Origin: Pseudomonas defluvii
GTDB lineage: Bacteria; Pseudomonadota; Gammaproteobacteria; Pseudomonadales; Pseudomonadaceae
DNA length: 64,000 nt
Assembly (NCBI RefSeq): GCF_001695625.1
Contig: NZ_MBPN01000008.1
Location: 1 to 64,000, forward strand
Reading direction: 5' to 3'
Of this stretch, positions 1 to 64,000 are shown piece by piece. The notes under the pieces were generated by a model. It saw only the letters and a program-made list of their open reading frames with translations, made no database searches and was not told the origin of the DNA. Every line of letters starts with the position of its first letter. The stretch's first letter is position 1. The translations under genes and the position numbers were made by a program.

Positions 1-1193
1 TCCGCGACTTTTCTGTGTCCGCCCTGGTGGCCGGCCTGATCGCCACAATGATCTCTTATGCCGGGCCACTGGTGATCGTCTTTCAGGCCGCCCACAGCGC
101 ACAGTTGTCGGCGGCCGAATTGTCTTCCTGGGTCTGGGCCATTTCCATTGGCAGTGGTCTGCTCGGGGTGGTCCTCAGCCTGCGCTACAAAGTTCCTGTC
201 GTAATCGCCTGGTCGGCGCCTGGCTCGGCGTTGCTGGTGGCGCTGCTGCCCAACATTGCCTTTGCCGAGGCGGTAGGCGCCTACATCGTCGCCAACCTGA
301 TCATCCTTGGCGTGGGCGTGTCCGGGGCGTTTGATCGGATCGTCAGCAAGCTGCCGTCAGCCATTTCGGCGGCCATGTTGGCCGGCATCCTGTTCAGTTT
401 CGGTACGGGTCTGTTCCTGTCGGTGAAAGCGCAGCCCGTGCTGGTCTTGGCGATGTTTGTCACCTACCTGCTGTTCAAGCGCCTGGCCCCGCGCTATGCC
501 GTACTGGCGGTACTGATTTGCGGGGTGAGCCTGTCTCTGGCCAATGGCGAGTTGAAAAGTTCGGAGCTGGTCATTGGCCTTGCGACACCCGTCTTGACCC
601 TGCCGGAGTTCAGTTGGAACGCGGTGCTGAGTATCAGCTTGCCGCTGGTGATGGTCGCACTGACCGGGCAGTTTGTACCGGGGGTTGTCGTGCTGCGTAA
701 TGACGGTTATGCCACAGCCGCCAGCCCGATCATCAGCAGCAGTGCGTTCACCAGCCTGTTGCTGGCGCCCTTTGGTTGCCATGGCCTTAACCTGGCGGCG
801 ATTACTGCGGCGATCTGCACTGGTCGTGAATCACATGATGATCCACATCGGCGCTACTGGGCGGGTGTTTGCGGTGGTGCACTGTATGTGTTGCTGGGCG
901 TGTTCGGCGCGACATTGGTGTCGTTGTTCAGTGCCTTTCCGGCCGCTTTGATCGCAGCCCTGGCCGGGCTGGCGCTGTTCGGTGCCATTGGTGGTGCGCT
1001 TGCCGGTGCGATGAGTGTGCCGGCTGACCGCGAAGCTGCACTGATCACCTTTCTGGTGACGGCATCCGGGATGTCGTTTCTTGGTCTGTCGGCCGCTTTC
1101 TGGGGGCTGATCTTTGGCTTGTTCGCTCATCTGTTGCTGAACCTGCGGCGGGTCGCGCCGCAGGTTCGCAGGTCAGGTGTGCAGGCAGACTGA
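1..1193 (+). CDS. benE: BenE-family benzoate/H+ symporter, 5' end cut by the window edge
   Basis: Inner-membrane permease of the BenE family, which imports benzoate or related aromatic acids with protons. The visible protein is almost entirely hydrophobic, with about 11-12 membrane segments and the family-type segments around 'SAPGSALL' and 'PFGCHGLNLAA'. The reading frame is already open at base 3 with residues RDFS before the first possible GTG at base 15. BenE proteins normally begin a few residues before this, so I take the gene as truncated on the left by only a few codons. No benzoate catabolic gene is next to it in the window, so the substrate is inferred from the family only. The last codons contain an 11-bp inverted repeat. 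Confidence 0.85.
   Translation, partial: RDFSVSALVAGLIATMISYAGPLVIVFQAAHSAQLSAAELSSWVWAISIGSGLLGVVLSLRYKVPVVIAWSAPGSALLVALLPNIAFAEAVGAYIVANLIILGVGVSGAFDRIVSKLPSAISAAMLAGILFSFGTGLFLSVKAQPVLVLAMFVTYLLFKRLAPRYAVLAVLICGVSLSLANGELKSSELVIGLATPVLTLPEFSWNAVLSISLPLVMVALTGQFVPGVVVLRNDGYATAASPIISSSAFTSLLLAPFGCHGLNLAAITAAICTGRESHDDPHRRYWAGVCGGALYVLLGVFGATLVSLFSAFPAALIAALAGLALFGAIGGALAGAMSVPADREAALITFLVTASGMSFLGLSAAFWGLIFGLFAHLLLNLRRVAPQVRRSGVQAD
1140..1166. other. Inverted repeat at the 3' end of benE
   Basis: Arms AACCTGCGGCG and CGCCGCAGGTT (11 bp, 5-base spacer) lie inside the final codons of benE, about 30 bases before the convergent stop of the lpd gene. No T-run follows on either strand. It could limit read-through between the two convergent genes, but this is only a structural guess. 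Confidence 0.4.
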
Positions 1194-1195
1194 GG

Positions 1196-2596
1196 TCAGA
1201 TCTGCATCGCCATGCCTTCGACGTTCATGGCCGCCTGGCGCAAGGCCTCGGAGCGGGTCGGGTGCGGGTGGCAGGTGAGGGCGATGTCCTCGGCCGAGGC
1301 GCTGAACTCCATGGCCACGCAGTACTCACCGATCATCTCGCTGACGCTCGGGCCAACCAGATGCACGCCAAGGACTTCGTCAGTGTTGGCATCTGCCAGG
1401 ACTTTGGCGAACCCTTCGGTTTCATGGTTGATCTTGGCCCGGCTGTTGGCGGTGAACGGGAACTTGCCAACCTTGTAGGCCCGGCCTTCGGCCCTGAGTT
1501 GTTCTTCGGTCTTGCCGACGCTGGCCAGTTCCGGGCGGGTGTAGATAACCCCTGGGATCAGGCCGTAATTGACCTCGTGCGCCTTGCCGGCAATTCGCTC
1601 GATACAGGCGATCGCTTCGTCCTCGGCCTTGTGCGCGAGCATCGGCCCCGAGGTGACGTCGCCAATGACCCAGATACCCGGAACCGTCGAGCGATGGCCC
1701 TCGTTGGCGAGCATGCCGCGCTTGTCGGTTTCCAGGCCGACGGTCTCCAGCCCCAGGCCATGGGTATAAGGGCGCCGTCCGATGGCCACCAGTACATAGT
1801 CGGCTTCCAGCGTTTCGGCAGCACCGCCAGCGGCAGGCTCCAGAGTCAGTTGCACGCCGTTCCCGACGACACTGGCCTGGGTCACCTTGGTACCCAGCTT
1901 GAAGGTCATGCCTTGCTTGGCCAGTGAGCGTTGCAGGGTTTTCGCGGCCTCTTCATCAGTGCCTGGGCAGATACGGTCCAGGTACTCGATGATGGTGACC
2001 TGGCTGCCAAGGCGACGCCATACCGAGCCCAGCTCCAGGCCGATGACACCCGCTCCGATCACGACCAGGTGCTTGGGCACTTCGATCAGGGAGAGGGCGC
2101 CGGTGGAGTCGATGATGCGTTGGTGATCAAGGGGCACCCCTGGCAGCGGCGTAGGTTCGGAACCGGTGGCAATGACAATGTCCTTGGCCTGCAGTTCGCT
2201 GACGGTCCCTTGCGCGTCGGTTACCTTGACCTTGCCGACGCCGTCGAGACGACCCCAGCCCTTGATCCAGTCGACCTTGTTCTTGCGGAACAGGTACTCG
2301 ATTCCTTTGGTCAGGCCGGTAACGCTGTCATCTTTTTGCTTCATCATCTGGGCCAGGTTCAAGGTCGGTTTCACCTCGATACCCAGTGTGGCCAGTTCGC
2401 CATTGCTGGCGGCGTCGTAGAGTTCAGAGGCATGCAACAGCGCCTTTGACGGCATGCAACCGACATTCAGGCAGGTGCCGCCCAGGGTTGAACGACCTTC
2501 CACACAGGCGACGCTAAGGCCCAATTGCCCGGCCCGAATAGCAGCGTTGTAGCCACCCGGCCCCCCGCCAATGATCACGATATCGTAGCTTTTCAT
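1196..2596 (-). CDS. lpd3: Dihydrolipoamide dehydrogenase (Lpd3-like)
   Basis: FAD- and NAD-dependent E3 enzyme that reoxidises dihydrolipoamide in 2-oxoacid dehydrogenase or glycine cleavage complexes. At 466 aa it has the family length. It shows the FAD-binding GGGPGG at residues 10-15, the redox-active disulfide CLNVGC (Cys42, Cys47), a second NAD-binding Rossmann motif (GAGVIGLELG), and the C-terminal HPHPT catalytic His with a downstream Glu. The start is placed at the ATG giving MKSYDIVIIGG, which matches the N-terminus of the Lpd3 type; an upstream in-frame extension has no family counterpart. No E1/E2 genes are adjacent, so it is an unlinked E3. It is divergent from cfaB. Confidence 0.92.
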   Translation of the reverse strand: MKSYDIVIIGGGPGGYNAAIRAGQLGLSVACVEGRSTLGGTCLNVGCMPSKALLHASELYDAASNGELATLGIEVKPTLNLAQMMKQKDDSVTGLTKGIEYLFRKNKVDWIKGWGRLDGVGKVKVTDAQGTVSELQAKDIVIATGSEPTPLPGVPLDHQRIIDSTGALSLIEVPKHLVVIGAGVIGLELGSVWRRLGSQVTIIEYLDRICPGTDEEAAKTLQRSLAKQGMTFKLGTKVTQASVVGNGVQLTLEPAAGGAAETLEADYVLVAIGRRPYTHGLGLETVGLETDKRGMLANEGHRSTVPGIWVIGDVTSGPMLAHKAEDEAIACIERIAGKAHEVNYGLIPGVIYTRPELASVGKTEEQLRAEGRAYKVGKFPFTANSRAKINHETEGFAKVLADANTDEVLGVHLVGPSVSEMIGEYCVAMEFSASAEDIALTCHPHPTRSEALRQAAMNVEGMAMQI

Positions 2597-2653
2597 TGCT
2601 GTACTCCAGGATGAGGTATCGACAATGGGCGCAAGATTAGTCCGTGATTGATG

Positions 2654-2667
2654 GATTGTATACAATC
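2654..2667. promoter_or_regulatory. Perfect 14-bp palindrome between lpd3 and cfaB (possible operator)
   Basis: GATTGTATACAATC is its own reverse complement and sits in the divergent lpd3/cfaB promoter region, 58 bases upstream of lpd3 and 84 upstream of cfaB. The core TTGTATACAA resembles operators bound by FadR/FCD-type GntR regulators. It also contains TATACA on both strands, so it might instead supply divergent -10 elements. The regulator is unknown; no GntR-FCD gene is nearby. Confidence 0.45.
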
Positions 2668-2750
2668 TGTGGTGTGGACTTATTCAGAAAGTTCTCGCAG
2701 ATGAACTACCCTTTTCCTCGTGACGTTCTAAGACAACGGGAGGTTTTTTC

Positions 2751-3935
2751 ATGCTTGCGCAACTTCCAGCGGCTCTGCAAAACGTACGGCTGCCACTTCG
2801 CCTGAAGTTTTGGAATGGTCTCCACTTCGATCTGGGGCCTGGGCCACACGTCACCATTGTGGTGAAGGACCCACAGCTGATAAGTCAGCTTACCCGTCCT
2901 AGCCTTGATGATCTGGGGTCGGCATTTGTCGAAGGCAGGCTGGAGCTGGAAGGTAATATCGGCGAGGTTATCCAGGTTTGCGACGAACTGACTCAAGCGC
3001 TGCTTCTGGATGATGACGAGCCACAACCCCAGCGTGCTGCGCATGACAAGACGACTGACGCGGCTGATATTTCCTACCATTACGACCTGTCCAACGATTT
3101 CTATCAGCTCTGGCTCGACCAGGAAATGGTCTACTCCTGCGCCTACTTCAAGACGGGCAATGAAACCCTTGAGCAAGCCCAGCAGGACAAACTCGAGCAT
3201 TTGTGTCGCAAGCTACGGCTGCAGCGCGGTGACTACTTGCTGGATGTCGGTTGTGGTTGGGGTGGCCTGGCGCGGTTTGCCGCCCGCGAGTTCGGTGCCA
3301 AGGTCATGGGTATCACCTTGAGCAAGGAGCAACTCAAGCTGGGTCGGGAACGGGTCAAGGCGGAAGGCCTGGAGCAGCAGGTTGATCTAAAAATCCTCGA
3401 CTACCGGGATCTGCCGCAGGATGGCCGTTTCGACAAGGTGGTGAGTGTTGGCATGTTCGAGCATGTTGGCCATGCCAACCTGGCGTTGTACTGCCAGCGC
3501 CTGTTTGGCGCTGTCCGTGAAGGTGGCCTGGTGATGAACCACGGCATCACCGCCAAACATATTGATGGTCGGCCAGTCGGGCGGGGGGCAGGCGAGTTCA
3601 TTGACCGCTATGTGTTCCCCCATGGCGAGCTGCCGCACCTGTCGATGATCAGTGCTTACATCAGCGATGCCGGGCTAGAGGTGGTCGATGTGGAAAGCCT
3701 GCGTTTGCACTATGCCCGGACATTGCACTTCTGGAGTGATCGACTGGAGGCGAAGCTTGATGAAGCCGGACGTCTGGTGCCTGAACGCGCGCTGAGAATC
3801 TGGCGATTGTACTTGGCCGGTTGTTCATACGCCTTCGCCAAGGGCTGGATCAACCTGCACCAGATTCTGGCGGTAAAGCCGCTGGCCGATGGCAGTCATA
3901 CCCTGCCATGGACCCGGGCGGATCTTTATCGCTGA
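2751..3935 (+). CDS. cfaB: Cyclopropane-fatty-acyl-phospholipid synthase
   Basis: Cytoplasmic, membrane-associated methyltransferase that adds a methylene from S-adenosylmethionine across double bonds of phospholipid acyl chains, a stationary-phase and stress response in Pseudomonas. The 394 aa match the family length. An N-terminal lipid-binding region (about 1-105) is followed by the SAM-binding domain with LDVGCGWGG at about residues 164-172, and conserved stretches such as VSVGMFEHVG and the C-terminal GCSYAFAKGW. The ATG is preceded by a strong ribosome site GGGAGG (2738-2743). Known P. putida cfaB is RpoS-dependent; I could not identify its promoter with certainty. The convergent neighbour is cardiolipin synthase, so two phospholipid-modifying enzymes lie tail to tail. 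Confidence 0.93.
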   Translation: MLAQLPAALQNVRLPLRLKFWNGLHFDLGPGPHVTIVVKDPQLISQLTRPSLDDLGSAFVEGRLELEGNIGEVIQVCDELTQALLLDDDEPQPQRAAHDKTTDAADISYHYDLSNDFYQLWLDQEMVYSCAYFKTGNETLEQAQQDKLEHLCRKLRLQRGDYLLDVGCGWGGLARFAAREFGAKVMGITLSKEQLKLGRERVKAEGLEQQVDLKILDYRDLPQDGRFDKVVSVGMFEHVGHANLALYCQRLFGAVREGGLVMNHGITAKHIDGRPVGRGAGEFIDRYVFPHGELPHLSMISAYISDAGLEVVDVESLRLHYARTLHFWSDRLEAKLDEAGRLVPERALRIWRLYLAGCSYAFAKGWINLHQILAVKPLADGSHTLPWTRADLYR

Positions 3936-3948
3936 CGATGCCTCGCCA

Positions 3949-5388
3949 CTAGAGGATGGGGGAGATCAGCCTGGCGATACGCATGCCCAGCAACTGCAGT
4001 CGATGGGTGTCGCGGCTGTCCTCGGCAGTGATTTCCCGAGCCTGTTCGAAGTCGTGCTTGAGCATGGCTTCGACCTGATCGGCAAAGGTCCTGTCGATGG
4101 TCAGCAGCATGATCTCGAAGTTCAGGCGGAAGGAGCGGTTGTCCAGGTTCGCGCTGCCGATCGCACTGACTTCATCGTCGATCAGTACAACCTTCTGATG
4201 CAGGAACCCGGGCTGGTAGCGAAAGATCCGCACCCCGGCGCGTACCGCCTCTAAGGCAAACAGGCTGGAAGCGGCATAGACGATCCGATGGTCGGGACGT
4301 GAGGGCAACAGGATACGCACATCGACGCCACGCAGAACGGCCAGTCGTAGCGCGGCGAAGATCGCCTCATCGGGAATGAAGTACGGGCTGGTTATCCATA
4401 GGCGCTCACGCGCTGAATGAATCGCCTCGATGAAGAACAGTGAGCAGGTCTCCTGAGGATCAGCTGGCCCGCTGGCCAGCACTTGGCACAGTACGCCCTC
4501 GTCCGGGTACTCATCCGGCAGGATCAATGGCGGCAATTGCCGTGCGGCCCAGAACCAGTCTTCGGCAAAGGATTCCTGCAGGCAGGCCAGCACTGGGCCG
4601 CTGACCTGTACGTGGGTATCGCGCCAAGGCGACAGTTTGGGGTTGCCTCCCAGGTACTCATCGCCAACGTTGTGCCCACCGACGAAGCCTTGCAAGCCGT
4701 CGACGACGACGATCTTGCGGTGGTTGCGGAAGTTGACCTGGAAGCGATTGAACCAGCCGTGACGGGTGCTGAAGGCACGTATCTCAACGCCGCCTTCACG
4801 CAGCGTCTGGCAGTATGCCGAGGGCAGGCCGTGGCTGCCGACACTGTCGTAAAGCACATAGATCTTTAAGCCTTCGGCGGCTTTTTTCAGTAGCAGTGTT
4901 TGCAGCCGCCGGCCCAGTTCATCGTCATGGATGATGAAAAACTGCACCAGCACCGTATTACGGGCTTGGGCAATGGCATCAAGGATGGCGCTGAAGGTGG
5001 CCTGCCCATCGATCAGTAGTTTGATCTGATTGTTCGCCAAGCAGGGCATGCGACCGAGTTTCGGTAATGCGCGCAAGGCGGCGTAGGAGCTGGAGCTTCG
5101 CGCAGCTAATGCTTCTTCCACCCACGGGCGCCAGTTCAGGTCAGTGATGGCCAGGTGCATTTCGCGGTTGGCCTGACGTCGTGCTTTGATGTACGCATCG
5201 AAGGTTCGGCTGCCAAACACCAGGTAAGGAATCAGTGTCAGGTAGGGTATGAACAACAGCGACAGGGCCCAGGCGATCGCACCCTGCGCAGTACGGACGC
5301 TGACCACGGCGTGGAGTGCAGCACCCACACCCAGCAAGTGGATCAGGCCGATCAGGTAACCGAAGAAGTAGGGGCTGTGGTAATCCAT
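3949..5388 (-). CDS. clsA: Cardiolipin synthase (ClsA type)
   Basis: Inner-membrane phospholipase-D-superfamily enzyme that condenses two phosphatidylglycerols into cardiolipin and glycerol. The 479 aa include two N-terminal membrane segments (about 8-31 and 35-58) and two HKD motifs: HRKIVVVD at 223-230 and HQKVVLID at 397-404, each followed by the GSAN/GGHN-type Asn. The start is the ATG giving MDYHSPYF, preceded by AGGATG at good spacing; a longer frame upstream has no ribosome site or family support. It is convergent with cfaB, with only 13 bases between the stop codons, and I see no clear terminator there. Confidence 0.93.
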
Positions 5389-5515
5389 ACACATCCTGCT
5401 GTCCGCTGGCACTGCCTCTACCAGAGCATGTTCCGGGCAGTACTTGCAACCGAAAGCGTAAATCAGCGTCTAAACCATGTTCCGGCCCGACGCCGGCGTT
5501 TCGAGGAGTGACTAG

Positions 5516-6043
5516 ATGAAGATTCGTCTGCCAATACTGGCGCTGGTCTTCGGGTTGGCGAGCCCGTTGGTGAATGCACAGATGTTGCAGCCAGGCCTGT
5601 GGGAGTTGACCACCAGCAACATGCAGGTTGATGGCAGGCCGCTGCCGGATATGCAGTTCATGCTCGGCCAGTTGAAAAACCTGCCGCCCGAGCAGCGTGC
5701 AATGATGGAGCAGGTGTTGGCCAAGCAAGGTGTCACTGTGGCGGGGAATGGCGTGCGCTCCTGCCTGACTCAGGAGCAGGTCAACAGCGATAACATCCCC
5801 TTGCAAGACCCCAAGTCAGGTTGTCGCCAGGAAATCACCGAGCGCAACGGCAATGTCTGGAAATTCCGTTTTAGCTGCCCCAAAGCCCAAGGTGCCGGGC
5901 AGGCTCAGTTCCTCAGTGACCGTGAGTTCCTGACCAAGGTCAACGGCACCTTCAACGCTTCGGGAACGCAGCAACAGGGCAGCATGGAAACCCGTGCGGT
6001 CTGGCTCGGCAGCAACTGCGGCACCGTTAAGCCACGCACCTAG
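5516..6043 (+). CDS. DUF3617 family secreted protein
   Basis: Periplasmic protein of unknown function. The 175 aa begin with a clear signal peptide (MKIRLPILALVFGLASPLVNA, likely cut before Gln22), followed by the PGLWELT motif typical of DUF3617 near residue 26-32. There are three cysteines in the mature part: the first in RSCLT, the second in SGCRQ and a third in RFSCPK; a fourth lies near the end (SNCG), so two disulfides are possible. GAGGAG-like ribosome site precedes the ATG. Its stop overlaps that of the convergent carbonic anhydrase gene by 4 bases. It is read away from the Zur-controlled genes, and I see no link to zinc. Confidence 0.8.
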   Translation: MKIRLPILALVFGLASPLVNAQMLQPGLWELTTSNMQVDGRPLPDMQFMLGQLKNLPPEQRAMMEQVLAKQGVTVAGNGVRSCLTQEQVNSDNIPLQDPKSGCRQEITERNGNVWKFRFSCPKAQGAGQAQFLSDREFLTKVNGTFNASGTQQQGSMETRAVWLGSNCGTVKPRT

Positions 6044-6600
6044 AACTCGTTCTGCAGCGCCTTGTAGCCCCGCACCAGGTCAACGTTGGTGCGGGCTACG
6101 TCTTCGGAGAATTCCGAGGCGCTGATGCTCACAGGAGGAAACTGTGAGAGATCCGTGCTGGCACCCATTCGCGTTGTTGAGGGCACATAAAATTGCGCCG
6201 GCAGGTTGCAGCCATCGACCACCGAGTTGTGCCGTACCACGCTGCCGTCGCCGACGGTGCAGTTGAACAGTACGCTGTTGAAGCCGATGAACACCCGATT
6301 GCCAACGGTGCAGGGGCCATGGACGATGGAGCGGTGAGCAATCGAGGTGAACTCGCCAATGGTCACCGCGGCCCCTGACTTTGAGTGGATCACCACACCA
6401 TCCTGAATGTTGGAGTTGGCGCCAATAGTGATGGGCTCCATCGCGCCGTTGCTGTCCACTTCATCAGCCCGAATGACCGCATAGGGCCCAACGAACACAT
6501 TGTCGGCGATGATCACCTTGCCGCAGATGATTGCCGTTTTATCGACATAAGCGGATTCGGCGATCACCGGTAGATCACCGCTGGGGTTCTTGCGAATCAT
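6040..6600 (-). CDS. Gamma-class carbonic anhydrase-like protein (Zur regulon)
   Basis: Left-handed beta-helix protein with repeated hexapeptides. Residues corresponding to the Cam metal site are present: Arg44, Asp46, Gln66, and three candidate metal ligands His72, His89 and His94 (HRSIVH, five apart). It would catalyse hydration of CO2 to bicarbonate. It lies 24 bases downstream of folE2, in the same direction, with ribosome site GGGAGAG, so the two are very likely one transcript behind the Zur box at 7541. In P. aeruginosa a gamma-carbonic anhydrase next to folE2 is part of the zinc-starvation response and is thought to replace zinc-dependent beta enzymes. Which metal it uses cannot be read from sequence. 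Confidence 0.85.
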   Translation of the reverse strand: MIRKNPSGDLPVIAESAYVDKTAIICGKVIIADNVFVGPYAVIRADEVDSNGAMEPITIGANSNIQDGVVIHSKSGAAVTIGEFTSIAHRSIVHGPCTVGNRVFIGFNSVLFNCTVGDGSVVRHNSVVDGCNLPAQFYVPSTTRMGASTDLSQFPPVSISASEFSEDVARTNVDLVRGYKALQNEF

Positions 6601-6624
6601 GGCTATCTCTCCCTTACCAATGAA

Positions 6625-7512
6625 TTACCACTGCCACTGGCTGCGGGCGACTGCATCGTGAGCATGCAAGCTCTCGGCATGTTCAACCTGCAGGCTGAAC
6701 CCGTCGATCCAGGCATGGCGCCTTAAGGCCAGGTGTAAACGGCGCACGGCATCTTCGCAGAACATCAGGTTCTGACCGTTGGCCAGTGCGAAAGCTTGCT
6801 CATCGGCGCGTTTCACTGCGGTCTGCACCGCCGTACCCAGTGCCCCTTCGGCATGATCAATCAGTGCGACGATGGGAAACACACTAACGTCTTGCGTTAA
6901 GCGTACCTGCAACGTTGCCAGGCTACGTTGGCTATGGGGCGTGGCAACGATGCCCGCGGCACTGCCTAGCCAGGAGAGCAGCGCATCATGGCTGAGCGGT
7001 CGGTTAGCGAAATCGGCGAGAAATTGCTGTTGAATCAGTTGCCTTGCGAGTGCTGCGGAACAGGGGCAGGTTGAGGAATAGGTCACGTGCACATTTAGTT
7101 CCACGTGGAACACTTCTTGTTCTAGGCGTGCAGTCAGCACCACGGGATAGGCCTTCCAGCCTGACAGCGGGCTGACCAATGCTGGCTGTTTCAGCATGAC
7201 TTCAAATTGCAGGCGCAGGTAAGCGCTGTCAGAAAGACCGCAGTGGCTTTCCAGAAAGTGTTCAAGCACCTGATGAATCAGTGCTGGGCAAAGTTCTTTT
7301 TGTTCCAGTGCTTCCAGTGCCAGGTACAAGCGCGACATGTGTATCCCGCGTGATTCGCCGTTATCCAGGCTGACGCCGGCATCGGCACTGGCGCGCAGCC
7401 GTTGAGCGTTGAACGACACCGGCAAGGCAATGCCGCACATGCCCACCCAGTTCAGTGGTAGTGGCTGGTGTAGTGCCTGAGTGGCAATGTCGGGAAGAGG
7501 CAGGGCAGTCAT
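6625..7512 (-). CDS. folE2: GTP cyclohydrolase FolE2 (zinc-independent type)
   Basis: Type IB GTP cyclohydrolase that opens GTP to 7,8-dihydroneopterin triphosphate, the first step of folate synthesis. It stands in for zinc-dependent FolE when zinc is scarce. The 295 aa carry the family motifs KG/RGIHMSR (here RGIHMSRLY, residues 56-63) and STCPCS with Cys149 and Cys151; the first is the probable catalytic metal ligand. The start codon lies 29 bases downstream of a near-perfect Zur box (7541-7557), so the operator covers the promoter. The ribosome site is weak. First gene of the folE2 - gamma-carbonic anhydrase operon. Confidence 0.93.
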   Translation of the reverse strand: MTALPLPDIATQALHQPLPLNWVGMCGIALPVSFNAQRLRASADAGVSLDNGESRGIHMSRLYLALEALEQKELCPALIHQVLEHFLESHCGLSDSAYLRLQFEVMLKQPALVSPLSGWKAYPVVLTARLEQEVFHVELNVHVTYSSTCPCSAALARQLIQQQFLADFANRPLSHDALLSWLGSAAGIVATPHSQRSLATLQVRLTQDVSVFPIVALIDHAEGALGTAVQTAVKRADEQAFALANGQNLMFCEDAVRRLHLALRRHAWIDGFSLQVEHAESLHAHDAVARSQWQW

Positions 7513-7540
7513 GGGTTGTTCGTCGTGGCGGAAAAGTAGT

Positions 7541-7557
7541 TTGTTATATTATAACAA
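7541..7557. promoter_or_regulatory. Zur box upstream of folE2
   Basis: TTGTTATATTATAACAA is a 17-base inverted repeat with one central base, matching the gammaproteobacterial Zur operator core GTTATANTATAAC. It lies 29 bases upstream of the folE2 start. Zur with bound zinc would repress; zinc starvation would release folE2 and the carbonic anhydrase. Confidence 0.88.
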
Positions 7558-7583
7558 TGCAGTGTTCTACAAGACTGCAGGGA

Positions 7584-7967
7584 TTACTGGCAACCGCTTA
7601 CTCGACTGCAGCGCACGCCAAAGCGCTGTCCGTTGGAACTGGATACGCGGTTGATCGTGGTCCAACCGACGCGACGGCTGTAGCCGACCCAGGCTTCACC
7701 GTCACTGGCCAGCCCGGTGAAGAAGGTCAGTTGACCGTAGCGGTCGCTGGTTTGTGCCCAGCGACGTTTGCCCTCTATCTCGTACCCGCGCAAAAACACG
7801 GTGCTGCCTTTGGTTTGCACACTGTAGTAATTGCCCTCGAGATCCTTGCAGGCCAGCAGGTTTGCGCTGCGCGTGCAGTGCGCCAGCGTGTCGCTGGGTA
7901 GTGCCTGCGCGAGGGCGTGCGGGGCAAGTGCAGCGAGGCAAACAAGCCAAGCCCACGGTTGATTCAT
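7584..7967 (-). CDS. Small secreted cysteine-containing protein of the zinc cluster
   Basis: Uncharacterised 127-aa protein. A TTG codon precedes the ATG, but the ATG at 7967 has the ribosome site GAGGAAG at proper spacing, so I start there. A signal peptide (about 1-21, ending ALA before QALPS) leads to a mature domain of about 105 residues with four cysteines: two near the start (HCTRS, LACKD) and two at the end (VRCSR, SGCQ). This suggests two disulfides in a periplasmic or outer-surface beta-rich protein. There is no His-rich metal-binding tail. Its start is 63 bases from the second Zur box, shared divergently with the COG0523 gene, so it is probably induced by zinc starvation. Function unknown. 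Confidence 0.75.
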   Translation of the reverse strand: MNQPWAWLVCLAALAPHALAQALPSDTLAHCTRSANLLACKDLEGNYYSVQTKGSTVFLRGYEIEGKRRWAQTSDRYGQLTFFTGLASDGEAWVGYSRRVGWTTINRVSSSNGQRFGVRCSRVSGCQ

Positions 7968-8029
7968 CAAGACTTCCTCGAGGTGGTTAGCGGTCGTGCG
8001 CTTGCGAAGGTGCTTGGAATAAGTGCGCC

Positions 8030-8042
8030 GTTATAATATAAC
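8030..8042. promoter_or_regulatory. Zur box in the divergent COG0523 / secreted-protein promoter region
   Basis: GTTATAATATAAC is a 13-base palindrome around a central A, the same core as the folE2 box. It lies 47 bases upstream of the COG0523 GTPase start and 63 upstream of the oppositely directed secreted-protein gene, so one operator may control both. Confidence 0.86.
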
Positions 8043-8088
8043 ATCTCGTAAAGCATCTATCGAATGCTGCCCCGATGAGGACCCCACC

Positions 8089-9297
8089 ATGCCCGACCGT
8101 CTTCCCGTTACTGTGCTCTCCGGCTTTCTCGGCGCAGGCAAGAGCACGCTGCTCAATCATGTGCTGCGCAATCGCGAAAACCTCCGGGTGGCAGTGATCG
8201 TCAACGACATGAGTGAAATCAACATCGATGCCAGTGAGGTGCAACGTAATGTCAGCTTGAACCGTGCCGAGGAGAAGTTGGTCGAGATGAGCAACGGTTG
8301 CATCTGCTGCACCTTGCGCGAAGACCTGCTCGAGGAAGTCGGGCGACTGGCTCGAGAAGGTCGGTTCGATTACTTGCTGATTGAGTCGACCGGTATTTCT
8401 GAACCACTCCCCGTGGCTGAAACCTTTACCTTCCGGGATGACCAAGGCCGCAGCCTGGCCGACCAGGCGCGGCTCGATACCATGGTCACGGTAGTCGATG
8501 GTTTGAATTTCCTGAGTGATTATCAGGCTGCGGAAAGCCTGGCGAGCCGTGGCGAAACCCTTGGCGAAGAGGATGAGCGTTCGATCAGTGATCTCTTGAT
8601 CGAGCAGGTGGAGTTCGCTGATGTGATTCTGGTCAGCAAGATCGATCTGGTGGGTAGCCACAGCCGTGACGAACTAATGGCGATCCTGCGTAGCCTTAAC
8701 GCTCACGCGCAGATTGTTCCAATGGTCATGGGACAGGTGCCGCTGGAGCGGATCCTCAACACCGGCTTGTTCGACTTCGACACGGCCGCACAGGCGCCCG
8801 GTTGGCTTCAGGAACTGCGTGGCACGCATGTGCCTGAAACGCAGGAGTATGGCATTTGCTCATGGGCCTGGCAGGCTCGGCGTCCGTTGCATCCGCAGCG
8901 CTTCTTCGACTTTATCCACAGCCCCTGGACGAATGGGCGACTGCTGCGCTCCAAGGGCTTTTTCTGGCTGGCCAGTAAACTGAGTGATGCCGGTAGCTGG
9001 TCTCAGGCAGGTGGCATGGTTCGACACGGATTCGCCGGTCGTTGGTGGCGTTTTGTGCCTCGCGAGCATTGGCCACAGGATCAGGACAGTCAGGCGGCAA
9101 TCCTCAAGCATTGGAACAGCGCGTGCGGTGATTGTCGGCAAGAACTGGTGTTCATCGGCCAGCATATTGATTTTGCCAGGCTTGAAGCTGAGCTGGCGGC
9201 CTGCTTGCTGAGTGACGCTGAAATGGCGCTAGGCGAAGACGCCTGGAGTCAGCTGCCGGACCCCTTTGGTCCGTGGTACGAAGAGGACGCTGCCTGA
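8089..9297 (+). CDS. COG0523 GTPase, ZigA/ZagA-type zinc metallochaperone
   Basis: G3E-family P-loop GTPase of the CobW/COG0523 group, whose zinc-responsive members are thought to deliver zinc to client enzymes during starvation. The 402 aa show Walker [10 protein letters not shown] (residues 12-20), the metal-binding CICC motif (71-74), the Walker B region [11 protein letters not shown] and the guanine-specificity motif as SKID (Ser instead of Asn). The C-terminal CobW domain follows. The start at 8089 has the site GATGAGG; the longer frame would run into the Zur box. It is directly behind that box and its stop overlaps the next ATG (TGATG), so translation is likely coupled to the DUF1826 gene. 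Confidence 0.9.
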
Positions 9298-10788
9298 TGT
9301 TGGCACCAACGCCTCGTTATGTTCCGCGCCAGGTACTTGGTGAATCACCTCAGGTCCTGGGTGAAGCCTTGCAGGATGGGATCAATCTGGCCGTTTGGGA
9401 GCGGCAACTGCCTGTGCATATCGCCGATTTTGCCAGCCTGTTGTTGTCATTGAACCAACCATTGGCGGAGTCGTTCACGTTGGAATTGGACGACGACGGG
9501 CAACTTCCGGCATTGCCTGCGGTGGCCAGAGGCTATGCCGACCTGACAGGCTACGATGGCTTCGTCGCCGATGTGGCCTGGCTGGTTGGTGCCTATGCCT
9601 GCCTGCTTGATGCTCGTCGGGTTGGGGTACGTCTTACGGCACTGGACAACGCCATGTGCCCGCGTTGGCATGTCGATCACGTACCCTTGCGGCTGCTCAC
9701 GACCTATGCCGGGCCCGGCAGCGAATGGCTGGAAGAGGCTGTGGATAAACGCGTCCAGCCGCTGCCGGCAGAGGTCGAGCCGGCGCGGGTTCGTCAGTTG
9801 GGCTGTGGTGCTGTCGCCTTGCTGAAGGGGGAGAAGTGGTTGGGTAATGAAGGCTGCGGGCTTATCCACAGGTCGCCAGCACTGGCCAACGGTGAGCGCC
9901 GTTTGATCCTTAGCCTTGACTGGATGGCCTGAGTCCAGCGCATAGTGTGCGATCTTCCAGGCCTGTTGATGACCATGCTGCAGAACATACCTACCCACGT
10001 GATTGCCGGGCCCTTGGGGGCCGGTAAGACCAGTCTGATTCGCCACTTGATGGCTCATCGCCCGGCCACTGAGCGCTGGGCGGTGTTGATAAACGAGTTC
10101 GGTCAGATCGGCCTGGATGCGGCGCTGCTCAGCACTGCAGATGACGGCATTGCCATGGGCGAGGTGGCTGGAGGGTGCTTGTGTTGTGTGAACGGCGCAC
10201 CGTTTCAGGTTGGCCTGGGTCGGTTGTTGCGCAAATCCAGACCAGACCGGCTGTTTATCGAACCTTCAGGGCTTGGTCACCCGGCGCAGCTGTTGGCGCA
10301 ACTGCGCCAGCCACCATGGCAGGGTGTGCTGGATGTGCAGCCCTTGGTGATGGTGCTGGATGCCCAGATGTTGGCGGGTGGCCAGCCGCTAGCGGACAGT
10401 CAGCAAGCCGCATTGGTTGAGGCAGGGTTGTTGGTGCTGAACAAAGCCGAGGCTGTGGATAGTGAAAAACGGGTGTGGATAACCTCCCGATTACCCACCG
10501 TGCCGTGCTATTGGACGGAACAAGGTCGGTTACCTCTGGATGAGCTGCTGAAGCAGTCCACCGCAATTGTGGATAAGCCGGCTGTGGATAATTCTGCGTT
10601 GCCTGACGGTACCGCACCACTCGGCGCTCTGTGGACAAGTCCATCCGAGCCGATCTGCCTGCACCATCAATCAACTGACGGCTGGAGCATTGGCTGGCGC
10701 TGGCACCCGAGTCAGTTGCTCGATGCGCAGCGTATAGAGGGGTTTCTTGCGGGGCTGGTGTGGCGCCGGGCCAAACTGGTTATCCACA
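8912..10788. repeat. Dispersed cluster of DnaA-box 9-mers in the zinc cluster
   Basis: Seven perfect copies of TTATCCACA, counting both orientations, occur at 8912-8920, 9740-9748, 9862-9870, 10474-10482, 10568-10576, 10583-10591 and 10780-10788. One-mismatch forms are at 10454 (TGTGGATAG) and 10630 (TGTGGACAA). All lie inside coding sequence. The 9-mer is the strong DnaA-binding box. Outside this region and the MocR gene I noticed almost no perfect copies in the window. Confidence 0.6.
9297..9932 (+). CDS. DUF1826 protein, possible Fe(II)/2-oxoglutarate oxygenase-like fold
   Basis: 211-aa protein of family DUF1826, function not established. The start overlaps the stop of the preceding COG0523 gene by one base. 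The C-terminal half contains CPRWHVDHVP (His125-x-Asp127), then TTYAGPGSEWL, and then LIHRSPALANGERR with His191 and Arg201/Arg202. An HxD pair, a distal His about 65 residues later and an Arg about 10 residues after it is the metal- and 2-oxoglutarate-binding pattern of double-stranded beta-helix oxygenases. That is my inference from motif spacing; a metal-binding but non-oxygenase role is also possible. No signal peptide, so probably cytoplasmic. The gene sits between two COG0523 GTPases in a Zur-controlled transcript. Confidence 0.8.
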   Translation: MLAPTPRYVPRQVLGESPQVLGEALQDGINLAVWERQLPVHIADFASLLLSLNQPLAESFTLELDDDGQLPALPAVARGYADLTGYDGFVADVAWLVGAYACLLDARRVGVRLTALDNAMCPRWHVDHVPLRLLTTYAGPGSEWLEEAVDKRVQPLPAEVEPARVRQLGCGAVALLKGEKWLGNEGCGLIHRSPALANGERRLILSLDWMA

Positions 10789-10943
10789 GCCCGGAAGGTT
10801 GGCAGTCTGCTAACGCATTGGAAGGTAAACCCCTGGTCTGGCAGTCGAGCCACTGGCGGCGTGATTCACGTATCGAACTGATCTTTGCTCAGCCCCAGGA
10901 TGCTGAAGCGCTGCAACAAGGCATGGCGGCATGCCTGTGTTGA
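9969..10943 (+). CDS. Second COG0523 (CobW-like) GTPase
   Basis: Another G3E-family GTPase of the zinc cluster, 324 aa, with Walker A GPLGAGKT (residues 14-21), CLCC metal motif (70-73) in GGCLCC, and NKAE as the guanine motif. It is shorter and more divergent than the gene at 8089, so it may serve a different client. Two ATGs (9969 and 9975) are possible; the second gives MLQNIPTHVIAG and neither has a strong ribosome site. It lies 36 bases after the DUF1826 gene in the same direction, so likely in the same Zur transcript. The coding sequence contains four perfect TTATCCACA or TGTGGATAA 9-mers plus variants (see findings). It abuts the convergent DUF3301 gene without a gap. Confidence 0.82.
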   Translation: MTMLQNIPTHVIAGPLGAGKTSLIRHLMAHRPATERWAVLINEFGQIGLDAALLSTADDGIAMGEVAGGCLCCVNGAPFQVGLGRLLRKSRPDRLFIEPSGLGHPAQLLAQLRQPPWQGVLDVQPLVMVLDAQMLAGGQPLADSQQAALVEAGLLVLNKAEAVDSEKRVWITSRLPTVPCYWTEQGRLPLDELLKQSTAIVDKPAVDNSALPDGTAPLGALWTSPSEPICLHHQSTDGWSIGWRWHPSQLLDAQRIEGFLAGLVWRRAKLVIHSPEGWQSANALEGKPLVWQSSHWRRDSRIELIFAQPQDAEALQQGMAACLC

Positions 10944-11336
10944 TCAGTTGTGCCAGCGGTTGTGCTCCTGGCGCCACTGTTTCATTTCAATCACGTTGTC
11001 ATGGTGTTGCACTGGCTTGATCTCGAACGGGTAGGGCGCCAGTTCGATTTGCATGGCGTGGGCGCCAAATTGAGTGATGGTGCCGGGGTGGCGTTGCTCC
11101 CCGGTTACCGTGAACTCAAAGTTATACACACGGGCCAGGCGCTTCCTGCCATTGGCATCACGGATAAAGGCGATACGTTTGAGCGCGACGTTGCCGTCGA
11201 GCAACTCCAGGTCGAGCTTGGCGCAATGCTGTTTGACCCTTTCCAGCGCTTTTTCACGCAGCCCGTGGTTATGCCAAAGCCAAGCACCGACGGTAGCCAG
11301 CAGCATCAGTACGGATAGATTTTCGAGGGTCAACAT
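10944..11336 (-). CDS. DUF3301 family membrane-anchored protein
   Basis: 130-aa protein of family DUF3301, function unknown. A single hydrophobic N-terminal segment (about residues 5-20, LENLSVLMLLATVGAWLW) would anchor it in the inner membrane. The remainder is soluble, basic and hydrophilic, with the conserved YNFEFTVTGEQRHPGTI region around 70-87. It starts with an ATG and ends directly against the stop of the convergent COG0523 gene, with no intervening base. There is no terminator between the two genes. I see no Zur box in front of it, so it probably lies outside the zinc response. Confidence 0.8.
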   Translation of the reverse strand: MLTLENLSVLMLLATVGAWLWHNHGLREKALERVKQHCAKLDLELLDGNVALKRIAFIRDANGRKRLARVYNFEFTVTGEQRHPGTITQFGAHAMQIELAPYPFEIKPVQHHDNVIEMKQWRQEHNRWHN

Positions 11337-11452
11337 TACATAGGCTCCAACGAGGTGTACTCAGCTTAACCGCCTCCCAGCGCTGTCGTACAGGTGGTAT
11401 TTAGCGCCATACTGCATGCCTTGTCTCTATTACAACGCATCGGAAGCCTTGC

Positions 11453-12325
11453 ATGAAACGTACGCCACACCTGCTTGCTATCCAGTCTCATGTGGTCTTC
11501 GGTCACGCCGGCAACAGCGCTGCGGTGTTCCCCATGCAGCGTGTGGGGGTCAACGTCTGGCCACTCAATACCGTGCAGTTCTCTAACCACACACAGTATG
11601 GCCAGTGGACTGGAGAAGTGCTTGCGCCAGCGCAAATTCCTGCGCTGGTGAACGGAATCGCGACGATCGGTGAGCTTGGCAATTGCGATGCGGTGTTGTC
11701 CGGTTACCTCGGCAGTGCGGCCCAGGGGCGTGCAATCCTCGCGGTTGTGGCGCAAATCAAGGCGGCCAACCCGGCAGCGCTGTACCTGTGCGATCCGGTG
11801 ATGGGGCACGCAGAAAAAGGCTGCATCGTGCCCGAAGAAGTCAGCGACTTTCTACGAGAGGAGGCGCTGGCGGCGGCCGATGTGTTGTGCCCGAATCAGC
11901 TTGAGCTGGACAGCTTTTGCGGTCGTCGCGCTGAATCGCTCGACGATTGCGTTGCAATGGCACGGTCGTTGTTGAGCCGTGGGCCGAAGGCGGTATTGGT
12001 CAAGCACCTGGCCTATCCGGACCGGCAAGCCAATGATTTTGAGATGCTGTTGGTGACCGCTGAAGGCAATTGGCACCTGCGTCGCCCGCTGCTGGCCTTC
12101 CCGCGCCAGCCGGTGGGTGTCGGCGACCTCACTGCCGGGTTGTTCCTGGCTCGGCTGCTGTTGGGCGACAGTTGGGTCGCGGCATTCGAGTACAGTGCCG
12201 CAGCTGTGCATGAAGTACTGCTGGAAACCCAGGCCTGCGGCAGTTATGAACTGGAACTGGTGCGGGCCCAGGATCGTATTGTGCATCCACGGCTGCGTTT
12301 TGAGGCGCAGCGCCTGGCGTTTTAA
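11453..12325 (+). CDS. pdxY: Pyridoxal kinase PdxY
   Basis: Ribokinase-family enzyme that phosphorylates pyridoxal to pyridoxal 5'-phosphate in vitamin B6 salvage. The 290 aa match PdxY. Recognisable features are the N-terminal [18 protein letters not shown] substrate region, the CDPVMGH stretch near residues 105-111, PNQLEL, and the [12 protein letters not shown] motif near residue 222-233 that holds the catalytic Asp and the anion hole. Ribosome site GGAAG precedes the ATG. Its stop overlaps the convergent thioesterase stop within TTTAAA. Confidence 0.93.
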
Positions 12326-12807
12326 AGGGCGTCGGCCTTGAGCTCCTGGTAGCGTTTTTCCAGCTCCTGGCGAATCAGGCGGCGCTGCTTACCCTGCAGG
12401 AAACGACGCTTTTCTTCGCTGGTTTCCGGCTGACGTGGCGGCACAGGCACGGGCTTGCGGTCGTCGTCGACGGCGACCATGGTGAAGAAACAGCTGTTGC
12501 TATGGCGCACCGAGCGTTCGCGGATGTTCTCAGTGACCACTTTGATGCCCACCTCCATGGAGGTGGTGCCGGTGTAGTTGACCGAGGCCAGGAACGTCAC
12601 CAATTCGCCGACATGCACCGGCTCGCGGAAAATCACTTGATCAACCGAGAGTGTCACCACATAGCGGCCAGCGTAGCGGCTGGCACAGGCATAGGCGACT
12701 TCATCGAGGTACTTGAGCAGGGTACCGCCGTGTACGTTGCCAGAAAAATTGGCCTTGTCCGGAGTCATCAGGACGGTCATCGATAGCTGGGCGTTTCCAG
12801 GTTCCAT
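12322..12807 (-). CDS. Acyl-CoA thioesterase, hotdog fold (YciA/BACH-like)
   Basis: Cytoplasmic acyl-CoA hydrolase. The 161 aa form one hotdog domain with the signature [16 protein letters not shown] (His26-Gly27-Gly28, Asp35) and a basic, coiled C-terminal tail (about 125-161, rich in Arg, Lys and Glu). The first ATG giving [10 protein letters not shown] is chosen because the homologous N-terminus begins there; a 37-codon upstream extension is Arg-rich and unlike the family. Substrate chain length cannot be read. It is convergent with pdxY with a 4-base overlap. Confidence 0.87.
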
Positions 12808-13124
12808 AGTGTGCTCACGGTGAGGTTGCGCTGAGTGGGGGGCGCCTGAACGGACGCTTCTTTCCCCGTTACGATTCCCATCATAAAAACGGGACGCTGG
12901 CAGGCTCCTTGCCGTCACGCGTTTCAGGTCATTTGGTCGGGCAAATCTGTCGATCTGTTTCTACATATTGCATCGCCAGCCTCATGCAGTGGCGGGTGTT
13001 AACCTCAGTTGGCCCATGCAAGGTGGGTTATTCCTACAGATAAAGCATAAAACAGGTGCCGCTCAATCAGATCACTCTGACAGGTACTTGTTTGTTTTTT
13101 GTACGTATTCAGGAGGTGTCCGCC

Positions 13125-14885
13125 ATGCATGCCATCAGCTTTATTCAGGATTTGGCGGTGATCATGCTGGTTGCCGGGGTCGTCACCGTGCTTTTTCATC
13201 GCCTCAAGCAGCCGGTGGTCCTGGGTTACATCGTTGCCGGGTTCATCATTGGCCCTTATACCCCACCGTTCGGCCTGATTCACGACGAAGACACGATCAA
13301 GACCCTGGCCGAGCTCGGGGTGATTTTCCTGATGTTCTGCCTGGGCCTGGAGTTCAGCCTGCGCAAGCTGTTCAAGGTCGGGGCAACCGCCTTTATCGCC
13401 GCTTTTCTGGAAATCGTCCTGATGATCTGGATCGGCTTCGAGATTGGCCGCTGGTTTGGCTGGAGCACCATGGATTCGTTGTTTCTCGGGGCGATTCTGG
13501 CGATTTCCTCGACCACGATCATCGTCAAGGCGCTCAATGACCTGAAGATGAAGAACGAGCGCTTCGCCCAGTTGATCTTTGGTGTACTGATCGTTGAAGA
13601 CATTCTGGGTATCGGCATTATTGCCTTGTTATCGGGCATTGCCGTCAGCGGTACGGTCAGCTCCGGTGAGGTGTTTTCCACGGTCGGCAAACTGTCGCTG
13701 TTCATGATTGTGGCGTTGGTGGTCGGCATTCTTCTGGTGCCGCGTGTGTTGGCCTACGTGGCGCGCTTTGAAAGCAACGAGATGCTGCTGATTACGGTGC
13801 TAGGGCTGTGCTTCGGCTTTTGCCTACTGGTGGTCAAGCTTGAGTACAGCATGGTGCTGGGTGCGTTCCTGATTGGCGCGATTATGGCTGAGTCGCGGCA
13901 GTTACTGAAAATAGAGCGCTTGATCGAGCCGGTTCGTGACCTGTTCAGTGCCATCTTTTTTGTCGCCATCGGCATGATGATCGACCCGCGGGTGCTGCTC
14001 GACTATGCCTGGCCGATTGCGGTGATTACCGTTGCCGTCGTGCTGGGCAAGATGCTTTCTTGCGGCATGGGAGCATTTATTGCGGGCAACGATGGGCGCA
14101 CGTCGTTGCGTGTCGGCATGGGCCTGTCACAGATCGGCGAGTTCTCTTTCATCATCGCGGCGCTGGGGATCACCCTGCAGGTCACCAGTGACTTCCTCTA
14201 CCCGGTCGCGGTGGCCGTGTCGGCGATTACCACGCTGCTGACGCCGTATTTGATTCGCAGTGCAGATCCGTTGTCACAGAGGCTGGCCAAGGTCATGCCG
14301 CAGCGTCTGGGCCGAGTACTGTCGCTGTATGGTGAATGGTTGCGCAGTATTCAACCACACGGCGAGGGCGCGATGCTGGCGGCCATGATCCGGCGGATTC
14401 TGTTGCAGGTTGGGGTCAACCTGGCCCTGGTGGCCGCGATCTTCTTTAGTGGCGGTTACTTTGCATACCGCATCAGCGCCTGGTTGAGCGGCTGGATCAG
14501 CGACACAGGGCAGCACAAGGCCTTGATTTGGGGCGCAGCGCTGTTGTTGTCGCTACCGTTCCTGATCGCGGCTTATCGCAAGCTCAAGGCGCTCTCGATG
14601 CTGTTGGCGGAAATGGGGGTGAAACCGGAGGTGGCGGGGCGACATACCCAGCGTGTTCGACGGGTAATCGCCGAGGTGATTCCGCTGCTGTCGTTGTTGG
14701 TGATTTTCCTGCTGTTGTCGGCATTGTCGGCCAGTATTCTGCCGACCAGTGAACTGCTGCTGGTGATCGCGGTGGTCGCTGCGGGCGTGGTCGCGTTGCT
14801 CTGGCGCTGGTTCATCCGGGTGCACACGCGGATGCAGATCGCTTTGCTCGAAACGCTTGAGCATGATGACGGCCATCACCGCTAG
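13125..14885 (+). CDS. KefB/CPA2-family cation:proton antiporter without an RCK domain
   Basis: Inner-membrane monovalent cation/proton antiporter of the CPA2 family. The 586 aa start with the Na_H_exchanger domain of about 12 membrane segments (residues 1-385), including GYIVAGFIIGPY, FCLGLEFSLRKL and GLSQIGEFSF. KefB/KefC normally continue into a cytoplasmic TrkA-N (RCK) domain. Here the C-terminal 200 residues instead contain about four further hydrophobic segments (around 430-455, 475-495, 525-575), and no Rossmann GxGxxG is visible. The ATG has the strong site AGGAGGTG. The regulation of transport therefore probably differs from glutathione-gated Kef. Potassium as substrate is inferred from the family. 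Confidence 0.85.
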   Translation: MHAISFIQDLAVIMLVAGVVTVLFHRLKQPVVLGYIVAGFIIGPYTPPFGLIHDEDTIKTLAELGVIFLMFCLGLEFSLRKLFKVGATAFIAAFLEIVLMIWIGFEIGRWFGWSTMDSLFLGAILAISSTTIIVKALNDLKMKNERFAQLIFGVLIVEDILGIGIIALLSGIAVSGTVSSGEVFSTVGKLSLFMIVALVVGILLVPRVLAYVARFESNEMLLITVLGLCFGFCLLVVKLEYSMVLGAFLIGAIMAESRQLLKIERLIEPVRDLFSAIFFVAIGMMIDPRVLLDYAWPIAVITVAVVLGKMLSCGMGAFIAGNDGRTSLRVGMGLSQIGEFSFIIAALGITLQVTSDFLYPVAVAVSAITTLLTPYLIRSADPLSQRLAKVMPQRLGRVLSLYGEWLRSIQPHGEGAMLAAMIRRILLQVGVNLALVAAIFFSGGYFAYRISAWLSGWISDTGQHKALIWGAALLLSLPFLIAAYRKLKALSMLLAEMGVKPEVAGRHTQRVRRVIAEVIPLLSLLVIFLLLSALSASILPTSELLLVIAVVAAGVVALLWRWFIRVHTRMQIALLETLEHDDGHHR

Positions 14886-14959
14886 GGTGCGTTGATGGCG
14901 CGTCCTGCCAGCGCCAATCGACTGCCCGATGGCCGTTGATGCTTCAGGCGATGTTCAGG

Positions 14960-15367
14960 TCAGCTTTCCAGCCAGACATCCCGAGCCCAGTGCCAGACCG
15001 ATTCCCAGTTTTCCTCGGTGACGCATTCTTCTTCGCCCGACCACAACACTACGGTGCCGTCTTCTTCGACGCAGTAGTAGTCATCGCCGTCCTGGCAGAG
15101 CGGGATCAGGTCGCGCGGTACGCCCGCATCCCAGGCATTGGCGGCGACTTCAGGCAGGTAGGTGTGCGATTGTGGGTCGGTCGCGGTCACCGGTTCCAGG
15201 CTACCGTACACGACATCGCTGACGGTCAGCAGGAACTCTTTGAAGACGAAGGGAATGTTGATGAACAACTGCTCTTCGATCTCGACCAGTTGATCCTCGT
15301 CGGGCAACTCCAGTGGAACCGGCACGGGTTCATTGGCTTCACGGAGTTGTTCAATCACTTCTTCCAC
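14960..15367 (-). CDS. SMI1/KNR4 (SUKH) family protein
   Basis: 135-aa very acidic soluble protein of the SMI1/KNR4 superfamily. The pattern LVEIEEQLFINIPFVFKEFLLTVSD (about 27-51) is the family core, followed by a conserved WxxGVPRDLIPL and DGDDYYCVEEDG segment. Members often act as immunity proteins for polymorphic toxins, but many stand-alone copies in Pseudomonas have no known role. No toxin gene lies beside it, so I do not call it an immunity protein. Convergent with the antiporter gene. Confidence 0.78.
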   Translation of the reverse strand: MEEVIEQLREANEPVPVPLELPDEDQLVEIEEQLFINIPFVFKEFLLTVSDVVYGSLEPVTATDPQSHTYLPEVAANAWDAGVPRDLIPLCQDGDDYYCVEEDGTVVLWSGEEECVTEENWESVWHWARDVWLES

Positions 15368-15433
15368 GGCTCTATCCTCTTACCTTGATGACACGCTGCG
15401 CGTTATACCCTAGTAGCGCAATCCGGCAAAAGC

Positions 15434-15462
15434 AAAACCCCGGGACAGGCCCGGGGTTTTTT
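15434..15462 (-). terminator. Rho-independent terminator of the Tim44-like gene
   Basis: Perfect arms AAAACCCCGGG (15434-15444) and CCCGGGGTTTT (15450-15460) with a 5-base loop. Read on the minus strand it follows the stop at 15479 and ends in TTTTGCTTTT. It could also work weakly on the plus strand. Confidence 0.85.
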
Positions 15463-15478
15463 GTGCAATGCCTGAAAA

Positions 15479-16330
15479 TCAGCCGTTTTGGCGGATCCCG
15501 GCGACCAGCCACGGCTGGTTTTCGCCTTGGGCACGTTCCATGTTCCAGCTTTCGCTGAACACTTCGCCCTGGTCGAAGCGCGAGGTTTTCGACACGCCGC
15601 TGAAGGTCAGAGTGGCGATGGTCTTGTCGGCGCGGTCGTCGACACCTTCCAGTTGCACATTCAGGTCATCGATGTAGGTGGACTGGAAGCCCTCGCCCAA
15701 GGCCGCGCGCTCCTGCTTGAGGAACTGCAGCATTTGTGGCGTGACGAACTCGGCGATCTTGTCCATCTCGTTCGCGTCCCAGTGCTGCTGCAGCGACTGG
15801 AAGTGGTTGCGTGCTGCAGCCAGGAAGCTCTGCTCGTTGAACCAGGCCGGTGCGTTGATGACCGGGCGGGCCGACGAGGCTGGCGAACCACCGAATACCT
15901 GCGGCTGTGCTGGTTGCTCGTAGGCTTCACGCTGGAACGGTGCGTGACCTGCTGGCGCCATCTGTGGCTGCTGTTGCTTGCGACGGCGGGCCGCAATGAA
16001 GCGGAACGCCAGGAAGGCGATCAGCGCCATGATGATGATGTCGAGGAACTGCATCCCCTCGAAGCCATCACCCATGAACATCGAGGCCAGTAGGCCACCG
16101 GCGGCGATACCGGCCAATGGGCCGAGCCAGCGCGAGGCGCCGCTGGCAGCGGCAGGCGCACGGCCTGGCATTGCGGGGGTGGCTGCCGGAGTGGATGGGG
16201 CGGCCTGGCGGGTTTGATGGGTCGGTGCTGCGCCCGAGCTCTTGCCGCCGCCGAAGCGTTTGGCATTGGCGTCGAGGCTCATCGTCAGGCCAATGCACAG
16301 CGCTAGAGCGATGCTAAGAAAACGTTGCAT
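15479..16330 (-). CDS. Tim44-like domain membrane protein
   Basis: 283-aa protein with a signal-like N-terminus (1-23, ending DANA), a low-complexity Ala/Pro/Gly linker (about 25-65), one or two membrane segments (about 68-85 and 94-112: LDIIIMALIAFLAFRFIAAR) followed by a positive RRRK stop, and a C-terminal Tim44-like domain (about 160-283) that starts at FNEQSFLAAARNHF. In mitochondria Tim44 tethers the import motor; the bacterial role is not established, though membrane assembly is often suggested. Its own terminator follows. Transcribed alone, away from uvrD by 245 bases in which I see no feature. Confidence 0.82.
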   Translation of the reverse strand: MQRFLSIALALCIGLTMSLDANAKRFGGGKSSGAAPTHQTRQAAPSTPAATPAMPGRAPAAASGASRWLGPLAGIAAGGLLASMFMGDGFEGMQFLDIIIMALIAFLAFRFIAARRRKQQQPQMAPAGHAPFQREAYEQPAQPQVFGGSPASSARPVINAPAWFNEQSFLAAARNHFQSLQQHWDANEMDKIAEFVTPQMLQFLKQERAALGEGFQSTYIDDLNVQLEGVDDRADKTIATLTFSGVSKTSRFDQGEVFSESWNMERAQGENQPWLVAGIRQNG

Positions 16331-16575
16331 AGTATGGGAATTCCCGTTTTGTGGATTGCACGCGCGTCATGGTGCACAGGTTGTAGGCTGCATGACCAGC
16401 ACCATAATGTTTCCAGCTTTTGCTTGATTATGCCTTCATGCTTGACTCAAGCCTGTTGCACGATCAGCTAATACCTGGGGGCCGGTGGCTATGGGGGGCA
16501 GGCGGCAATGGCTCAGAACGTTCATGAGGAAAAGAAGCCCGAGCCCATTGCGTTACCTTTGTCCAGAAACGCGAC

Positions 16576-18759
16576 TTAGATGGCTTCCAGCTTGGCATAA
16601 CCCAGCATCAGCCACTTGCTGCCTTCGGCGAAGTTGACTTGCACGCGTGCCTGCGCGCCGGAGCCTTCAAAGTTCAGGATCACGCCTTCGCCAAACACTG
16701 CATGCTGTACCCGCTGGCCGAGGTTGAAGGCGGTTTGCGGGATGTTAGCGCTACCGAACAGGCTGCTCGAATTCTGCTTCTGGCCAGAGCCGAACGGGCG
16801 GCTGACGCTGTTGGACAAACGCACTTCCTGAATCAGCCCGGCCGGAATTTCACGTACGAAACGTGACACCTTGTTGTAGGTCTCGCTGCCGTACAGGCGG
16901 CGGGTTTCGGCGTAGGTCATGACCAGTTGCTGCATGGCCCGGGTAATGCCGACATAGGCCAGGCGGCGTTCCTCTTCGAGGCGCCCTGGCTCCTCCAGGC
17001 TCATCTTGTGCGGGAACAGGCCTTCTTCCATGCCCACCAGGAACACGTAAGGGAACTCCAGGCCCTTGGCGCTGTGCAGGGTCATCAACTGGATGCTGTC
17101 TTCATGCTCATCGGCCTGGGCCTCACCGGCTTCCAGCGAGGCATGGCCGAGGAATGCCGAGAGCGGCGAGAGGTCTTCGTCGTCTTCACTGGTTTCAAAG
17201 TTGCGCGCTGCGCTGACCAGTTCCTCAAGGTTTTCTACCCGTGCCTGGCCTTTCTCACCTTTCTCTTCCTGGTGATAGACGATCAGCCCTGATTGCTCGA
17301 TCACTGTCTGGGTCATCAGGTGCAGCGGCATTTCCAGCACCTTCGCCGCCAGGTTTTCGATCAGTTCGATAAAGGCGCTCAGCGCGCTGGCTGCACGGCC
17401 CTTGAGGCCCTTGTTGGCGAGCAGCAGGGCCACGGCCTCCCACATCGAGACCTGGGCATGGCGGGCATGCTCGCGAATGGCTTCGACGGTTTTCTCACCG
17501 ATGCCACGCGGCGGCACATTAATGACCCGCTCCAGTGCCGCGTCGTTGCCACGGCCCTCCAGCAGGCGCAAATAGGCCATGGCGTTCTTGATCTCGGCGC
17601 GCTCGAAGAAGCGTTGCCCCCCGTAGATTCGATAGGGGATGCGTTCGCGCAGCAGGGCCTCTTCGAGCACCCGCGACTGGGCGTTGGAGCGGTAAAGGAT
17701 GGCGATATCGCTACGCGCCGCACCGGTCTTGATCACGCTTTCGATGGTTTCCACCACGTAGCGCGCTTCGTCGTGTTCGTTGAAGGCGGCGTAAAGGCTC
17801 AGTGGTTCGCCGTCGCCACCGTCGGTCCACAGCTCTTTGCCCAGGCGCCCGCTGTTGTTGGCGATCAGGGCGTTGGCGGCTTTGAGGATGCCGGCGGTGG
17901 AGCGGTAGTTCTGCTCCAGGCGGATCAACTCGGCGTCGGGGAAGTCGCTGGTGTACTGATGAATGTTCTCGATCTTGGCACCGCGCCAGCCATAAATGGA
18001 CTGATCGTCGTCGCCGACCACCATCAAGCTGTCGCCACCCTTGGCCAGTAGCCGCAGCCAGGCATATTGCACGGCGTTGGTATCCTGGAATTCATCCACC
18101 AGCAAGTGGCGGAAGCGGCGCTGGTAATGCTCCAGCAGGCCGGGATGGTCGCGCCAGAGGTCCAGGGCGCGCAGCAGCAGTTCGGAGAAGTCGATGACGC
18201 CAGCGCGCTGGCAGGCGGCCTCATAGGCTTCATAAATGCTGCGCATGGTGCCCAGGAACAGGTCGCCGCTGGCTTGAATATGCTGTGGGCGCAGGCCTTC
18301 GTCTTTCTGGCCATTGATGAACCATTGCGCCTGGCGTGCAGGCCAGCGCTGTTCGTCCAGGCCCAACTCGCGGATTACGCGCTTGACCAGGCGCTGTTGA
18401 TCGTCGCTGTCGAGAATCTGGAAATTCTGGTTCAGCCCGGCTTCTTGCCAGTGCGCCCGCAACAGGCGATGGGCCAGGCCGTGGAAGGTGCCCACCCACA
18501 TGCCTGCCGGGTTGATACCCATCAGTTGCTCGATACGCTGGCGCATCTCGGCGGCAGCCTTGTTGGTGAAGGTCACCGACAGGATCGAGTGCGGTGAGGC
18601 CTGCTCGACCTGGATCAACCAGGCGATACGGTGCACCAGCACACGGGTTTTGCCGGAGCCGGCACCGGCCAGGACCAACTGACGGCCAACCGGGGCCGCT
18701 ACGGCCTGACGTTGGGCATCGTTGAGGGAGTTCAACAGGAGAGAGAGATCATCGCGCAT
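16576..18759 (-). CDS. uvrD: DNA helicase II UvrD
   Basis: Superfamily 1A 3'-5' helicase acting in nucleotide excision repair and mismatch repair. The 727 aa have the expected length. Walker A AGAGSGKT is at residues 31-38, then VTFTNKAAAEM (motif Ia), DEFQDTN (Walker B), VGDDDQSIYGWRGA (motif III), RLEQNYRS (motif IV), TLHSAKGLEFPYVFLVGMEEGLFP (motif V) and AYVGITRA (motif VI), plus the C-terminal beta-rich domain. I looked for a LexA box upstream and did not find a convincing one. Confidence 0.96.
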   Translation of the reverse strand: MRDDLSLLLNSLNDAQRQAVAAPVGRQLVLAGAGSGKTRVLVHRIAWLIQVEQASPHSILSVTFTNKAAAEMRQRIEQLMGINPAGMWVGTFHGLAHRLLRAHWQEAGLNQNFQILDSDDQQRLVKRVIRELGLDEQRWPARQAQWFINGQKDEGLRPQHIQASGDLFLGTMRSIYEAYEAACQRAGVIDFSELLLRALDLWRDHPGLLEHYQRRFRHLLVDEFQDTNAVQYAWLRLLAKGGDSLMVVGDDDQSIYGWRGAKIENIHQYTSDFPDAELIRLEQNYRSTAGILKAANALIANNSGRLGKELWTDGGDGEPLSLYAAFNEHDEARYVVETIESVIKTGAARSDIAILYRSNAQSRVLEEALLRERIPYRIYGGQRFFERAEIKNAMAYLRLLEGRGNDAALERVINVPPRGIGEKTVEAIREHARHAQVSMWEAVALLLANKGLKGRAASALSAFIELIENLAAKVLEMPLHLMTQTVIEQSGLIVYHQEEKGEKGQARVENLEELVSAARNFETSEDDEDLSPLSAFLGHASLEAGEAQADEHEDSIQLMTLHSAKGLEFPYVFLVGMEEGLFPHKMSLEEPGRLEEERRLAYVGITRAMQQLVMTYAETRRLYGSETYNKVSRFVREIPAGLIQEVRLSNSVSRPFGSGQKQNSSSLFGSANIPQTAFNLGQRVQHAVFGEGVILNFEGSGAQARVQVNFAEGSKWLMLGYAKLEAI

Positions 18760-18995
18760 CCGGCCATTCTAGGGGGCAGGGGAGTCAGGGGCAAACCTGG
18801 CGTGGAAAATCCGTCGGGGTGACGATCCGCTGGTCATGGCGTGCAGGCTTTGGCCCGCGTGCTTGAGCGGTCGCCATGGTTATGGCGCGTGCATCAGGTT
18901 GGTGAATATTTATAACGCAGAGCAGTTTGGTAGTGGTCGATGCTTGTGTATGCTCCGTGCCACGTTTAAGGCTCACCATTACAAGAATACTGCCT

Positions 18996-21866
18996 ATGAC
19001 CTTCGGTTCAGGCTCTGCGAGCGTCCCTCAGGAAGCACGTCGGAGCATTCGAAAGCAATTTGCCACGCAACTGGCCGTCGAGCGCACCCGCTTGTTGTAT
19101 CAGGGGTCACTGCTGCCAACGTTGTTCATGCTGCTCAATGGCCTGGTATGCGCCTGGTTGCTGTGGAGCCCGCCACGCTATTTTCAGATCAGTATCTGGA
19201 TGGTCTGGCTGATGGCCCTGGTTGCCTTGCGAGTGATCCAGGTCGCGGCATTCGACGCGGCCATGCCAGAACGTCAGGCGCAACCGACCTGGTGGCGAAT
19301 GTTCCTCCTGGGTTCGGCTTTCAGTGGCCTGACCCTGGCCAGCGCAGCGATCGCCCTGGTGCCTACGGATAATTTCGTACAGCAAGCCTGGGTCTTTGGC
19401 CTGCTTGGCGCGGCGACACTTTCGGCCAGCATTGCCTACGCTGTCAGCTTGCCCGCCTTCCTCAGCTTCACCTTGCCATGTTTGTTGCCGCCGATCCTCT
19501 ACCTGTTCTGGAGTGGTGCCGACGAGCACCTGGGTTGGGGCTGGTTGGGCCTCATCCTGCTGGGGGCCTTGTTAGTGGTTGCCTGGCAGGTCAATCGCCT
19601 GATTGAGAACGGGTTGCTGCGCCGCTTTCAGAATCAGGCGCTGATTGAACACCTGCAGGCTGCACAGCATCGCAGTGAACAGCTCAACCAGGCCTTGGCC
19701 AGTGAAGTCGAGCGGCGACGGCTGATCGAAGACCAGTTGCGTCAGGCCCAGGTCGGCCTGGAGTCGCGGGTTGCGCAGCGCAGCCAGCAACTGGACGCCG
19801 CCAATCAGGCGTTGAGCAAGAGCGAACAACGTCTGGCGCTGGCGCTGGACGCCAGTGAGCTGGGTTTATGGGACTGGAACCTGCAGAGCGATGAGGTTCA
19901 CCACACCCAGCTTCGCGAGTTGTTTGGCCTTGATCCAGAGCAGGTCAAGGCGATGCTGGCTCACCTCAAGCCGCGCTTGCACCCCGACGACCTGCCGTCG
20001 CTCAAGCGCACGCTGGTCGAGCATTTGAAGGGGCGCACCGAGGATTACCGTATCGAGTACCGGGTTCGTCACAGCCAGGGCCATTGGTGCTGGATCGAGG
20101 ACCGTGGCCGGGCTGTCGAGCGCGATGCCGACGGGCGCGTTGTGCGTATGCTGGGGACGCGGCGCGACATCAGCGCAAGCAAGGCTCAGGAAGAGCAGCA
20201 ACGCTTGGCGGCCACAGTGTTCGAGGCTGCCAGCGAAGGTATTGCGATTCTCGACCCGGATTACGTGCTGCTGGCCGTCAATCAGGCATTCTGTCGGATT
20301 ACCGGCTACGACCGAGAAGAGTTGCTGGCGCGCAACGTGCTGGAGTTGCCCTGCAGCCGCGACGCGCGGCGGCACCTGTCGGCGATTGACCAGGCTCTGG
20401 AGCAGCAGGGCGGGTGGCAGGGCGAGCTGGTTGAGGCGCGCAAGAGCGGTGAGCTCTATCCCCAGTGGCTGCAACTCAATGGTGTGCGGGATGCACAGGG
20501 CAACATCAGCAGTATTGTTGGCTTCTTCAGTGATCTCTCCGCGCGGCGCGAGTCGGAAGAGCGTTTGCGCTACCTTGCGCATTACGACGAGCTCACGGGG
20601 CTGGCCAACCGTGCGCTGTTCCGATTGCGTTTGCATGAAGCCGGGCAGCGCTTACCTTTGAGCGGTCGTAGCCTGGCCTTGCTGCATATCGACCTCGATC
20701 GCTTCAAGCTGTTGAACGAGAGCCTTGGGCATGAGATTGCAGATCAACTGCTGACCCAGATGGCGCGGCGTATCAGCAATGCGTTGCCTGAGGCCGATAC
20801 CGTTGCGCGGCTTTCCGGGGACGAGTTTGCCGTGCTGTTTGATGGGTACACCAACCTGTCGAGCCTGGTGCGGGTTACGACACGCCTGCTCGACAAGTTG
20901 CGTGCACCGTTGCGGGTTGCGGGTCATGAGTTGGTGATCAGTGCATCGGTCGGTATCAGCCTGCTCTCCGACACCACTCGGGAGGTCAGTATGCTGGTCA
21001 GCCAAGCGAACATGGCGATGCAGCACGCCAAGCACCTGGGGGGCGACAACTTCCAGTTCTACACCGAAAGCCTGCAGGCCAGCACGTTGGAGCGTCTGCA
21101 ACTGGAGAATCAGTTGCGCAGGGCGATTGAAGAACGCCAGCTGGAGGTCTACTACCAACCAAAACTGTGCCTGGCCACAGGGCGTCTGACAGCAGCCGAA
21201 GCCTTAGTGCGCTGGCATCATCCGCAATGGGGCATGGTACCGCCGAGCGAGTTTATCGGGTTGGCCGAGGAAACCGGGCTGATCGCGCCGATGGGTGAGT
21301 TCGTCTTGCGTCAGGCGTGTTGGCAAGCCTGCGAATGGCAGCGTCAGGGCTTGGCACCGATACGTGTCTCGGTAAACCTTTCGGTTCATCAGTTACGTCA
21401 GGGCAAGTTGGTCAGCCTGGTGCGTCAAGTGCTTGATGAGAGCGGGCTGGAACCTCATCTGCTGGAGCTGGAACTGACCGAAAGCCAGTTGCTTGACAGT
21501 GTCGAGCACATCATTGCGACGTTCCGTCAGTTGCATGAGTTGGGGGTGAAGCTGGCCATCGACGATTTTGGAACGGGTTACTCGTCCCTGAGTTACCTCA
21601 AGCGATTCCCGGTGGACTACGTCAAAATCGATCAAACCTTTGTTCGCGGCCTGACCGAAGGCAGTCAGGATGCAGCGATCACCCGAGCAATCATCGTCAT
21701 GGCCCATAGCCTGGCGCTCAAGGTGGTGGCCGAGGGTGTTGAAACGCAGGAGCAGTTGGCTTTTCTACGTGAGCAGGGCTGCGATGAGGTACAGGGCTAT
21801 CTGATCAGCCGGCCGGTGGCGGCGTCCAATCTGATGAGTTTGCTGTCGATGCCGCCTGTGTGGTGA
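18996..21866 (+). CDS. Membrane PAS-PAS-GGDEF-EAL protein, probable cyclic-di-GMP phosphodiesterase
   Basis: 956-aa cyclic-di-GMP enzyme. About six N-terminal membrane segments (residues 40-205) lead to a coiled coil (about 220-285), two PAS domains (about 285-400 and 405-530), a GGDEF domain and an EAL domain. The GGDEF motif is SGDEF (607-611), so diguanylate cyclase activity is uncertain. The EAL domain looks complete: EALVRW at 735, SVNLS, ELTES, DDFGTGYSS, VKIDQTF and EGVET. I therefore expect net cyclic-di-GMP breakdown, with GTP binding by the GGDEF domain as a possible control. The start at 18996 is preceded by a weak ribosome site. The P. aeruginosa gene at the same place (between uvrD and zwf) has the same layout. 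Confidence 0.88.
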   Translation: MTFGSGSASVPQEARRSIRKQFATQLAVERTRLLYQGSLLPTLFMLLNGLVCAWLLWSPPRYFQISIWMVWLMALVALRVIQVAAFDAAMPERQAQPTWWRMFLLGSAFSGLTLASAAIALVPTDNFVQQAWVFGLLGAATLSASIAYAVSLPAFLSFTLPCLLPPILYLFWSGADEHLGWGWLGLILLGALLVVAWQVNRLIENGLLRRFQNQALIEHLQAAQHRSEQLNQALASEVERRRLIEDQLRQAQVGLESRVAQRSQQLDAANQALSKSEQRLALALDASELGLWDWNLQSDEVHHTQLRELFGLDPEQVKAMLAHLKPRLHPDDLPSLKRTLVEHLKGRTEDYRIEYRVRHSQGHWCWIEDRGRAVERDADGRVVRMLGTRRDISASKAQEEQQRLAATVFEAASEGIAILDPDYVLLAVNQAFCRITGYDREELLARNVLELPCSRDARRHLSAIDQALEQQGGWQGELVEARKSGELYPQWLQLNGVRDAQGNISSIVGFFSDLSARRESEERLRYLAHYDELTGLANRALFRLRLHEAGQRLPLSGRSLALLHIDLDRFKLLNESLGHEIADQLLTQMARRISNALPEADTVARLSGDEFAVLFDGYTNLSSLVRVTTRLLDKLRAPLRVAGHELVISASVGISLLSDTTREVSMLVSQANMAMQHAKHLGGDNFQFYTESLQASTLERLQLENQLRRAIEERQLEVYYQPKLCLATGRLTAAEALVRWHHPQWGMVPPSEFIGLAEETGLIAPMGEFVLRQACWQACEWQRQGLAPIRVSVNLSVHQLRQGKLVSLVRQVLDESGLEPHLLELELTESQLLDSVEHIIATFRQLHELGVKLAIDDFGTGYSSLSYLKRFPVDYVKIDQTFVRGLTEGSQDAAITRAIIVMAHSLALKVVAEGVETQEQLAFLREQGCDEVQGYLISRPVAASNLMSLLSMPPVW

Positions 21867-21894
21867 TGCAGTCGCGTGGCTGAATACCCTGCAA

Positions 21895-21932
21895 ACAAAA
21901 AACCTGCCTGGCATTGCGGGTACCAGGCAGGC
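21895..21932 (-). terminator. Rho-independent terminator downstream of zwf
   Basis: Arms CCTGCCTGG (21903-21911) and CCAGGCAGG (21923-21931) enclose an 11-base loop. On the minus strand the hairpin is followed by TTTTTTG. It lies about 107 bases after the zwf stop and also separates zwf from the convergent GGDEF/EAL gene. Confidence 0.8.
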
Positions 21933-22038
21933 AAGGGGAGAAGCGTTCGCGCCCAGCCAAGCGCTGGTGTTCAGTATCGGATCAAACGAATCACTATCGG
22001 TATTACATAGTAGTCGCTCATTGGCGCGTGTCATGTGC

Positions 22039-23490
22039 TCAGTTGTGCCATTCCCGGCCTTGATGGGCCAGCAGGCTATGTGCCTGGTCGGGGCCGTTGG
22101 TACCAGCGTGGTAGGGCCTGGGGGCCTGGAAGTATTCCTGCCAGCCGTTGAGGATCGGGTCAATCCAGGCCCAGGCGGCCTCGACTTCGTCACGGCGCAT
22201 GAACAAGGTTGAATCGCCCTCCAGCACATCCAGCAGCAGCCGTTCGTAGGCTTCCCAGCGACGTGTCTGGCCGAACACCTGGGCCAGGTTCAGGTTCAGT
22301 TCCACAGGCTCCAGGCGCATGCCTTTGCCTGGGCTTTTGGTCATCATCTGCAGGCTGATGCGTTCGTCCGGCTGCAGCTGAATCAGCAACTGATTGGTCT
22401 GTGCGCCCTCGAACAGTTGGTGCGGTACCGGTTTGAACTGAATGACAATCTGCGATGACTTCTTCGCCATCCGTTTACCGGTACGCAGGTAGAACGGTAC
22501 GCCGGCCCAGCGCCAGTTGTTGATATAGGCTTCAACGGCGACGAAGGTCTCGGTATCGCTGTCGTTGTCGACATCTTTCTCGAAGTAATACGCCGGTACT
22601 TCCTGCCCGCCGATCTTGCCCGCGCTGTACTGGCCGCGCACGGTCCGATCCTGGACATCCTGGCCGGTGATCGGCTTGAGGGCCCTGAGGATCTTTACCT
22701 TTTCATCGCGCACGGCTTCGGCGTTGAATTGAGCCGGTGGCTCCATGGCTACCAGGCAAAGCAGTTGCAGCAGATGGTTCTGCAGCATGTCGCGTGTCGC
22801 GCCAGCGCGGTCGTAGTAGGCCCCGCGGTTTTCGACGCCCAGGGTTTCGCACACACTGATCTGCACATGGTCGATCTGATTACTGCGCCATACCGGTTCC
22901 AGCAGGGCGTTGGCAAAACGCAGGGCCATGAGGTTCTGTACGGTCTCCTTGCCCAGGTAATGGTCGATCCGGAACACCTGCGACTCGTCGAGCACGGCGC
23001 CAATGGCACTGTTGATTGCCGTTGCCGATTCCAGCGAGTGGCCGATAGGCTTTTCCAGTACGACCCGCGCGTCGCTGTCAGCCAGCCCGGCAATCTGCAT
23101 ATGGCTGATGATCGGCACGAACAGGTCGGGGGCCGTGGCCAGGTAGTAGATCCGCGTCAGCCCGCCTGGTTCGCCGAGGAAGCGTGCCAGACGGCCGAAG
23201 TCGGCGCTCTGCGAGGCGTCCATGGGAAAGTAGTCGAGACGCGCGGAGAAGCGCTTCCAGACCTCTTCATCGAAGTCATGGCGGGCAATCTGGGCCCGGC
23301 AGCGGCGCTCGGCGAGCAGCCGATAGTCGCTGCGCGGCAGATTTTTTCGAGCCAGCGCAACGATACGCACTTCAGGGTGCAGGCGTGCTTCGCGATACAG
23401 GTGGTAGAGCGCCGGAAGCAGCTTGTGCAGGGCCAGGTCACCGGTGCCGCCGAATACCATGATGTCGCAAGGGATAGTCAATACCACCAC
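22039..23490 (-). CDS. zwf: Glucose-6-phosphate 1-dehydrogenase
   Basis: Oxidises glucose 6-phosphate to 6-phosphogluconolactone, feeding the Entner-Doudoroff and pentose phosphate routes and producing NAD(P)H. The 483 aa carry the nucleotide-binding GGTGDLA (14-20) and the active-site RIDHYLGKE (DHYLGKE 176-182). The 5' end reads AGGAGAGTGGTGGTATTG; the first GTG touches the ribosome site, so the real start may be the second GTG or the TTG a few codons later. P. putida has several Zwf isoforms; this copy is not linked to pgl and eda as the other usually is. It is divergent from a HexR-like gene, with a HexR-type palindrome between them. Confidence 0.92.
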   Translation of the reverse strand: MVVLTIPCDIMVFGGTGDLALHKLLPALYHLYREARLHPEVRIVALARKNLPRSDYRLLAERRCRAQIARHDFDEEVWKRFSARLDYFPMDASQSADFGRLARFLGEPGGLTRIYYLATAPDLFVPIISHMQIAGLADSDARVVLEKPIGHSLESATAINSAIGAVLDESQVFRIDHYLGKETVQNLMALRFANALLEPVWRSNQIDHVQISVCETLGVENRGAYYDRAGATRDMLQNHLLQLLCLVAMEPPAQFNAEAVRDEKVKILRALKPITGQDVQDRTVRGQYSAGKIGGQEVPAYYFEKDVDNDSDTETFVAVEAYINNWRWAGVPFYLRTGKRMAKKSSQIVIQFKPVPHQLFEGAQTNQLLIQLQPDERISLQMMTKSPGKGMRLEPVELNLNLAQVFGQTRRWEAYERLLLDVLEGDSTLFMRRDEVEAAWAWIDPILNGWQEYFQAPRPYHAGTNGPDQAHSLLAHQGREWHN

Positions 23491-23526
23491 TCTCCTAGAT
23501 CGTTTAGCTGGGCGGGTCGCCGGTCA

Positions 23527-23541
23527 TGTAGTATAACTACA
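23527..23541. promoter_or_regulatory. HexR-type operator between zwf and the RpiR gene
   Basis: TGTAGTATAACTACA has 6-bp arms TGTAGT/ACTACA around three bases, and continues to TTGTAGTTATACTACA on the other strand, close to the HexR half-site rule TTGT-N(7-8)-ACAA. It lies 37 bases upstream of zwf and 45 upstream of the RpiR-family gene. HexR is released by 2-keto-3-deoxy-6-phosphogluconate in P. putida, so sugar catabolism would induce zwf. Confidence 0.72.
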
Positions 23542-23585
23542 AGAAAGCTACAACCCGGTCAGTCGATCATAACCGAGTCCTGCCC

Positions 23586-24452
23586 TTGAATCTGTTGCAA
23601 CACATCGCCCAGTCGCGCCATCTGCTACGTAAGTCGGAGCTCAAGGTTGCCGACCACGTGCTGCTCGACCCAGCAGCCGTCATGCATAGCTCCATGGCCG
23701 ACCTTGCCCACAGCGTCGGCATCAGCGAGCCGACCATCGTGCGCTTTTGCCGCGCCATTGGTTGCTCCGGGTTCCAGGACCTCAAGCTCAAGCTTGCCCA
23801 GAGCCTGGCGGCCGGGGCCAGTTTTGGCCAGTTTGCGATCCATGAGGACGATTCGGTTGCCGACTACAGCCTGAAGATCTTCGACACCACCCTGCACACC
23901 CTGATGGAAGTGCGTGAGCACCTCGATGCCCAAGCGCTGCAGCGTGCCGTGACCGCCATGGCCCAGGCCCAGCGCGTCGAGTTCTACGGATTTGGCGCCT
24001 CCGGCGCAGTGGCTGCCGATGCGCAGCACAAGTTTTTCCGTCTGCTGCTCAGCGCTGCTGCCTATTCCGACCCGCACATGCAGGCGATGTCGGCGGTCAC
24101 CCTGAAACCGGGTGACGTGGCCATCTGCATTTCCCAGTCCGGGCGCTCCAAGGACCTGCTGATTACCGCCAACCTGGTGCGCGAGAGCGGGGCAACCCTG
24201 ATTACCCTGTGCCCGAGCCAGACCCCGTTGGCTGAGCTGTCGAGTGTCAACCTGGCCATCGACGTTCATGAAGACACCGAGATCTATACCCCGTTGACCT
24301 CGCGGATCGCCCACCTGGTGGTGATCGACGTGCTGGCAATGGGCGTTGCCATGGCCCGTGGCCCGAGCCTGGTCAACCACCTCAAGAGCGTCAAACGCAG
24401 CTTGCGCAGCCTGCGCCTGTCGCCCAAGTCGATCAAGGCCCTGGACGACTGA
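23586..24452 (+). CDS. RpiR-family regulator, HexR paralogue
   Basis: 288-aa transcription factor with an N-terminal HTH_6 domain (about 1-77) and a SIS sugar-phosphate-binding domain (about 120-255, EFYGFGASGAVAADAQHKFF and ISQSGRSKDLL). From memory the protein is highly similar to HexR along its whole length, including the N-terminal MNLLQHIAQSR, so it probably binds a related operator and senses a hexose-derived phosphate. It begins with TTG and has only a weak ribosome site, suggesting low expression. Divergent from zwf and likely to control it. Whether it or the hexR gene of the main glucose cluster is the true regulator here cannot be decided from this window. Confidence 0.85.
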   Translation: MNLLQHIAQSRHLLRKSELKVADHVLLDPAAVMHSSMADLAHSVGISEPTIVRFCRAIGCSGFQDLKLKLAQSLAAGASFGQFAIHEDDSVADYSLKIFDTTLHTLMEVREHLDAQALQRAVTAMAQAQRVEFYGFGASGAVAADAQHKFFRLLLSAAAYSDPHMQAMSAVTLKPGDVAICISQSGRSKDLLITANLVRESGATLITLCPSQTPLAELSSVNLAIDVHEDTEIYTPLTSRIAHLVVIDVLAMGVAMARGPSLVNHLKSVKRSLRSLRLSPKSIKALDD

Positions 24453-24571
24453 CCGCCGCCGACTGTCCCTGTACGGTCGGCAAGGTTCATGGTTTTGTCA
24501 TCGCCGCGCCGCCAAATCGTCACCGCCATTGCGCACCCTGAAACTCCCGTACTTGACCAGGGAGATTCGCA

Positions 24572-24790
24572 ATGGCTCGTGAATTTGATCGTCCGTACCC
24601 GTCCAACGCCAAGGCCCGCAAGCAGCAGGAAAAGGATCAGCGCCGCATGGAGTATCGCCGTGCGATTGAAAGCTATTCCGAGCAGCGCCGCCTGTTGCAG
24701 GAAATTGCTGACTACCCCGAATTACAGGCCGTCAACCTCTGGCAGGTATCGGCGGCAGAGTCCCCGAGAAACGCTCAACAAGTGCGCTGA
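24572..24790 (+). CDS. Small basic hypothetical protein
   Basis: 72-aa protein, strongly charged, with the pattern PYPSNAKARKQQEKDQRRMEYRR and a predicted long helix (about 12-48). The ATG has a good ribosome site (GGGAG at 24560-24564). It has no signal peptide or known motif. The first 55 residues have ordinary codon use; the last 20 residues overlap by 59 bases the 3' end of the convergent LysR gene. Downstream of the RpiR gene by 119 bases. Function unknown. Confidence 0.62.
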   Translation: MAREFDRPYPSNAKARKQQEKDQRRMEYRRAIESYSEQRRLLQEIADYPELQAVNLWQVSAAESPRNAQQVR

Positions 24791-25694
24791 TTTGCGCGCG
24801 TTCGCTGCGGATGTATGCAAGAAAGGCCAGGGCTACCGGCGACTGCCGCTTGGCCTTGGCCTGTACCACGCACCAGCTTCGGTACAGCGGTAGCTCTTCC
24901 ACGGGCAGTTCGCGCAACACGCCGGTGGCCAGTTCCAGGTTCAGCGCATGACGCGTCAGCAGTGCGATCCCGAGCCCGGCAATGACGCACTCGCGTTGAG
25001 CGTCGGCAGACGCCACCTCCAGTGTCTGGGAGAAGTGTACGCGTTTGTCTTTGAAGTACTCTTCGCAGGCTTTGCGCGTGCCTGAGCCTTGCTCGCGAAC
25101 CAGCAGCGTGTGGGGCTCCAGGTCTTGCAGGCGCAGGCGTTCGAGCTTGCAGAGCGGGTGGTCAGGTGGCGCCACGGCAACGATCGGGTTGTTCAGGAAG
25201 GGCATGAATTCCAGGCCCATGTCCTGCGGCACCATGGACATGATGATCAGGTCATCACGGTTGTCCGAGAGGCGCCGAATCGCCTGGGCGCGGTTGACCA
25301 CGGTAAGGGTCAGGTTGACCTCGGGATGAAGCTTCTTGAAGGCGGCAAACAGGTGCGGCACGAAGTACTTGGCGCTGGACTCCACCGCCAGTTTCAGTTG
25401 CCCCTGCAGAGAGCCTTGCATGTCCGAGAGCTGCATGTCGAAGCTCTCCAGGCGGCCGAAGATGTCTCGGCTGGCGCGCTGCAAAGCCTCAGCGGCTTCG
25501 GTGAGGTAGAGCTTCTTGCCCACGTACTCAAACAGCGGCTGGCCGACCAGTTCTTCGAGTTGGCGGATCTGTAGACTAACGGCGGGTTGCGTCAGCGACA
25601 TCTCTTCGGCGGCTCGGCTGTAGGAGCGCAGATCGCAGACTTCGTTGAAGACTTTCAACTGCCGTAATGTCATACGCATCAATGACTTACGCAT
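24732..25694 (-). CDS. pycR: LysR-type regulator PycR
   Basis: 320-aa LysR regulator: winged HTH at about residues 8-67 (TLRQLKVFNEVCDLRSYSRAAEEMSLTQPAVSLQIRQLE) and a periplasmic-binding-like effector domain (about 95-300). It is divergent from pycA, in the same position as P. aeruginosa PycR, reported to control pyruvate carboxylase genes and persistence in chronic infection. The ribosome site GGATGAGAG lies just upstream of the ATG. The 3' end overlaps the convergent small gene. Effector molecule unknown. Confidence 0.86.
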   Translation of the reverse strand: MRKSLMRMTLRQLKVFNEVCDLRSYSRAAEEMSLTQPAVSLQIRQLEELVGQPLFEYVGKKLYLTEAAEALQRASRDIFGRLESFDMQLSDMQGSLQGQLKLAVESSAKYFVPHLFAAFKKLHPEVNLTLTVVNRAQAIRRLSDNRDDLIIMSMVPQDMGLEFMPFLNNPIVAVAPPDHPLCKLERLRLQDLEPHTLLVREQGSGTRKACEEYFKDKRVHFSQTLEVASADAQRECVIAGLGIALLTRHALNLELATGVLRELPVEELPLYRSWCVVQAKAKRQSPVALAFLAYIRSERAQISALVERFSGTLPPIPARG

Positions 25695-25755
25695 CTCTCA
25701 TCCGGCTCCGGACAAACCTTGTTACGGCACTATAAGCTTTTGCTAATGCAAGGCC

Positions 25756-25781
25756 TAATAAATATTGATTTTTGTTTATTA
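25756..25781. promoter_or_regulatory. A/T-rich inverted repeat in the pycR-pycA intergenic region
   Basis: Arms TAATAAA (25756-25762) and TTTATTA (25775-25781) with a 12-base spacer. Just upstream is a second, imperfect repeat ATAAGC-TTTT-GCTAAT, ending near 25746. Both fit LysR operator architecture between the divergent genes and are candidate PycR sites. Confidence 0.45.
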
Positions 25782-25882
25782 AGCGACGGCGCTAGGGTAC
25801 TTATGCGACTGGCCAGCAACGTATGGTCACGCGCCGACCGGTCTCGCCGGTTCGTCTGTTCCAATGGCTTGGGAATATTCCA

Positions 25883-27298
<1,416 letters not shown>

Positions 27299-27311
27299 GG
27301 AATACGAAAAA

Positions 27312-29120
27312 ATGTCCAAGAAAATTCATGTAACCGACACGATCCTGCGTGACGCCCACCAGTCCCTGCTGGCAACCCGCATGCGCACCGAAGACATGCT
27401 GCCCATCTGCGACAAGCTCGACAAAGTCGGCTACTGGTCGCTGGAAGTCTGGGGTGGCGCGACGTTTGACGCCTGCGTACGTTTCCTCAAGGAAGACCCG
27501 TGGGAGCGTCTGCGCAAGTTGCGTGCGGCACTGCCGAACACCCGCCTGCAAATGCTTCTGCGCGGGCAGAACCTGCTCGGCTACCGGCACTACAGCGATG
27601 ACGTGGTCAAGGCGTTCGTGGCCAAGGCAGCTGTCAACGGCATCGACGTCTTCCGCATCTTTGACGCCATGAACGACGTGCGCAACCTGCGCGTTGCCAT
27701 TGAAGCGGTCAAGGCCTCCGGCAAGCACGCCCAGGGCACCATTGCCTACACCACCAGCCCGGTACACACCATCGACGCATTCGTGGCCCAGGCCAAGCAG
27801 ATGGAAGCCATGGGCTGCGACTCGATCGCGATCAAGGACATGGCCGGCCTGCTGACCCCGTATGCCACCGGTGAGCTGGTCAAGGCATTGAAGGCCGAGC
27901 AGTCGCTGCCGGTGTTCATCCACTCCCACGACACCGCTGGTTTGGCCGCGATGTGCCAACTCAAGGCCATCGAAAACGGTGCCGACCATATCGACACCGC
28001 GATCTCCAGCTTCGCCTGGGGCACCAGCCACCCGGGTACCGAGTCGATGGTTGCCGCGCTCAAGGGCAGCGAATTCGACACCGGCCTGGACCTGGAGCTG
28101 CTGCAGGAAATCGGCCTGTACTTCTACGCCGTGCGCAAGAAGTATCACCAGTTTGAAAGCGAGTTCACCGCCGTTGACACCCGTGTGCAGGTCAACCAGG
28201 TACCAGGCGGGATGATTTCCAACCTGGCCAACCAGCTCAAGGAGCAGGGCGCGCTGCATCGCATGAACGAAGTGCTGGCCGAAATTCCTCGGGTGCGTGA
28301 AGACCTCGGCTTCCCACCGCTGGTTACGCCGACCTCGCAGATCGTCGGTACCCAGGCGTTCTTCAACGTCCTCGCGGGCGAGCGCTACAAGACCATCACC
28401 AACGAAGTGAAGCTGTACCTGCAAGGTGGTTATGGCAAGGCGCCGGGCGTGGTCAACGACCAACTGCGTCGTCAGGCGATTGGCAGCGAAGAAGTAATCG
28501 ACGTGCGTCCGGCTGACCTGCTCAAGCCAGAGATGGCCAAGCTGCGTTCGGACATCGGCAACCTGGCCAAGTCTGAAGAAGATGTACTGACTTTCGCCAT
28601 GTTCCCGGACATTGGCCGCAAGTTCCTCGAAGAGCGCGATGCCGGCACCCTGACCCCTGAAGTGCTGCTGCCGATTCCGGAAGCCGGTGCCGTGGGCTCG
28701 GCCGGTGGTGAAGGCGTCCCGACTGAGTTCGTCATTGATGTTCACGGTGAGACCTACCGCGTCGATATCACCGGTGTTGGCGTCAAGTCCGAAGGCAAGC
28801 GTCACTTCTACCTGTCCATCGACGGCATGCCGGAAGAAGTGGTGTTCGAGCCGCTCAACGAGTTCGTCGGCGGTAGCGGCAGCAAGCGCAAGCAGGCCAG
28901 CGAGCCAGGGCATGTCAGCACCACCATGCCGGGCAACATCGTCGATGTGCTGGTCAAGGAAGGCGACACGGTGAAAGCCGGCCAGGCCGTGCTGATCACC
29001 GAAGCGATGAAGATGGAGACCGAAGTGCAGTCGGCCATCGCCGGTAAAGTTGTCGCTATCCACGTCGCCAAGGGCGACCGGGTCAACCCGGGCGAGATCC
29101 TGATCGAGATCGAGGGCTGA
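27312..29120 (+). CDS. oadA: Pyruvate carboxylase subunit B (OadA-type carboxyltransferase with biotin domain)
   Basis: 602-aa carboxyltransferase subunit. The N-terminal DRE-TIM-barrel domain (about 4-300) has DTILRDAHQSLLATRMR and the metal-binding HSHDTAG region; a PYC_OADA domain follows; the C-terminal biotinyl domain has EAMKMETE with the biotinylated Lys567. The start at 27312 has the site GAGGAA. Despite the name OadA, no membrane beta or gamma subunit is present, so pyruvate carboxylation rather than sodium-pumping oxaloacetate decarboxylation is expected. Two hairpins follow the stop. Confidence 0.93.
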   Translation: MSKKIHVTDTILRDAHQSLLATRMRTEDMLPICDKLDKVGYWSLEVWGGATFDACVRFLKEDPWERLRKLRAALPNTRLQMLLRGQNLLGYRHYSDDVVKAFVAKAAVNGIDVFRIFDAMNDVRNLRVAIEAVKASGKHAQGTIAYTTSPVHTIDAFVAQAKQMEAMGCDSIAIKDMAGLLTPYATGELVKALKAEQSLPVFIHSHDTAGLAAMCQLKAIENGADHIDTAISSFAWGTSHPGTESMVAALKGSEFDTGLDLELLQEIGLYFYAVRKKYHQFESEFTAVDTRVQVNQVPGGMISNLANQLKEQGALHRMNEVLAEIPRVREDLGFPPLVTPTSQIVGTQAFFNVLAGERYKTITNEVKLYLQGGYGKAPGVVNDQLRRQAIGSEEVIDVRPADLLKPEMAKLRSDIGNLAKSEEDVLTFAMFPDIGRKFLEERDAGTLTPEVLLPIPEAGAVGSAGGEGVPTEFVIDVHGETYRVDITGVGVKSEGKRHFYLSIDGMPEEVVFEPLNEFVGGSGSKRKQASEPGHVSTTMPGNIVDVLVKEGDTVKAGQAVLITEAMKMETEVQSAIAGKVVAIHVAKGDRVNPGEILIEIEG

Positions 29121-29131
29121 AACAGCCCTCG
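29111..29131 (+). other. Hairpin at the oadA stop codon
   Basis: Arms CGAGGGCTG and CAGCCCTCG (9 bp, 3-base loop) span the TGA stop of oadA. No T-run; it may help protect the 3' end of the mRNA upstream of the terminator. Confidence 0.45.
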
Positions 29132-29151
29132 GTAGTAAACGGTTAACCTCT

Positions 29152-29177
29152 GGGGGGCATATGCCCCCCTTTTTTTA
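29152..29177 (+). terminator. Rho-independent terminator of pycA-oadA
   Basis: Palindrome GGGGGGCATATGCCCCCC (29152-29169) followed by a run of eight T. The pycA-oadA transcript ends here. On the minus strand there is no T-run. Confidence 0.9.
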
Positions 29178-29199
29178 TGCGCGATTTGGCGATGCGGCG

Positions 29200-30021
29200 T
29201 CAGTGCCGATAGCCTTTGCCGTAGTGCCGTTCCAGGCGCACCTGGAGCAACTCCAGGGCAAACGACAGCAGCCAGTAGATGGCGGCTGCAGTGGTCAGCA
29301 TTTCCAGGTAGCGGTAGCTGGAGCGGCCATAGGACTGCGCCAGAAACATCACTTCCCAGACCCCCATCACCGAAATCAGCGACGAATCCTTGAGCATGGA
29401 AATGAACTGGTTGGCGCTTGGCGGAATGATCGTACGCATGGCCTGGGGCAGGGTGATGTGCCAGAAAATTGCCCGTGGGCGCATCCCCAGGGCCATGGCC
29501 GCCTGCCGCTGGCCGGGCGCCACGCCAATGATACCGGCTCGGAAAATTTCACTCAGGTAGGCACCGTAGTTCAACGACAAGGCAATGATCCCGGCGCTGA
29601 TCGCACCAGGTACAACGCCAATTTGCGGCAGGCCCAGGTAGATCAAGAGGATCTGGATCAGCAGCGGCGTGCCGCGAAAGAACGAGGTGTAGAAGCTGGC
29701 GATGCCCAAGGCGACAGCGCTGTTCGACAGGCGCGCCAGCGCCGCAGCGAAACCCAGTATCACCGAGCTGAGCATCGAGCACAGGCAAAGGAACAGGGTC
29801 AGTGCTGCGCCTTGCAGGAAACCATTCGGTGCCAGGTGCAGCCCGAGCAGGTTAGGCAGCTTGTCGAGGATGATCGAAAACTTCAGGTCGAAGCTCAGAA
29901 AGAACCCGACGAACATCACGAACAACGCTGCCCACGTCAGGTAAAGGCGCGTGCGAAAACCGAACAGGCGCTGGCCCAGCGTGCGCGTAGCCTGGCTGGG
30001 CGGTGGCTGATAGGCACTCAT
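29200..30021 (-). CDS. Polar amino acid ABC transporter permease (HisM/GlnP type)
   Basis: 273-aa inner-membrane permease. One early membrane segment (about 29-50) is followed by a binding-protein-dependent transport domain with the EAA loop EIFRAGIIGVAPGQRQAAMALG (about 159-180). Its start overlaps the stop of the binding-protein gene (ATGA), so translation is coupled. There is no ATP-binding subunit and no second permease next to it, so it must homodimerise and borrow an ATPase, or the ATPase gene lies elsewhere. Substrate: an amino acid, judged by family only; the divergent mmuM gene hints at a methionine-related compound. Confidence 0.86.
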   Translation of the reverse strand: MSAYQPPPSQATRTLGQRLFGFRTRLYLTWAALFVMFVGFFLSFDLKFSIILDKLPNLLGLHLAPNGFLQGAALTLFLCLCSMLSSVILGFAAALARLSNSAVALGIASFYTSFFRGTPLLIQILLIYLGLPQIGVVPGAISAGIIALSLNYGAYLSEIFRAGIIGVAPGQRQAAMALGMRPRAIFWHITLPQAMRTIIPPSANQFISMLKDSSLISVMGVWEVMFLAQSYGRSSYRYLEMLTTAAAIYWLLSFALELLQVRLERHYGKGYRH

Positions 30022-30839
30022 TTACTGATATCGGCGCCGATCCACTTCTGCGACAGGCGGCTCAGGGTGCCGTCCTGTTTCAGCTCGGCGAACACTTGCT
30101 GAACCTTGGCATTCCAGGCCGCATCACCTTTCTCGATGGCCACCGAGTTAGGTTCTTCATACAGCGCCTGGCCGGCCAGTTTGAAGCGCGCATCCTGATT
30201 CAGGCGCGGCTGGGCGGTGACCAGGTTGGTGAGGATCGCATCGAGGCGCACGCCGGCACCCAGGCCCAGATCCTGAAAGGCCACGTTGTCGGTGTCATAG
30301 GGGGCGATCTGGACGTTCTCGAACGGGTAGTCCAGCGCCTTGTCTTCCGCGCCTTCAATGACGAGGTTCTTGTTCAGGTAGCTTTCGTAGCTGGAGGCGC
30401 TGGTCAGGCCGACTTTCAGGCCGCTGAGGTCTTTAGCGCCGTGAATACGGTCATCCTTGGCGTTGACCACGATGACGGCAGGCGAAGCGTAGTACTCCAC
30501 CGGGAAGTCGAAGACCTGGGCGCGAGCCTTGCTCGGCGTCATCGAGCAGATGCAGATATCGTATCGACCGCTCCAGCGACCGGCGGCGATCACGTCCCAG
30601 GATGGGGTTTCCAGGCGCAGTTTGACACCGAGTTTTTCGGCTACGGCCTTCGCCACATCGACATCGAAGCCGTCCAGCTGGTTCTGCTCGTTGAGGAAAG
30701 AGAATGGCGGGTAGCTTTCCATCAGCACGCCGACCAGTTCCTTGCGTTCTTCCACGCGTTGCAGCGTTGCCCCCGCCAGGGCTTGGGTGGTCACACTCAG
30801 TGCCAGCAGGCTGGCGCCCAACAAGGTGGAAAAACGCAT
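30018..30839 (-). CDS. Periplasmic amino acid-binding protein (family 3)
   Basis: 273-aa solute-binding protein with a signal peptide (1-22, cut after TQALA) and the family 3 signature DGFDVDVAKAVAEKLGVKLRLETPSWD near residues 57-81. It presents an amino acid to the permease encoded immediately downstream. It is preceded by an A/T-rich divergent promoter region shared with mmuM. The glycine/acidic pocket residues do not tell me the ligand. The mature protein has two cysteines close together (DICICSM). Confidence 0.86.
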   Translation of the reverse strand: MRFSTLLGASLLALSVTTQALAGATLQRVEERKELVGVLMESYPPFSFLNEQNQLDGFDVDVAKAVAEKLGVKLRLETPSWDVIAAGRWSGRYDICICSMTPSKARAQVFDFPVEYYASPAVIVVNAKDDRIHGAKDLSGLKVGLTSASSYESYLNKNLVIEGAEDKALDYPFENVQIAPYDTDNVAFQDLGLGAGVRLDAILTNLVTAQPRLNQDARFKLAGQALYEEPNSVAIEKGDAAWNAKVQQVFAELKQDGTLSRLSQKWIGADISK

Positions 30840-30949
30840 GGAAAATCACCTGAAAAAAGAGTTGTTAAATTGAATGTCCGGCGTATTAAATAGTTATAAA
30901 AAAAACTCTACTAGTAAGTTTTATTTATATTCATAGAAGTGGACGTTAT
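30840..30949. promoter_or_regulatory. A/T-rich divergent promoter region, binding protein / mmuM
   Basis: 110 bases between divergent genes, with runs of A and T unlike the surrounding GC-rich sequence (for example 30885-30925). Promoters for both directions must lie here, but I cannot assign boxes or a regulator. No MetJ- or MetR-type site is clear to me. Confidence 0.45.
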
Positions 30950-31849
30950 ATGGGTGAAAGTGCGGTGGTGATTCTCGATGGTGGCATGGGCCGTGAGCTG
31001 CAGCGCCGTGGCGCGCCCTTTCGGCAACCGGAATGGTCGGCGCTGGCCTTGAGTGAGGCCCCGGAGGCTGTGGTGGCCGTGCACGCGGCCTACATCGAAA
31101 GCGGGGCGCGGGTCATTACCAGCAACAGCTATGCCGTGGTGCCATTCCACATCGGCGAGGCCCGCTTTGCCGCTGAAGGGCGGGCCTTGGCCTCGACCGC
31201 CGGGCAACTGGCCCGCGCTGCTGCGGACGCCAGTGGTCAGCCGGTACGGGTTGCCGGTTCATTGCCACCCCTGTTCGGCTCGTACCGTCCCGACCTGTTC
31301 GATGCCGCTCGGGTCAGCGAAGTCCTGACGCCGTTGGTTGAAGGTCTGGCTGAGCATGTCGACCTGTGGTTGGCCGAGACCCAGAGCTCCATCGTCGAAG
31401 CGCGGGCCATTCGTACCGGCCTGCCCAACGATGGCAAGCCGTTCTGGCTGTCCTTCACCCTGCAGGACGACGATGTCGATGACCTGCCGCGTTTGCGCTC
31501 TGGTGAGCCCGTCAGTGAGGCCGCCGAAGTGGCCGCACAGCTGGGTGTGCAGACCTTGCTGTTCAACTGCAGCCAGCCGGAAGTCATCGGCGCGGCTATC
31601 GATGCCGCACGCGAAACCTTCGAGCGGTTGGGTGTACAGATTGCCATCGGCGCCTACGCCAATGCGTTCCCGCCGCAACCCAAGGACGCTACCGCCAACG
31701 ATGGGCTGGACGAGCTACGCGAAGACCTTGATCCGCCGGGCTACCTGCACTGGGCCGAAAATTGGCGTCAGCGCGGTGCAAGCCACCTGGGTGGTTGCTG
31801 TGGCATTGGCCCGGAGCACATAGCCGTCCTGGCGCAACGCCTGCGCTGA
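30950..31849 (+). CDS. mmuM: Homocysteine S-methyltransferase family protein
   Basis: 299-aa cytoplasmic methyltransferase that makes methionine from homocysteine, typically with S-methylmethionine as donor. The zinc-binding cysteines of the family are present: Cys207 in LLFNCSQPE and Cys283-Cys284 in LGGCCGIGP. The N-terminal LDGGMGRELQRRG is also characteristic. Divergent from an amino-acid ABC transporter, which could import the methyl donor; this is inference from context. Convergent with a GNAT gene, only 4 bases apart. Confidence 0.9.
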   Translation: MGESAVVILDGGMGRELQRRGAPFRQPEWSALALSEAPEAVVAVHAAYIESGARVITSNSYAVVPFHIGEARFAAEGRALASTAGQLARAAADASGQPVRVAGSLPPLFGSYRPDLFDAARVSEVLTPLVEGLAEHVDLWLAETQSSIVEARAIRTGLPNDGKPFWLSFTLQDDDVDDLPRLRSGEPVSEAAEVAAQLGVQTLLFNCSQPEVIGAAIDAARETFERLGVQIAIGAYANAFPPQPKDATANDGLDELREDLDPPGYLHWAENWRQRGASHLGGCCGIGPEHIAVLAQRLR

Positions 31850-31853
31850 TCCT

Positions 31854-32528
31854 TCAGGCGGATTCGCGACACGCCTCCAGCGTTCTGAGCTGACCGTCAG
31901 GGCGCTGGTTTTCTGCCGCGAGCCAGCGCTCGAAACCGGCAGCGATGGCAGGCCATTCATCGTCGGTGATCGAGTACCAGGCCGTATCGCGGTTCTGCCC
32001 CTTGATCACCATATGCTTGCGAAACAGCCCTTCATAGTGGAAGCCGAAGCGTTCAGCCGCCCGTTTGGAACGGCTATTGGCGTCGTTGCACTTCCATTCC
32101 AGGCGGCGGTTTCCCAGCTCAAAGGCCAGCTTGCCCAGCAGGTAGATGGCTTCGCTACCTTTCGGCGTGCGCTGCATGGCGGCGCCGAAGGCGACATGGC
32201 CAATCTCGATACGACCGTGTGCTGGCACTATCGACATCAGGCTGAGAATGCCCTGGGCCTGGCCGTTGTGCAGGTCAATGACGGTGTAGAACAACGGGTC
32301 ACTGGTGGCGGCATTACTGTCGAGCCAGTGGTCGAACGCTTCACGCTCCTCGAAAGGGCCGTAGGGCAGGTAGCTCCATAGCGCAGCGTCAGCATCGGGG
32401 CCATTGAACACTTCCCAGAGGTCGTCACGGTGCTGGCGCGGGTTGAGTTTCTCCAGGCGGATGAAACGCCCGGTCAACGGGGTGGCGGGTGGCAGTTTGG
32501 CGGGGTGCCAGTTCAGCAGAGTGTTCAT
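31854..32528 (-). CDS. GNAT N-acetyltransferase, RimJ/RimL type
   Basis: 224-aa acetyl-CoA-dependent acetyltransferase of the Acetyltransf_3 (RimJ/RimL) group. Conserved features are GRFIRLEKLNPRQHRDDL near the start, EIGHVAFGAAMQRTPKGSEA with the acetyl-CoA loop around residues 107-126, and RLEWKCNDANSRSKRAAERFGFHYEG near 140-166. Substrate may be a ribosomal or other protein N-terminus, or a small amine. Last gene of a minus-strand set paiB - GNAT - GNAT with gaps of 11 and 16 bases, so probably one operon. Confidence 0.85.
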   Translation of the reverse strand: MNTLLNWHPAKLPPATPLTGRFIRLEKLNPRQHRDDLWEVFNGPDADAALWSYLPYGPFEEREAFDHWLDSNAATSDPLFYTVIDLHNGQAQGILSLMSIVPAHGRIEIGHVAFGAAMQRTPKGSEAIYLLGKLAFELGNRRLEWKCNDANSRSKRAAERFGFHYEGLFRKHMVIKGQNRDTAWYSITDDEWPAIAAGFERWLAAENQRPDGQLRTLEACRESA

Positions 32529-32544
32529 GGGACGGCTCCTCGAA

Positions 32545-32991
32545 TTACAACAGTTTGCGGAACTGAATGAAGCCCGGACGTTCGGCCAACTGCTCGTAGA
32601 GAGCGATGGCGGTGGTGTTGGTCTCGTGGGTCAGCCAGTGGACCTTGGCGCATCCCGCAGCGCTGGCAGTCGCGTAGACGAACTCGATCAACTGCCGACC
32701 AATGCCCAGGCCACGGTGCTCCTGAGTGACCAGCAGGTCTTGCAGGTAGCATGAGTTTTCCGTGGTCCAACAGGAACGATGATAGATCCAATGAACCATG
32801 CCCACGGCCTTGCCGTCGACCCAGGCCAGGGCTGCATTAATGGGTTCGGCGGGGTCGAGCATGCGTTGCCAGGTCACTGCGCTGACCTGCTCATCAATCT
32901 GGGTTTCGTAGAAACGCTGGTAGGCCTGCCACAGGGGCAGCCAGGCGCTATGGTCGTCGGCTTCGACCGGGCGGATCTGTACGGTGGGCAT
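32545..32991 (-). CDS. GNAT N-acetyltransferase
   Basis: 148-aa single-domain GNAT enzyme. The acetyl-CoA-binding motif A is clear in LQDLLVTQEHRGLGIGRQLIEFVYATA (about residues 83-109, with R-G-L-G-I-G). The C-terminal YEQLAERPGFIQFRK is typical. Because the upstream partner is a PaiB homologue, and PaiA of Bacillus is a GNAT polyamine acetyltransferase, a polyamine or small amine substrate is possible, but the sequence alone does not show it. Middle gene of the presumed operon. Confidence 0.85.
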   Translation of the reverse strand: MPTVQIRPVEADDHSAWLPLWQAYQRFYETQIDEQVSAVTWQRMLDPAEPINAALAWVDGKAVGMVHWIYHRSCWTTENSCYLQDLLVTQEHRGLGIGRQLIEFVYATASAAGCAKVHWLTHETNTTAIALYEQLAERPGFIQFRKLL

Positions 32992-33002
32992 TTCAGGCTC
33001 CT

Positions 33003-33632
33003 TCAGGGTTGGCGCATCAGGGCGGCCAATTGGTTGTCCAGTGGGTCTGGGCTTTCGCTCAGGCCTTTGCGTACGCCTTCAATGTCGGCGCTGTTGCGGT
33101 TCTGGCTGGTCTTGCGTTTGCCTTGCAAGCGCTCAATCGGCAGGGCGAAGCCGACAATCGCTTTGAGCATGCCGTTGATATAGTCGACGGGCGCGTCGTC
33201 GATCGACCAGGGCTGTGGGCGGCCACGCTCATGGCGCTCACTGAGGCTGTCGAGCAATGAGTGCAAGCGTTGCGGGTCGTCAAACACCTCGGCGCAGCCG
33301 TAGGCATGCACCGCCAGGTAATTCCAGGTGGGTACGGCTTTACCGTCCACGGCTTTGCTTGGGTAGAAGGTTGGGCTGACATAGGCGTCGGCTCCCGCGA
33401 AGATCAGCAGCGCTTCGCTGCCAGTGGCCAAGTCCTGCCACTGGGGGTTGGCTTTGGCCAGATGCCCGTAGAGTGTGCCGTTAGGGCCTTCGTCGCGTTT
33501 CAATAGCAACGGCAGGTGGCTCGCCTGCAAGCCCTGCTGGCCGTGTGTGACAAGAACGGCAAGGCGGGTCTGTTCGATTTGCTGGTGCAGGCTGTCGAGA
33601 TCGGTGTCCCGGAACGCACTGGGTATATACAT
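33003..33632 (-). CDS. PaiB-like FMN-binding transcriptional regulator family protein
   Basis: 209-aa PaiB/FMN-binding split-barrel protein. The motifs MYIPSAFRD at the start, GHLAKANPQW (about 75-84), SPTFYPSK (about 106-113) and VPTWNYLAVHAYG (about 120-132) are diagnostic. In Bacillus the pai genes repress sporulation and protease genes and pair PaiB with the acetyltransferase PaiA. The start at 33632 gives the family N-terminus. It heads an apparent operon with two GNAT genes and is divergent from a MocR regulator; an inverted repeat between them is a likely operator. Confidence 0.86.
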   Translation of the reverse strand: MYIPSAFRDTDLDSLHQQIEQTRLAVLVTHGQQGLQASHLPLLLKRDEGPNGTLYGHLAKANPQWQDLATGSEALLIFAGADAYVSPTFYPSKAVDGKAVPTWNYLAVHAYGCAEVFDDPQRLHSLLDSLSERHERGRPQPWSIDDAPVDYINGMLKAIVGFALPIERLQGKRKTSQNRNSADIEGVRKGLSESPDPLDNQLAALMRQP

Positions 33633-33671
33633 GGCGATAGTCCTTGGCGAATGCAGCCATCCTAGGCAGGC

Positions 33672-33720
33672 TATTGGCCTATGGTAAGAGCCATTCACTA
33701 TCGATTTTATAGGTCCAATA
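33672..33720. promoter_or_regulatory. Inverted repeat between paiB-like and MocR genes
   Basis: TATTGGCCTAT (33672-33682) and ATAGGTCCAATA (33709-33720) are reverse complements apart from one extra base, with a 26-base spacer. The right arm ends 2 bases before the GTG of the MocR gene. Candidate operator for the MocR regulator acting on itself and on the paiB operon. Confidence 0.5.
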
Positions 33721-33722
33721 CC

Positions 33723-35252
33723 GTGCGCGAGCAGCCCCTGTCATTGCCCTTTGATCCAACGGGTATCGTACTTGATCGGCGTCTGGGGTTGAGTCGCCAG
33801 TTGTATCAAGTCTTGCGTGCCAGAGTGCTGGATGGGCGACTGGGCAGCGGTACACGTTTGCCGGCCAGTCGCGACCTGGCCAAGGCATTGGCGCTGTCGC
33901 GCAACAGTGTGGTGCGTGCCTATGACCAGCTTTACGCCGAAGGTTTTATTGAAAGCCGGGTAGGGGACGGCACCTATGTTGCTCAGTTGCCAAAACTATC
34001 CACAAATATATCCACAGGGTTATCCCGGGGTTTTTCCACAGCCTTATCCACAAAATCGCCAGAAAGCACTGAGCATCTAACCAGTAAAGTTATCCACACC
34101 GGGTCTTTGAGTCGGCTTGAAAAGCATCATTTGCCAGCACCGAAAAGCGGGCCACCGAGGGCATTCCGAGTCGGTGCACCCGCTTTCGATCTATTCCCCT
34201 TCGAGACGTGGGCCAAGCTACAAGCGGGTTTCTGGCGTAAGCCCGATCCGGCCTTGCTCGGTTACGGTGATCCAGCAGGCGAGCCGATTTTGCGCGAACT
34301 GATTGCGACCTACCTGCGTCGTTCGCGGGGGCTTTCCTGCAGCGCTGAACAAATTGTGATCACCAGTGGCGCACAGCAGGCGATCAGCCTTTGTGCACAG
34401 TTGTTGCTGGAGCCTGGCGATGGGGTGGCTGTGGAAAACCCTGGGTACCGGGCTGCCGGGCATGCGTTCGCGCTTGCCGGGGCGCGGGTGTTCGGTGTCG
34501 CGGTAGATAACGAAGGGATGGATTGCGCAGCCTTGTCGGCACTGCCCCAGTGCCGCCTGAGCTACGTGACGCCTTCACACCAGTACCCTACGGGCGTCAC
34601 CATGAGCCTGGCCCGGCGTCTGGAGCTGCTGGCCTGGGCTGAACGCAGCGATGGCTGGATTGTCGAGGACGATTATGACGGCGAATACCGCTACAGCGGT
34701 GCGCCCCTGGCGCCCTTGGCAGCCTTGGACCCACATGGCCGTGTGCTGTATGTCGGTACTTTCGGCAAGATCGCCTTTCCGGCCCTGCGCATGGGTTATC
34801 TGGTCGTGCCGCCGCCATTGGTCGAGGCATTTTCCCGCTGTCGGGCACTGGCGGTGCGGCATTCGGAAATCGGTAATCAGGTGGTGATGGCGCAGTTCAT
34901 GGCACAAGGGCATTTTCAGCGGCATATCCGTCGTATGCGCCGGGCTGCGTTGAGTCGGCGCAATGTGCTCAAGGCGGGGTGGCCTGTGGATATCCCCGGC
35001 TGTGGGGCAATGCCTGAGGTGGCGGCGGGCCTGCATGTCAAAGTCGATGTGGACAACCTGGCACGTGAGCGTGAACTGATCGCCCGCGCGGAGGCCGTCG
35101 GGGTTGAACTGAATCCACTGAGCGATTACTGGCTGGAGGACTCAAGCACCCCTGTGGATAAACGCGCCGGCCTGGTACTGGGCTTTGCTGCGGTGCCTGA
35201 AGCCGCGATCGCCGATGCCTTGGCACGCCTGCGGCGTGCCTGGCGTCGCTGA
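33723..35252 (+). CDS. MocR-type regulator (GntR DNA-binding domain fused to PLP aminotransferase domain)
   Basis: 509-aa fusion: winged HTH (about 15-85, with TRLPASRDLAKALALSRNSVVRAYDQLYAEGF), a linker (about 90-145), and a fold-type I aminotransferase domain. The PLP lysine is Lys349 in GTFGKIAFPALR (Ser replaced by Gly just before it), with DDYDGEYRYSG upstream. MocR proteins sense PLP or amines bound to PLP. I start at GTG 33723 because the ATG at 33681 lies in the inverted repeat that is probably its operator. The DNA coding the linker holds five DnaA-type boxes in a row. The neighbours suggest an amine- or polyamine-related response. Abuts the convergent potF-like gene. Confidence 0.85.
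   Translation: MREQPLSLPFDPTGIVLDRRLGLSRQLYQVLRARVLDGRLGSGTRLPASRDLAKALALSRNSVVRAYDQLYAEGFIESRVGDGTYVAQLPKLSTNISTGLSRGFSTALSTKSPESTEHLTSKVIHTGSLSRLEKHHLPAPKSGPPRAFRVGAPAFDLFPFETWAKLQAGFWRKPDPALLGYGDPAGEPILRELIATYLRRSRGLSCSAEQIVITSGAQQAISLCAQLLLEPGDGVAVENPGYRAAGHAFALAGARVFGVAVDNEGMDCAALSALPQCRLSYVTPSHQYPTGVTMSLARRLELLAWAERSDGWIVEDDYDGEYRYSGAPLAPLAALDPHGRVLYVGTFGKIAFPALRMGYLVVPPPLVEAFSRCRALAVRHSEIGNQVVMAQFMAQGHFQRHIRRMRRAALSRRNVLKAGWPVDIPGCGAMPEVAAGLHVKVDVDNLARERELIARAEAVGVELNPLSDYWLEDSSTPVDKRAGLVLGFAAVPEAAIADALARLRRAWRR
33996..34098 (+). repeat. Array of five DnaA-box-like 9-mers inside the MocR gene
   Basis: CTATCCACA (33996), ATATCCACA (34008), TTTTCCACA (34032), TTATCCACA (34044) and TTATCCACA (34090) occur within 103 bases in the same orientation. 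The last two are the strong consensus box. The DNA codes for residues of the Ser/Thr-rich linker (about 92-126), where protein constraint is low. Further boxes in the same gene are at 34430 (TGTGGAAAA), 35048 (TGTGGACAA) and 35153 (TGTGGATAA). Confidence 0.65.
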
Positions 35253-36353
35253 TCAGGTGCCGGACTTGATCTTGGTCCAGGCCCGGGTACGTGCCCGTTC
35301 CGCATCGCGAGGCAGTGGCTTCAGTGCATAAAGTTTCGCCATGGCCTCTTCGGTCGGGTACAGGTTCGGGTTGTTACGGATGGCTGGATTGACCCGTTCT
35401 GTAGCGTCCTTGTTTGGGTTCGGGTAGCCGACGAAGTCGCTGATCGGTACAACGACCTCTGGTTGCAACAAGTAGTTGATGAAAGCGTGCGCATCTTCGG
35501 GGTTGGCCGCACCTTTGGGGATGGCCAGCATGTCGAACCAGATCGGTGCGCCTTCCTTCGGCAAGCGCATGTCCACGATTACACCGTTCTTCGCTTCCCT
35601 GGCGCGGTTGGCTGCCTGAGAGAAGCTACCCGAGTAGCCGACGGCTACGCAGATGTCTCCATTGGCGATATCGGCCATGTATTTAGAAGAATGGAAGTAG
35701 GTAATGTATGGACGAATCTTCAGCATCAGATCCTCGGCTTTCTTGTAGTCGGCCGGCGCGCTACTGTTCGGTTCCAGTCCCAGGTATTGCAGCGCCAGTG
35801 GAAGGATCTCTGACGGTGAATCAAGCAGCGCGACACCACACTGCTTGAGTTTGGCGATGTTCTCTTCTTTGAAGATCAAGTCCCAGCTGTCCACCGGGGC
35901 GTTGTCGCCGAGCACTGCCTTGACCTTGGCCGGATTGAAACCGATTAGCACGGTGCCGTACATATAGGGCACGGCGAATTGGTTGCCGGGGTCGTTGGCC
36001 TCGATCAATTTCATCAGTTTTGGGTCCAGATGCTCCCAATTCGGCAACTTGCTGCGATCCAGCGGTTGGAACACCCCTGCTTCGATCTGCTTGGCCAGGA
36101 ACACGTTGGACGGTACCACCACGTCGTAACCGGAGTTACCGGTCAGCAGTTTGGCCTCCAACGCTTCGTTGGTGTCGAAAATGTCGTAGATCAGCTTGCT
36201 CTCGGTTGTCTTGCGGAAGCCGTCCAAGGTTTGCGGGGTGATGTAGTCGAACCAGTTGTACACCCGTAGCGTGCGTTGCTCGGCGGCTTGAAGGCTGCTG
36301 GCGAGTAGTGTGCTGCAGAGCAGTGGGGTGAGTAGGCGTTTGAGTCGAATCAT
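35253..36353 (-). CDS. Polyamine-type periplasmic binding protein (PotF/SpuD family)
   Basis: 366-aa solute-binding protein with signal peptide 1-23 (cut after SLQAA or SLQA). The mature start [18 protein letters not shown] and the segments [41 protein letters not shown]-like ([13 protein letters not shown]) and [10 protein letters not shown] are typical of putrescine/spermidine binding proteins. No ATPase or permease gene accompanies it, so it is an orphan receptor. The ATG overlaps the stop of the upstream acetylpolyamine amidohydrolase gene, which lies in the same operon. It may bind polyamines or acetylated polyamines. Confidence 0.87.
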
Positions 36354-37396
36354 GGGTGTACCTCCTGTAGAGCGCGTTCGAAACCTTCCAGCACGTTCAC
36401 CGCGTTGATACCGATTTCCGCTACGGCATACCCGCCCTCCATGACGAACAGCGTCGGTATGCCCAAGCGCGCGATGCGCTCGCCCATGCGCAAGTAATCG
36501 GGGCTGTCCAGCTTGAACTGCGAGATCGGATCGTCCTTGAAGGTGTCGACGCCCAATGAAATCACCAGCACCTGCGCAGCATGGGCCTCGATCCGCTGGC
36601 AGGCCATTTCCAGTGCTGCGCTCCAGGTCGCCCAGTCGCTCCCGGCTGGCAGCGGGTAGTTGACGTTATAGCCAACACCTTCGCCGTCGCCCTCCTCGTC
36701 GGCATAGCCGAGGAAGAAGGGGAACTCTGCCTGTGGATGGCCGTGGATCGAAGCAAAGAACACGTCGCTGCGCGAGTAGAAGATTTCCTGAGTGCCGTTG
36801 CCGTGGTGGTAGTCCACGTCAAGGATCGCCACGCGCTCATGGCCCTGGTCCAAGAACGCCTGAGCGGCAATCGCAGCGTTGTTCAGGTAGCAGTAACCGC
36901 CCATTACATCGCTCGCTGCGTGGTGTCCTGGCGGTCGGCATAGGGCAAAGGCACTGTGCGCGCCGGCCTGGATAGCCGCTTGCGCAGTCAGGGCAACCTG
37001 AGCTGCACTGTAGGCAGCCTGCCAGGTGCCTGCAGTGATCGGTGCGCCGGCGTCAAAGCTGTAATAGCCCAACTCGCCCAAAAGGCCGCGTGGTTTGACC
37101 TGTCGCAATGTGCGAGCGGGCCAGGTGAAAGGCAGCAGGTCTCCCGTATGACCCATATCGCTCCAACGCTGCCAGGCATGCTCAAAAAAGGCGAGATAGT
37201 CGGGTGTATGCACCCGTAGTATCGGTTCTCGGCCGAAGTCTTGTGGTGCCTGTACTGGGCCTATTTCGCGTACTTTTATGCGCTCCAGCACATGATCAGC
37301 GCGTGAAGGCATTTCAAAGCAGGGCATCAGTTGCCCGTCGATCAGCTCGCAGCGGCCGTGGTGGAGGCGGTGGTCATCAGAATAGATCGTCAGCAT
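36350..37396 (-). CDS. aphA: Acetylpolyamine amidohydrolase (histone deacetylase family)
   Basis: 348-aa zinc hydrolase that removes acetyl groups from acetylated polyamines such as acetylputrescine or acetylcadaverine. Active-site residues are visible: tandem His158-His159 in RPPGHHA, and metal ligands Asp195 and His197 in [12 protein letters not shown], with the third Asp in the [11 protein letters not shown] region. The N-terminal [14 protein letters not shown] is typical of the bacterial subfamily. Followed by the polyamine-type binding protein with a 4-base overlap (ATGA), which supports a role in acquiring and deacetylating acetylpolyamines. Confidence 0.9.
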
Positions 37397-37528
37397 TTAT
37401 TGTTCTCCGCGTTGACTGGCTTGGCCCATTGTTGATGGGTACGTTGCCTGTGGAGAACGTCGAATACGGCCAAAAGGGGATCGATATGGCCAGCCTGACT
37501 GTCCGCATTTCGCCCTTTATACGGCTAT

Positions 37529-38521
37529 TCAGATGCGGAAATGACTTGGTGCCACGCCACTCCAGCGCAAGAAAGCGTGGCGAAAACTGGCGGTCTCGCT
37601 GAAACCGAGCAGTTCGGCAATGCGATGGATCGGCATCTGGTCTTCGCTCAGTAGTTGTTTGGCGCGTTCAAAGCGCAACTCATCAAGCAACTGTTGGTAG
37701 CTGCTGCCCAGTTCTTGCAGGTGGCGGCGCAAGGTGCGTGAAGAGCAGTTCATCTGGCGGGCCAGACCCTCAAGGCCGGGCGGTGCATCAAGCTGTTGCA
37801 GTAGCAACTGGCGAATTCGGCCGAGCCAGGCCTGGCGCCCGGTAAACTCCAGGTTCTGCTGCCGACAGCGTTCGGCCATGGCCCTGTGAGTAACGGCATC
37901 CGCCAGTGGCAGGGGGTGAGCCAGCCAGTCAGCGCAGAACGCAAAGGCATTATCGATGGCGTCGAAATGCAATGGGCAGGAAAACGTCTGGCGGTAACGC
38001 TCATGGTAGTCGGGTTGCGGATAGGCGAATCGCGCACCGAGCAACGGCAATGGGCAGCCTAACAGGTCGTCGCAAATCACTTTCAGCGATCCTATGCACA
38101 ACTCGGCATTGAACGCCGCCAGTTGGGGTTGTTCGCGGTAGTCACTGGCGCTGAGCCATATTTTGTCGCCGTCTTCGATCAGGCGCAGATGAAAAAGTGT
38201 TCCCAGCAGCGCGGGGTAGCGCAGGGCCAATCGTAAAGCGTCACCTAGGGTGGCACTGGAAAGTAGCGCATAACCGAGCATGCCGTAGGACGAGACATGC
38301 ATGCGCGGCCCAAGTTCCAGGCCGATTTCACGACGCAGGGCAACGGCGTTGGCACACACCAGCATCTCCTGGCGGGTGGTGATGCGCGGGTCTGAGCGCT
38401 TTAGGTCGGTCAGGCTGATACCGCTGCCGACAAGTAATTTCTCGCTGCACAGGCCTTCGCTCTGAAAGGCGTTCAGCATGAGCGACACAGCATTGAGGGT
38501 GGTCAGGTGCGAGTGCAGCAT
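37529..38521 (-). CDS. AraC-family transcriptional regulator
   Basis: 330-aa regulator with an N-terminal Arabinose_bd-like domain (about 20-205) and a C-terminal double HTH (about 230-330). The second HTH, RIAELLGFSETASFRHAFLRWSGVAPSHFR, matches the AraC signature. It reads in the same direction as aphA and lies 132 bases upstream of it, so it could control the amidohydrolase operon; it could equally act on unlinked genes. Effector unknown. Confidence 0.85.
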   Translation of the reverse strand: MLHSHLTTLNAVSLMLNAFQSEGLCSEKLLVGSGISLTDLKRSDPRITTRQEMLVCANAVALRREIGLELGPRMHVSSYGMLGYALLSSATLGDALRLALRYPALLGTLFHLRLIEDGDKIWLSASDYREQPQLAAFNAELCIGSLKVICDDLLGCPLPLLGARFAYPQPDYHERYRQTFSCPLHFDAIDNAFAFCADWLAHPLPLADAVTHRAMAERCRQQNLEFTGRQAWLGRIRQLLLQQLDAPPGLEGLARQMNCSSRTLRRHLQELGSSYQQLLDELRFERAKQLLSEDQMPIHRIAELLGFSETASFRHAFLRWSGVAPSHFRI

Positions 38522-38615
38522 GTTTGAGATCCGACAAAGGGCTGCCTGAAACTCAGCAATTTATGTGCCTTCAAGGCGCCTTTGCCAGCAAGGTCTATTT
38601 TTGCCGGCGATGCAC

Positions 38616-39611
38616 TCAACGCAGTTCCCCGCACACATCGAGTTCAACCAGGCGACGTACTTCGTCCACCGGCAGCCCCGCGCCCAGCAAGGCCTGCAAT
38701 TTACCGAAGGCTGCTTCGCGGGTCATGCCGCCGCCAGACACTACGCCCACTTCACGCAGCCGACTGCCGGCTTCATAGACATTCAGGTCGACGCCACCCT
38801 CGTGACACTGCGTGATTGCCACCACCACAATGCCGCGGGTCTGGGCAAGCTTCAGGCTGGCAAGAAACTCGACGTCATCGCAGGGGCCCGTGCCGCTACC
38901 GAAGCATTCCAGGATGACGGCTTGAACACCACTGTCGAGTACCGCCAGCAGTGGCTGGGCAGCAAAACCGGGCACCAGTGGCAGCACCGCAACCTGGGCG
39001 GTTTGCTTGGCGTGACGGTAGTCCAGTTCGGCGGGTAGCGATGCAGCCTTGGCTGCACCACCGAAGCGCTTCAGTGTGGCAAAGGGATGGCGGCCATAAC
39101 TGCGGACCTTGGCGCAGCGGGTCGGCGTAAGCAGCTCGCCGTGGAAGTACAGTTGCACGCCCGATACGTGCCCGGCGGCCAGTGTCTGCAAAGCGCCAAC
39201 GATATTTTCTTCGGCATCGCTGTCGGGGGCGCCGGCTGGCAGCATCGAGCCGGTAAACAGCAGCGGTGCCGGCAACCCCAGCAACTGGAAACTCATGGCG
39301 GCCGCGCTGTAGGCCAGGGTGTCGGTACCGTGTAGCACCAGCACGGCATCGCAGCCTTGGCTGTCGACCGCGTCGATAATGGCTTCGCGCAGGCGCAGCC
39401 AGTATTGCGGGGTCATGTTGGCGCTGTCGATCAGCGGCAGCAGTTCGCGAAACTGCCAATGGGGCAACGCCAGGCCCGTCAGTTGTTCGCGCATCCGTTG
39501 TTCAAAGCCTGAGGCCGGCGTCAGGCCGTGGGCGCTGGCCTGCATGCCGATGGTGCCACCGGTGTAGAGCACCATGATATTTCGAGCGGGATGCGCGGTA
39601 ACGGGGTTCAT
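38616..39611 (-). CDS. ansA: L-asparaginase, type I
   Basis: 331-aa amidohydrolase that converts asparagine to aspartate and ammonia. The first catalytic Thr is Thr17 in LYTGGTIGM, the second threonine is in LHGTDTLAYSA (about 94-104), and the Ser/Lys-containing region follows. There is no signal peptide, so it is the cytoplasmic type. The upstream neighbour on the same strand is aspA, which turns aspartate into fumarate plus ammonia; the two are separated by a terminator, so expression is probably separate although the pathway is joint. Confidence 0.9.
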   Translation of the reverse strand: MNPVTAHPARNIMVLYTGGTIGMQASAHGLTPASGFEQRMREQLTGLALPHWQFRELLPLIDSANMTPQYWLRLREAIIDAVDSQGCDAVLVLHGTDTLAYSAAAMSFQLLGLPAPLLFTGSMLPAGAPDSDAEENIVGALQTLAAGHVSGVQLYFHGELLTPTRCAKVRSYGRHPFATLKRFGGAAKAASLPAELDYRHAKQTAQVAVLPLVPGFAAQPLLAVLDSGVQAVILECFGSGTGPCDDVEFLASLKLAQTRGIVVVAITQCHEGGVDLNVYEAGSRLREVGVVSGGGMTREAAFGKLQALLGAGLPVDEVRRLVELDVCGELR

Positions 39612-39716
39612 TCGCCTGTCTCCGTGGTCAGTCTTGTTAGAAGCAGATCACAGTACGCCATCGTCGGGAGCCTTGTCTGCGTCAGCAGGGTAAAAGCTGT
39701 AGATGAAATCGCAGGC

Positions 39717-39751
39717 AAAAAAAAGGGCCTGGAGCATTCGGCTCCAGGCCC
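39717..39751 (-). terminator. Rho-independent terminator of aspA
   Basis: Arms GGGCCTGGAGC (39725-39735) and GCTCCAGGCCC (39741-39751) with loop ATTCG. On the minus strand the hairpin is followed by eight T (A-run 39717-39724). It lies 63 bases after the aspA stop. Confidence 0.92.
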
Positions 39752-39813
39752 TCAAAAGGTGAGAGGTGTCTAGTCCCTCGACCTGGTGAGCGGTGTGCGT
39801 GAGGTACTGAGGG

Positions 39814-41238
39814 TTAAGCCTTCAGCGGTACCAGACGCGGTGCAATCATGTTTTCCGGGCGCAGGATGTCGTCGAGCATGGCGTCGTCGAGCAAGCCTTC
39901 TTCGCGCACCAGTTCCAGTACGCCGCGGCCGCTTTCCAGCGCAATACGGGCGATACGGGTGGCGTTTTCGTAGCCGATGTACGGGTTCAGGGCAGTGACC
40001 AGGCCGATCGAGTGCTCGACCAGTTCACGGCAGCGCTGCTCGTTGGCAGTGATGTCGACGATGCAGTGCTCGCGCAGCATGTCCATGGCGCGTTGCAGCA
40101 GGCGGATCGAATCGAAGATCTTGTAGGCGATCAGCGGTTCCATCACGTTCAGCTGCAGTTGGCCGCCTTCGGCTGCAATGGTCAGGGCCAGATCATTACC
40201 GATGATGGCGAAGGCCACCTGGTTGACGGCTTCCGGGATCACCGGGTTGACCTTGCCTGGCATGATCGAGCTGCCCGGCTGGCGTGCTGGCAGGTTGATT
40301 TCGTTGATGCCGGTGCGCGGGCCGCTGGACAGCAGACGCAGGTCATTACAGATCTTCGACAGCTTGACCGCAGTGCGCTTGAGCATGCCGGAGAACAAGA
40401 CGAAGGCGCCCATGTCCGAGGTGGCTTCGATCAGGTCGGCAGCCGGTACCAGCGGTTGGCCGCTGATTTCTGCCAGGCGCTGTACAGCCAGGTGCTGGTA
40501 GCCTGGGTCGGCGTTGATGCCGGTACCGATTGCGGTACCGCCCAGGTTGACTTCCGTCAGGACTTCCGGCGCCAGGGTGCGCAGGCGGTTGAGGTCTTCG
40601 GTCAGGGTGGTGGCAAAGGCACGGAATTCCTGGCCGAGGGTCATCGGTACCGCGTCCTGCAGCTGGGTACGGCCCATCTTCAGTACGTGGTTGAACTCTT
40701 CACCCTTGGCAGCGAAGGCCTGGATCAGGCTGTCGAGGCTGGCCAGCAGGGCATCGTGACCGAGCAGCAGGCCCAGACGGATTGCGGTCGGGTAGGCGTC
40801 GTTGGTCGACTGCGCCATGTTCACATCGTTGTTCGGGTGCAGGTACTTGTACTCACCCTTTTGATGGCCCATGGCCTCAAGTGCGATGTTGGCGATGACT
40901 TCGTTGGCGTTCATGTTGGTCGAAGTACCAGCACCGCCCTGGATCATGTCCACCACGAACTGCTCGTGGTAGTCGCCGCGGATCAGACGGGCGCAAGCCT
41001 CGCTGATGGCAGCGTGCTTGGTATCGTTCAGGTGACCCAGCTCGCGGTTGGCGTCAGCAGCAGCCTGTTTGACCATGGCCAGGGCCACAACCAACTTAGG
41101 GTAGTGCGACAGCGGTACGCCGGAGAGGTGGAAGTTGTTGGCAGCACGCAGGGTCTGGATGCCGTAGTAGGCATCAGCAGGTACTTCGAGGGTGCCAAGC
41201 AGGTCTTTTTCAACACGGAACGATGCAGCAGCGGACAT
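39814..41238 (-). CDS. aspA: Aspartate ammonia-lyase
   Basis: Fumarase/aspartase-superfamily enzyme that deaminates L-aspartate to fumarate. The 474 aa carry the superfamily signature GSSIMPGKVNP near residue 325 and the conserved GGAGTSTNMNANEV and TNDAYPTA segments. I start at ATG 41238 (MSAAASFRVEKDLLG); another in-frame ATG a few codons upstream lacks family support. Divergent from a LysR gene that may regulate it, 180 bases away. Works with the neighbouring asparaginase to feed asparagine and aspartate into the TCA cycle. Confidence 0.94.
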   Translation of the reverse strand: MSAAASFRVEKDLLGTLEVPADAYYGIQTLRAANNFHLSGVPLSHYPKLVVALAMVKQAAADANRELGHLNDTKHAAISEACARLIRGDYHEQFVVDMIQGGAGTSTNMNANEVIANIALEAMGHQKGEYKYLHPNNDVNMAQSTNDAYPTAIRLGLLLGHDALLASLDSLIQAFAAKGEEFNHVLKMGRTQLQDAVPMTLGQEFRAFATTLTEDLNRLRTLAPEVLTEVNLGGTAIGTGINADPGYQHLAVQRLAEISGQPLVPAADLIEATSDMGAFVLFSGMLKRTAVKLSKICNDLRLLSSGPRTGINEINLPARQPGSSIMPGKVNPVIPEAVNQVAFAIIGNDLALTIAAEGGQLQLNVMEPLIAYKIFDSIRLLQRAMDMLREHCIVDITANEQRCRELVEHSIGLVTALNPYIGYENATRIARIALESGRGVLELVREEGLLDDAMLDDILRPENMIAPRLVPLKA

Positions 41239-41417
41239 GATAGATATCATCTCGAGTTTGGCCCGGCACATGCCGGAATGGCGCCAATCCTAGGTCTGCG
41301 GGAGTTTTGCGGCCAATGCTGTTGCACGCTAACCTATGCACAAACGGCATAATGGTCGATGTGACGCCAACAGCTATTCGAGCGTGTGCCATTTTGGTGC
41401 ATGCCTGGAGACCCTTG

Positions 41418-42320
41418 ATGAACCTTGAAAGTAAATGGCTGGAAGACTTCAGTGCGCTGGCCGCTACCCGGAGCTTTTCGCAAGCGGCCGAGCGCCGTTT
41501 CGTGACCCAGCCGGCCTTCAGTCGGCGTATTCGCAGCCTGGAGGCGGCGTTGGGCCTGACCCTGGTCAACCGTTCGCGTACACCCATTGAGTTGACGGCT
41601 GCTGGCCAGTTGTTTCTGGTGACGGCGCGTACTGTGGTCGATCAGTTGGGCGAGGTACTGCGCCATTTGCATCACCTTGAAGGTGGGCAGGGCGAGGTCA
41701 TTCAGGTGTCCGCGGCGCACTCTCTGGCACTGGGCTTTTTCCCGCGCTGGATCGCCCAATTACGCAACGATGGGCTCAATATCGCGACACGTTTGGTTGC
41801 AACTAACGTTGGTGATGCGGTGCATGCCTTGCGTGAAGGGGGTTGCGATCTGATGTTGGCGTTCTATGACCCGGATGCCGCGCTGCAGATGGATGCGGAA
41901 ATCTTCCCGTCGCTGCACTTGGGGCATACCGAGATGCTCCCAGTCTGCGCGGCAGGCGCGGACGGCAAACCGCTGTTCGACCTCGAAGGCGAGGGCAGTG
42001 TGCCGTTGTTGGCGTACAGCGCCGGGGCATTCCTCGGGCGCTCGGTGAACCTGTTGTTGCGTCAGCGCAACCTGCGCTTCACCACAGTCTACGAGACGGC
42101 CATGGCCGACAGCCTCAAGAGCATGGCGCTGGAGGGGCTCGGTATCGCCTGGGTGCCACGGCTGTCGGCAAGGGCTGAGTTGGAACGGGGGGAACTGGTG
42201 ATTTGTGGTGGCAGCCAGTGGCACGTGCCACTGGAGATCCGCGTGTATCGCTGCGCGCTGGTGCGCAAGGCCAACGTTCGATTGCTCTGGCGCAAACTGG
42301 AGCAGGCTGCGGCAAGCTGA
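41418..42320 (+). CDS. LysR-family regulator divergent from aspA
   Basis: 300-aa LysR regulator: HTH at about residues 4-62 (WLEDFSALAATRSFSQAAERRFVTQPAFSRRIRSLE) and an effector domain (about 88-290). The start at 41418 has GGAG at proper spacing; the longer frame begins inside the promoter region. Its divergent position makes aspA the most likely target, probably in response to a dicarboxylate or amino acid. The family branch (HypT/YjiE-like by overall look) is not certain. Confidence 0.85.
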   Translation: MNLESKWLEDFSALAATRSFSQAAERRFVTQPAFSRRIRSLEAALGLTLVNRSRTPIELTAAGQLFLVTARTVVDQLGEVLRHLHHLEGGQGEVIQVSAAHSLALGFFPRWIAQLRNDGLNIATRLVATNVGDAVHALREGGCDLMLAFYDPDAALQMDAEIFPSLHLGHTEMLPVCAAGADGKPLFDLEGEGSVPLLAYSAGAFLGRSVNLLLRQRNLRFTTVYETAMADSLKSMALEGLGIAWVPRLSARAELERGELVICGGSQWHVPLEIRVYRCALVRKANVRLLWRKLEQAAAS

Positions 42321-42480
42321 TGTCTTTGCGGGCTTCCTACACCGTTTAGCTGCAAGCGCTACACGATGAAGGGGCGATGGCTGAATGCCGGGCGTTGGCA
42401 TGACTTGTAGGTTATGTCGACGGCTTCTTCACGCCGCGCCTGTCATTAGGACGGGCGCACTCTTCTGAAAGGATTTCGGA

Positions 42481-43092
42481 ATGCTCTATAAAAAATACGA
42501 TCTTTACGAAAAGTACGGGGACTTTGACAAGTACGAGAAAAAGCCCGTGTTCCTCTACCTGTTCTGCCACGATGATCTCGATGAAGGCTATCGACCGATC
42601 ATCTACCGCGACTATCTGAAGGACTTGATGTATGAGCTGGAGCAGGTATTCCAGCGTGAAATCATTGTCGAGCTTCACTACGCCATCCCAGGTGTGACCG
42701 ACTTCAGTTACAAGACCGAACTGGGCAGGGAGCGGTCGAGTCTCGATGAGTTCGCCTCGCGCGGAGCAACGTTTGCCCAGGAGAACGATCTGTCCTACCG
42801 CCACAACTATCGTTATGGGCTCATCACCCAGGACGGGATCTCCAGCAGCGTGCATGGCATGGCCCAGGTTGGCGGGAATTTTTTCCTGGCGTCCGTTCAG
42901 GGTTACCAGCATATCGCCCATGAACTGGGCCATACATTCAACGCTTCACATGAGCATGCGGAAGTGACGTTTGGCATCCCGCCAACACAAACCTACATGC
43001 ATGAAGCCAACAATCCGCTCTATGCGAAGGACTACAGATTCTCTGACGTCAATCGCAGCCGTATGGCCGATTTTCTCGCATCGGTAGAGTAA
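42481..43092 (+). CDS. Small metzincin-like zinc metalloprotease
   Basis: 203-aa protein, not assigned to a named family by me. Near the C-terminus is HELGHTFNASHEH (residues 147-159): His147, His151 and His157 with Glu148, i.e. HExxHxxNxxH, a metzincin zinc site with Asn in place of the usual Gly. Met173 in TYMHEAN, 16 residues later, fits the Met-turn. There is no signal peptide or prodomain. The N-terminus is Lys/Tyr-rich with A/T-rich codons (AAAAAATACGAT), unlike the neighbours, suggesting a different origin. The ATG has the site AAGGA. It stands alone between a LysR gene and purE. Confidence 0.78.
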   Translation: MLYKKYDLYEKYGDFDKYEKKPVFLYLFCHDDLDEGYRPIIYRDYLKDLMYELEQVFQREIIVELHYAIPGVTDFSYKTELGRERSSLDEFASRGATFAQENDLSYRHNYRYGLITQDGISSSVHGMAQVGGNFFLASVQGYQHIAHELGHTFNASHEHAEVTFGIPPTQTYMHEANNPLYAKDYRFSDVNRSRMADFLASVE

Positions 43093-43170
43093 TACCGGGT
43101 ACAAAAGCAATGCGCCCTTGCTGCACTGACTAATGGTCGGCAAGGGGGCTTTCTTCTGGCTGCTTTACGG

Positions 43171-43258
43171 TATACTGCGCGGCCCTTGGCCGGTCCCACC
43201 TGCCAATGAATTCGCATAACAAGCCACGCCGGTCGTCCCGCGTGGCTTGTTGTTTTTT
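43171..43258 (+). promoter_or_regulatory. purE leader with -10 box and terminator-like hairpin (possible attenuator)
   Basis: A good -10 box TATACT is at 43171-43176. The leader then contains a 12-bp stem, AACAAGCCACGC (43218-43229) and GCGTGGCTTGTT (43240-43251), with a 10-base loop and a run of six T (43253-43258). This intrinsic-terminator shape lies 37 bases before the purE ATG. It may attenuate purE-purK, or end a short RNA of about 75 bases. Confidence 0.6.
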
Positions 43259-43295
43259 GACGCGCCTGAAGGCGCCCAAGAGAAGAGGCTCGACG

Positions 43296-43787
43296 ATGAG
43301 TGCACTGGTTGGCGTGATCATGGGCTCCAAGTCCGATTGGTCCACCCTTAGCCACACCGCCGATATGCTGGAAAAACTCGGCATTCCCTACGAAGTGAAG
43401 GTGGTCTCCGCCCATCGCACGCCGGACCTGCTGTTCCAGTATGCCGAAGAAGCTGAGGGCCGTGGCATCGAGGTGATCATCGCCGGTGCAGGGGGCGCAG
43501 CCCACCTGCCGGGCATGTGCGCTGCCAAGACTCACCTGCCGGTTTTGGGTGTGCCTGTGCAGTCCTCGATGCTCTCGGGTGTCGACTCGTTGCTTTCGAT
43601 CGTGCAGATGCCAGCCGGTATTCCGGTGGCAACCCTGGCTATCGGCAAGGCCGGTGCGATCAATGCCGCGTTGCTTTCAGCGAGCATCCTGGGGGCCAAG
43701 CACCCTCAGTTCCACGCCGTGCTGAAGCAGTTCCGCGCCGAGCAGACAGACAGCGTTCTGGACAATCCAGATCCACGCCAGGCCTGA
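43296..43787 (+). CDS. purE: N5-carboxyaminoimidazole ribonucleotide mutase PurE
   Basis: Class I PurE converts N5-CAIR to CAIR in purine synthesis. The 163 aa show [10 protein letters not shown] (about 6-15), [10 protein letters not shown] (about 38-47) and [12 protein letters not shown] (about 63-74), all active-site loops. I start at 43296 with AAGAGG upstream; an in-frame ATG 30 codons earlier lies in the leader hairpin region, has no ribosome site and would add residues foreign to PurE. purK starts 10 bases after the stop. Confidence 0.95.
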
Positions 43788-43797
43788 GGTCACGAGC

Positions 43798-44880
43798 ATG
43801 AAAATCGGTGTAATCGGTGGCGGCCAGTTGGGTCGCATGTTGGCCCTGGCAGGCACTCCGCTGGGCATGAATTTCGCTTTCCTTGACCCTGCACCGGACG
43901 CCTGTGCTGCGTCGTTGGGCGAGCACCTGCGCGCCGATTACGGTGACCAGGACCACTTGCGCCAATTGGCCGACGAAGTCGATCTGGTAACGTTCGAGTT
44001 CGAAAGCGTGCCAGCCGAAACTGTCGCGTTTCTGTCGCAGTTCGTACCGGTTTACCCAAGCGCCGAATCCCTGCGGATTGCGCGTGATCGCTGGTTCGAG
44101 AAGAGCATGTTCAAGGACCTGGGTATTCCAACCCCTTCCTTCGCCGATATCCAGTCGCAAGCCGACCTCGATGCGGCGGTGGCCAGCATCGGCCTGCCTG
44201 CAGTGCTGAAAACCCGTACCTTGGGTTATGACGGAAAAGGCCAGAAAGTACTGCGAACTGCAGCCGATGTAGTGGGTACTTTCGCCGAACTGGGTAGTGT
44301 GCCGTGCCTGTTGGAAGGCTTTGTGCCATTTACGGGTGAAGTCTCGTTGATCGCCGTGCGCGCCCGTGACGGTGAAACCCGTTTCTACCCGCTGGTCCAC
44401 AACACTCACGAGAGCGGCATCCTGCGCTTGTCGGTTGCCAGCAGCGAGCATCCATTGCAGGCGTTGGCGCAAGACTATGCCGGGCGCGTACTGAAGCACC
44501 TCGACTACGTGGGTGTTCTGGCGTTCGAATTCTTCGAGGTGGATGGCGGCCTGAAAGCCAACGAAATCGCGCCGCGGGTTCACAACTCCGGGCACTGGAC
44601 CATCGAAGGCGCCGAGTGCAGCCAGTTCGAGAACCATCTGCGCGCCGTTGCGGGCCTGCCGCTGGGTTCGACCGACAAGGTCGGCGAAAGCGCCATGCTC
44701 AACTTCATCGGCGAAGTGCCGGCGGTGGAGCAGGTCATCGCTATCGACGACTGCCATCTGCATCACTACGGCAAAGCCTTCAAGGCCGGGCGCAAGGTTG
44801 GCCACGCCACCCTGCGTTGTGCCGACAAGGCCACGCTCGAGCAGAAAATCCAGCAGGTTGAAGCATTGATTTCCGCTTGA
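43798..44880 (+). CDS. purK: 5-(carboxyamino)imidazole ribonucleotide synthase PurK
   Basis: ATP-grasp enzyme that makes N5-CAIR from AIR, bicarbonate and ATP, supplying PurE. The 360 aa begin MKIGVIGGGQLGRMLALAG, contain the ATP-grasp KTRTLGYDGKGQ loop (about 138-149) and the metal-binding EFFEVDGGLKANEIAPRVHNSGHW segment. Second gene of the purEK operon, translated from its own ATG 10 bases after purE. Confidence 0.95.
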   Translation: MKIGVIGGGQLGRMLALAGTPLGMNFAFLDPAPDACAASLGEHLRADYGDQDHLRQLADEVDLVTFEFESVPAETVAFLSQFVPVYPSAESLRIARDRWFEKSMFKDLGIPTPSFADIQSQADLDAAVASIGLPAVLKTRTLGYDGKGQKVLRTAADVVGTFAELGSVPCLLEGFVPFTGEVSLIAVRARDGETRFYPLVHNTHESGILRLSVASSEHPLQALAQDYAGRVLKHLDYVGVLAFEFFEVDGGLKANEIAPRVHNSGHWTIEGAECSQFENHLRAVAGLPLGSTDKVGESAMLNFIGEVPAVEQVIAIDDCHLHHYGKAFKAGRKVGHATLRCADKATLEQKIQQVEALISA

Positions 44881-44972
44881 GCGGAACCTTCCTGCTCCCG
44901 CGTCCCTCTGATGGCAGGATGCCAAAGCGCTGACTAGGCTTTGGCCAATGCACGCACTTCAGAGGGATCGCC

Positions 44973-45218
44973 ATGGGCATCATTGGAACCATCTTCATCG
45001 GCCTGGTCGTGGGTCTGCTGGCACGCTTCCTCAAGCCAGGCGACGACAACATGGGCTGGATCATGACGATTGTGCTCGGCATCTGTGGATCCGTGGCTGC
45101 CACCTATGGTGGCCAGGCTTTGGGGATCTACCATGCCGGAGAAGGCGCAGGCTTCTTCGGTGCGCTGGTCGGTGCGATTGTGCTGTTGCTGATCTTCGGT
45201 TTCATCAAAAAGAACTGA
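44973..45218 (+). CDS. GlsB/YeaQ/YmgE family membrane protein
   Basis: 81-aa hydrophobic protein with three membrane segments (about 2-19, 28-45, 57-77) and the Gly-rich pattern GLVVGLLARFLKPG of the transglycosylase-associated family. Such proteins are often induced by stress in stationary phase, but their function is unproven. Ribosome site AGAGGGA at 44961-44967. A hairpin with T-run follows and is its likely terminator. Confidence 0.82.
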   Translation: MGIIGTIFIGLVVGLLARFLKPGDDNMGWIMTIVLGICGSVAATYGGQALGIYHAGEGAGFFGALVGAIVLLLIFGFIKKN

Positions 45219-45233
45219 CGTCAGGCTAGAATG

Positions 45234-45269
45234 CTCGGCAACTTACGTTCCCCTTGTTGCCGAGTTTTT
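45234..45269 (+). terminator. Terminator-like hairpin directly before the DUF3299 start codon
   Basis: CTCGGCAAC (45234-45242) and GTTGCCGAG (45256-45264), 13-base loop, followed by TTTTT (45265-45269). The next gene starts at 45271, and the only ribosome-site candidate, GAG (45262-45264), is in the 3' arm. It probably ends the YeaQ-like transcript, but if transcribed through, it would hide the next ribosome site. Confidence 0.7.
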
Positions 45270-45270
45270 C

Positions 45271-45804
45271 ATGCGCCGTATTTTCCTGTGTGCTCTCCTG
45301 TTTTGCAGTGGCCTGGCCCATGCCGAGTTGCCGGAAACCGACTGGTTGGAACTGATGCCCAAGTCGGACCAGAAGGCGCTTGAGGAAATGCCCGAGATTG
45401 ACCACAACTCTCCCGAAGCCAATGGCACGTTCAGCAACAAGGGCGGCTTGAAGCAAAGCAAGGGACTGCCAGCGGTGATGTACTCGAGCAAGACCGTTGC
45501 GTCCATGAACGGCAAGCACATCCGCCTGGGTGGCTATCCGGTACCTCTGGAAACCGATGCCAAAGGCAAAAGCACCTTGTTTTTCCTGGTGCCCTACCCA
45601 GGTGCCTGCATTCACGTGCCGCCACCGCCACCGAACCAGTTGGTACTGGTGCGCTACCCCAAAGGCTTGAAACTGGACGATATCTACACGCCGTTATGGG
45701 TCACTGGCACGTTGACGGTCGAGAAGGTCAGCAACGACCTGGCGGACGCAGCCTATGCGCTGGACGCCGGGCAGGTGCGGGTGGTGACGGACGCTGACCT
45801 TTGA
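45271..45804 (+). CDS. DUF3299 family secreted protein
   Basis: 177-aa protein with signal peptide 1-18 (MRRIFLCALLFCSGLAHA, cut before ELPETDW). The mature part has the DUF3299 hallmarks DWLELMP, IRLGGYPVPLE and FFLVPYPGACIHVPPPPPNQ, and looks like a periplasmic beta-rich domain. Members often accompany lipoprotein-releasing ABC transporters, but none is nearby here. The start codon abuts a terminator-like hairpin, so expression may be low or need a promoter within that hairpin; TAGAAT at 45227-45232 could be a -10 box. Confidence 0.82.
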   Translation: MRRIFLCALLFCSGLAHAELPETDWLELMPKSDQKALEEMPEIDHNSPEANGTFSNKGGLKQSKGLPAVMYSSKTVASMNGKHIRLGGYPVPLETDAKGKSTLFFLVPYPGACIHVPPPPPNQLVLVRYPKGLKLDDIYTPLWVTGTLTVEKVSNDLADAAYALDAGQVRVVTDADL

Positions 45805-45805
45805 T

Positions 45806-45825
45806 GGCGTTGGCAAGCCAACGCC
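45806..45825. other. Hairpin between convergent DUF3299 and mutarotase genes
   Basis: GGCGTTGGC and GCCAACGCC (9 bp) with two bases between. No T-run on either side. Probably a bidirectional mRNA end structure. Confidence 0.45.
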
Positions 45826-45840
45826 CACAGTAGTCCGGGT

Positions 45841-46737
45841 TTAGAGCGGCTCGCTGCCGATACTCAGGCTCAAGGTGTGACGGGCGCCTGGTGCCAGTTG
45901 CACCAGATCGTCCCAGACATTCGCCGTCTCTATGCACAGCATGCGCTGCCAGCCATCGTTGGCCATGTCGATCAGCTCGGCGGCGCGGTCGGTCCAGGGG
46001 TTCCAGATGACGGCCGAGCGCGAGCCACTGCTGCGCAACAGGATGCGACGGTTCCAGGCCGGGTCGACAATGCTCAGTTGCTCAGGCGCTTGCAGGTAGA
46101 TACGGTCGGTTTCCCCGGCAAAACCCAGGTCACCCTGTTGGTTGCGTTGCTCCCAGTTGGCCAGCGTTTCGATGTAGTTCAGCCCGGCCACGCCCTCGAC
46201 CCGAACCTGACGTACATCACTGACAGCGAAGTAGCTGTGCAGCGCCTGGCTGATGGTGACAGGGTCGCTACCCAGGTTTTCGCTGCTCAGGGTCAGGCTG
46301 AGTTGCTCGCCCATGACGATGCTCAGGTTTAGCGCGACGGTATGCGGCCAGCCGGGCAGGTTGCCCAGGGCTTGCGGCAGGGTGAAGTCGATACGCAACT
46401 CTGTGCTGCTGCTGTCGATGCCCAACAGTTGCCAGTCGCGCCCGCGTGCCAGGCCGTGGGCGGGCGCTTCACTGGCCTGGTACATGGCCTGCACGCTTTG
46501 CGGGTTGCGCGCCAGGTTGCCAAACCAGGGCCAGCATACCGGCACGCCTGCGCGTACCGACTTGCCCTGCTTGAACAGGGCCTGGTCGCTCAACCACAGC
46601 AGCGGCGGCTCGCCAACCCGTTGGTAGCTCAGCACCTGGGCACCCTGCTGGGCGATCAGTAGCTCAGCGCTGTCGCTGGTGATGCGCCAGCAGTTGAGCT
46701 CGCCGTGTTTTTCCGACTCTACCTTGGGTGTGGACAT
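45841..46737 (-). CDS. D-hexose-6-phosphate mutarotase (YeaD-like)
   Basis: 298-aa aldose-1-epimerase-family protein of the YeaD group, which interconverts alpha and beta anomers of glucose 6-phosphate and related sugars. Typical residues are GVPVCWPWFG near 65-74, the active-site His in PAHGLARGRDW (about 93-103), HSYFAVSDV near 168-176 and the catalytic Glu in MLCIETANV (about 270). A role supporting Zwf by supplying the reactive anomer is possible; the two genes are 22 kb apart. Confidence 0.88.
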   Translation of the reverse strand: MSTPKVESEKHGELNCWRITSDSAELLIAQQGAQVLSYQRVGEPPLLWLSDQALFKQGKSVRAGVPVCWPWFGNLARNPQSVQAMYQASEAPAHGLARGRDWQLLGIDSSSTELRIDFTLPQALGNLPGWPHTVALNLSIVMGEQLSLTLSSENLGSDPVTISQALHSYFAVSDVRQVRVEGVAGLNYIETLANWEQRNQQGDLGFAGETDRIYLQAPEQLSIVDPAWNRRILLRSSGSRSAVIWNPWTDRAAELIDMANDGWQRMLCIETANVWDDLVQLAPGARHTLSLSIGSEPL

Positions 46738-46809
46738 GCGTCTGATCTCGTTCGGTTGCCGTAAGGTCGTTGACCTCTCGTCTACCGCCGAGTGTACCGC
46801 GCCAGCCGC

Positions 46810-47211
46810 TCAGCGACGAGGTGGAACCGAGCGGGTGCGACCGCTGCCGTCGATGGCAACGAAGACGAACACCGCTTCGGTGACCTTGCGCCATTCGCTG
46901 GACAGCGGATCGTCGCTCCACACTTCGACCATCATCTGGATCGAGCTGCGGCCGATCTCCAGGGTCTGGGTATAGAAGGACAGTTGTGCGCCGACGGCGA
47001 CAGGCACCAGGAAGGCCATGCGATCAATTGCGACGGTAGCCACGCGGCCTCCTGCAACACGGCTGGCCATGGCCGTGCCGGCGAGGTCCATCTGGGCGAC
47101 CAGCCAGCCGCCATAGATATCGCCGAAACCGTTGGTTTCACGTGGCAATGCAGTGATTTGCAGGGCCAGGTCGCCTTGCGGGATAGGATCTTCTTGTTCG
47201 AGTTCAATCAT
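46810..47211 (-). CDS. Acyl-CoA thioesterase, YciA type
   Basis: 133-aa hotdog-fold thioesterase. The signature GFGDIYGGWLVAQMDLAG has Asp31, the Gly34-Gly35-Trp36 turn and Asp42, as in YciA. It is shorter than the thioesterase at 12.3 kb and lacks its basic tail. It reads in the same direction as the mutarotase gene, 72 bases upstream of it. Acyl-CoA specificity cannot be deduced. Confidence 0.87.
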   Translation of the reverse strand: MIELEQEDPIPQGDLALQITALPRETNGFGDIYGGWLVAQMDLAGTAMASRVAGGRVATVAIDRMAFLVPVAVGAQLSFYTQTLEIGRSSIQMMVEVWSDDPLSSEWRKVTEAVFVFVAIDGSGRTRSVPPRR

Positions 47212-47573
47212 GCCGGGGTAGCCTCTGACCCGTGACGCTTCATTGGTTAGCGCAGTGTGGACGCCTCGACAAACGATTCAGCATACGCACGCTACGCTGC
47301 GTTCGCTTTAGCCAGGCGGCGAAAGGAAACTCTGCGAAACCGACTAAGTATATTCAGCGGCGCTTTCGCACAACATCCTCCATAAGGCGTAGCCTTTTCC
47401 TGCATGGGGCCAGTATATAGAGCCTCGCGTGCAGCGACGACCATACGGTCACCATTATCTGTCGTGAATGTGTACATCCTGTACGTTTTCAAGCAAATTG
47501 CCTCGGATCCAACATTTTTCCCTGGCTGCAACCAGCGCTGTTGCCGCTTTAACCATCAATAAGAGACGCGTCG
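47212..47573. other. 362-base intergenic region before the MFS gene
   Basis: No convincing gene: a 79-codon minus-strand frame inside it has no ribosome site or recognisable product. The region is less GC-rich than its neighbours. It contains one small inverted repeat (47473-47485) and should hold promoters for the thioesterase and the transporter genes. Confidence 0.5.
47473..47485. promoter_or_regulatory. Small palindrome upstream of the MFS gene
   Basis: GTACATCCTGTAC: arms GTACA and TGTAC around TCC, about 90 bases before the start of the transporter gene. Candidate operator; regulator unknown. Confidence 0.35.
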
Positions 47574-48863
47574 ATGACCTCCGTGCCCACCAGTATCGCG
47601 CAGCCCTCGCGGCCGCTGACTCGCAGTGACTACAAGACCTTGTCGCTTTCCGCCCTGGGTGGTGCGCTGGAGTTCTACGACTTCATTATCTTTGTGTTCT
47701 TCGCCAAAGTGGTCGGCCACTTGTTCTTCCCCGCCGACATGCCTGAATGGCTGCGCCTGATGCAGACCTTCGGCATCTTTGCTGCCGGCTACCTGGCACG
47801 CCCACTGGGCGGTATCGTCATGGCACACTTCGGTGACCTGTTGGGGCGCAAGAAGATGTTCACCCTGAGCATCTTCATGATGTCTGTGCCGACACTGATC
47901 ATGGGCTTGCTCCCGACCTACGCGCAGATTGGCATGTGGGCGCCGATCCTGCTGTTGTTGATGCGGGTGATCCAGGGCGCAGCCATCGGTGGCGAAGTCC
48001 CAGGCGCCTGGGTGTTCGTCTCCGAGCATGTCCCGGCACGCAATACCGGCTATGCCTGCGGCACCCTCACGGCGGGGCTGACCTCCGGCATTCTGCTCGG
48101 CTCGCTGGTGGCTACCCTGATTAGCAGCCTCTACAGTGAGCAGGAACTGTCTGACTACGCTTGGCGGATTCCGTTCCTGCTGGGGGGTGTGTTTGGTCTG
48201 TTTTCGGTTTACCTGCGTCGCTGGTTGCACGAAACCCCGGTGTTCGCCGAGATGAAGGCGCGCCAGGCGTTGGCCGAAGAAGTGCCGCTGCGTGCGGTGC
48301 TGCGCGATCACCGCAGTGCCATCATCCTGTCGATGTTGCTGACCTGGCTGCTGTCGGCGGGCATCATCGTGGTGATCCTGATGACCCCGACCGTGCTGGA
48401 GACGGTCTACGGTATTCCCATGACCGTTGCGCTGCAGGCCAATAGCCTGGCCATTGTCCTGCTCAGCTTCGGCTGTGTCGCCGCCGGCATGCTCGCTGAT
48501 CGCTTCGGTGCCGGGCGGGTGTTCGTGGTGGGCAGCCTGTGCCTGCTGGCCAGCTCATGGGCGTTTTATCACAGCCTGGCGACCCATCCCGAGTGGCTGT
48601 TTCCGATGTATGCACTGACCGGGTTGTGCGTCGGCATCGTCGGTGCAGTGCCTTATGTGATGGTACGGGCGTTTCCGCCTGTGGTGCGGTTCAGTGGCCT
48701 GTCCTTCTCCTACAACCTGGCGTACGCCATTTTTGGTGGCCTGACGCCGATGGTCGTGACCTATCTGCTCAAGCTCAGCCCCATGGGCCCGTCCTATTAC
48801 GTGGCCGGTATTTGCACCATTGGTCTGCTAGTGGGTTGCTATTTACTGGCAACGAAGCGCTGA
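47574..48863 (+). CDS. MFS metabolite:H+ symporter (MHS family)
   Basis: 429-aa inner-membrane transporter with 12 predicted membrane segments. MHS-type features are the N-terminal ALEFYDFIIFVFFA, the loop motif FGDLLGRKKMF (between segments 2 and 3) and RVIQGAAIGGEVPGAWVFVSEH. Family substrates include citrate, alpha-ketoglutarate, shikimate and other carboxylates; the specific one is not evident. A transporter alone, with no catabolic genes beside it. Confidence 0.87.
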   Translation: MTSVPTSIAQPSRPLTRSDYKTLSLSALGGALEFYDFIIFVFFAKVVGHLFFPADMPEWLRLMQTFGIFAAGYLARPLGGIVMAHFGDLLGRKKMFTLSIFMMSVPTLIMGLLPTYAQIGMWAPILLLLMRVIQGAAIGGEVPGAWVFVSEHVPARNTGYACGTLTAGLTSGILLGSLVATLISSLYSEQELSDYAWRIPFLLGGVFGLFSVYLRRWLHETPVFAEMKARQALAEEVPLRAVLRDHRSAIILSMLLTWLLSAGIIVVILMTPTVLETVYGIPMTVALQANSLAIVLLSFGCVAAGMLADRFGAGRVFVVGSLCLLASSWAFYHSLATHPEWLFPMYALTGLCVGIVGAVPYVMVRAFPPVVRFSGLSFSYNLAYAIFGGLTPMVVTYLLKLSPMGPSYYVAGICTIGLLVGCYLLATKR

Positions 48864-48936
48864 AAGCGCTCTAGCCCAGCAGTCGTTACATTTTGAAAAG
48901 GCCTTCCTGCCTGAGCGGTGATGGCCATTCATCTAA

Positions 48937-48954
48937 TTGTCATATTCACTTCAT
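48937..48954 (+). promoter_or_regulatory. Pho box of pstS
   Basis: TTGTCAT-ATTC-ACTTCAT, two 7-base half-sites 11 bases apart, close to the PhoB consensus CTGTCAT-N4-CTGTCAT. It lies about 70 bases upstream of the pstS start. A third half-site-like GGTCAT follows at about 48960. Confidence 0.78.
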
Positions 48955-49025
48955 AGAGTGGTCATACGCCCTGCAGATACTGGGGCCCGATTCATCTCAA
49001 CCCCAATTCCTGCTAGGAGCAAGGC

Positions 49026-50027
49026 ATGAAACTGAAGCGTTTGATGGCGGCCCTGACGTTTGCCGCCGCTGGCGTTGCCACCGCTAATGCGGTTGCCGCT
49101 GTTGACCCTGCTATTCCGACTTACGTCAAAACCACTGGCGTGTCGGGCAACCTCTCCAGCGTCGGTTCCGATACCCTGGCCAACCTGATGACCCTGTGGG
49201 CTGAAGCCTACAAAAAAGAATACCCGAACGTGAACATTCAGATTCAGGCTGCCGGTTCCTCCACCGCACCGCCTGCACTGACTGAAGGCACCGCTAACCT
49301 GGGCCCGATGAGCCGCAAGATGAAGGACGTCGAGCTGCAGGCGTTCGAGCAGAAGTATGGCTACAAGCCAACCGCAATCCCGGTTGCTGTTGATGCCCTG
49401 GCTGTCTTCGTGCACAAGGACAACCCGATCAAGGGTCTGACCATGGCTCAGGTCGATGCGATCTTCTCGTCGACTCGCCTGTGCGGTGGCAAGAACGATG
49501 TCAAAACCTGGGGTGACCTGGGTGTGACCGGCGACCTGGCCAACAAGCCGGTTCAGTTGTTCGGTCGTAACTCGGTGTCCGGCACCTACGGCTACTTCAA
49601 GGAAGAAGCCCTGTGCAAAGGCGACTTCAAGCCTAACGTCAACGAACAGCCAGGCTCGGCTTCGGTCGTGCAGTCGATCAGCAGCTCGCTGAACGGCATC
49701 GGTTACTCGGGCATTGGTTACAAGACCGCCAGCGTGAAAACCGTGGCACTGGCCAAGAAGGAAGGCGGTGCCTTCGTTGAAGACAACGAAGCCAACGCAC
49801 TGAACGGCACCTACCCGCTGTCGCGCTTCCTCTACGTTTACGTCAACAAGGCACCGAACAAGCCTCTGGCACCGCTGGAAGCCGAGTTCGTCAAGCTGGT
49901 CCTGTCGCAGGCCGGTCAGCAAGTCGTGGTGAAAGACGGCTACATCCCGCTGCCAGCCAAAGTGGCTGAAAAAGCGCTGGCCGACCTCGGTCTGAGCCAA
50001 GGCGCCAAGGGCGTCGCGCAGAACTGA
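49026..50027 (+). CDS. pstS: Phosphate-binding protein PstS
   Basis: 333-aa periplasmic receptor of the high-affinity phosphate ABC transporter. The signal peptide covers about 1-25 (ending AVAA). The mature protein has [31 protein letters not shown] and [18 protein letters not shown], the phosphate-pocket stretches of the Pseudomonas-type PstS, which is longer and more divergent than that of E. coli. It is separated from pstC by a terminator and a second Pho box, so pstS can be made in excess over the membrane subunits. Confidence 0.95.
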
Positions 50028-50080
50028 GTGTGAACCTGGCAGGGTTCGGTATTGGCCGAATCCTGCTGCAAATTGCGAGT

Positions 50081-50114
50081 CCGCTGCCAGGACACCTGAG
50101 CGGCGGGCTTTTTT
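50081..50114 (+). terminator. Terminator after pstS
   Basis: CCGCTG...CAGG-ACA-CCTG...AGCGG folds into an imperfect hairpin (50081-50105), followed by CGGGC and six T. A further imperfect repeat lies at 50039-50066. They separate the pstS transcript from the pstC promoter. Confidence 0.6.
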
Positions 50115-50125
50115 GCGTCACTGCA

Positions 50126-50143
50126 TTGTCATGTTTCTGTCAT
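50126..50143 (+). promoter_or_regulatory. Pho box of pstCAB-phoU
   Basis: TTGTCAT-GTTT-CTGTCAT, a near-perfect PhoB site, ends 22 bases before the pstC ATG. A -10-like TAGGGT is at 50154-50159, about 10 bases after the box, the normal distance for PhoB-activated promoters. The leader would be extremely short. Confidence 0.86.
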
Positions 50144-50165
50144 ACGGGACCGCTAGGGTGTGCGC

Positions 50166-52454
50166 ATGAATGATCTGGCCAACTCCACAATGACCCAAAA
50201 TTCTCCCCCCGTGCGGATTGACTTCAATACGCCCGAATTGCAACGCAAGCGCCGTCTGCGCGCACTCAAGGATCGCCTGACCCGCTGGTATGTTCTGGTG
50301 GGCGGGTTGGCCGTGCTGGCCGCGATTACCTTGATCTTCTTCTACCTTGCGTACGTGGTCATGCCACTGTTCCAAGGTGCTGAACTGACCAGCAAGAAAG
50401 CGCTGACTCCAGCCTGGCTGCAACAGGATGCCGGCAAACCGCTGATGATCTCCCTGGAAGAGCAGAACCTTGTGGGGATGCGTGTTTCCGACAAAGGTCG
50501 AGTGCTGTTCTTCGACACCAAGACCGGTGACGAGCTGCAACACCTCGACCTGCCGTTGCCCGCCGATACCCAGGTAACTTCGATTGGTGTCGATCAGCCA
50601 GGCAACCCGCTGGTGGTGCTGGGCCTCTCCAATGGCCAGGCGCTGGCGTTCAGCCACAGCTACAAGATCACCTACCCGGACAACAAGAAAACCATCAGCC
50701 CAGCCATCGACTACCCCTATGGGCAAACACCGTTCACCCTTGATGACGAAGGGCGTCCGCTGGAACACGTGAGCCTGAACGTCAATGGCGACACGCTGGT
50801 GGTAGCAGGTTCGACCGGTTCACACCTGCAGGTGCTTTCGCTGGCCCGTGAAGAAAACATGATGACCGGTGAAGTCACCAGTGAGCAGAGCCGTATCGAC
50901 CTGCCGCAGATGACCGAACCGGTGAAGGCCATCTTCATCGACCCACGCCAGCAGTGGCTGTACGTGCTGAACGGTCGTGCTCAGGCGGACGTCTTCAGCC
51001 TGCGCGAAAAGAGCCTCAACGGTCGTTACAAACTGCTCGACGACGGCAATGCCGAAGTCACTGCCAGCACTCAGTTGGTGGGTGGTATCTCGCTGATCAT
51101 TGGTGACTCCAAAGGCGGTCTGAGCCAGTGGTTCATGGCCCGCGACCCTGATGGCGAGCAACGCTTCAAACGTATTCGCGACTTCAAGATGGGCACCGCC
51201 CCGGTGGTACAGATCGACGCCGAAGAGCGCCGCAAGGGCTTTGTCGCCCTGGACGCCAGTGGCAAGCTGGGTGTGTTCCACAGCACCGCCCACCGTACCC
51301 TGTTGATCGAGCCGGTCGCTGAAGGCGCGGGCATCCTGGCGCTGTCGCCACGTGCCAACCGGATCATCATCGAAGAAGGCAGCAAATTGCTGCCAGTGAG
51401 CCTGCGCAACCCGCACCCGGAAGTGTCCTGGAGCGCGCTGTGGAGCAAGGTCTGGTACGAGAACTATGACGAGCCGAAGTACGTCTGGCAGTCCACCGCG
51501 TCCAACACCGACTTCGAGCCCAAGCTGAGCCTGTCGCCACTGACCTTCGGTACCTTGAAGGCGGCTTTCTACGCCATGATCCTGGCAGCGCCGCTGGCGA
51601 TTGCTGCAGCGGTCTATACCGCTTACTTCATGGCGCCCGGCATGCGTCGCAAGGTCAAGCCGGTGATCGAACTGATGGAGGCGATGCCGACGGTCATTCT
51701 CGGTTTCTTCGCCGGTCTGTTCCTTGCGCCTTACCTGGAAGGCCATCTGCCGGGTGTATTCAGCCTGTTGCTGCTGACACCGATTGGCATTCTGGTCGCC
51801 GGTTTTGCCTGGACTCGTCTGCCGGAGTCGATCCGCCTGCGAGTGCCGGATGGCTGGGAGAGCGCGATCCTGATTCCGGTGATCCTCCTGACCGGTTGGT
51901 TTGCCCTGTACATGAGCCCGTTCCTTGAAACCTGGTTCTTCGGCGGTGACATGCGCCTGTGGATCACCAATGACCTGGGCATCACCTACGACCAGCGCAA
52001 CGCCCTGGTAGTCGGCCTGGCCATGGGCTTCGCGGTTATCCCGAACATCTACTCGATTGCCGAAGACGCCGTGTTCAGCGTGCCACGCAGCCTGACCCTG
52101 GGCTCCTTGGCTCTGGGCGCCACGCCATGGCAGACCCTGACCCGTGTGGTCATCCTGACCGCCAGCCCGGGGATCTTCTCGGCGCTGATGATCGGTATGG
52201 GCCGTGCGGTCGGTGAAACCATGATCGTGCTGATGGCCACGGGTAACACCCCGGTCATGGAGCTGAACCTGTTTGAAGGTATGCGCACCCTGGCGGCCAA
52301 CGTCGCGGTGGAGATGCCGGAATCGGAAGTCGGTGGCAGCCATTACCGCGTGCTGTTCCTCGCCGCGCTGGTACTGCTGATGTTCACCTTCGTGATGAAC
52401 ACCTTGGCCGAGCTGATTCGCCAGCGTCTGCGCAAGAAATACTCGTCGCTTTGA
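50166..52454 (+). CDS. pstC: Phosphate ABC transporter permease PstC, long Pseudomonas type
   Basis: 762-aa permease, more than twice the length of E. coli PstC. After a cytoplasmic tail and one membrane segment (about 40-68) comes a periplasmic insertion of roughly 380 residues (about 70-450) with repeated beta-strand patterns like a propeller (LFFDTKTGDELQHLDL, QVLSLAREEN, WLYVLNGRAQADVFSL). The C-terminal 300 residues are the permease domain proper (TFGTLKAAFYAMILAAPLAI..., EAMPTVILGFFAGLFLAP, and the EAA loop SLTLGSLALGATPWQTLTRV). The ATG at 50166 follows AGGGTG; a GTG 6 bases upstream or the ATG at 50190 are alternatives. Confidence 0.92.
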   Translation: MNDLANSTMTQNSPPVRIDFNTPELQRKRRLRALKDRLTRWYVLVGGLAVLAAITLIFFYLAYVVMPLFQGAELTSKKALTPAWLQQDAGKPLMISLEEQNLVGMRVSDKGRVLFFDTKTGDELQHLDLPLPADTQVTSIGVDQPGNPLVVLGLSNGQALAFSHSYKITYPDNKKTISPAIDYPYGQTPFTLDDEGRPLEHVSLNVNGDTLVVAGSTGSHLQVLSLAREENMMTGEVTSEQSRIDLPQMTEPVKAIFIDPRQQWLYVLNGRAQADVFSLREKSLNGRYKLLDDGNAEVTASTQLVGGISLIIGDSKGGLSQWFMARDPDGEQRFKRIRDFKMGTAPVVQIDAEERRKGFVALDASGKLGVFHSTAHRTLLIEPVAEGAGILALSPRANRIIIEEGSKLLPVSLRNPHPEVSWSALWSKVWYENYDEPKYVWQSTASNTDFEPKLSLSPLTFGTLKAAFYAMILAAPLAIAAAVYTAYFMAPGMRRKVKPVIELMEAMPTVILGFFAGLFLAPYLEGHLPGVFSLLLLTPIGILVAGFAWTRLPESIRLRVPDGWESAILIPVILLTGWFALYMSPFLETWFFGGDMRLWITNDLGITYDQRNALVVGLAMGFAVIPNIYSIAEDAVFSVPRSLTLGSLALGATPWQTLTRVVILTASPGIFSALMIGMGRAVGETMIVLMATGNTPVMELNLFEGMRTLAANVAVEMPESEVGGSHYRVLFLAALVLLMFTFVMNTLAELIRQRLRKKYSSL

Positions 52455-52471
52455 TAGGAAGGTAGAGATCC

Positions 52472-54142
52472 GTGAAAAAGGATTCCCTCAAAAGCTGGTT
52501 CAAGAGCGGCGCCCCTGGCGTCTGGATCAGCGGTGGCGCCGTGTCCATCGCGGTAATCATGACGATCGGCCTGTTGTCGGTGATCGCCGTGCGTGGCCTG
52601 GGTCACTTCTGGCCTGCTGATTTGGTTCAGACCACCTATAACGTGCCGGGCCAAGCCAGTCACATCGTTGTCGGCGAAGTGGTGCAAAAGGAAGAAGTAC
52701 CCCGTGCACGTCTGAAGGGGGCCGGTTTGCCGGTGCCCGATGAAGGCCCGGAGTTCATGACCCGCGAGCTGATCAAGGTCGGTAACCGCGACCTTAACGG
52801 CACGGACTTTACCTGGGTGGTGGGCGAGTGGCTGACTGAGCAAACCACGCCGGTTGATCTGATTGCCCTTGAGCGTCGCGAGTGGGGCAACTTCTACGGC
52901 TACCTGGTCAGTGTCAAGGAGGACGGCAAGGTCGTCGCCGAAGGCCAGGCCGCCTGGAATGAACTGCAGGCACGCCTCAAGCGCGCCGATCAGTTGGCTG
53001 GCGAACTGCAGAAGCTCGAAAAAAAGGACATTGGTGCGATCAACTACGGTCTTGAGCGCCTGCGTCTGCATAGCCGTAAGCTGGAGCTCGACGGCAAGCT
53101 CGATGCTGCTGCGCAAGCGGATATCGAGAGTGAGCGTGCCGAGCTGAACAACCGCTACAAGGCCGTTGAGGACCGCCTCGGCAGCCTGCACCAGGCATTC
53201 GCCCGCGACAGCCTGGTGGCTCGCGATGCGAATGGCCGGGAAGTCGAGATCAACCTGAGCAAGGTGGTTCACGCTTACCAGCCAAACGCCATGGGCACGC
53301 TGACCAAGCTGGGCGTTTATTTCAGCAAGGTCTGGGAGTTCCTCAGCGACGATCCACGTGAAGCGAACACCGAGGGCGGGATCTTCCCGGCGATCTTCGG
53401 TACCGTGATGATGACCCTGATCATGGCCGTGATCGTCACGCCGTTCGGCGTACTGGCGGCGGTGTACCTGCGTGAATATGCACGTCAGGGCCCGGTCACG
53501 CGCTTGATCCGTATTGCGGTGAACAACCTGGCGGGTGTTCCGGCCATCGTTTACGGCGTGTTCGGCCTTGGCTTCTTCGTCTACGTGCTGGGCGGCTCGC
53601 TCGATCGGCTGTTTTTCCCCGAAGCGCTGCCGGCGCCGACCCTGGGTACTCCAGGCTTGCTCTGGGCTTCGTTGACACTGGCCTTGCTGGCAGTACCGGT
53701 GGTGATCGTCGCCACCGAAGAAGGCCTGGCGCGTATCCCGCGTACCGTGCGTGAGGGCTCGTTGGCCCTCGGTGCGACCAAGGCCGAAACGCTGTGGAAA
53801 ATCGTTCTGCCAATGGCCAGCCCGGCGATGATGACCGGCATGATCCTGGCCGTTGCGCGTGCCGCCGGTGAGGTGGCGCCGCTGATGCTGGTAGGTGTGG
53901 TGAAACTGGCGCCGTCGTTGCCAGTGGACGGTAACTACCCGTACCTGCACCTGGACCAGAAAATCATGCACCTGGGCTTCCACATCTATGACGTGGGCTT
54001 CCAGAGCCCGAACGTCGAGGCTGCGCGGCCGCTGGTGTACGCCACCGCCCTGTTGCTGGTGCTGGTGATCGCCACCCTCAACCTTTCGGCGGTGTGGATC
54101 CGTAACCACCTGCGCGAGAAGTACAAGGCGCTGGACAGCTGA
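52472..54142 (+). CDS. pstA: Phosphate ABC transporter permease PstA, long Pseudomonas type
   Basis: 556-aa permease, starting with GTG after the site AGGAAGG. A first membrane segment (about 22-44) is followed by a hydrophilic insertion of about 220 residues (45-300) with a heptad-like stretch (ELQARLKRADQLAGELQKLEKKD and following, about 170-255) that probably forms a coiled coil in the periplasm. The permease domain then begins at GIFPAIFGTVMMTLIMAVIV (about 305) and carries the EAA loop REGSLALGATKAETLWKIVL. Pairs with PstC, which has an even larger insertion. Confidence 0.92.
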   Translation: MKKDSLKSWFKSGAPGVWISGGAVSIAVIMTIGLLSVIAVRGLGHFWPADLVQTTYNVPGQASHIVVGEVVQKEEVPRARLKGAGLPVPDEGPEFMTRELIKVGNRDLNGTDFTWVVGEWLTEQTTPVDLIALERREWGNFYGYLVSVKEDGKVVAEGQAAWNELQARLKRADQLAGELQKLEKKDIGAINYGLERLRLHSRKLELDGKLDAAAQADIESERAELNNRYKAVEDRLGSLHQAFARDSLVARDANGREVEINLSKVVHAYQPNAMGTLTKLGVYFSKVWEFLSDDPREANTEGGIFPAIFGTVMMTLIMAVIVTPFGVLAAVYLREYARQGPVTRLIRIAVNNLAGVPAIVYGVFGLGFFVYVLGGSLDRLFFPEALPAPTLGTPGLLWASLTLALLAVPVVIVATEEGLARIPRTVREGSLALGATKAETLWKIVLPMASPAMMTGMILAVARAAGEVAPLMLVGVVKLAPSLPVDGNYPYLHLDQKIMHLGFHIYDVGFQSPNVEAARPLVYATALLLVLVIATLNLSAVWIRNHLREKYKALDS

Positions 54143-54167
54143 TCGACAGTCCCCTGAATTGCAAGTG

Positions 54168-54186
54168 CCGCCCGGTCGCCGGGCGG
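54168..54186 (+). other. Intercistronic hairpin between pstA and pstB
   Basis: CCGCCCGG-TCG-CCGGGCGG, an 8-bp GC stem without a T-run, in the 82-base gap between pstA and pstB. It may stabilise or partly attenuate the operon mRNA. Confidence 0.5.
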
Positions 54187-54224
54187 TTCGATGAAACGAA
54201 ATTGATAGCGTATGGAGTCTAACC

Positions 54225-55058
54225 ATGCAGCATGAATCCCACGCCCACGGCATCGATATGTCGGCCCTGGGTCGCGACAAGCAGAGCCTGCGCCTGGCGG
54301 AAGAAACCGTTGCCATCGAAGTGCCGGGTTTGAGCCTGTACTACGGCGAGAAGCAGGCACTGTTTGACGTCAGCATGAATATTCCCAAGCAGCGCGTTAC
54401 TGCCTTCATCGGCCCGTCCGGTTGCGGCAAGTCGACCCTGCTGCGAACCTTCAACCGGATGAACGATCTGGTCGACGGTTGCCGTGTCGAAGGCGCGATC
54501 AACCTGTATGGCAACAACATCTACCGCAAGGGCGAGGATGTCGCCGAGCTGCGTCGTCGCGTCGGCATGGTGTTCCAGAAGCCGAACCCGTTCCCCAAGA
54601 CCATCTATGAGAACGTGGTCTACGGCCTGCGTATTCAGGGCATCAACAAGAAGCGTGTGCTCGACGAGGCCGTTGAGTGGGCGCTCAAGGGCGCGGCACT
54701 GTGGGATGAGGTCAAGGATCGCCTGCATGAGTCGGCGCTGGGTTTGTCCGGTGGTCAGCAGCAGCGTCTGGTGATTGCCCGTACCATCGCCGTTGAGCCG
54801 GAAGTCTTGCTGCTTGACGAACCGTGTTCGGCACTCGACCCGATCTCCACGCTGAAGGTCGAAGAGCTGATCTACGAACTGAAATCCAAGTACACCATCG
54901 TCATCGTCACCCACAACATGCAACAGGCTGCACGGGTATCGGACTACACCGCGTTCATGTACATGGGCAAACTGGTCGAGTTTGGTGATACCGACACCCT
55001 GTTCACCAACCCGGCGAAGAAACAGACCGAAGACTACATCACCGGTCGCTATGGCTAG
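54225..55058 (+). CDS. pstB: Phosphate ABC transporter ATP-binding protein PstB
   Basis: 277-aa ATPase that powers phosphate import through PstCA and takes part in PhoR signalling. Walker A GPSGCGKS is at residues 63-70, the ABC signature LSGGQQQR near 175-182, Walker [14 protein letters not shown] near 194-206, followed by the switch His in IVIVTHNM. About 30 extra N-terminal residues precede the ATPase domain compared with E. coli PstB. Confidence 0.96.
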
Positions 55059-55114
55059 GGCTCAGCGCCTGAACGCCGCCTGACCGTATTCACCGGATGC
55101 CCCAAGGATTCTCC

Positions 55115-55873
55115 ATGATCGATAAAGACAGCCTTACCCATCACATCTCCCAGCAGTTCAACGCCGAGCTTGAAGAAGTGCGCAGCCACCTCCTGGCGAT
55201 GGGTGGCCTGGTCGAGAAACAGGTCAACGACGCGGTGACCGCGCTGATCGAGGCCGACTCGGGCCTTGCCCAGCAGGTGCGTGAGGTGGACGAGCAGATC
55301 AACCAGATGGAACGCAACATCGACGAAGAGTGCGTACGCATTCTGGCCCGTCGACAGCCGGCTGCCTCCGACCTGCGTTTGATCATCAGCATTTCCAAGT
55401 CGGTGATTGACCTGGAGCGCATTGGTGACGAATCGACCAAGATCGCCCGTCGAGCCATCCAGCTGTGCGAAGAGGGCGAGTCGCCACGCGGTTATGTCGA
55501 AGTCCGTCACATTGGCGACCAGGTGCGTAACATGGTTCGTGATGCGCTGGACGCTTTCGCCCGCTTCGACGCCGACCTGGCGTTGTCGGTGGCCCAGTAC
55601 GACAAGACCATCGACCGTGAGTACAAAACGGCGCTGCGCGAGCTGGTGACCTACATGATGGAAGACCCGCGTTCTATTTCGCGGGTATTGAGCGTGATCT
55701 GGGCGTTGCGCTCGCTCGAGCGTATCGGTGACCACGCACGCAACATCGCCGAGCTGGTGATTTATCTGGTGCGCGGCACCGACGTTCGCCATCTGGGCTT
55801 GGCAAGGATGAAAGAAGAGGTTCAGGGCGGCGCCGAAAAGGCTAATGTTCCCGGCAAATCGGACGATAAGTAA
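55115..55873 (+). CDS. phoU: Phosphate-signalling regulator PhoU
   Basis: 252-aa cytoplasmic protein of two three-helix PhoU domains, which with PstB keeps PhoR in its phosphatase state when phosphate is plentiful. The metal-binding type motifs E(R)IGDE (DLERIGDESTKIA near 97-109) and E(R)IGDHARNIAE (near 200-215) occur once in each half. The start at 55115 (MIDKDSLTHHIS) has CAAGGAT upstream; a slightly earlier ATG lies before the ribosome site. Last gene of pstCAB-phoU. Confidence 0.95.
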   Translation: MIDKDSLTHHISQQFNAELEEVRSHLLAMGGLVEKQVNDAVTALIEADSGLAQQVREVDEQINQMERNIDEECVRILARRQPAASDLRLIISISKSVIDLERIGDESTKIARRAIQLCEEGESPRGYVEVRHIGDQVRNMVRDALDAFARFDADLALSVAQYDKTIDREYKTALRELVTYMMEDPRSISRVLSVIWALRSLERIGDHARNIAELVIYLVRGTDVRHLGLARMKEEVQGGAEKANVPGKSDDK

Positions 55874-55889
55874 GACTGCCCCGAGAATG

Positions 55890-55916
55890 AACGCCCGGCC
55901 TTGGCCGGGCGTTTTC
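55890..55916 (+). terminator. Terminator of the pst-phoU operon
   Basis: AACGCCCGGCC (55890-55900) and GGCCGGGCGTT (55903-55913) around two T, followed by TTTTCGTTT. Strong GC stem, 17 bases after the phoU stop. Confidence 0.9.
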
Positions 55917-56035
55917 GTTTGCGGTCGAGCAAGTGAGGTGGCACCCCGCGAACGCAAGAGAGTCCCGGCGTGACCCGTTTTTGGCAGATGGCCATCAGTC
56001 AGCGTTATGCTAGCCGGGGTTGAAAAGGAGTGGCG

Positions 56036-56935
56036 ATGAGTAAAGTCAGTGTTTTGGTGGTGGATGATGCGCCCTTCATCCGCGATCTGGTAAAGAAATG
56101 CCTGCGCAATGCCTTTCCCGGCATCGTGACCGAAGATGCGGTCAACGGTCGCAAGGCTCAGGCAATCTTGTCCCGTGAGGCCTTTGACCTGGTGCTGTGC
56201 GACTGGGAAATGCCGGAAATGTCGGGTATTGAGCTGCTGACCTGGTGTCGCCAGCAGGAGTCGATGAAGGCGTTGCCCTTCATCATGGTGACCAGCCGTG
56301 GCGATAAAGAAAACGTTGTCCAGGCTATCCAGGCTGGCGTTTCGGACTTTATCGGCAAGCCGTTCACGAACGAGCAGTTGCTGACCAAGGTCAAGAAAGC
56401 CTTGTCCAAGGTGGGCAAGCTCGACGCACTGCTGTCCAGCGCGCCGACCCGCGCCAACTCCGCGTTTGCCAATGATTCGTTGAGCGCCCTGACCGGCGGC
56501 AAGGCCGAAACCGTCAAGCCGACGGCTGCACCCGCGGTTGCCCCAGCCAAGCCGCTGATCAATGCACCCACGCCACAGGCCAAAGCGGCAGCTCCGGCCG
56601 GTCGTGGTCAAGGCCAACTGCGCTTGCCAAGTGGTACTCAGCCCTGTGTGATCAAGGCCCTGAGCCTCAAGGAAGCCCTGATTGTGGTGCGCCGCAGTGA
56701 GACACTGCCGCAAGTGCTGGAAGGCGCGGTGCTCGACCTGGAGCAGGGCGAAAGTGCTGAAACCGCACGCTTGAACGGCTACCTGCATGCGGTAGCGGCC
56801 TTGGAGCCAAGGCCGGACAGCGACTGGTTGCAGATTACGTTCCGTTTCGTCGACCAGGACGCGCAGAAGCTCGACTACGTTTCGCGGCTGATTGCCCGGG
56901 GTACGGCGCAGAAGCACTTCACCCCCGGCGCCTGA
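56036..56935 (+). CDS. Response regulator with a C-terminal PilZ-like or unknown domain
   Basis: 299 aa. The CheY-like receiver (about 1-125) has Asp10, Asp11, the phosphoacceptor Asp56 in LVLCDWEMP, the switch Thr/Ser in MVTSR and Lys in GKPF. A low-complexity Ala/Pro linker (about 130-205) leads to a roughly 90-residue C-terminal domain (LRLPSGTQPCVIKALSLKEALIVVRRSETLPQVLEG...). Its length and strand pattern resemble PilZ, but the RxxxR and D/NxSxxG motifs are not present, so the assignment is tentative. No histidine kinase is beside it. Start at 56036, site AAAAGGAG. Confidence 0.8.
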   Translation: MSKVSVLVVDDAPFIRDLVKKCLRNAFPGIVTEDAVNGRKAQAILSREAFDLVLCDWEMPEMSGIELLTWCRQQESMKALPFIMVTSRGDKENVVQAIQAGVSDFIGKPFTNEQLLTKVKKALSKVGKLDALLSSAPTRANSAFANDSLSALTGGKAETVKPTAAPAVAPAKPLINAPTPQAKAAAPAGRGQGQLRLPSGTQPCVIKALSLKEALIVVRRSETLPQVLEGAVLDLEQGESAETARLNGYLHAVAALEPRPDSDWLQITFRFVDQDAQKLDYVSRLIARGTAQKHFTPGA

Positions 56936-56950
56936 TCCGCCTCGTCGACG

Positions 56951-56979
56951 CCTGTAGGGCCTGCTGCATGCCCTACAGG
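56951..56979. other. Hairpin A between convergent genes (response regulator / CNNM-type)
   Basis: CCTGTAGGGC (56951-56960) and GCCCTACAGG (56970-56979), 10-bp perfect stem, 9-base loop, no T-run. Lies just after the response-regulator stop. Confidence 0.6.
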
Positions 56980-56998
56980 TCAGTTCTACCAGGCCATC

Positions 56999-57027
56999 CT
57001 GCGGGTTACCCTGCCGGTAACCCGCAG
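56999..57027. other. Hairpin B between convergent genes (response regulator / CNNM-type)
   Basis: CTGCGGGTTACC (56999-57010) and GGTAACCCGCAG (57016-57027), 12-bp perfect stem, 5-base loop, no T-run. Lies directly after the stop of the minus-strand gene at 57033. Confidence 0.6.
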
Positions 57028-57032
57028 TGCGG

Positions 57033-58373
57033 TCAGTCGAGCTTGAGAACCTTGGCCAGCACGATCTTCGGCCCTTTCATCTTTTTGATGATGATTCGCA
57101 GGCCTTCGACTTCCAGCACTTCTTCCTCTTCCGGTACCCGCTTGAGGGTCTCATAGACCAACCCGGCGAGCGTTTCGGCTTCGATGTGGTCCAGGTCAAC
57201 GCCAAGCAGGCGTTCAACCTTGAACAACGGCGTATCGCCCCGCACCAGCAGTTTGCCCGGTTGGTAGGCGAGAATGCCGCGTTCGGCCTTGCGGTGCTCG
57301 TCCTGAATATCGCCGACCAGCACTTCCAGTACGTCTTCCATGGTCAGGTAGCCGATGACCTTGCCGTCGGCTTCCTCGACCAAGGCGAAGTGCGCACCGC
57401 CCTGGCGGAACTGCTCCAGCAGTTGCGACAGCGGCATATGCCGGGAAACGCGCTCCAGTGGTCGGGTCAGCTCGGCCAGGTTGAAGGACTCCGGAATATG
57501 ATCCAGGTCGGCCAGTTCCAGCAGCAGGTCCTTGATATGCAGCAGGCCGATAAATTCACCACGCTCCGTGTCATAGACCGGGTAGCGGCTGAACTTGTGT
57601 CGGCGGAACATCGCCAGGATGTCCTTGAGGGGGGCGTTGGCTTCCAGGCTGACCATGTCTTCCCGGGAGTTTGCCCAGTCGACGACTTCCAGCTCACCCA
57701 TCTCCACTGCCGAGGCCAATACGCGCATGCCTTGGTCGCTTGGGTCTTGCCCACGGCTTGAGTGCAGGATCAGCTTGAGTTCTTCTCGGCTGTAGTGGTG
57801 CTCATGGTGTGGCCCAGGCTCGCCTTGGCCAGCGATCCGCAGGATGGCGTTGGCACTGGCGTTGAGCAGGTAGATCGCCGGGTACATCGTCCAGTAGAAC
57901 AGGTACAGCGGCACGGCTGTCCACAGCGACAACAGCTCAGGCTTGCGAATGGCCCAGGATTTTGGCGCCAGCTCACCGACCACGATGTGCAGGTAGGAAA
58001 TGACAAAGAAGGCACTGAAGAACGAGACCGCCTTGATCACTTCTGGCGACTGCACGCCAACGGCGCCCAGCAGGGGTTCGAGCAGGTGAGCGAAAGCCGG
58101 CTCACCGACCCAGCCCAGGCCCAGCGAGGCGAGGGTGATGCCGAGTTGGCAGGCCGACAGGTAGGCGTCCAGTTGGCTGTGTACGGTGCGTAGGATGTGC
58201 CCGCGCCAGCCATTCTTATCAGCGATGGCCTCGACCCGGGTCGAGCGCAGCTTGACCATGGCGAACTCGGCGGCAACGAAGAAGCCGTTGAGCAGAACCA
58301 GTAGCAGCGCGAAGAGAATCATGCCGAAATCGGCGAAGAGTGAAGCGAGGCTAAAACCAGCGGAAGGGTCCAT
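57033..58373 (-). CDS. CNNM/CorC-HlyC family membrane protein (DUF21-CBS-CBS-CorC_HlyC)
   Basis: 446 aa. The N-terminal DUF21/CNNM membrane domain (about 15-200) contains VAAEFAMVKLRSTRVEAI and QLGITLASLGLGWVGEPAF, the conserved core. Two CBS domains follow (about 215-335, with FSRYPVYDTERGEFIGLLHIKDLL and ALVEEADGKVIGYLTMEDVLEVLVGDIQDE), then a C-terminal CorC_HlyC transporter-associated domain (about 355-440). Such proteins are magnesium or cobalt transport or efflux factors; 'hemolysin' in older names is not meant literally. Lies downstream of phoR in the same direction but 115 bases away. Confidence 0.88.
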   Translation of the reverse strand: MDPSAGFSLASLFADFGMILFALLLVLLNGFFVAAEFAMVKLRSTRVEAIADKNGWRGHILRTVHSQLDAYLSACQLGITLASLGLGWVGEPAFAHLLEPLLGAVGVQSPEVIKAVSFFSAFFVISYLHIVVGELAPKSWAIRKPELLSLWTAVPLYLFYWTMYPAIYLLNASANAILRIAGQGEPGPHHEHHYSREELKLILHSSRGQDPSDQGMRVLASAVEMGELEVVDWANSREDMVSLEANAPLKDILAMFRRHKFSRYPVYDTERGEFIGLLHIKDLLLELADLDHIPESFNLAELTRPLERVSRHMPLSQLLEQFRQGGAHFALVEEADGKVIGYLTMEDVLEVLVGDIQDEHRKAERGILAYQPGKLLVRGDTPLFKVERLLGVDLDHIEAETLAGLVYETLKRVPEEEEVLEVEGLRIIIKKMKGPKIVLAKVLKLD

Positions 58374-58418
58374 GATGGATTTTTAAGGGGTCCGTCTTCT
58401 GAAGAAATAGAGAGATGC

Positions 58419-58440
58419 TGCGCCGACTTCTGTCGGCGCA
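58419..58440 (-). other. Hairpin downstream of phoR
   Basis: TGCGCCGAC (58419-58427) and GTCGGCGCA (58432-58440) with TTCT loop. On the minus strand it follows the phoR stop, but only a mixed CT-rich tract comes next, so it is a weak terminator candidate. Confidence 0.5.
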
Positions 58441-58488
58441 AGTGGGCCAATGTAGCGGCTGAAGGCGCAAATGCCTAGTGGCGCGCGT

Positions 58489-59799
58489 TCAGGAGACGTT
58501 TTGCAGGGCCAGTTGTGTGGCCGCAAAATGGCAGGTAAAGGTGCTGCCGTGGCCCAGGACGCTGCTGATCTCCAGGCGACCACGATGGCGCAGCAGCACA
58601 TGCTTGACGATTGCCAGGCCCAGGCCGGTGCCGCCGGTATTGGAGGCACGGCTGGAGTCGACCCGGTAGAAACGCTCAGTCAGGCGCGGCAGGTGCTTGG
58701 GGTCGATGCCGATCCCGGAGTCCTGCACGCTCAGGTGCGCACCTTGGCTATCGCTCCACCAGCGGATGCGGATCTGGCCGCCATCCGGGGTGTATTTCAC
58801 GGCGTTGAAGATCAGGTTGGAAAAGGCGCTGCGCAGTTCTGCTTCGCTGCCTTTGAGGTACACGTCGCCTTCGGTTTCCAGCGTGATGTTCTGGTTGCGT
58901 TGCCCGGACAAGGCTTTGGCGTCACCTTTGATCGACTGCAGCAGGGCATTGATCGCCACCGGTTGGTTGTCCGAGGGGTAGTCGGTGGCTTCCAGCTTGG
59001 CGAGCAGCAGCAGGTCGTTGAGCAGGGTTTGCATCCGCCCACCTTGCTGCTGCATCTGTTGCAGCGCCCGTACCCAGCGCGGGTTGACGTCTTCGACGTT
59101 GTCCAGCAGGGTTTCCAGGTAACCGGCTATTACCGTCAGCGGTGTGCGCAGTTCGTGGGACACGTTGGCGACGAAGTCCTTGCGCATCTGTTCAAGCTGA
59201 TGAATGCGGGTGACATCGCGCACGAGCATCAAATGCTCGTTGTTGCCGTAGCGGGTGATGTGCAGCTGCACGCGCAGGCGGTCATTGATCGGCGAGGGAA
59301 TTTCCAAGGGTTCAAGGTAGTTCTCCTGTTCGAAGTACTCCTTGAAGCGAGGATGGCGAACCAGGTTGGTGACCGGTTGGCCGCTGTCCTGTGGGGTCTT
59401 GAGGCCCAGTAGGGTTTCTGCGGCACGGTTCCACCACTCCAGGTTACCGTCGCTGTCGAGCATGATCACCGCATCCTTCAGTGCGGCGGTCGACTCCTGA
59501 ACGCGGTCGATGACCGCTTGCAGGCGTCCGCGAACGCGCTGATCGCGACGTTGCAGGTGATAGATGCTATCGAAAACCTCGCCCCACAGGCCGTAGCCAT
59601 CGGGCGGCGCTTCGTCGACCTGATGCAGCCGCAGCCATTCGTGCAGGCGCAGGAGTTGCTTTAAGGTCCAGCCCAGATAGAGCCCCAGGCCCAGCGCCAG
59701 GCTCCATCCATAATAGCCGCTGACAAGGCCTGCCAGCAGGCAGACCGTGATCAACAGCAACATGTGGCGAATCAGTGTGCCATGCCAGTTCTGGTTCAA
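58489..59799 (-). CDS. phoR: Phosphate-regulon sensor kinase PhoR
   Basis: 436-aa inner-membrane histidine kinase. Two N-terminal membrane segments (about 10-28 and 30-48) have almost no periplasmic loop, followed by the charged region, a PAS domain (about 95-200), DHp with the phosphorylated His215 in VANVSHELRTPL, and the ATPase domain with N box NLIFNAVKYT, G1 DSGIGI and G2 GTGLGLAIV. It phosphorylates PhoB when phosphate is low. Downstream of phoB by 61 bases, presumably cotranscribed. Confidence 0.95.
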   Translation of the reverse strand: MNQNWHGTLIRHMLLLITVCLLAGLVSGYYGWSLALGLGLYLGWTLKQLLRLHEWLRLHQVDEAPPDGYGLWGEVFDSIYHLQRRDQRVRGRLQAVIDRVQESTAALKDAVIMLDSDGNLEWWNRAAETLLGLKTPQDSGQPVTNLVRHPRFKEYFEQENYLEPLEIPSPINDRLRVQLHITRYGNNEHLMLVRDVTRIHQLEQMRKDFVANVSHELRTPLTVIAGYLETLLDNVEDVNPRWVRALQQMQQQGGRMQTLLNDLLLLAKLEATDYPSDNQPVAINALLQSIKGDAKALSGQRNQNITLETEGDVYLKGSEAELRSAFSNLIFNAVKYTPDGGQIRIRWWSDSQGAHLSVQDSGIGIDPKHLPRLTERFYRVDSSRASNTGGTGLGLAIVKHVLLRHRGRLEISSVLGHGSTFTCHFAATQLALQNVS

Positions 59800-59860
59800 T
59801 TAGCGGAACATCCTTTCCAGAGGCAGCTGCGCGCTGCAAGCCGATGCGCGCGTTGACGCT

Positions 59861-60550
59861 TCAGCTTTTAGTCGAAAAACGGTAGCCGGTGCCACGAACG
59901 GTTTGTACCAGATTCTCGTAGGCTTCACCCAGCGCTTTGCGCAGGCGACGAATATGCACATCGACAGTGCGCTCTTCAACGTAGACGTTTCCGCCCCAGA
60001 CCTGATCAAGCAGCTGACCACGGGTGTAGGCGCGCTCCTGGTGGGTCATGAAGAACTGCAGCAAGCGGTATTCGGTCGGCCCCATTTCGGCAGGTTTGCC
60101 ATCGATGGTTACGCGGTGGCTGATCGGATCGAGCAGCAACCCACCCACTTCGATGGGTGCTTCGCCGTCACTTGGGCCGGCGCGGCGCAACACGGCTTTG
60201 AGGCGTGCCACCAGCTCTCGTGGCGAGAATGGCTTGGTGATGTAGTCGTCAGCGCCGACTTCCAACCCCTGGATCTTGTTGTCTTCCTCACCCTTGGCAG
60301 TGAGCATGATGATCGGGATGTCGCCAGTCAGTTCATCGCGCTTCAGGCGTCGGGCCAGTTCGATGCCCGAGGTGCCAGGCAGCATCCAGTCGAGCAGGAT
60401 CAGGTCGGGCTTGCGGTCGACGATGATGGCATGCGCCTGCTGCGAATTTTCTGCTTCAAGGCATTCATAGCCGGCCATTTCCAATGCAACGGCGATCATC
60501 TCGCGAATCGGCGCTTCGTCGTCGACGATTAGAATGTTTCTGCCAACCAT
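59861..60550 (-). CDS. phoB: Phosphate-regulon response regulator PhoB
   Basis: 229-aa OmpR-type regulator. Receiver with Asp10-Asp11, phosphoacceptor Asp54 ([10 protein letters not shown]) and Lys in TKPF; the winged-helix domain (about 130-226) includes [35 protein letters not shown], the recognition helix region that reads CTGTCAT repeats. It activates pstS, pstCAB-phoU and its own gene, each of which has a Pho box in this window. Confidence 0.96.
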
Positions 60551-60602
60551 GCTTTAACCTCTTACCATTCAGGTGTCTTGGCCCGCATTAGATAACGGAA
60601 TT

Positions 60603-60620
60603 ATTGCAGTCGTGTGACAG
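60603..60620 (-). promoter_or_regulatory. Pho box of phoBR
   Basis: On the minus strand: CTGTCAC-ACGA-CTGCAAT, two half-sites 11 bases apart, 53 bases before the phoB start. A TATCTA sequence downstream could be the -10. It supports autoregulation by PhoB; the match is weaker than at pstC. Confidence 0.68.
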
Positions 60621-60696
60621 GTCGTAGGCGCTTGCAGCAACATTCTGTTACTGAGCTAGGCTTAAAGCTCACTCCCGAGAACAGAAGGTGGATCCA

Positions 60697-61071
60697 ATGA
60701 CACGACATACGCTGAACTGGATGGCGCTTTTCACGGTAGCGGCACTGGCCTTGCCGGGGGTGGCCTTGGCCGAATATGCCATGGAAAAGGACGGCATGCT
60801 TGTCGATGCACATGGCATGACCCTTTATACCTTTGACAAGGATATGGGGGGCAAGTCGATGTGCAGTGGTGAGTGTGCCAAGAACTGGCCGCCGCTGATG
60901 GTCAAGGCCGGCGAGAAAGCCGAGGGTGAATGGACGCAGATCAAGCGTGATGACGGTACGATGCAGTGGGCCTACGATGGCAAGCCGGTGTACACCTTTA
61001 TCAATGACAAGAAAGCCGGCGATATGTTTGGCGACGGTATGAAGGACGTCTGGCACGTGGCCAAACCCTGA
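60697..61071 (+). CDS. Secreted protein with Yx(F/W/Y)xxD motif (COG4315 type)
   Basis: 124-aa secreted protein with a signal peptide (1-25, ending GVALA before EYAMEKD). The mature domain carries the YTFDKD motif (44-49) followed by MCSGECAKNWPPL and a second copy-like segment (MQWAYDGKPVYTFINDKKAGD) typical of the 'Secreted_repeat' family. Two cysteines in the first repeat probably form a disulfide. Function unknown, possibly envelope redox or metal binding. The ATG at 60697 has GAAGGTG upstream. Divergent from phoB, so the shared intergenic region with the Pho box could also affect it. Confidence 0.82.
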   Translation: MTRHTLNWMALFTVAALALPGVALAEYAMEKDGMLVDAHGMTLYTFDKDMGGKSMCSGECAKNWPPLMVKAGEKAEGEWTQIKRDDGTMQWAYDGKPVYTFINDKKAGDMFGDGMKDVWHVAKP

Positions 61072-61103
61072 GCGCCGCCCAAATGCTGACCGCCCAAGGG
61101 CGG

Positions 61104-61994
61104 TCAGCGTAGTGCGTAGTCGAGCACGATACCGATAAACACCAGCAGGCCTGCCCAGTGGTTGTGCAGGAAGGCCTTGAAGCATGACTCGCGATCCAGT
61201 TTGCGGGTCGACCAGTATTCCCAGGCAAAGCACAGTGCCGCGGCCACCAGCCCCAGGTGGAACCAGCCACCGAGGCCGAAACGATTGCCGGCCATCAGCA
61301 GGCAGGCCAGCGACAACCCCTGAAGCGTCACAATGATGAACCGGTCGGCTTCGCCGAACAGGATGGCGGTGGACTTGACCCCGATTTTCAGGTCGTCATC
61401 ACGGTCAACCATGGCGTAGTAGGTGTCGTAGCCTACGGTCCAGAGCAGATTGGCAATGTACAGAAGCCAGGCGATGGCCGGCAGCTCGCCGGTTTCGGCG
61501 GTGAAGGCCATGGGAATGCCCCATGAATAGGCCGCACCCAGGACTACCTGTGGGTAGTAGGTATAGCGCTTCATGAACGGGTAGCAGGATGCCAGCGCCA
61601 CTGCGCCGAACGACAGCCAGACCGTGGTGGTATTGGTGCACAGCACCAGTGCGAAGCTTACGCCTACCAGCAGGGCGAACAACGTCAGGGCTTCGCGGCC
61701 GCTGATCTTGCCGCTGGCCAATGGCCGTTCGGCGGTGCGTTTGACATGGCCATCGACCTTGCGGTCGGCGAAGTCGTTGATCGCGCAGCCTGCTGCCCGC
61801 ATCAGGACGACCCCGAGGGTGAAAATCAGCACGTTGGCCAGCGACGGCGAGCCCTTGCCGGCGATCCATATGGCAGACAAGGTCGGCCAGAGCAGCAGGT
61901 AGATGCCGATTGGCTTGTCCATCCGGCTCAGTTGGATGAAGTCCCAGGCACGGGGGTGCAGGCGATTGAGGGACTTGAGCAGGCTCAGGTACAT
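61104..61994 (-). CDS. ubiA: 4-hydroxybenzoate octaprenyltransferase
   Basis: 296-aa integral-membrane prenyltransferase that attaches the polyprenyl tail to 4-hydroxybenzoate in ubiquinone synthesis. The two Asp-rich motifs are present: [20 protein letters not shown] near 68-87 and [19 protein letters not shown] near 188-206. I start at 61994, where the ATG overlaps the ubiC stop by one base (TGATG). A longer frame would extend into ubiC. About eight membrane helices. Confidence 0.95.
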
Positions 61995-62557
61995 CAGCAG
62001 TCCTCCTGACGGATATTCGCGGCGTGCCACAGCGCCGGTAGAAAAGTTTCAGCAACCAAAACGCTCAACGCGCCACGGTCGAAGCGAGAACGCCTTGCCC
62101 ACAGTCGATCACAGGCAGCATCCGGCGGTAGCCAGGCCGAAGGGTAGCGGCATACTTCAATGGCCTGGCGGGTAAACCCGCGATCACAAAACAACAGTTC
62201 GCCGAGCGACCGACTGCCAAGGCTCTCCAGGTCCAGCCCATCCTCTTCCAGTGCACTGCGGGCCGCCACGCTGCGGGCGAACACCCAGGGCTGGTCTTGC
62301 CCGAGCAAGTACACTTCGCGTACCCAGCCTTCGCTGCCAGGTGCCAGCCCGAGTGCCTGGCACTCATCGTCGCGGAGCATCTGCCAGCCTTCGCAAAGGG
62401 GTGTCACGCAGAATTGATCGGCGGATAATTGAGTCAGTCGACGGGTCAGGGAACCTTGGTCGAACAACCAGTCGAGGGTTGGCGCGTCGACAGAGGCGGT
62501 CGGCAGCGACTGTGGCTGCCAGTACGGAGTAGGCGCTAGCGAAGTTTCGTACGGCAC
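61994..62557 (-). CDS. ubiC: Chorismate pyruvate-lyase
   Basis: Produces 4-hydroxybenzoate and pyruvate from chorismate, the first dedicated ubiquinone step. With the GTG start at 62557 (giving (M)PYETSLAP) the protein has 187 aa, the family length; an ATG 22 codons earlier is possible but adds residues not known in UbiC. Conserved features: [32 protein letters not shown] and the catalytic Glu in SLGELLFCD. Translation-coupled to ubiA. Confidence 0.92.
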
Positions 62558-62714
62558 GGTAGGTATGCGGTTACAGGCCAGTGAGGTGGCGAGCTTAGCA
62601 TGATTGCCCGTTCCGGCTTGCATCGTGGCGTCGCCCTCCAGTACAAAGCCTTCCTGATGGTCGCCACCGCACGTTGCAGAGCGACCACGCCAAGCCTGAG
62701 TAGGAACCTTAGCA

Positions 62715-62882
62715 ATGAAAAAGTGGCAATGTGTGGTGTGTGGGCTGATTTACGACGAGGCCGAAGGCTGGCCGGATGACGGTATCGAGCCGGGTACCCG
62801 CTGGGAAGATGTGCCTGCAGACTGGTTGTGCCCGGACTGCGGTGTGGGCAAGAGCGATTTCGAAATGATCGCCATCGGCTGA
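62715..62882 (+). CDS. rubA: Rubredoxin
   Basis: 55-aa iron protein, too short for many ORF lists. It has the two CxxC iron knuckles: CVVC (Cys6, Cys9) and CPDC (Cys39, Cys42), the Gly after each, and the aromatic core residues Trp4, Tyr13 and Trp37. It carries single electrons, in Pseudomonas to alkane hydroxylase or to oxidative-stress enzymes. Divergent from ubiC, and followed 30 bases later by its reductase. No alkane hydroxylase is in the window. Confidence 0.95.
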
Positions 62883-62912
62883 TCGATTTTTTAACGTACA
62901 AGGAAGCACTTC

Positions 62913-64000
62913 ATGACGGCTCCAGTGGTGATTGTCGGTACGGGTCTTGCGGGATACAACCTCGCCCGTGAGTTTCGCAAGCTCGACGGCGAAACGCCGT
63001 TGCTGCTGATCACCGCCGATGACGGGCGCTCCTATTCCAAGCCCATGCTGTCCACCGGCTTTGCCAAGCAGAAGGATGCTGATGGCCTGAGCATGGCCGA
63101 GCCTGGCGCCATGGCTGAACAGCTCAAGGCGGAAGTGCGCACGCACACCCGTATCAGCGGCATCGATCCAGGGCACAAGCGGGTGTGGATTGGCGAAGAG
63201 GCCGTGGCCTATCGGGACCTGATCCTGGCCTGGGGCGCGGAAACCGTGCGGGTATCGGTTGACGGCGATGCGAGCGAGGCGATTTTCCCGATCAACGATC
63301 TGGAAGACTATGCGCGCTTTCGGGCTGCTGCCGCAGGCAAGCAGCGGGTGCTGATTCTCGGTGCCGGCCTGATCGGTTGCGAGTTCGCCAACGACCTGAG
63401 CAGTGGTGGTTATCAGGTCGAGCTGGTCGCGCCGTGCGAGCAGGTCATGCCCACCCTGCTGCACCCGGCGGCGGCCCGAGCCGTGCAGGCTGGCCTGGAG
63501 GGGTTGGGTGTGCGCTTTCACCTTGGCCCGGTACTGACCCGTCTGCAGCGCGCAGCGGATGGCCTGGAAGCCCACCTGTCCGATGGCCGAGTGATTGCCT
63601 GCGACCTGGTGGTATCGGCGGTCGGGTTGCGCCCACGTATTGATCTGGCTGCGGCGGCGGGCCTGTTGGTGAACCGTGGCGTGGTGGTCGACCGTACATT
63701 GCGCACCTCGCATGCGAACATCTACGCGCTGGGCGACTGTGCCGAAGTGGATGGGCTCAACCTGCTCTATGTGATGCCATTGATGAGCTGTGCACGTGCC
63801 TTGGCCCAGACCCTTGCGGGCACGCTGACAACGGTTAGCTATGGGCCTATGCCGATCACGGTGAAAACACCGGTATGCCCGCTGGTGATTTCACCGCCGC
63901 CGCGTGGCAGCGAGGGGCAATGGCAGGTCGAAGGGCAGGGTGCTGACCTCAAGGTGCTGTGCCATGATGCCGATGGGAACCTGTTGGGCTACGCACTGAC
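62913..64000 (+). CDS. rubB: Rubredoxin-NAD(+) reductase, 3' end cut by the window edge
   Basis: FAD flavoprotein that passes electrons from NADH to rubredoxin. The visible 362 residues start at ATG 62913 with the site AGGAAG and run open to the last base; the family has about 380-385 residues, so roughly 20 are missing. The FAD-binding [13 protein letters not shown] (9-21), NADH-binding [12 protein letters not shown] (about 149-160) and the second FAD motif YALGDCAE (about 270-277) are visible. Second gene of the rubAB operon. Confidence 0.92.

What the first reader, a model, noticed from the sequence alone, without database searches (positions are those of the whole stretch)
9297..9932. DUF1826 protein of the zinc cluster has the metal and 2-oxoglutarate pattern of an Fe(II) dioxygenase
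Seen: HVD (His125-x-Asp127) in CPRWHVDHVP, then a GPGSEWL turn, then His191 in LIHRSPA and Arg201/202 ten residues later. Known: Fe(II)/2OG oxygenases bind metal by HxD...H and 2OG by an Arg about 10 residues after the distal His. Inference: DUF1826 may be an oxygenase or metal-sensing cupin-like enzyme. It is placed between two COG0523 GTPases behind a Zur box, so it could be an iron enzyme used, or a zinc client protected, during zinc starvation. I know of no assigned function for the family.
Basis: partly seen in the sequence, partly recalled or inferred. Interest (0 to 1): 0.7.

Follow-up and report, generated by a model that had tools for sequence, protein, structure and literature searches.

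The report
Zinc-starvation iron oxygenase family DUF1826
A protein of unknown function that bacteria switch on when zinc runs out has the predicted shape and the conserved active-site residues of an iron- and 2-oxoglutarate-dependent oxygenase, which turns an unexplained part of the zinc-starvation response into an enzyme that can be tested.

Summary
Window 9297-9932 (+) encodes a 211-aa DUF1826 protein (PF08856), the only copy found in its genome. Its ATG overlaps the stop of zigA (zinc metallochaperone GTPase), a second COG0523 GTPase follows, and a Zur-like palindrome ends 45 bases before zigA. In 172 distinct family sequences that span the site, His125, Asp127 and His191 are invariant and Arg202 is kept in 168; Arg201 is not conserved. 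AlphaFold2 models of the window protein and of a 23%-identical relative are confident (pLDDT 94, 92). The 50 listed matches in each of four PDB lists are Fe(II)/2OG-superfamily oxygenases (a few classed so from recall). Alignment ends place Arg202 on the 2OG-binding arginines of PHD2 and Trichoplax PHD. Sequence profiles show no link. A Zur-like box lies at 39 of 59 DUF1826 operons (3 expected). Published work shows zinc/Zur control (PA5534; FTN_1758) and, in the passages seen, no function. Best reading: a new 2OG-oxygenase family in the zinc-starvation response. Metal, activity and substrate are untested.

The parts
8029..8043 (.). Zur-like palindrome (CGTTATAATATAACA) ahead of zigA-DUF1826-COG0523
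   Evidence: regulation in relatives from PMC4542158, PMC9431628, PMC5786701 (passages)
8089..9297 (+). ZigA, zinc metallochaperone GTPase (COG0523); its TGA stop overlaps the ATG of DUF1826
   Evidence: NF038288 673 bits against cut-off 600; sequence
9297..9932 (+). DUF1826 protein, 211 aa, predicted Fe(II)/2OG oxygenase
   Evidence: PF08856 E 3.4e-62; AlphaFold2 pLDDT 94.1; fold matches
9630..9632 (+). codon of Arg112, in the strand at 108-116; Arg in 167 of 172 sequences; exchanged in the four that also lack Arg202
9657..9659 (+). codon of Cys121, invariant in 172 of 172, four residues before the proximal His
9669..9677 (+). codons of His125-Val126-Asp127, the HxD metal motif
   Evidence: 172 of 172 sequences
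9690..9692 (+). codon of Arg132, invariant
   Evidence: 174 of 174 rows
9867..9869 (+). codon of His191, distal metal ligand, in HRSP
   Evidence: 173 of 173 rows with a letter there
9900..9902 (+). codon of Arg202, predicted 2OG C5-carboxylate ligand, first residue of the last strand
   Evidence: 168 of 172 sequences; strand E202-209; alignment ends
9969..10943 (+). second COG0523 (CobW-like) GTPase, probably same operon (start could be 9945, 9969 or 9975)
   Evidence: PF02492 E 2.4e-40
7542..7556 (.). second Zur-like palindrome, ahead of divergent folE2
6625..7512 (-). FolE2 (GCHY-1), in the literature the zinc-independent GTP cyclohydrolase paralogue
   Evidence: PF02649 E 3.2e-70
6040..6600 (-). 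hexapeptide-repeat protein; gamma-carbonic-anhydrase role inferred from its place next to folE2, as in PA5539-PA5540
   Evidence: Hexapep E 4.5e-19

Best explanation
DUF1826 is a family of the Fe(II)/2-oxoglutarate-dependent oxygenase superfamily that belongs to the Zur regulon. Proposed working: when zinc falls, Zur leaves the box at 8029-8043 and zigA-DUF1826-COG0523 is expressed (box shown here; regulation shown in relatives by others). The 211-aa protein folds as a double-stranded beta-helix (predicted). It holds one Fe(II) by His125, Asp127 and His191 and the C5 carboxylate of 2OG by Arg202 (inferred from conservation and superposition). It uses O2 to decarboxylate 2OG and to hydroxylate or dealkylate a substrate (inferred from the superfamily). 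The substrate is unknown. I think a protein or amino-acid side chain of the zinc-allocation machinery is most likely, because the recurring neighbours that I could name are uptake, allocation and regulation genes and no recurring biosynthetic gene stood out (most single neighbours were not identified).
For: Fold: window model pLDDT 94.1; the 50 listed chains are Fe(II)/2OG-superfamily oxygenases by Foldseek (E 8e-6 to 5e-5), and so are the 50 listed entries by VIA-align (best Z 10.3, 172 aligned, rmsd 3.9). A model of an alphaproteobacterial member at about 23% identity (pLDDT 91.6) gives the same (best Z 11.1, 162 aligned, rmsd 3.9). Active site: HxD and distal His invariant, Arg202 in 168 of 172, Cys121 invariant. 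Superposition: model residue 211 pairs with PHD2 392 and with Trichoplax PHD 288, so without gaps in the last strand Arg202 falls on Arg383 and Arg279, which bind the 2OG C5 carboxylate (PMC10952196, PMC6235002, passages). In the second model the rows ending at PHD2 392 or 397 and at TaPHD 293 put its Arg174 on 383 and 279 as well. Regulation: 39 of 59 operons have a Zur-like box with at most 2 mismatches at some gene start of the operon, against 3.1 expected and a maximum of 10 in 2000 resamplings; 28 of 59 if only the first gene is counted. Context: ZigA in 34 of 47 DUF1826 genomes against 59 of 351 others, p 2e-14; by genus 22 of 29 against 35 of 183, p 3e-9.
Against: No sequence-level link: profile-profile scores against PF13640, PF03171 and PF10014 alignments are no better than against unrelated controls. 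Pfam scans of 38 members give DUF1826 in all and otherwise only weak hits to unrelated families (best VMAP-C, E 0.0027, 2 members). TM-scores on the query are low (0.33-0.54), so the kinship is distant. Model coordinates could not be read, so the geometry of the metal site is inferred from strand order and alignment ends; PHD2 rows ending at 399 would give 385, not 383, without a gap. Four of 172 sequences lack Arg202. No metal, 2OG turnover or substrate has been shown.
Confidence: 0.8

Rival explanations
1. Oxygenase-fold protein repurposed to bind zinc (a zinc client, buffer or sensor) with the HxD...H site and Cys121, served by ZigA.
For: Strong association with zinc genes and with ZigA. 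Invariant Cys121 four residues before the HxD motif could add a soft ligand. PMC11761036 suggests a zinc-sparing paralogue or zinc chaperone; PMC13083405 calls PA5534 and PA5535 annotated metallochaperones with unknown functions (passages).
Against: A plain metal site does not explain the near-invariant Arg202 that superposes on the 2OG arginine, nor the invariant Arg132. 13 of 47 DUF1826 genomes have no ZigA at E 1e-60. A protein made only when zinc is scarce is an odd zinc client (inference).
Confidence: 0.1
2. An Fe(II) oxidase or oxygenase of the same fold that does not use 2OG, like ACC oxidase or isopenicillin N synthase.
For: ACC oxidase and IPNS chains are among the Foldseek matches. 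Four small-genome sequences lose Arg202 and Arg112 together yet keep the metal triad, and three of their four loci have perfect Zur boxes.
Against: Arg202 is kept in 168 of 172. Position and spacing from the distal His (11 in 132, 12 in 34, 10 in 5, 9 in 1) are those of 2OG enzymes; in CarC the Arg is 12 after the distal His (PMC6097109, passages), in PHD2 9.
Confidence: 0.06
3. An adaptor or accessory protein of the COG0523 GTPases with no catalysis of its own.
For: Start codon overlaps the zigA stop in the window; 26 of 49 copies lie directly downstream of ZigA on the same strand.
Against: Full conservation of a catalytic-type triad; 9 copies have ZigA elsewhere (one of these about 1.3 kb upstream) and 13 copies lie in genomes without it. 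ZigA proteins from genomes with and without DUF1826 show no marker residue (best frequency difference 0.50; 30 against 29 non-redundant sequences, 40 of the 59 negative genomes fetched).
Confidence: 0.04

Closest known systems
Prolyl hydroxylases of the PHD/PPHD type (human PHD2; Pseudomonas putida PPHD, 4j25 and 4iw3, which hydroxylates EF-Tu)
   Same: Small double-stranded beta-helix enzymes; HxD...H; Arg near the start of the last strand; Z 10.2 (146 aligned) and 10.5 (151 aligned) for 4j25.
   Different: No profile similarity to PF13640 members (that PPHD belongs to PF13640 is recalled); PHD2 has 9 residues from distal His to Arg against 11 here; DUF1826 has HRSP and an invariant Cys before HxD; Zur-boxed.
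Amino-acid hydroxylases of the IDO/BsmA type (6lnh, 3pl0; family PF10014 and function recalled)
   Same: Among the best structural matches (6lnh Z 10.3 with 172 aligned and 10.6 with 165; 3pl0 Z 9.8 with 171); similar size.
   Different: No profile similarity to PF10014 members; no zinc context known to me.
Plant-type 2OG oxygenases, ethylene-forming enzyme, ACC oxidase (PF03171 type)
   Same: Most of the top Foldseek chains; in them the distal His is often followed by Arg, as in HRSP (recalled).
   Different: Mostly about 300 aa or longer; their RxS motif (recalled) is absent from DUF1826; no profile similarity.
PA5534 (P. aeruginosa) and FTN_1758 (F. novicida)
   Same: DUF1826 members under zinc/Zur control in print (passages).
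   Different: Function not assigned in the passages read; called hypothetical or metallochaperone.

Membership tests
DUF1826 (PF08856) | Score above the curated cut-off over the whole domain | tested here: met
   210.4 bits, cut-off 22, profile 2-202 of 202
Fe(II)/2OG oxygenase superfamily | Double-stranded beta-helix fold | tested here: met
   Predicted models of two members; the listed PDB matches are superfamily members. Prediction, not a solved structure.
Fe(II)/2OG oxygenase superfamily | HxD...H metal triad, conserved | tested here: met
   172 of 172 distinct sequences that span the site; L064 (fragment) and L065 (aberrant) set aside
Fe(II)/2OG oxygenase superfamily | Arg or Lys for the 2OG C5 carboxylate near the start of the last strand | tested here: met
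   Arg202 in 168 of 172; pairs with PHD2 Arg383 and TaPHD Arg279 by alignment ends
Fe(II)/2OG oxygenase superfamily | Binds Fe(II) and 2OG; O2-dependent turnover to succinate | not testable with these tools
   Needs purified protein
PF13640, PF03171 or PF10014 | Sequence-profile similarity | tested here: not met
   hhalign probability below 1%, as for unrelated controls, with small alignments of 30, 22 and 6 sequences; no Pfam hit
Zur regulon | Zur box at the promoter | tested here: met
   Window sites; 39 of 59 family operons. Sites are by consensus, not by binding.
Zur regulon | Derepressed by zinc lack or zur loss | not testable with these tools
   Published for relatives: PA5534 listed at 57.5 in the table of PMC4542158 (table heading not seen); FTN_1758 over 30-fold in a zur mutant and with TPEN (PMC5786701) (passages)

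The most novel reading that the evidence does not exclude
DUF1826 is a zinc-gated protein hydroxylase. It is made and is active only when zinc is scarce, since Zn(II) would displace Fe(II) at its site. It modifies a COG0523 GTPase such as ZigA or another zinc-allocation protein, much as P. putida PPHD modifies the GTPase EF-Tu, and so adds an oxygen- and 2OG-dependent layer to bacterial zinc economy.
Probability: 0.12. Interest if true: 0.88.

Novelty: new member of a known kind. Interest (0 to 1): 0.68.

Why it matters
DUF1826 carries a Zur-like box in most of the loci sampled here and is one of only three genes confirmed as Zur-regulated in F. novicida, yet no function is assigned in the papers I found. 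If it is a 2OG oxygenase, the zinc-starvation response contains an iron-, oxygen- and 2OG-dependent chemical step of which I found no report, with four named residues to mutate and a standard assay to run. It would link zinc economy to iron, oxygen and central carbon status.

Tried and rejected
Sequence search of PDB chains with the protein and with a 38-member profile: nothing above chance (Mlh1 E 1.4; bvFP-Pfr21 E 0.18). Profile-profile tests against three 2OG families: no signal, so kinship rests on fold and motif. The alignments used there were small (30, 22 and 6 sequences).

Long open frames around some copies (up to 615 aa) looked like fusions with ZigA; in L005, L031 and L042 tblastn shows ZigA in another frame, so these are not fusions. 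The succinylglutamate desuccinylase link stated in PMC5786701 was not seen: no such domain among hits in 38 members scanned.

Marker residues in ZigA for partnership with DUF1826: none found, which gives no support to ZigA as a substrate.

Copies without the motif: L065 (aberrant, no HxD, no distal His) and L064 (fragment), and a copy with 3 stops in G375; taken as decayed. L064 and L065 were set aside from the 172-sequence counts. All 49 matches were fetched; 6 of 37 and 4 of 40 were not (two of these last are fragments of the 57- and 81-aa kind), so they are in no count of residues.

Literature: DUF1826 in full text, 3 papers; a search on dksA2, zigA, folE2, PA5534, zur, 20 of 436 listed; PF08856, IPR014955, FTN_1758, PA5534, PA14_73000, 8 papers, 7 listed; 2-oxoglutarate, dioxygenase, Zur, zinc starvation, 15 of 334 listed, none on this by title. 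No statement of an oxygenase function was found in the passages seen; subscription papers, preprint servers and annotation databases were not searched.

Full report
What is there. Window 9297-9932 (+) encodes a 211-aa protein that matches DUF1826, PF08856, at E 3.4e-62 over nearly the whole profile. It is the only match in the 5.65-Mb genome held. The ATG overlaps the TGA of the gene before it (TGATG), which is ZigA by the NCBIfam equivalog model (673 bits, cut-off 600). A second COG0523 GTPase starts 12 to 42 bases after the stop, by the start codon taken. FolE2 and a hexapeptide protein are read away on the other strand. Two Zur-like palindromes lie at 7542-7556 and 8029-8043; they are the only exact sites of the form GTTATNNTATAAC in the genome. 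The closest of the 80 named loci kept (of 591 confirmed) is from Pseudomonas laurentiana (91% identity).

The motif. In a first set of 67 rows the triad was complete wherever a row had letters. In the final set of 174 distinct rows, the window's own included (217 hits before identical cores were merged), two rows, L064 and L065, are a fragment and an aberrant copy. In the other 172, His125, Asp127, His191, Cys121 and Arg132 are invariant, and Arg202 is present in 168. Not all 172 are full length, but all span the site. In 80 rows chosen to be under 70% identical the same positions stand out. Identity to the window protein goes down to 18%, so this is strong selection. Arg201 is not conserved (Arg in 108 of 174). 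The distance from His191 to column 202 is 11 in 132 rows, 12 in 34, 10 in 5 and 9 in 1.

An instructive exception. Four copies from alphaproteobacterial genomes of 1.4 to 2.2 Mb (L257, L275, L276, L277) have Ser at column 202, Cys or Trp at column 112, and Arg at column 206. That they are marine is my guess from genome size. L237 has His at 112 and Arg at 206 as well, with Arg202 kept. Columns 112 and 202-206 lie on the strands at 108-116 and 202-209 of the model, which are the first and last strands of the core and neighbours in the known fold (recalled). This looks like a rearranged anion site rather than a lost enzyme: the metal triad is kept, and three of the four loci (L274, the larger stretch around L257, L275 and L277) have a perfect Zur box, while L276 has 4 mismatches.

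The fold. AlphaFold2 with 38 sequences gives pLDDT 94.1 and pTM 0.90. Strands of the core run at 108-116, 131-138, 143-145, 165-167, 173-177, 190-192 and 202-209, with His125 on a two-residue strand or bridge, His191 inside its strand and Arg202 as the first residue of the last strand. Foldseek against the PDB lists 50 chains (219 reach E 0.001), all from the Fe(II)/2OG superfamily, ACC oxidase and IPNS included. VIA-align lists 50 entries of the same kind, with Z up to 10.3 over 172 residues. A few titles (6lnh, 3pl0) do not name the reaction and are classed from recall. The viral library also returns 2OG oxygenases among the named hits, together with uncharacterised proteins and some names that do not fit, such as endonuclease V. 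A second model, of an alphaproteobacterial member at about 23% identity with 17 sequences (pLDDT 91.6), gives the same picture (8jms and 8xht classed from recall). Query TM-scores are 0.33 to 0.54, so this is a distant family.

Position of the arginine. Aligned ranges end at model 211 and PHD2 392, and at model 211 and Trichoplax PHD 288. If the last ten residues have no gap, Arg202 falls on PHD2 Arg383 and TaPHD Arg279. Both are reported to hold the 2OG C5 carboxylate (PMC10952196 and PMC6235002, passages). For the second model, rows that end at 183 against PHD2 392 or at 188 against 397, and at 188 against TaPHD 293, put its Arg174 on 383 and 279; rows that end at 188 against 399 would give 385 without a gap. 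In CarC the corresponding Arg is 12 residues after the distal His (PMC6097109, passages). HXD...H is the triad of most 2OG oxygenases (PMC7864055, passages).

What sequence methods say. No link: hmmscan of 38 members gives DUF1826 in all and otherwise only weak hits to unrelated families (best VMAP-C E 0.0027 in 2 members), no PDB chain is close, and hhalign values against PF13640, PF03171 and PF10014 alignments equal those against unrelated controls. This may be why the family has stayed unassigned.

Zinc context over the family. DUF1826 is found in 47 of 398 Pseudomonadota genomes, 37 of 99 of the window's family and 38 of 289 of the class of G220, an alphaproteobacterium by my reading. ZigA-type proteins (E 1e-60) are in 93 of 398, and 34 genomes have both (Fisher p 2e-14, by genus 3e-9; genomes are related, so these are guides). 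Of 49 copies, 26 lie directly after ZigA on the same strand, 1 lies on its other side, 9 have ZigA elsewhere (one of them about 1.3 kb upstream) and 13 lie in genomes without it. In 60 larger loci (59 with an intact DUF1826 frame) the recurring neighbours are COG0523 GTPases (29 loci), ABC ATPases of several kinds (21), FtsX-type permeases (10), ZrgA, TonB receptors and FUR-family regulators (7 each), MerC, DUF3299, ZnuA and ZnuB (6 each) (representatives of these clusters named by Pfam). Common unrelated types also recur: a dehydrogenase-like cluster and a LysR-like cluster, 6 loci each, named by eye. Most neighbours were not identified.

Zur boxes over the family. In 59 loci with a DUF1826 gene, 39 have a Zur-like palindrome with at most 2 mismatches near a gene start of the operon (350 bases before to 150 after, as starts were taken at the longest frame); 28 do if only the first gene counts. 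With the same number of windows drawn from the pooled other genes of these loci the mean is 3.1 and the maximum 10 in 2000 draws; single background windows reach it in 13 of 506. Eleven loci have 4 or more mismatches, among them L149, a member of the window's own family of bacteria. Some background windows are probably zinc genes themselves, which would make the test conservative.

What is in print. PA5534 is a DUF1826 protein marked as Zur regulon (PMC9431628) and listed at 57.5 in a table of PMC4542158. In zinc-depleted cells its protein is enriched, 3.5 with p 0.42 by one method and 4.3 with p 0.056 by the other (PMC11761036). In F. novicida FTN_1758 is one of three confirmed Zur-regulated genes, with a COG0523 gene and zupT, and is induced more than 30-fold without zinc (PMC5786701). 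PMC2770081 names DUF1826 in a figure legend on Zur-regulated COG0523 clusters. I saw passages of these papers, not whole texts. None of the passages gives a function.

Mechanism. Shown here: conservation, predicted fold, promoter palindromes, gene order. Shown by others in relatives: Zur and zinc control. Inferred: Fe(II) at His125/Asp127/His191, 2OG at Arg202, O2-dependent hydroxylation. Open: substrate. The tiny F. novicida regulon, and the lack of a recurring biosynthetic neighbour, argue against a zincophore step in general, although three loci (L155, L268, L272) pair DUF1826 with SBP_bac_5-type binding proteins (cluster; Pfam hit shown for L272). A protein or amino-acid substrate is my first choice; ZigA itself is possible but finds no support in residue comparison.

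Verdict. The finding is a new family of a known superfamily in a setting where no such enzyme is known to me, and it is directly testable.

Noticed in passing
L257/L274, L275, L276, L277 (DUF1826 genes): A group from small alphaproteobacterial genomes keeps HxD...H but has exchanged Arg112 and Arg202 and gained Arg at column 206; three of four loci have perfect Zur boxes. Perhaps a different co-substrate or a moved 2OG site.
   Followed up: partly
L155, L268, L272: DUF1826 behind a Zur-like box (1 mismatch each) next to SBP_bac_5-type binding proteins (Pfam shown for L272, cluster membership for the others); these may be unrecognised zinc or zinc-metallophore importers.
   Followed up: partly
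L049, L154, L156, L159, L164, L165: A MerC-like small membrane protein lies beside or near DUF1826; it may be a zinc transporter rather than a mercury one.
   Followed up: no
window 7584-7970 (-): A 128-aa protein between folE2 and zigA, found in 6 of the 7 named Pseudomonas loci looked at (L069-L073, L075, not L074), matches no Pfam family.
   Followed up: no
L275 8834-9196 and 11688-13027; L277 4921-5283 and 6519-7852: Small families, mostly without a Pfam match and one HMA-like, shared around DUF1826 in two small genomes with a TonB receptor (L275) or an FtsX-type ABC system (L277); candidate new zinc-uptake parts.
   Followed up: no
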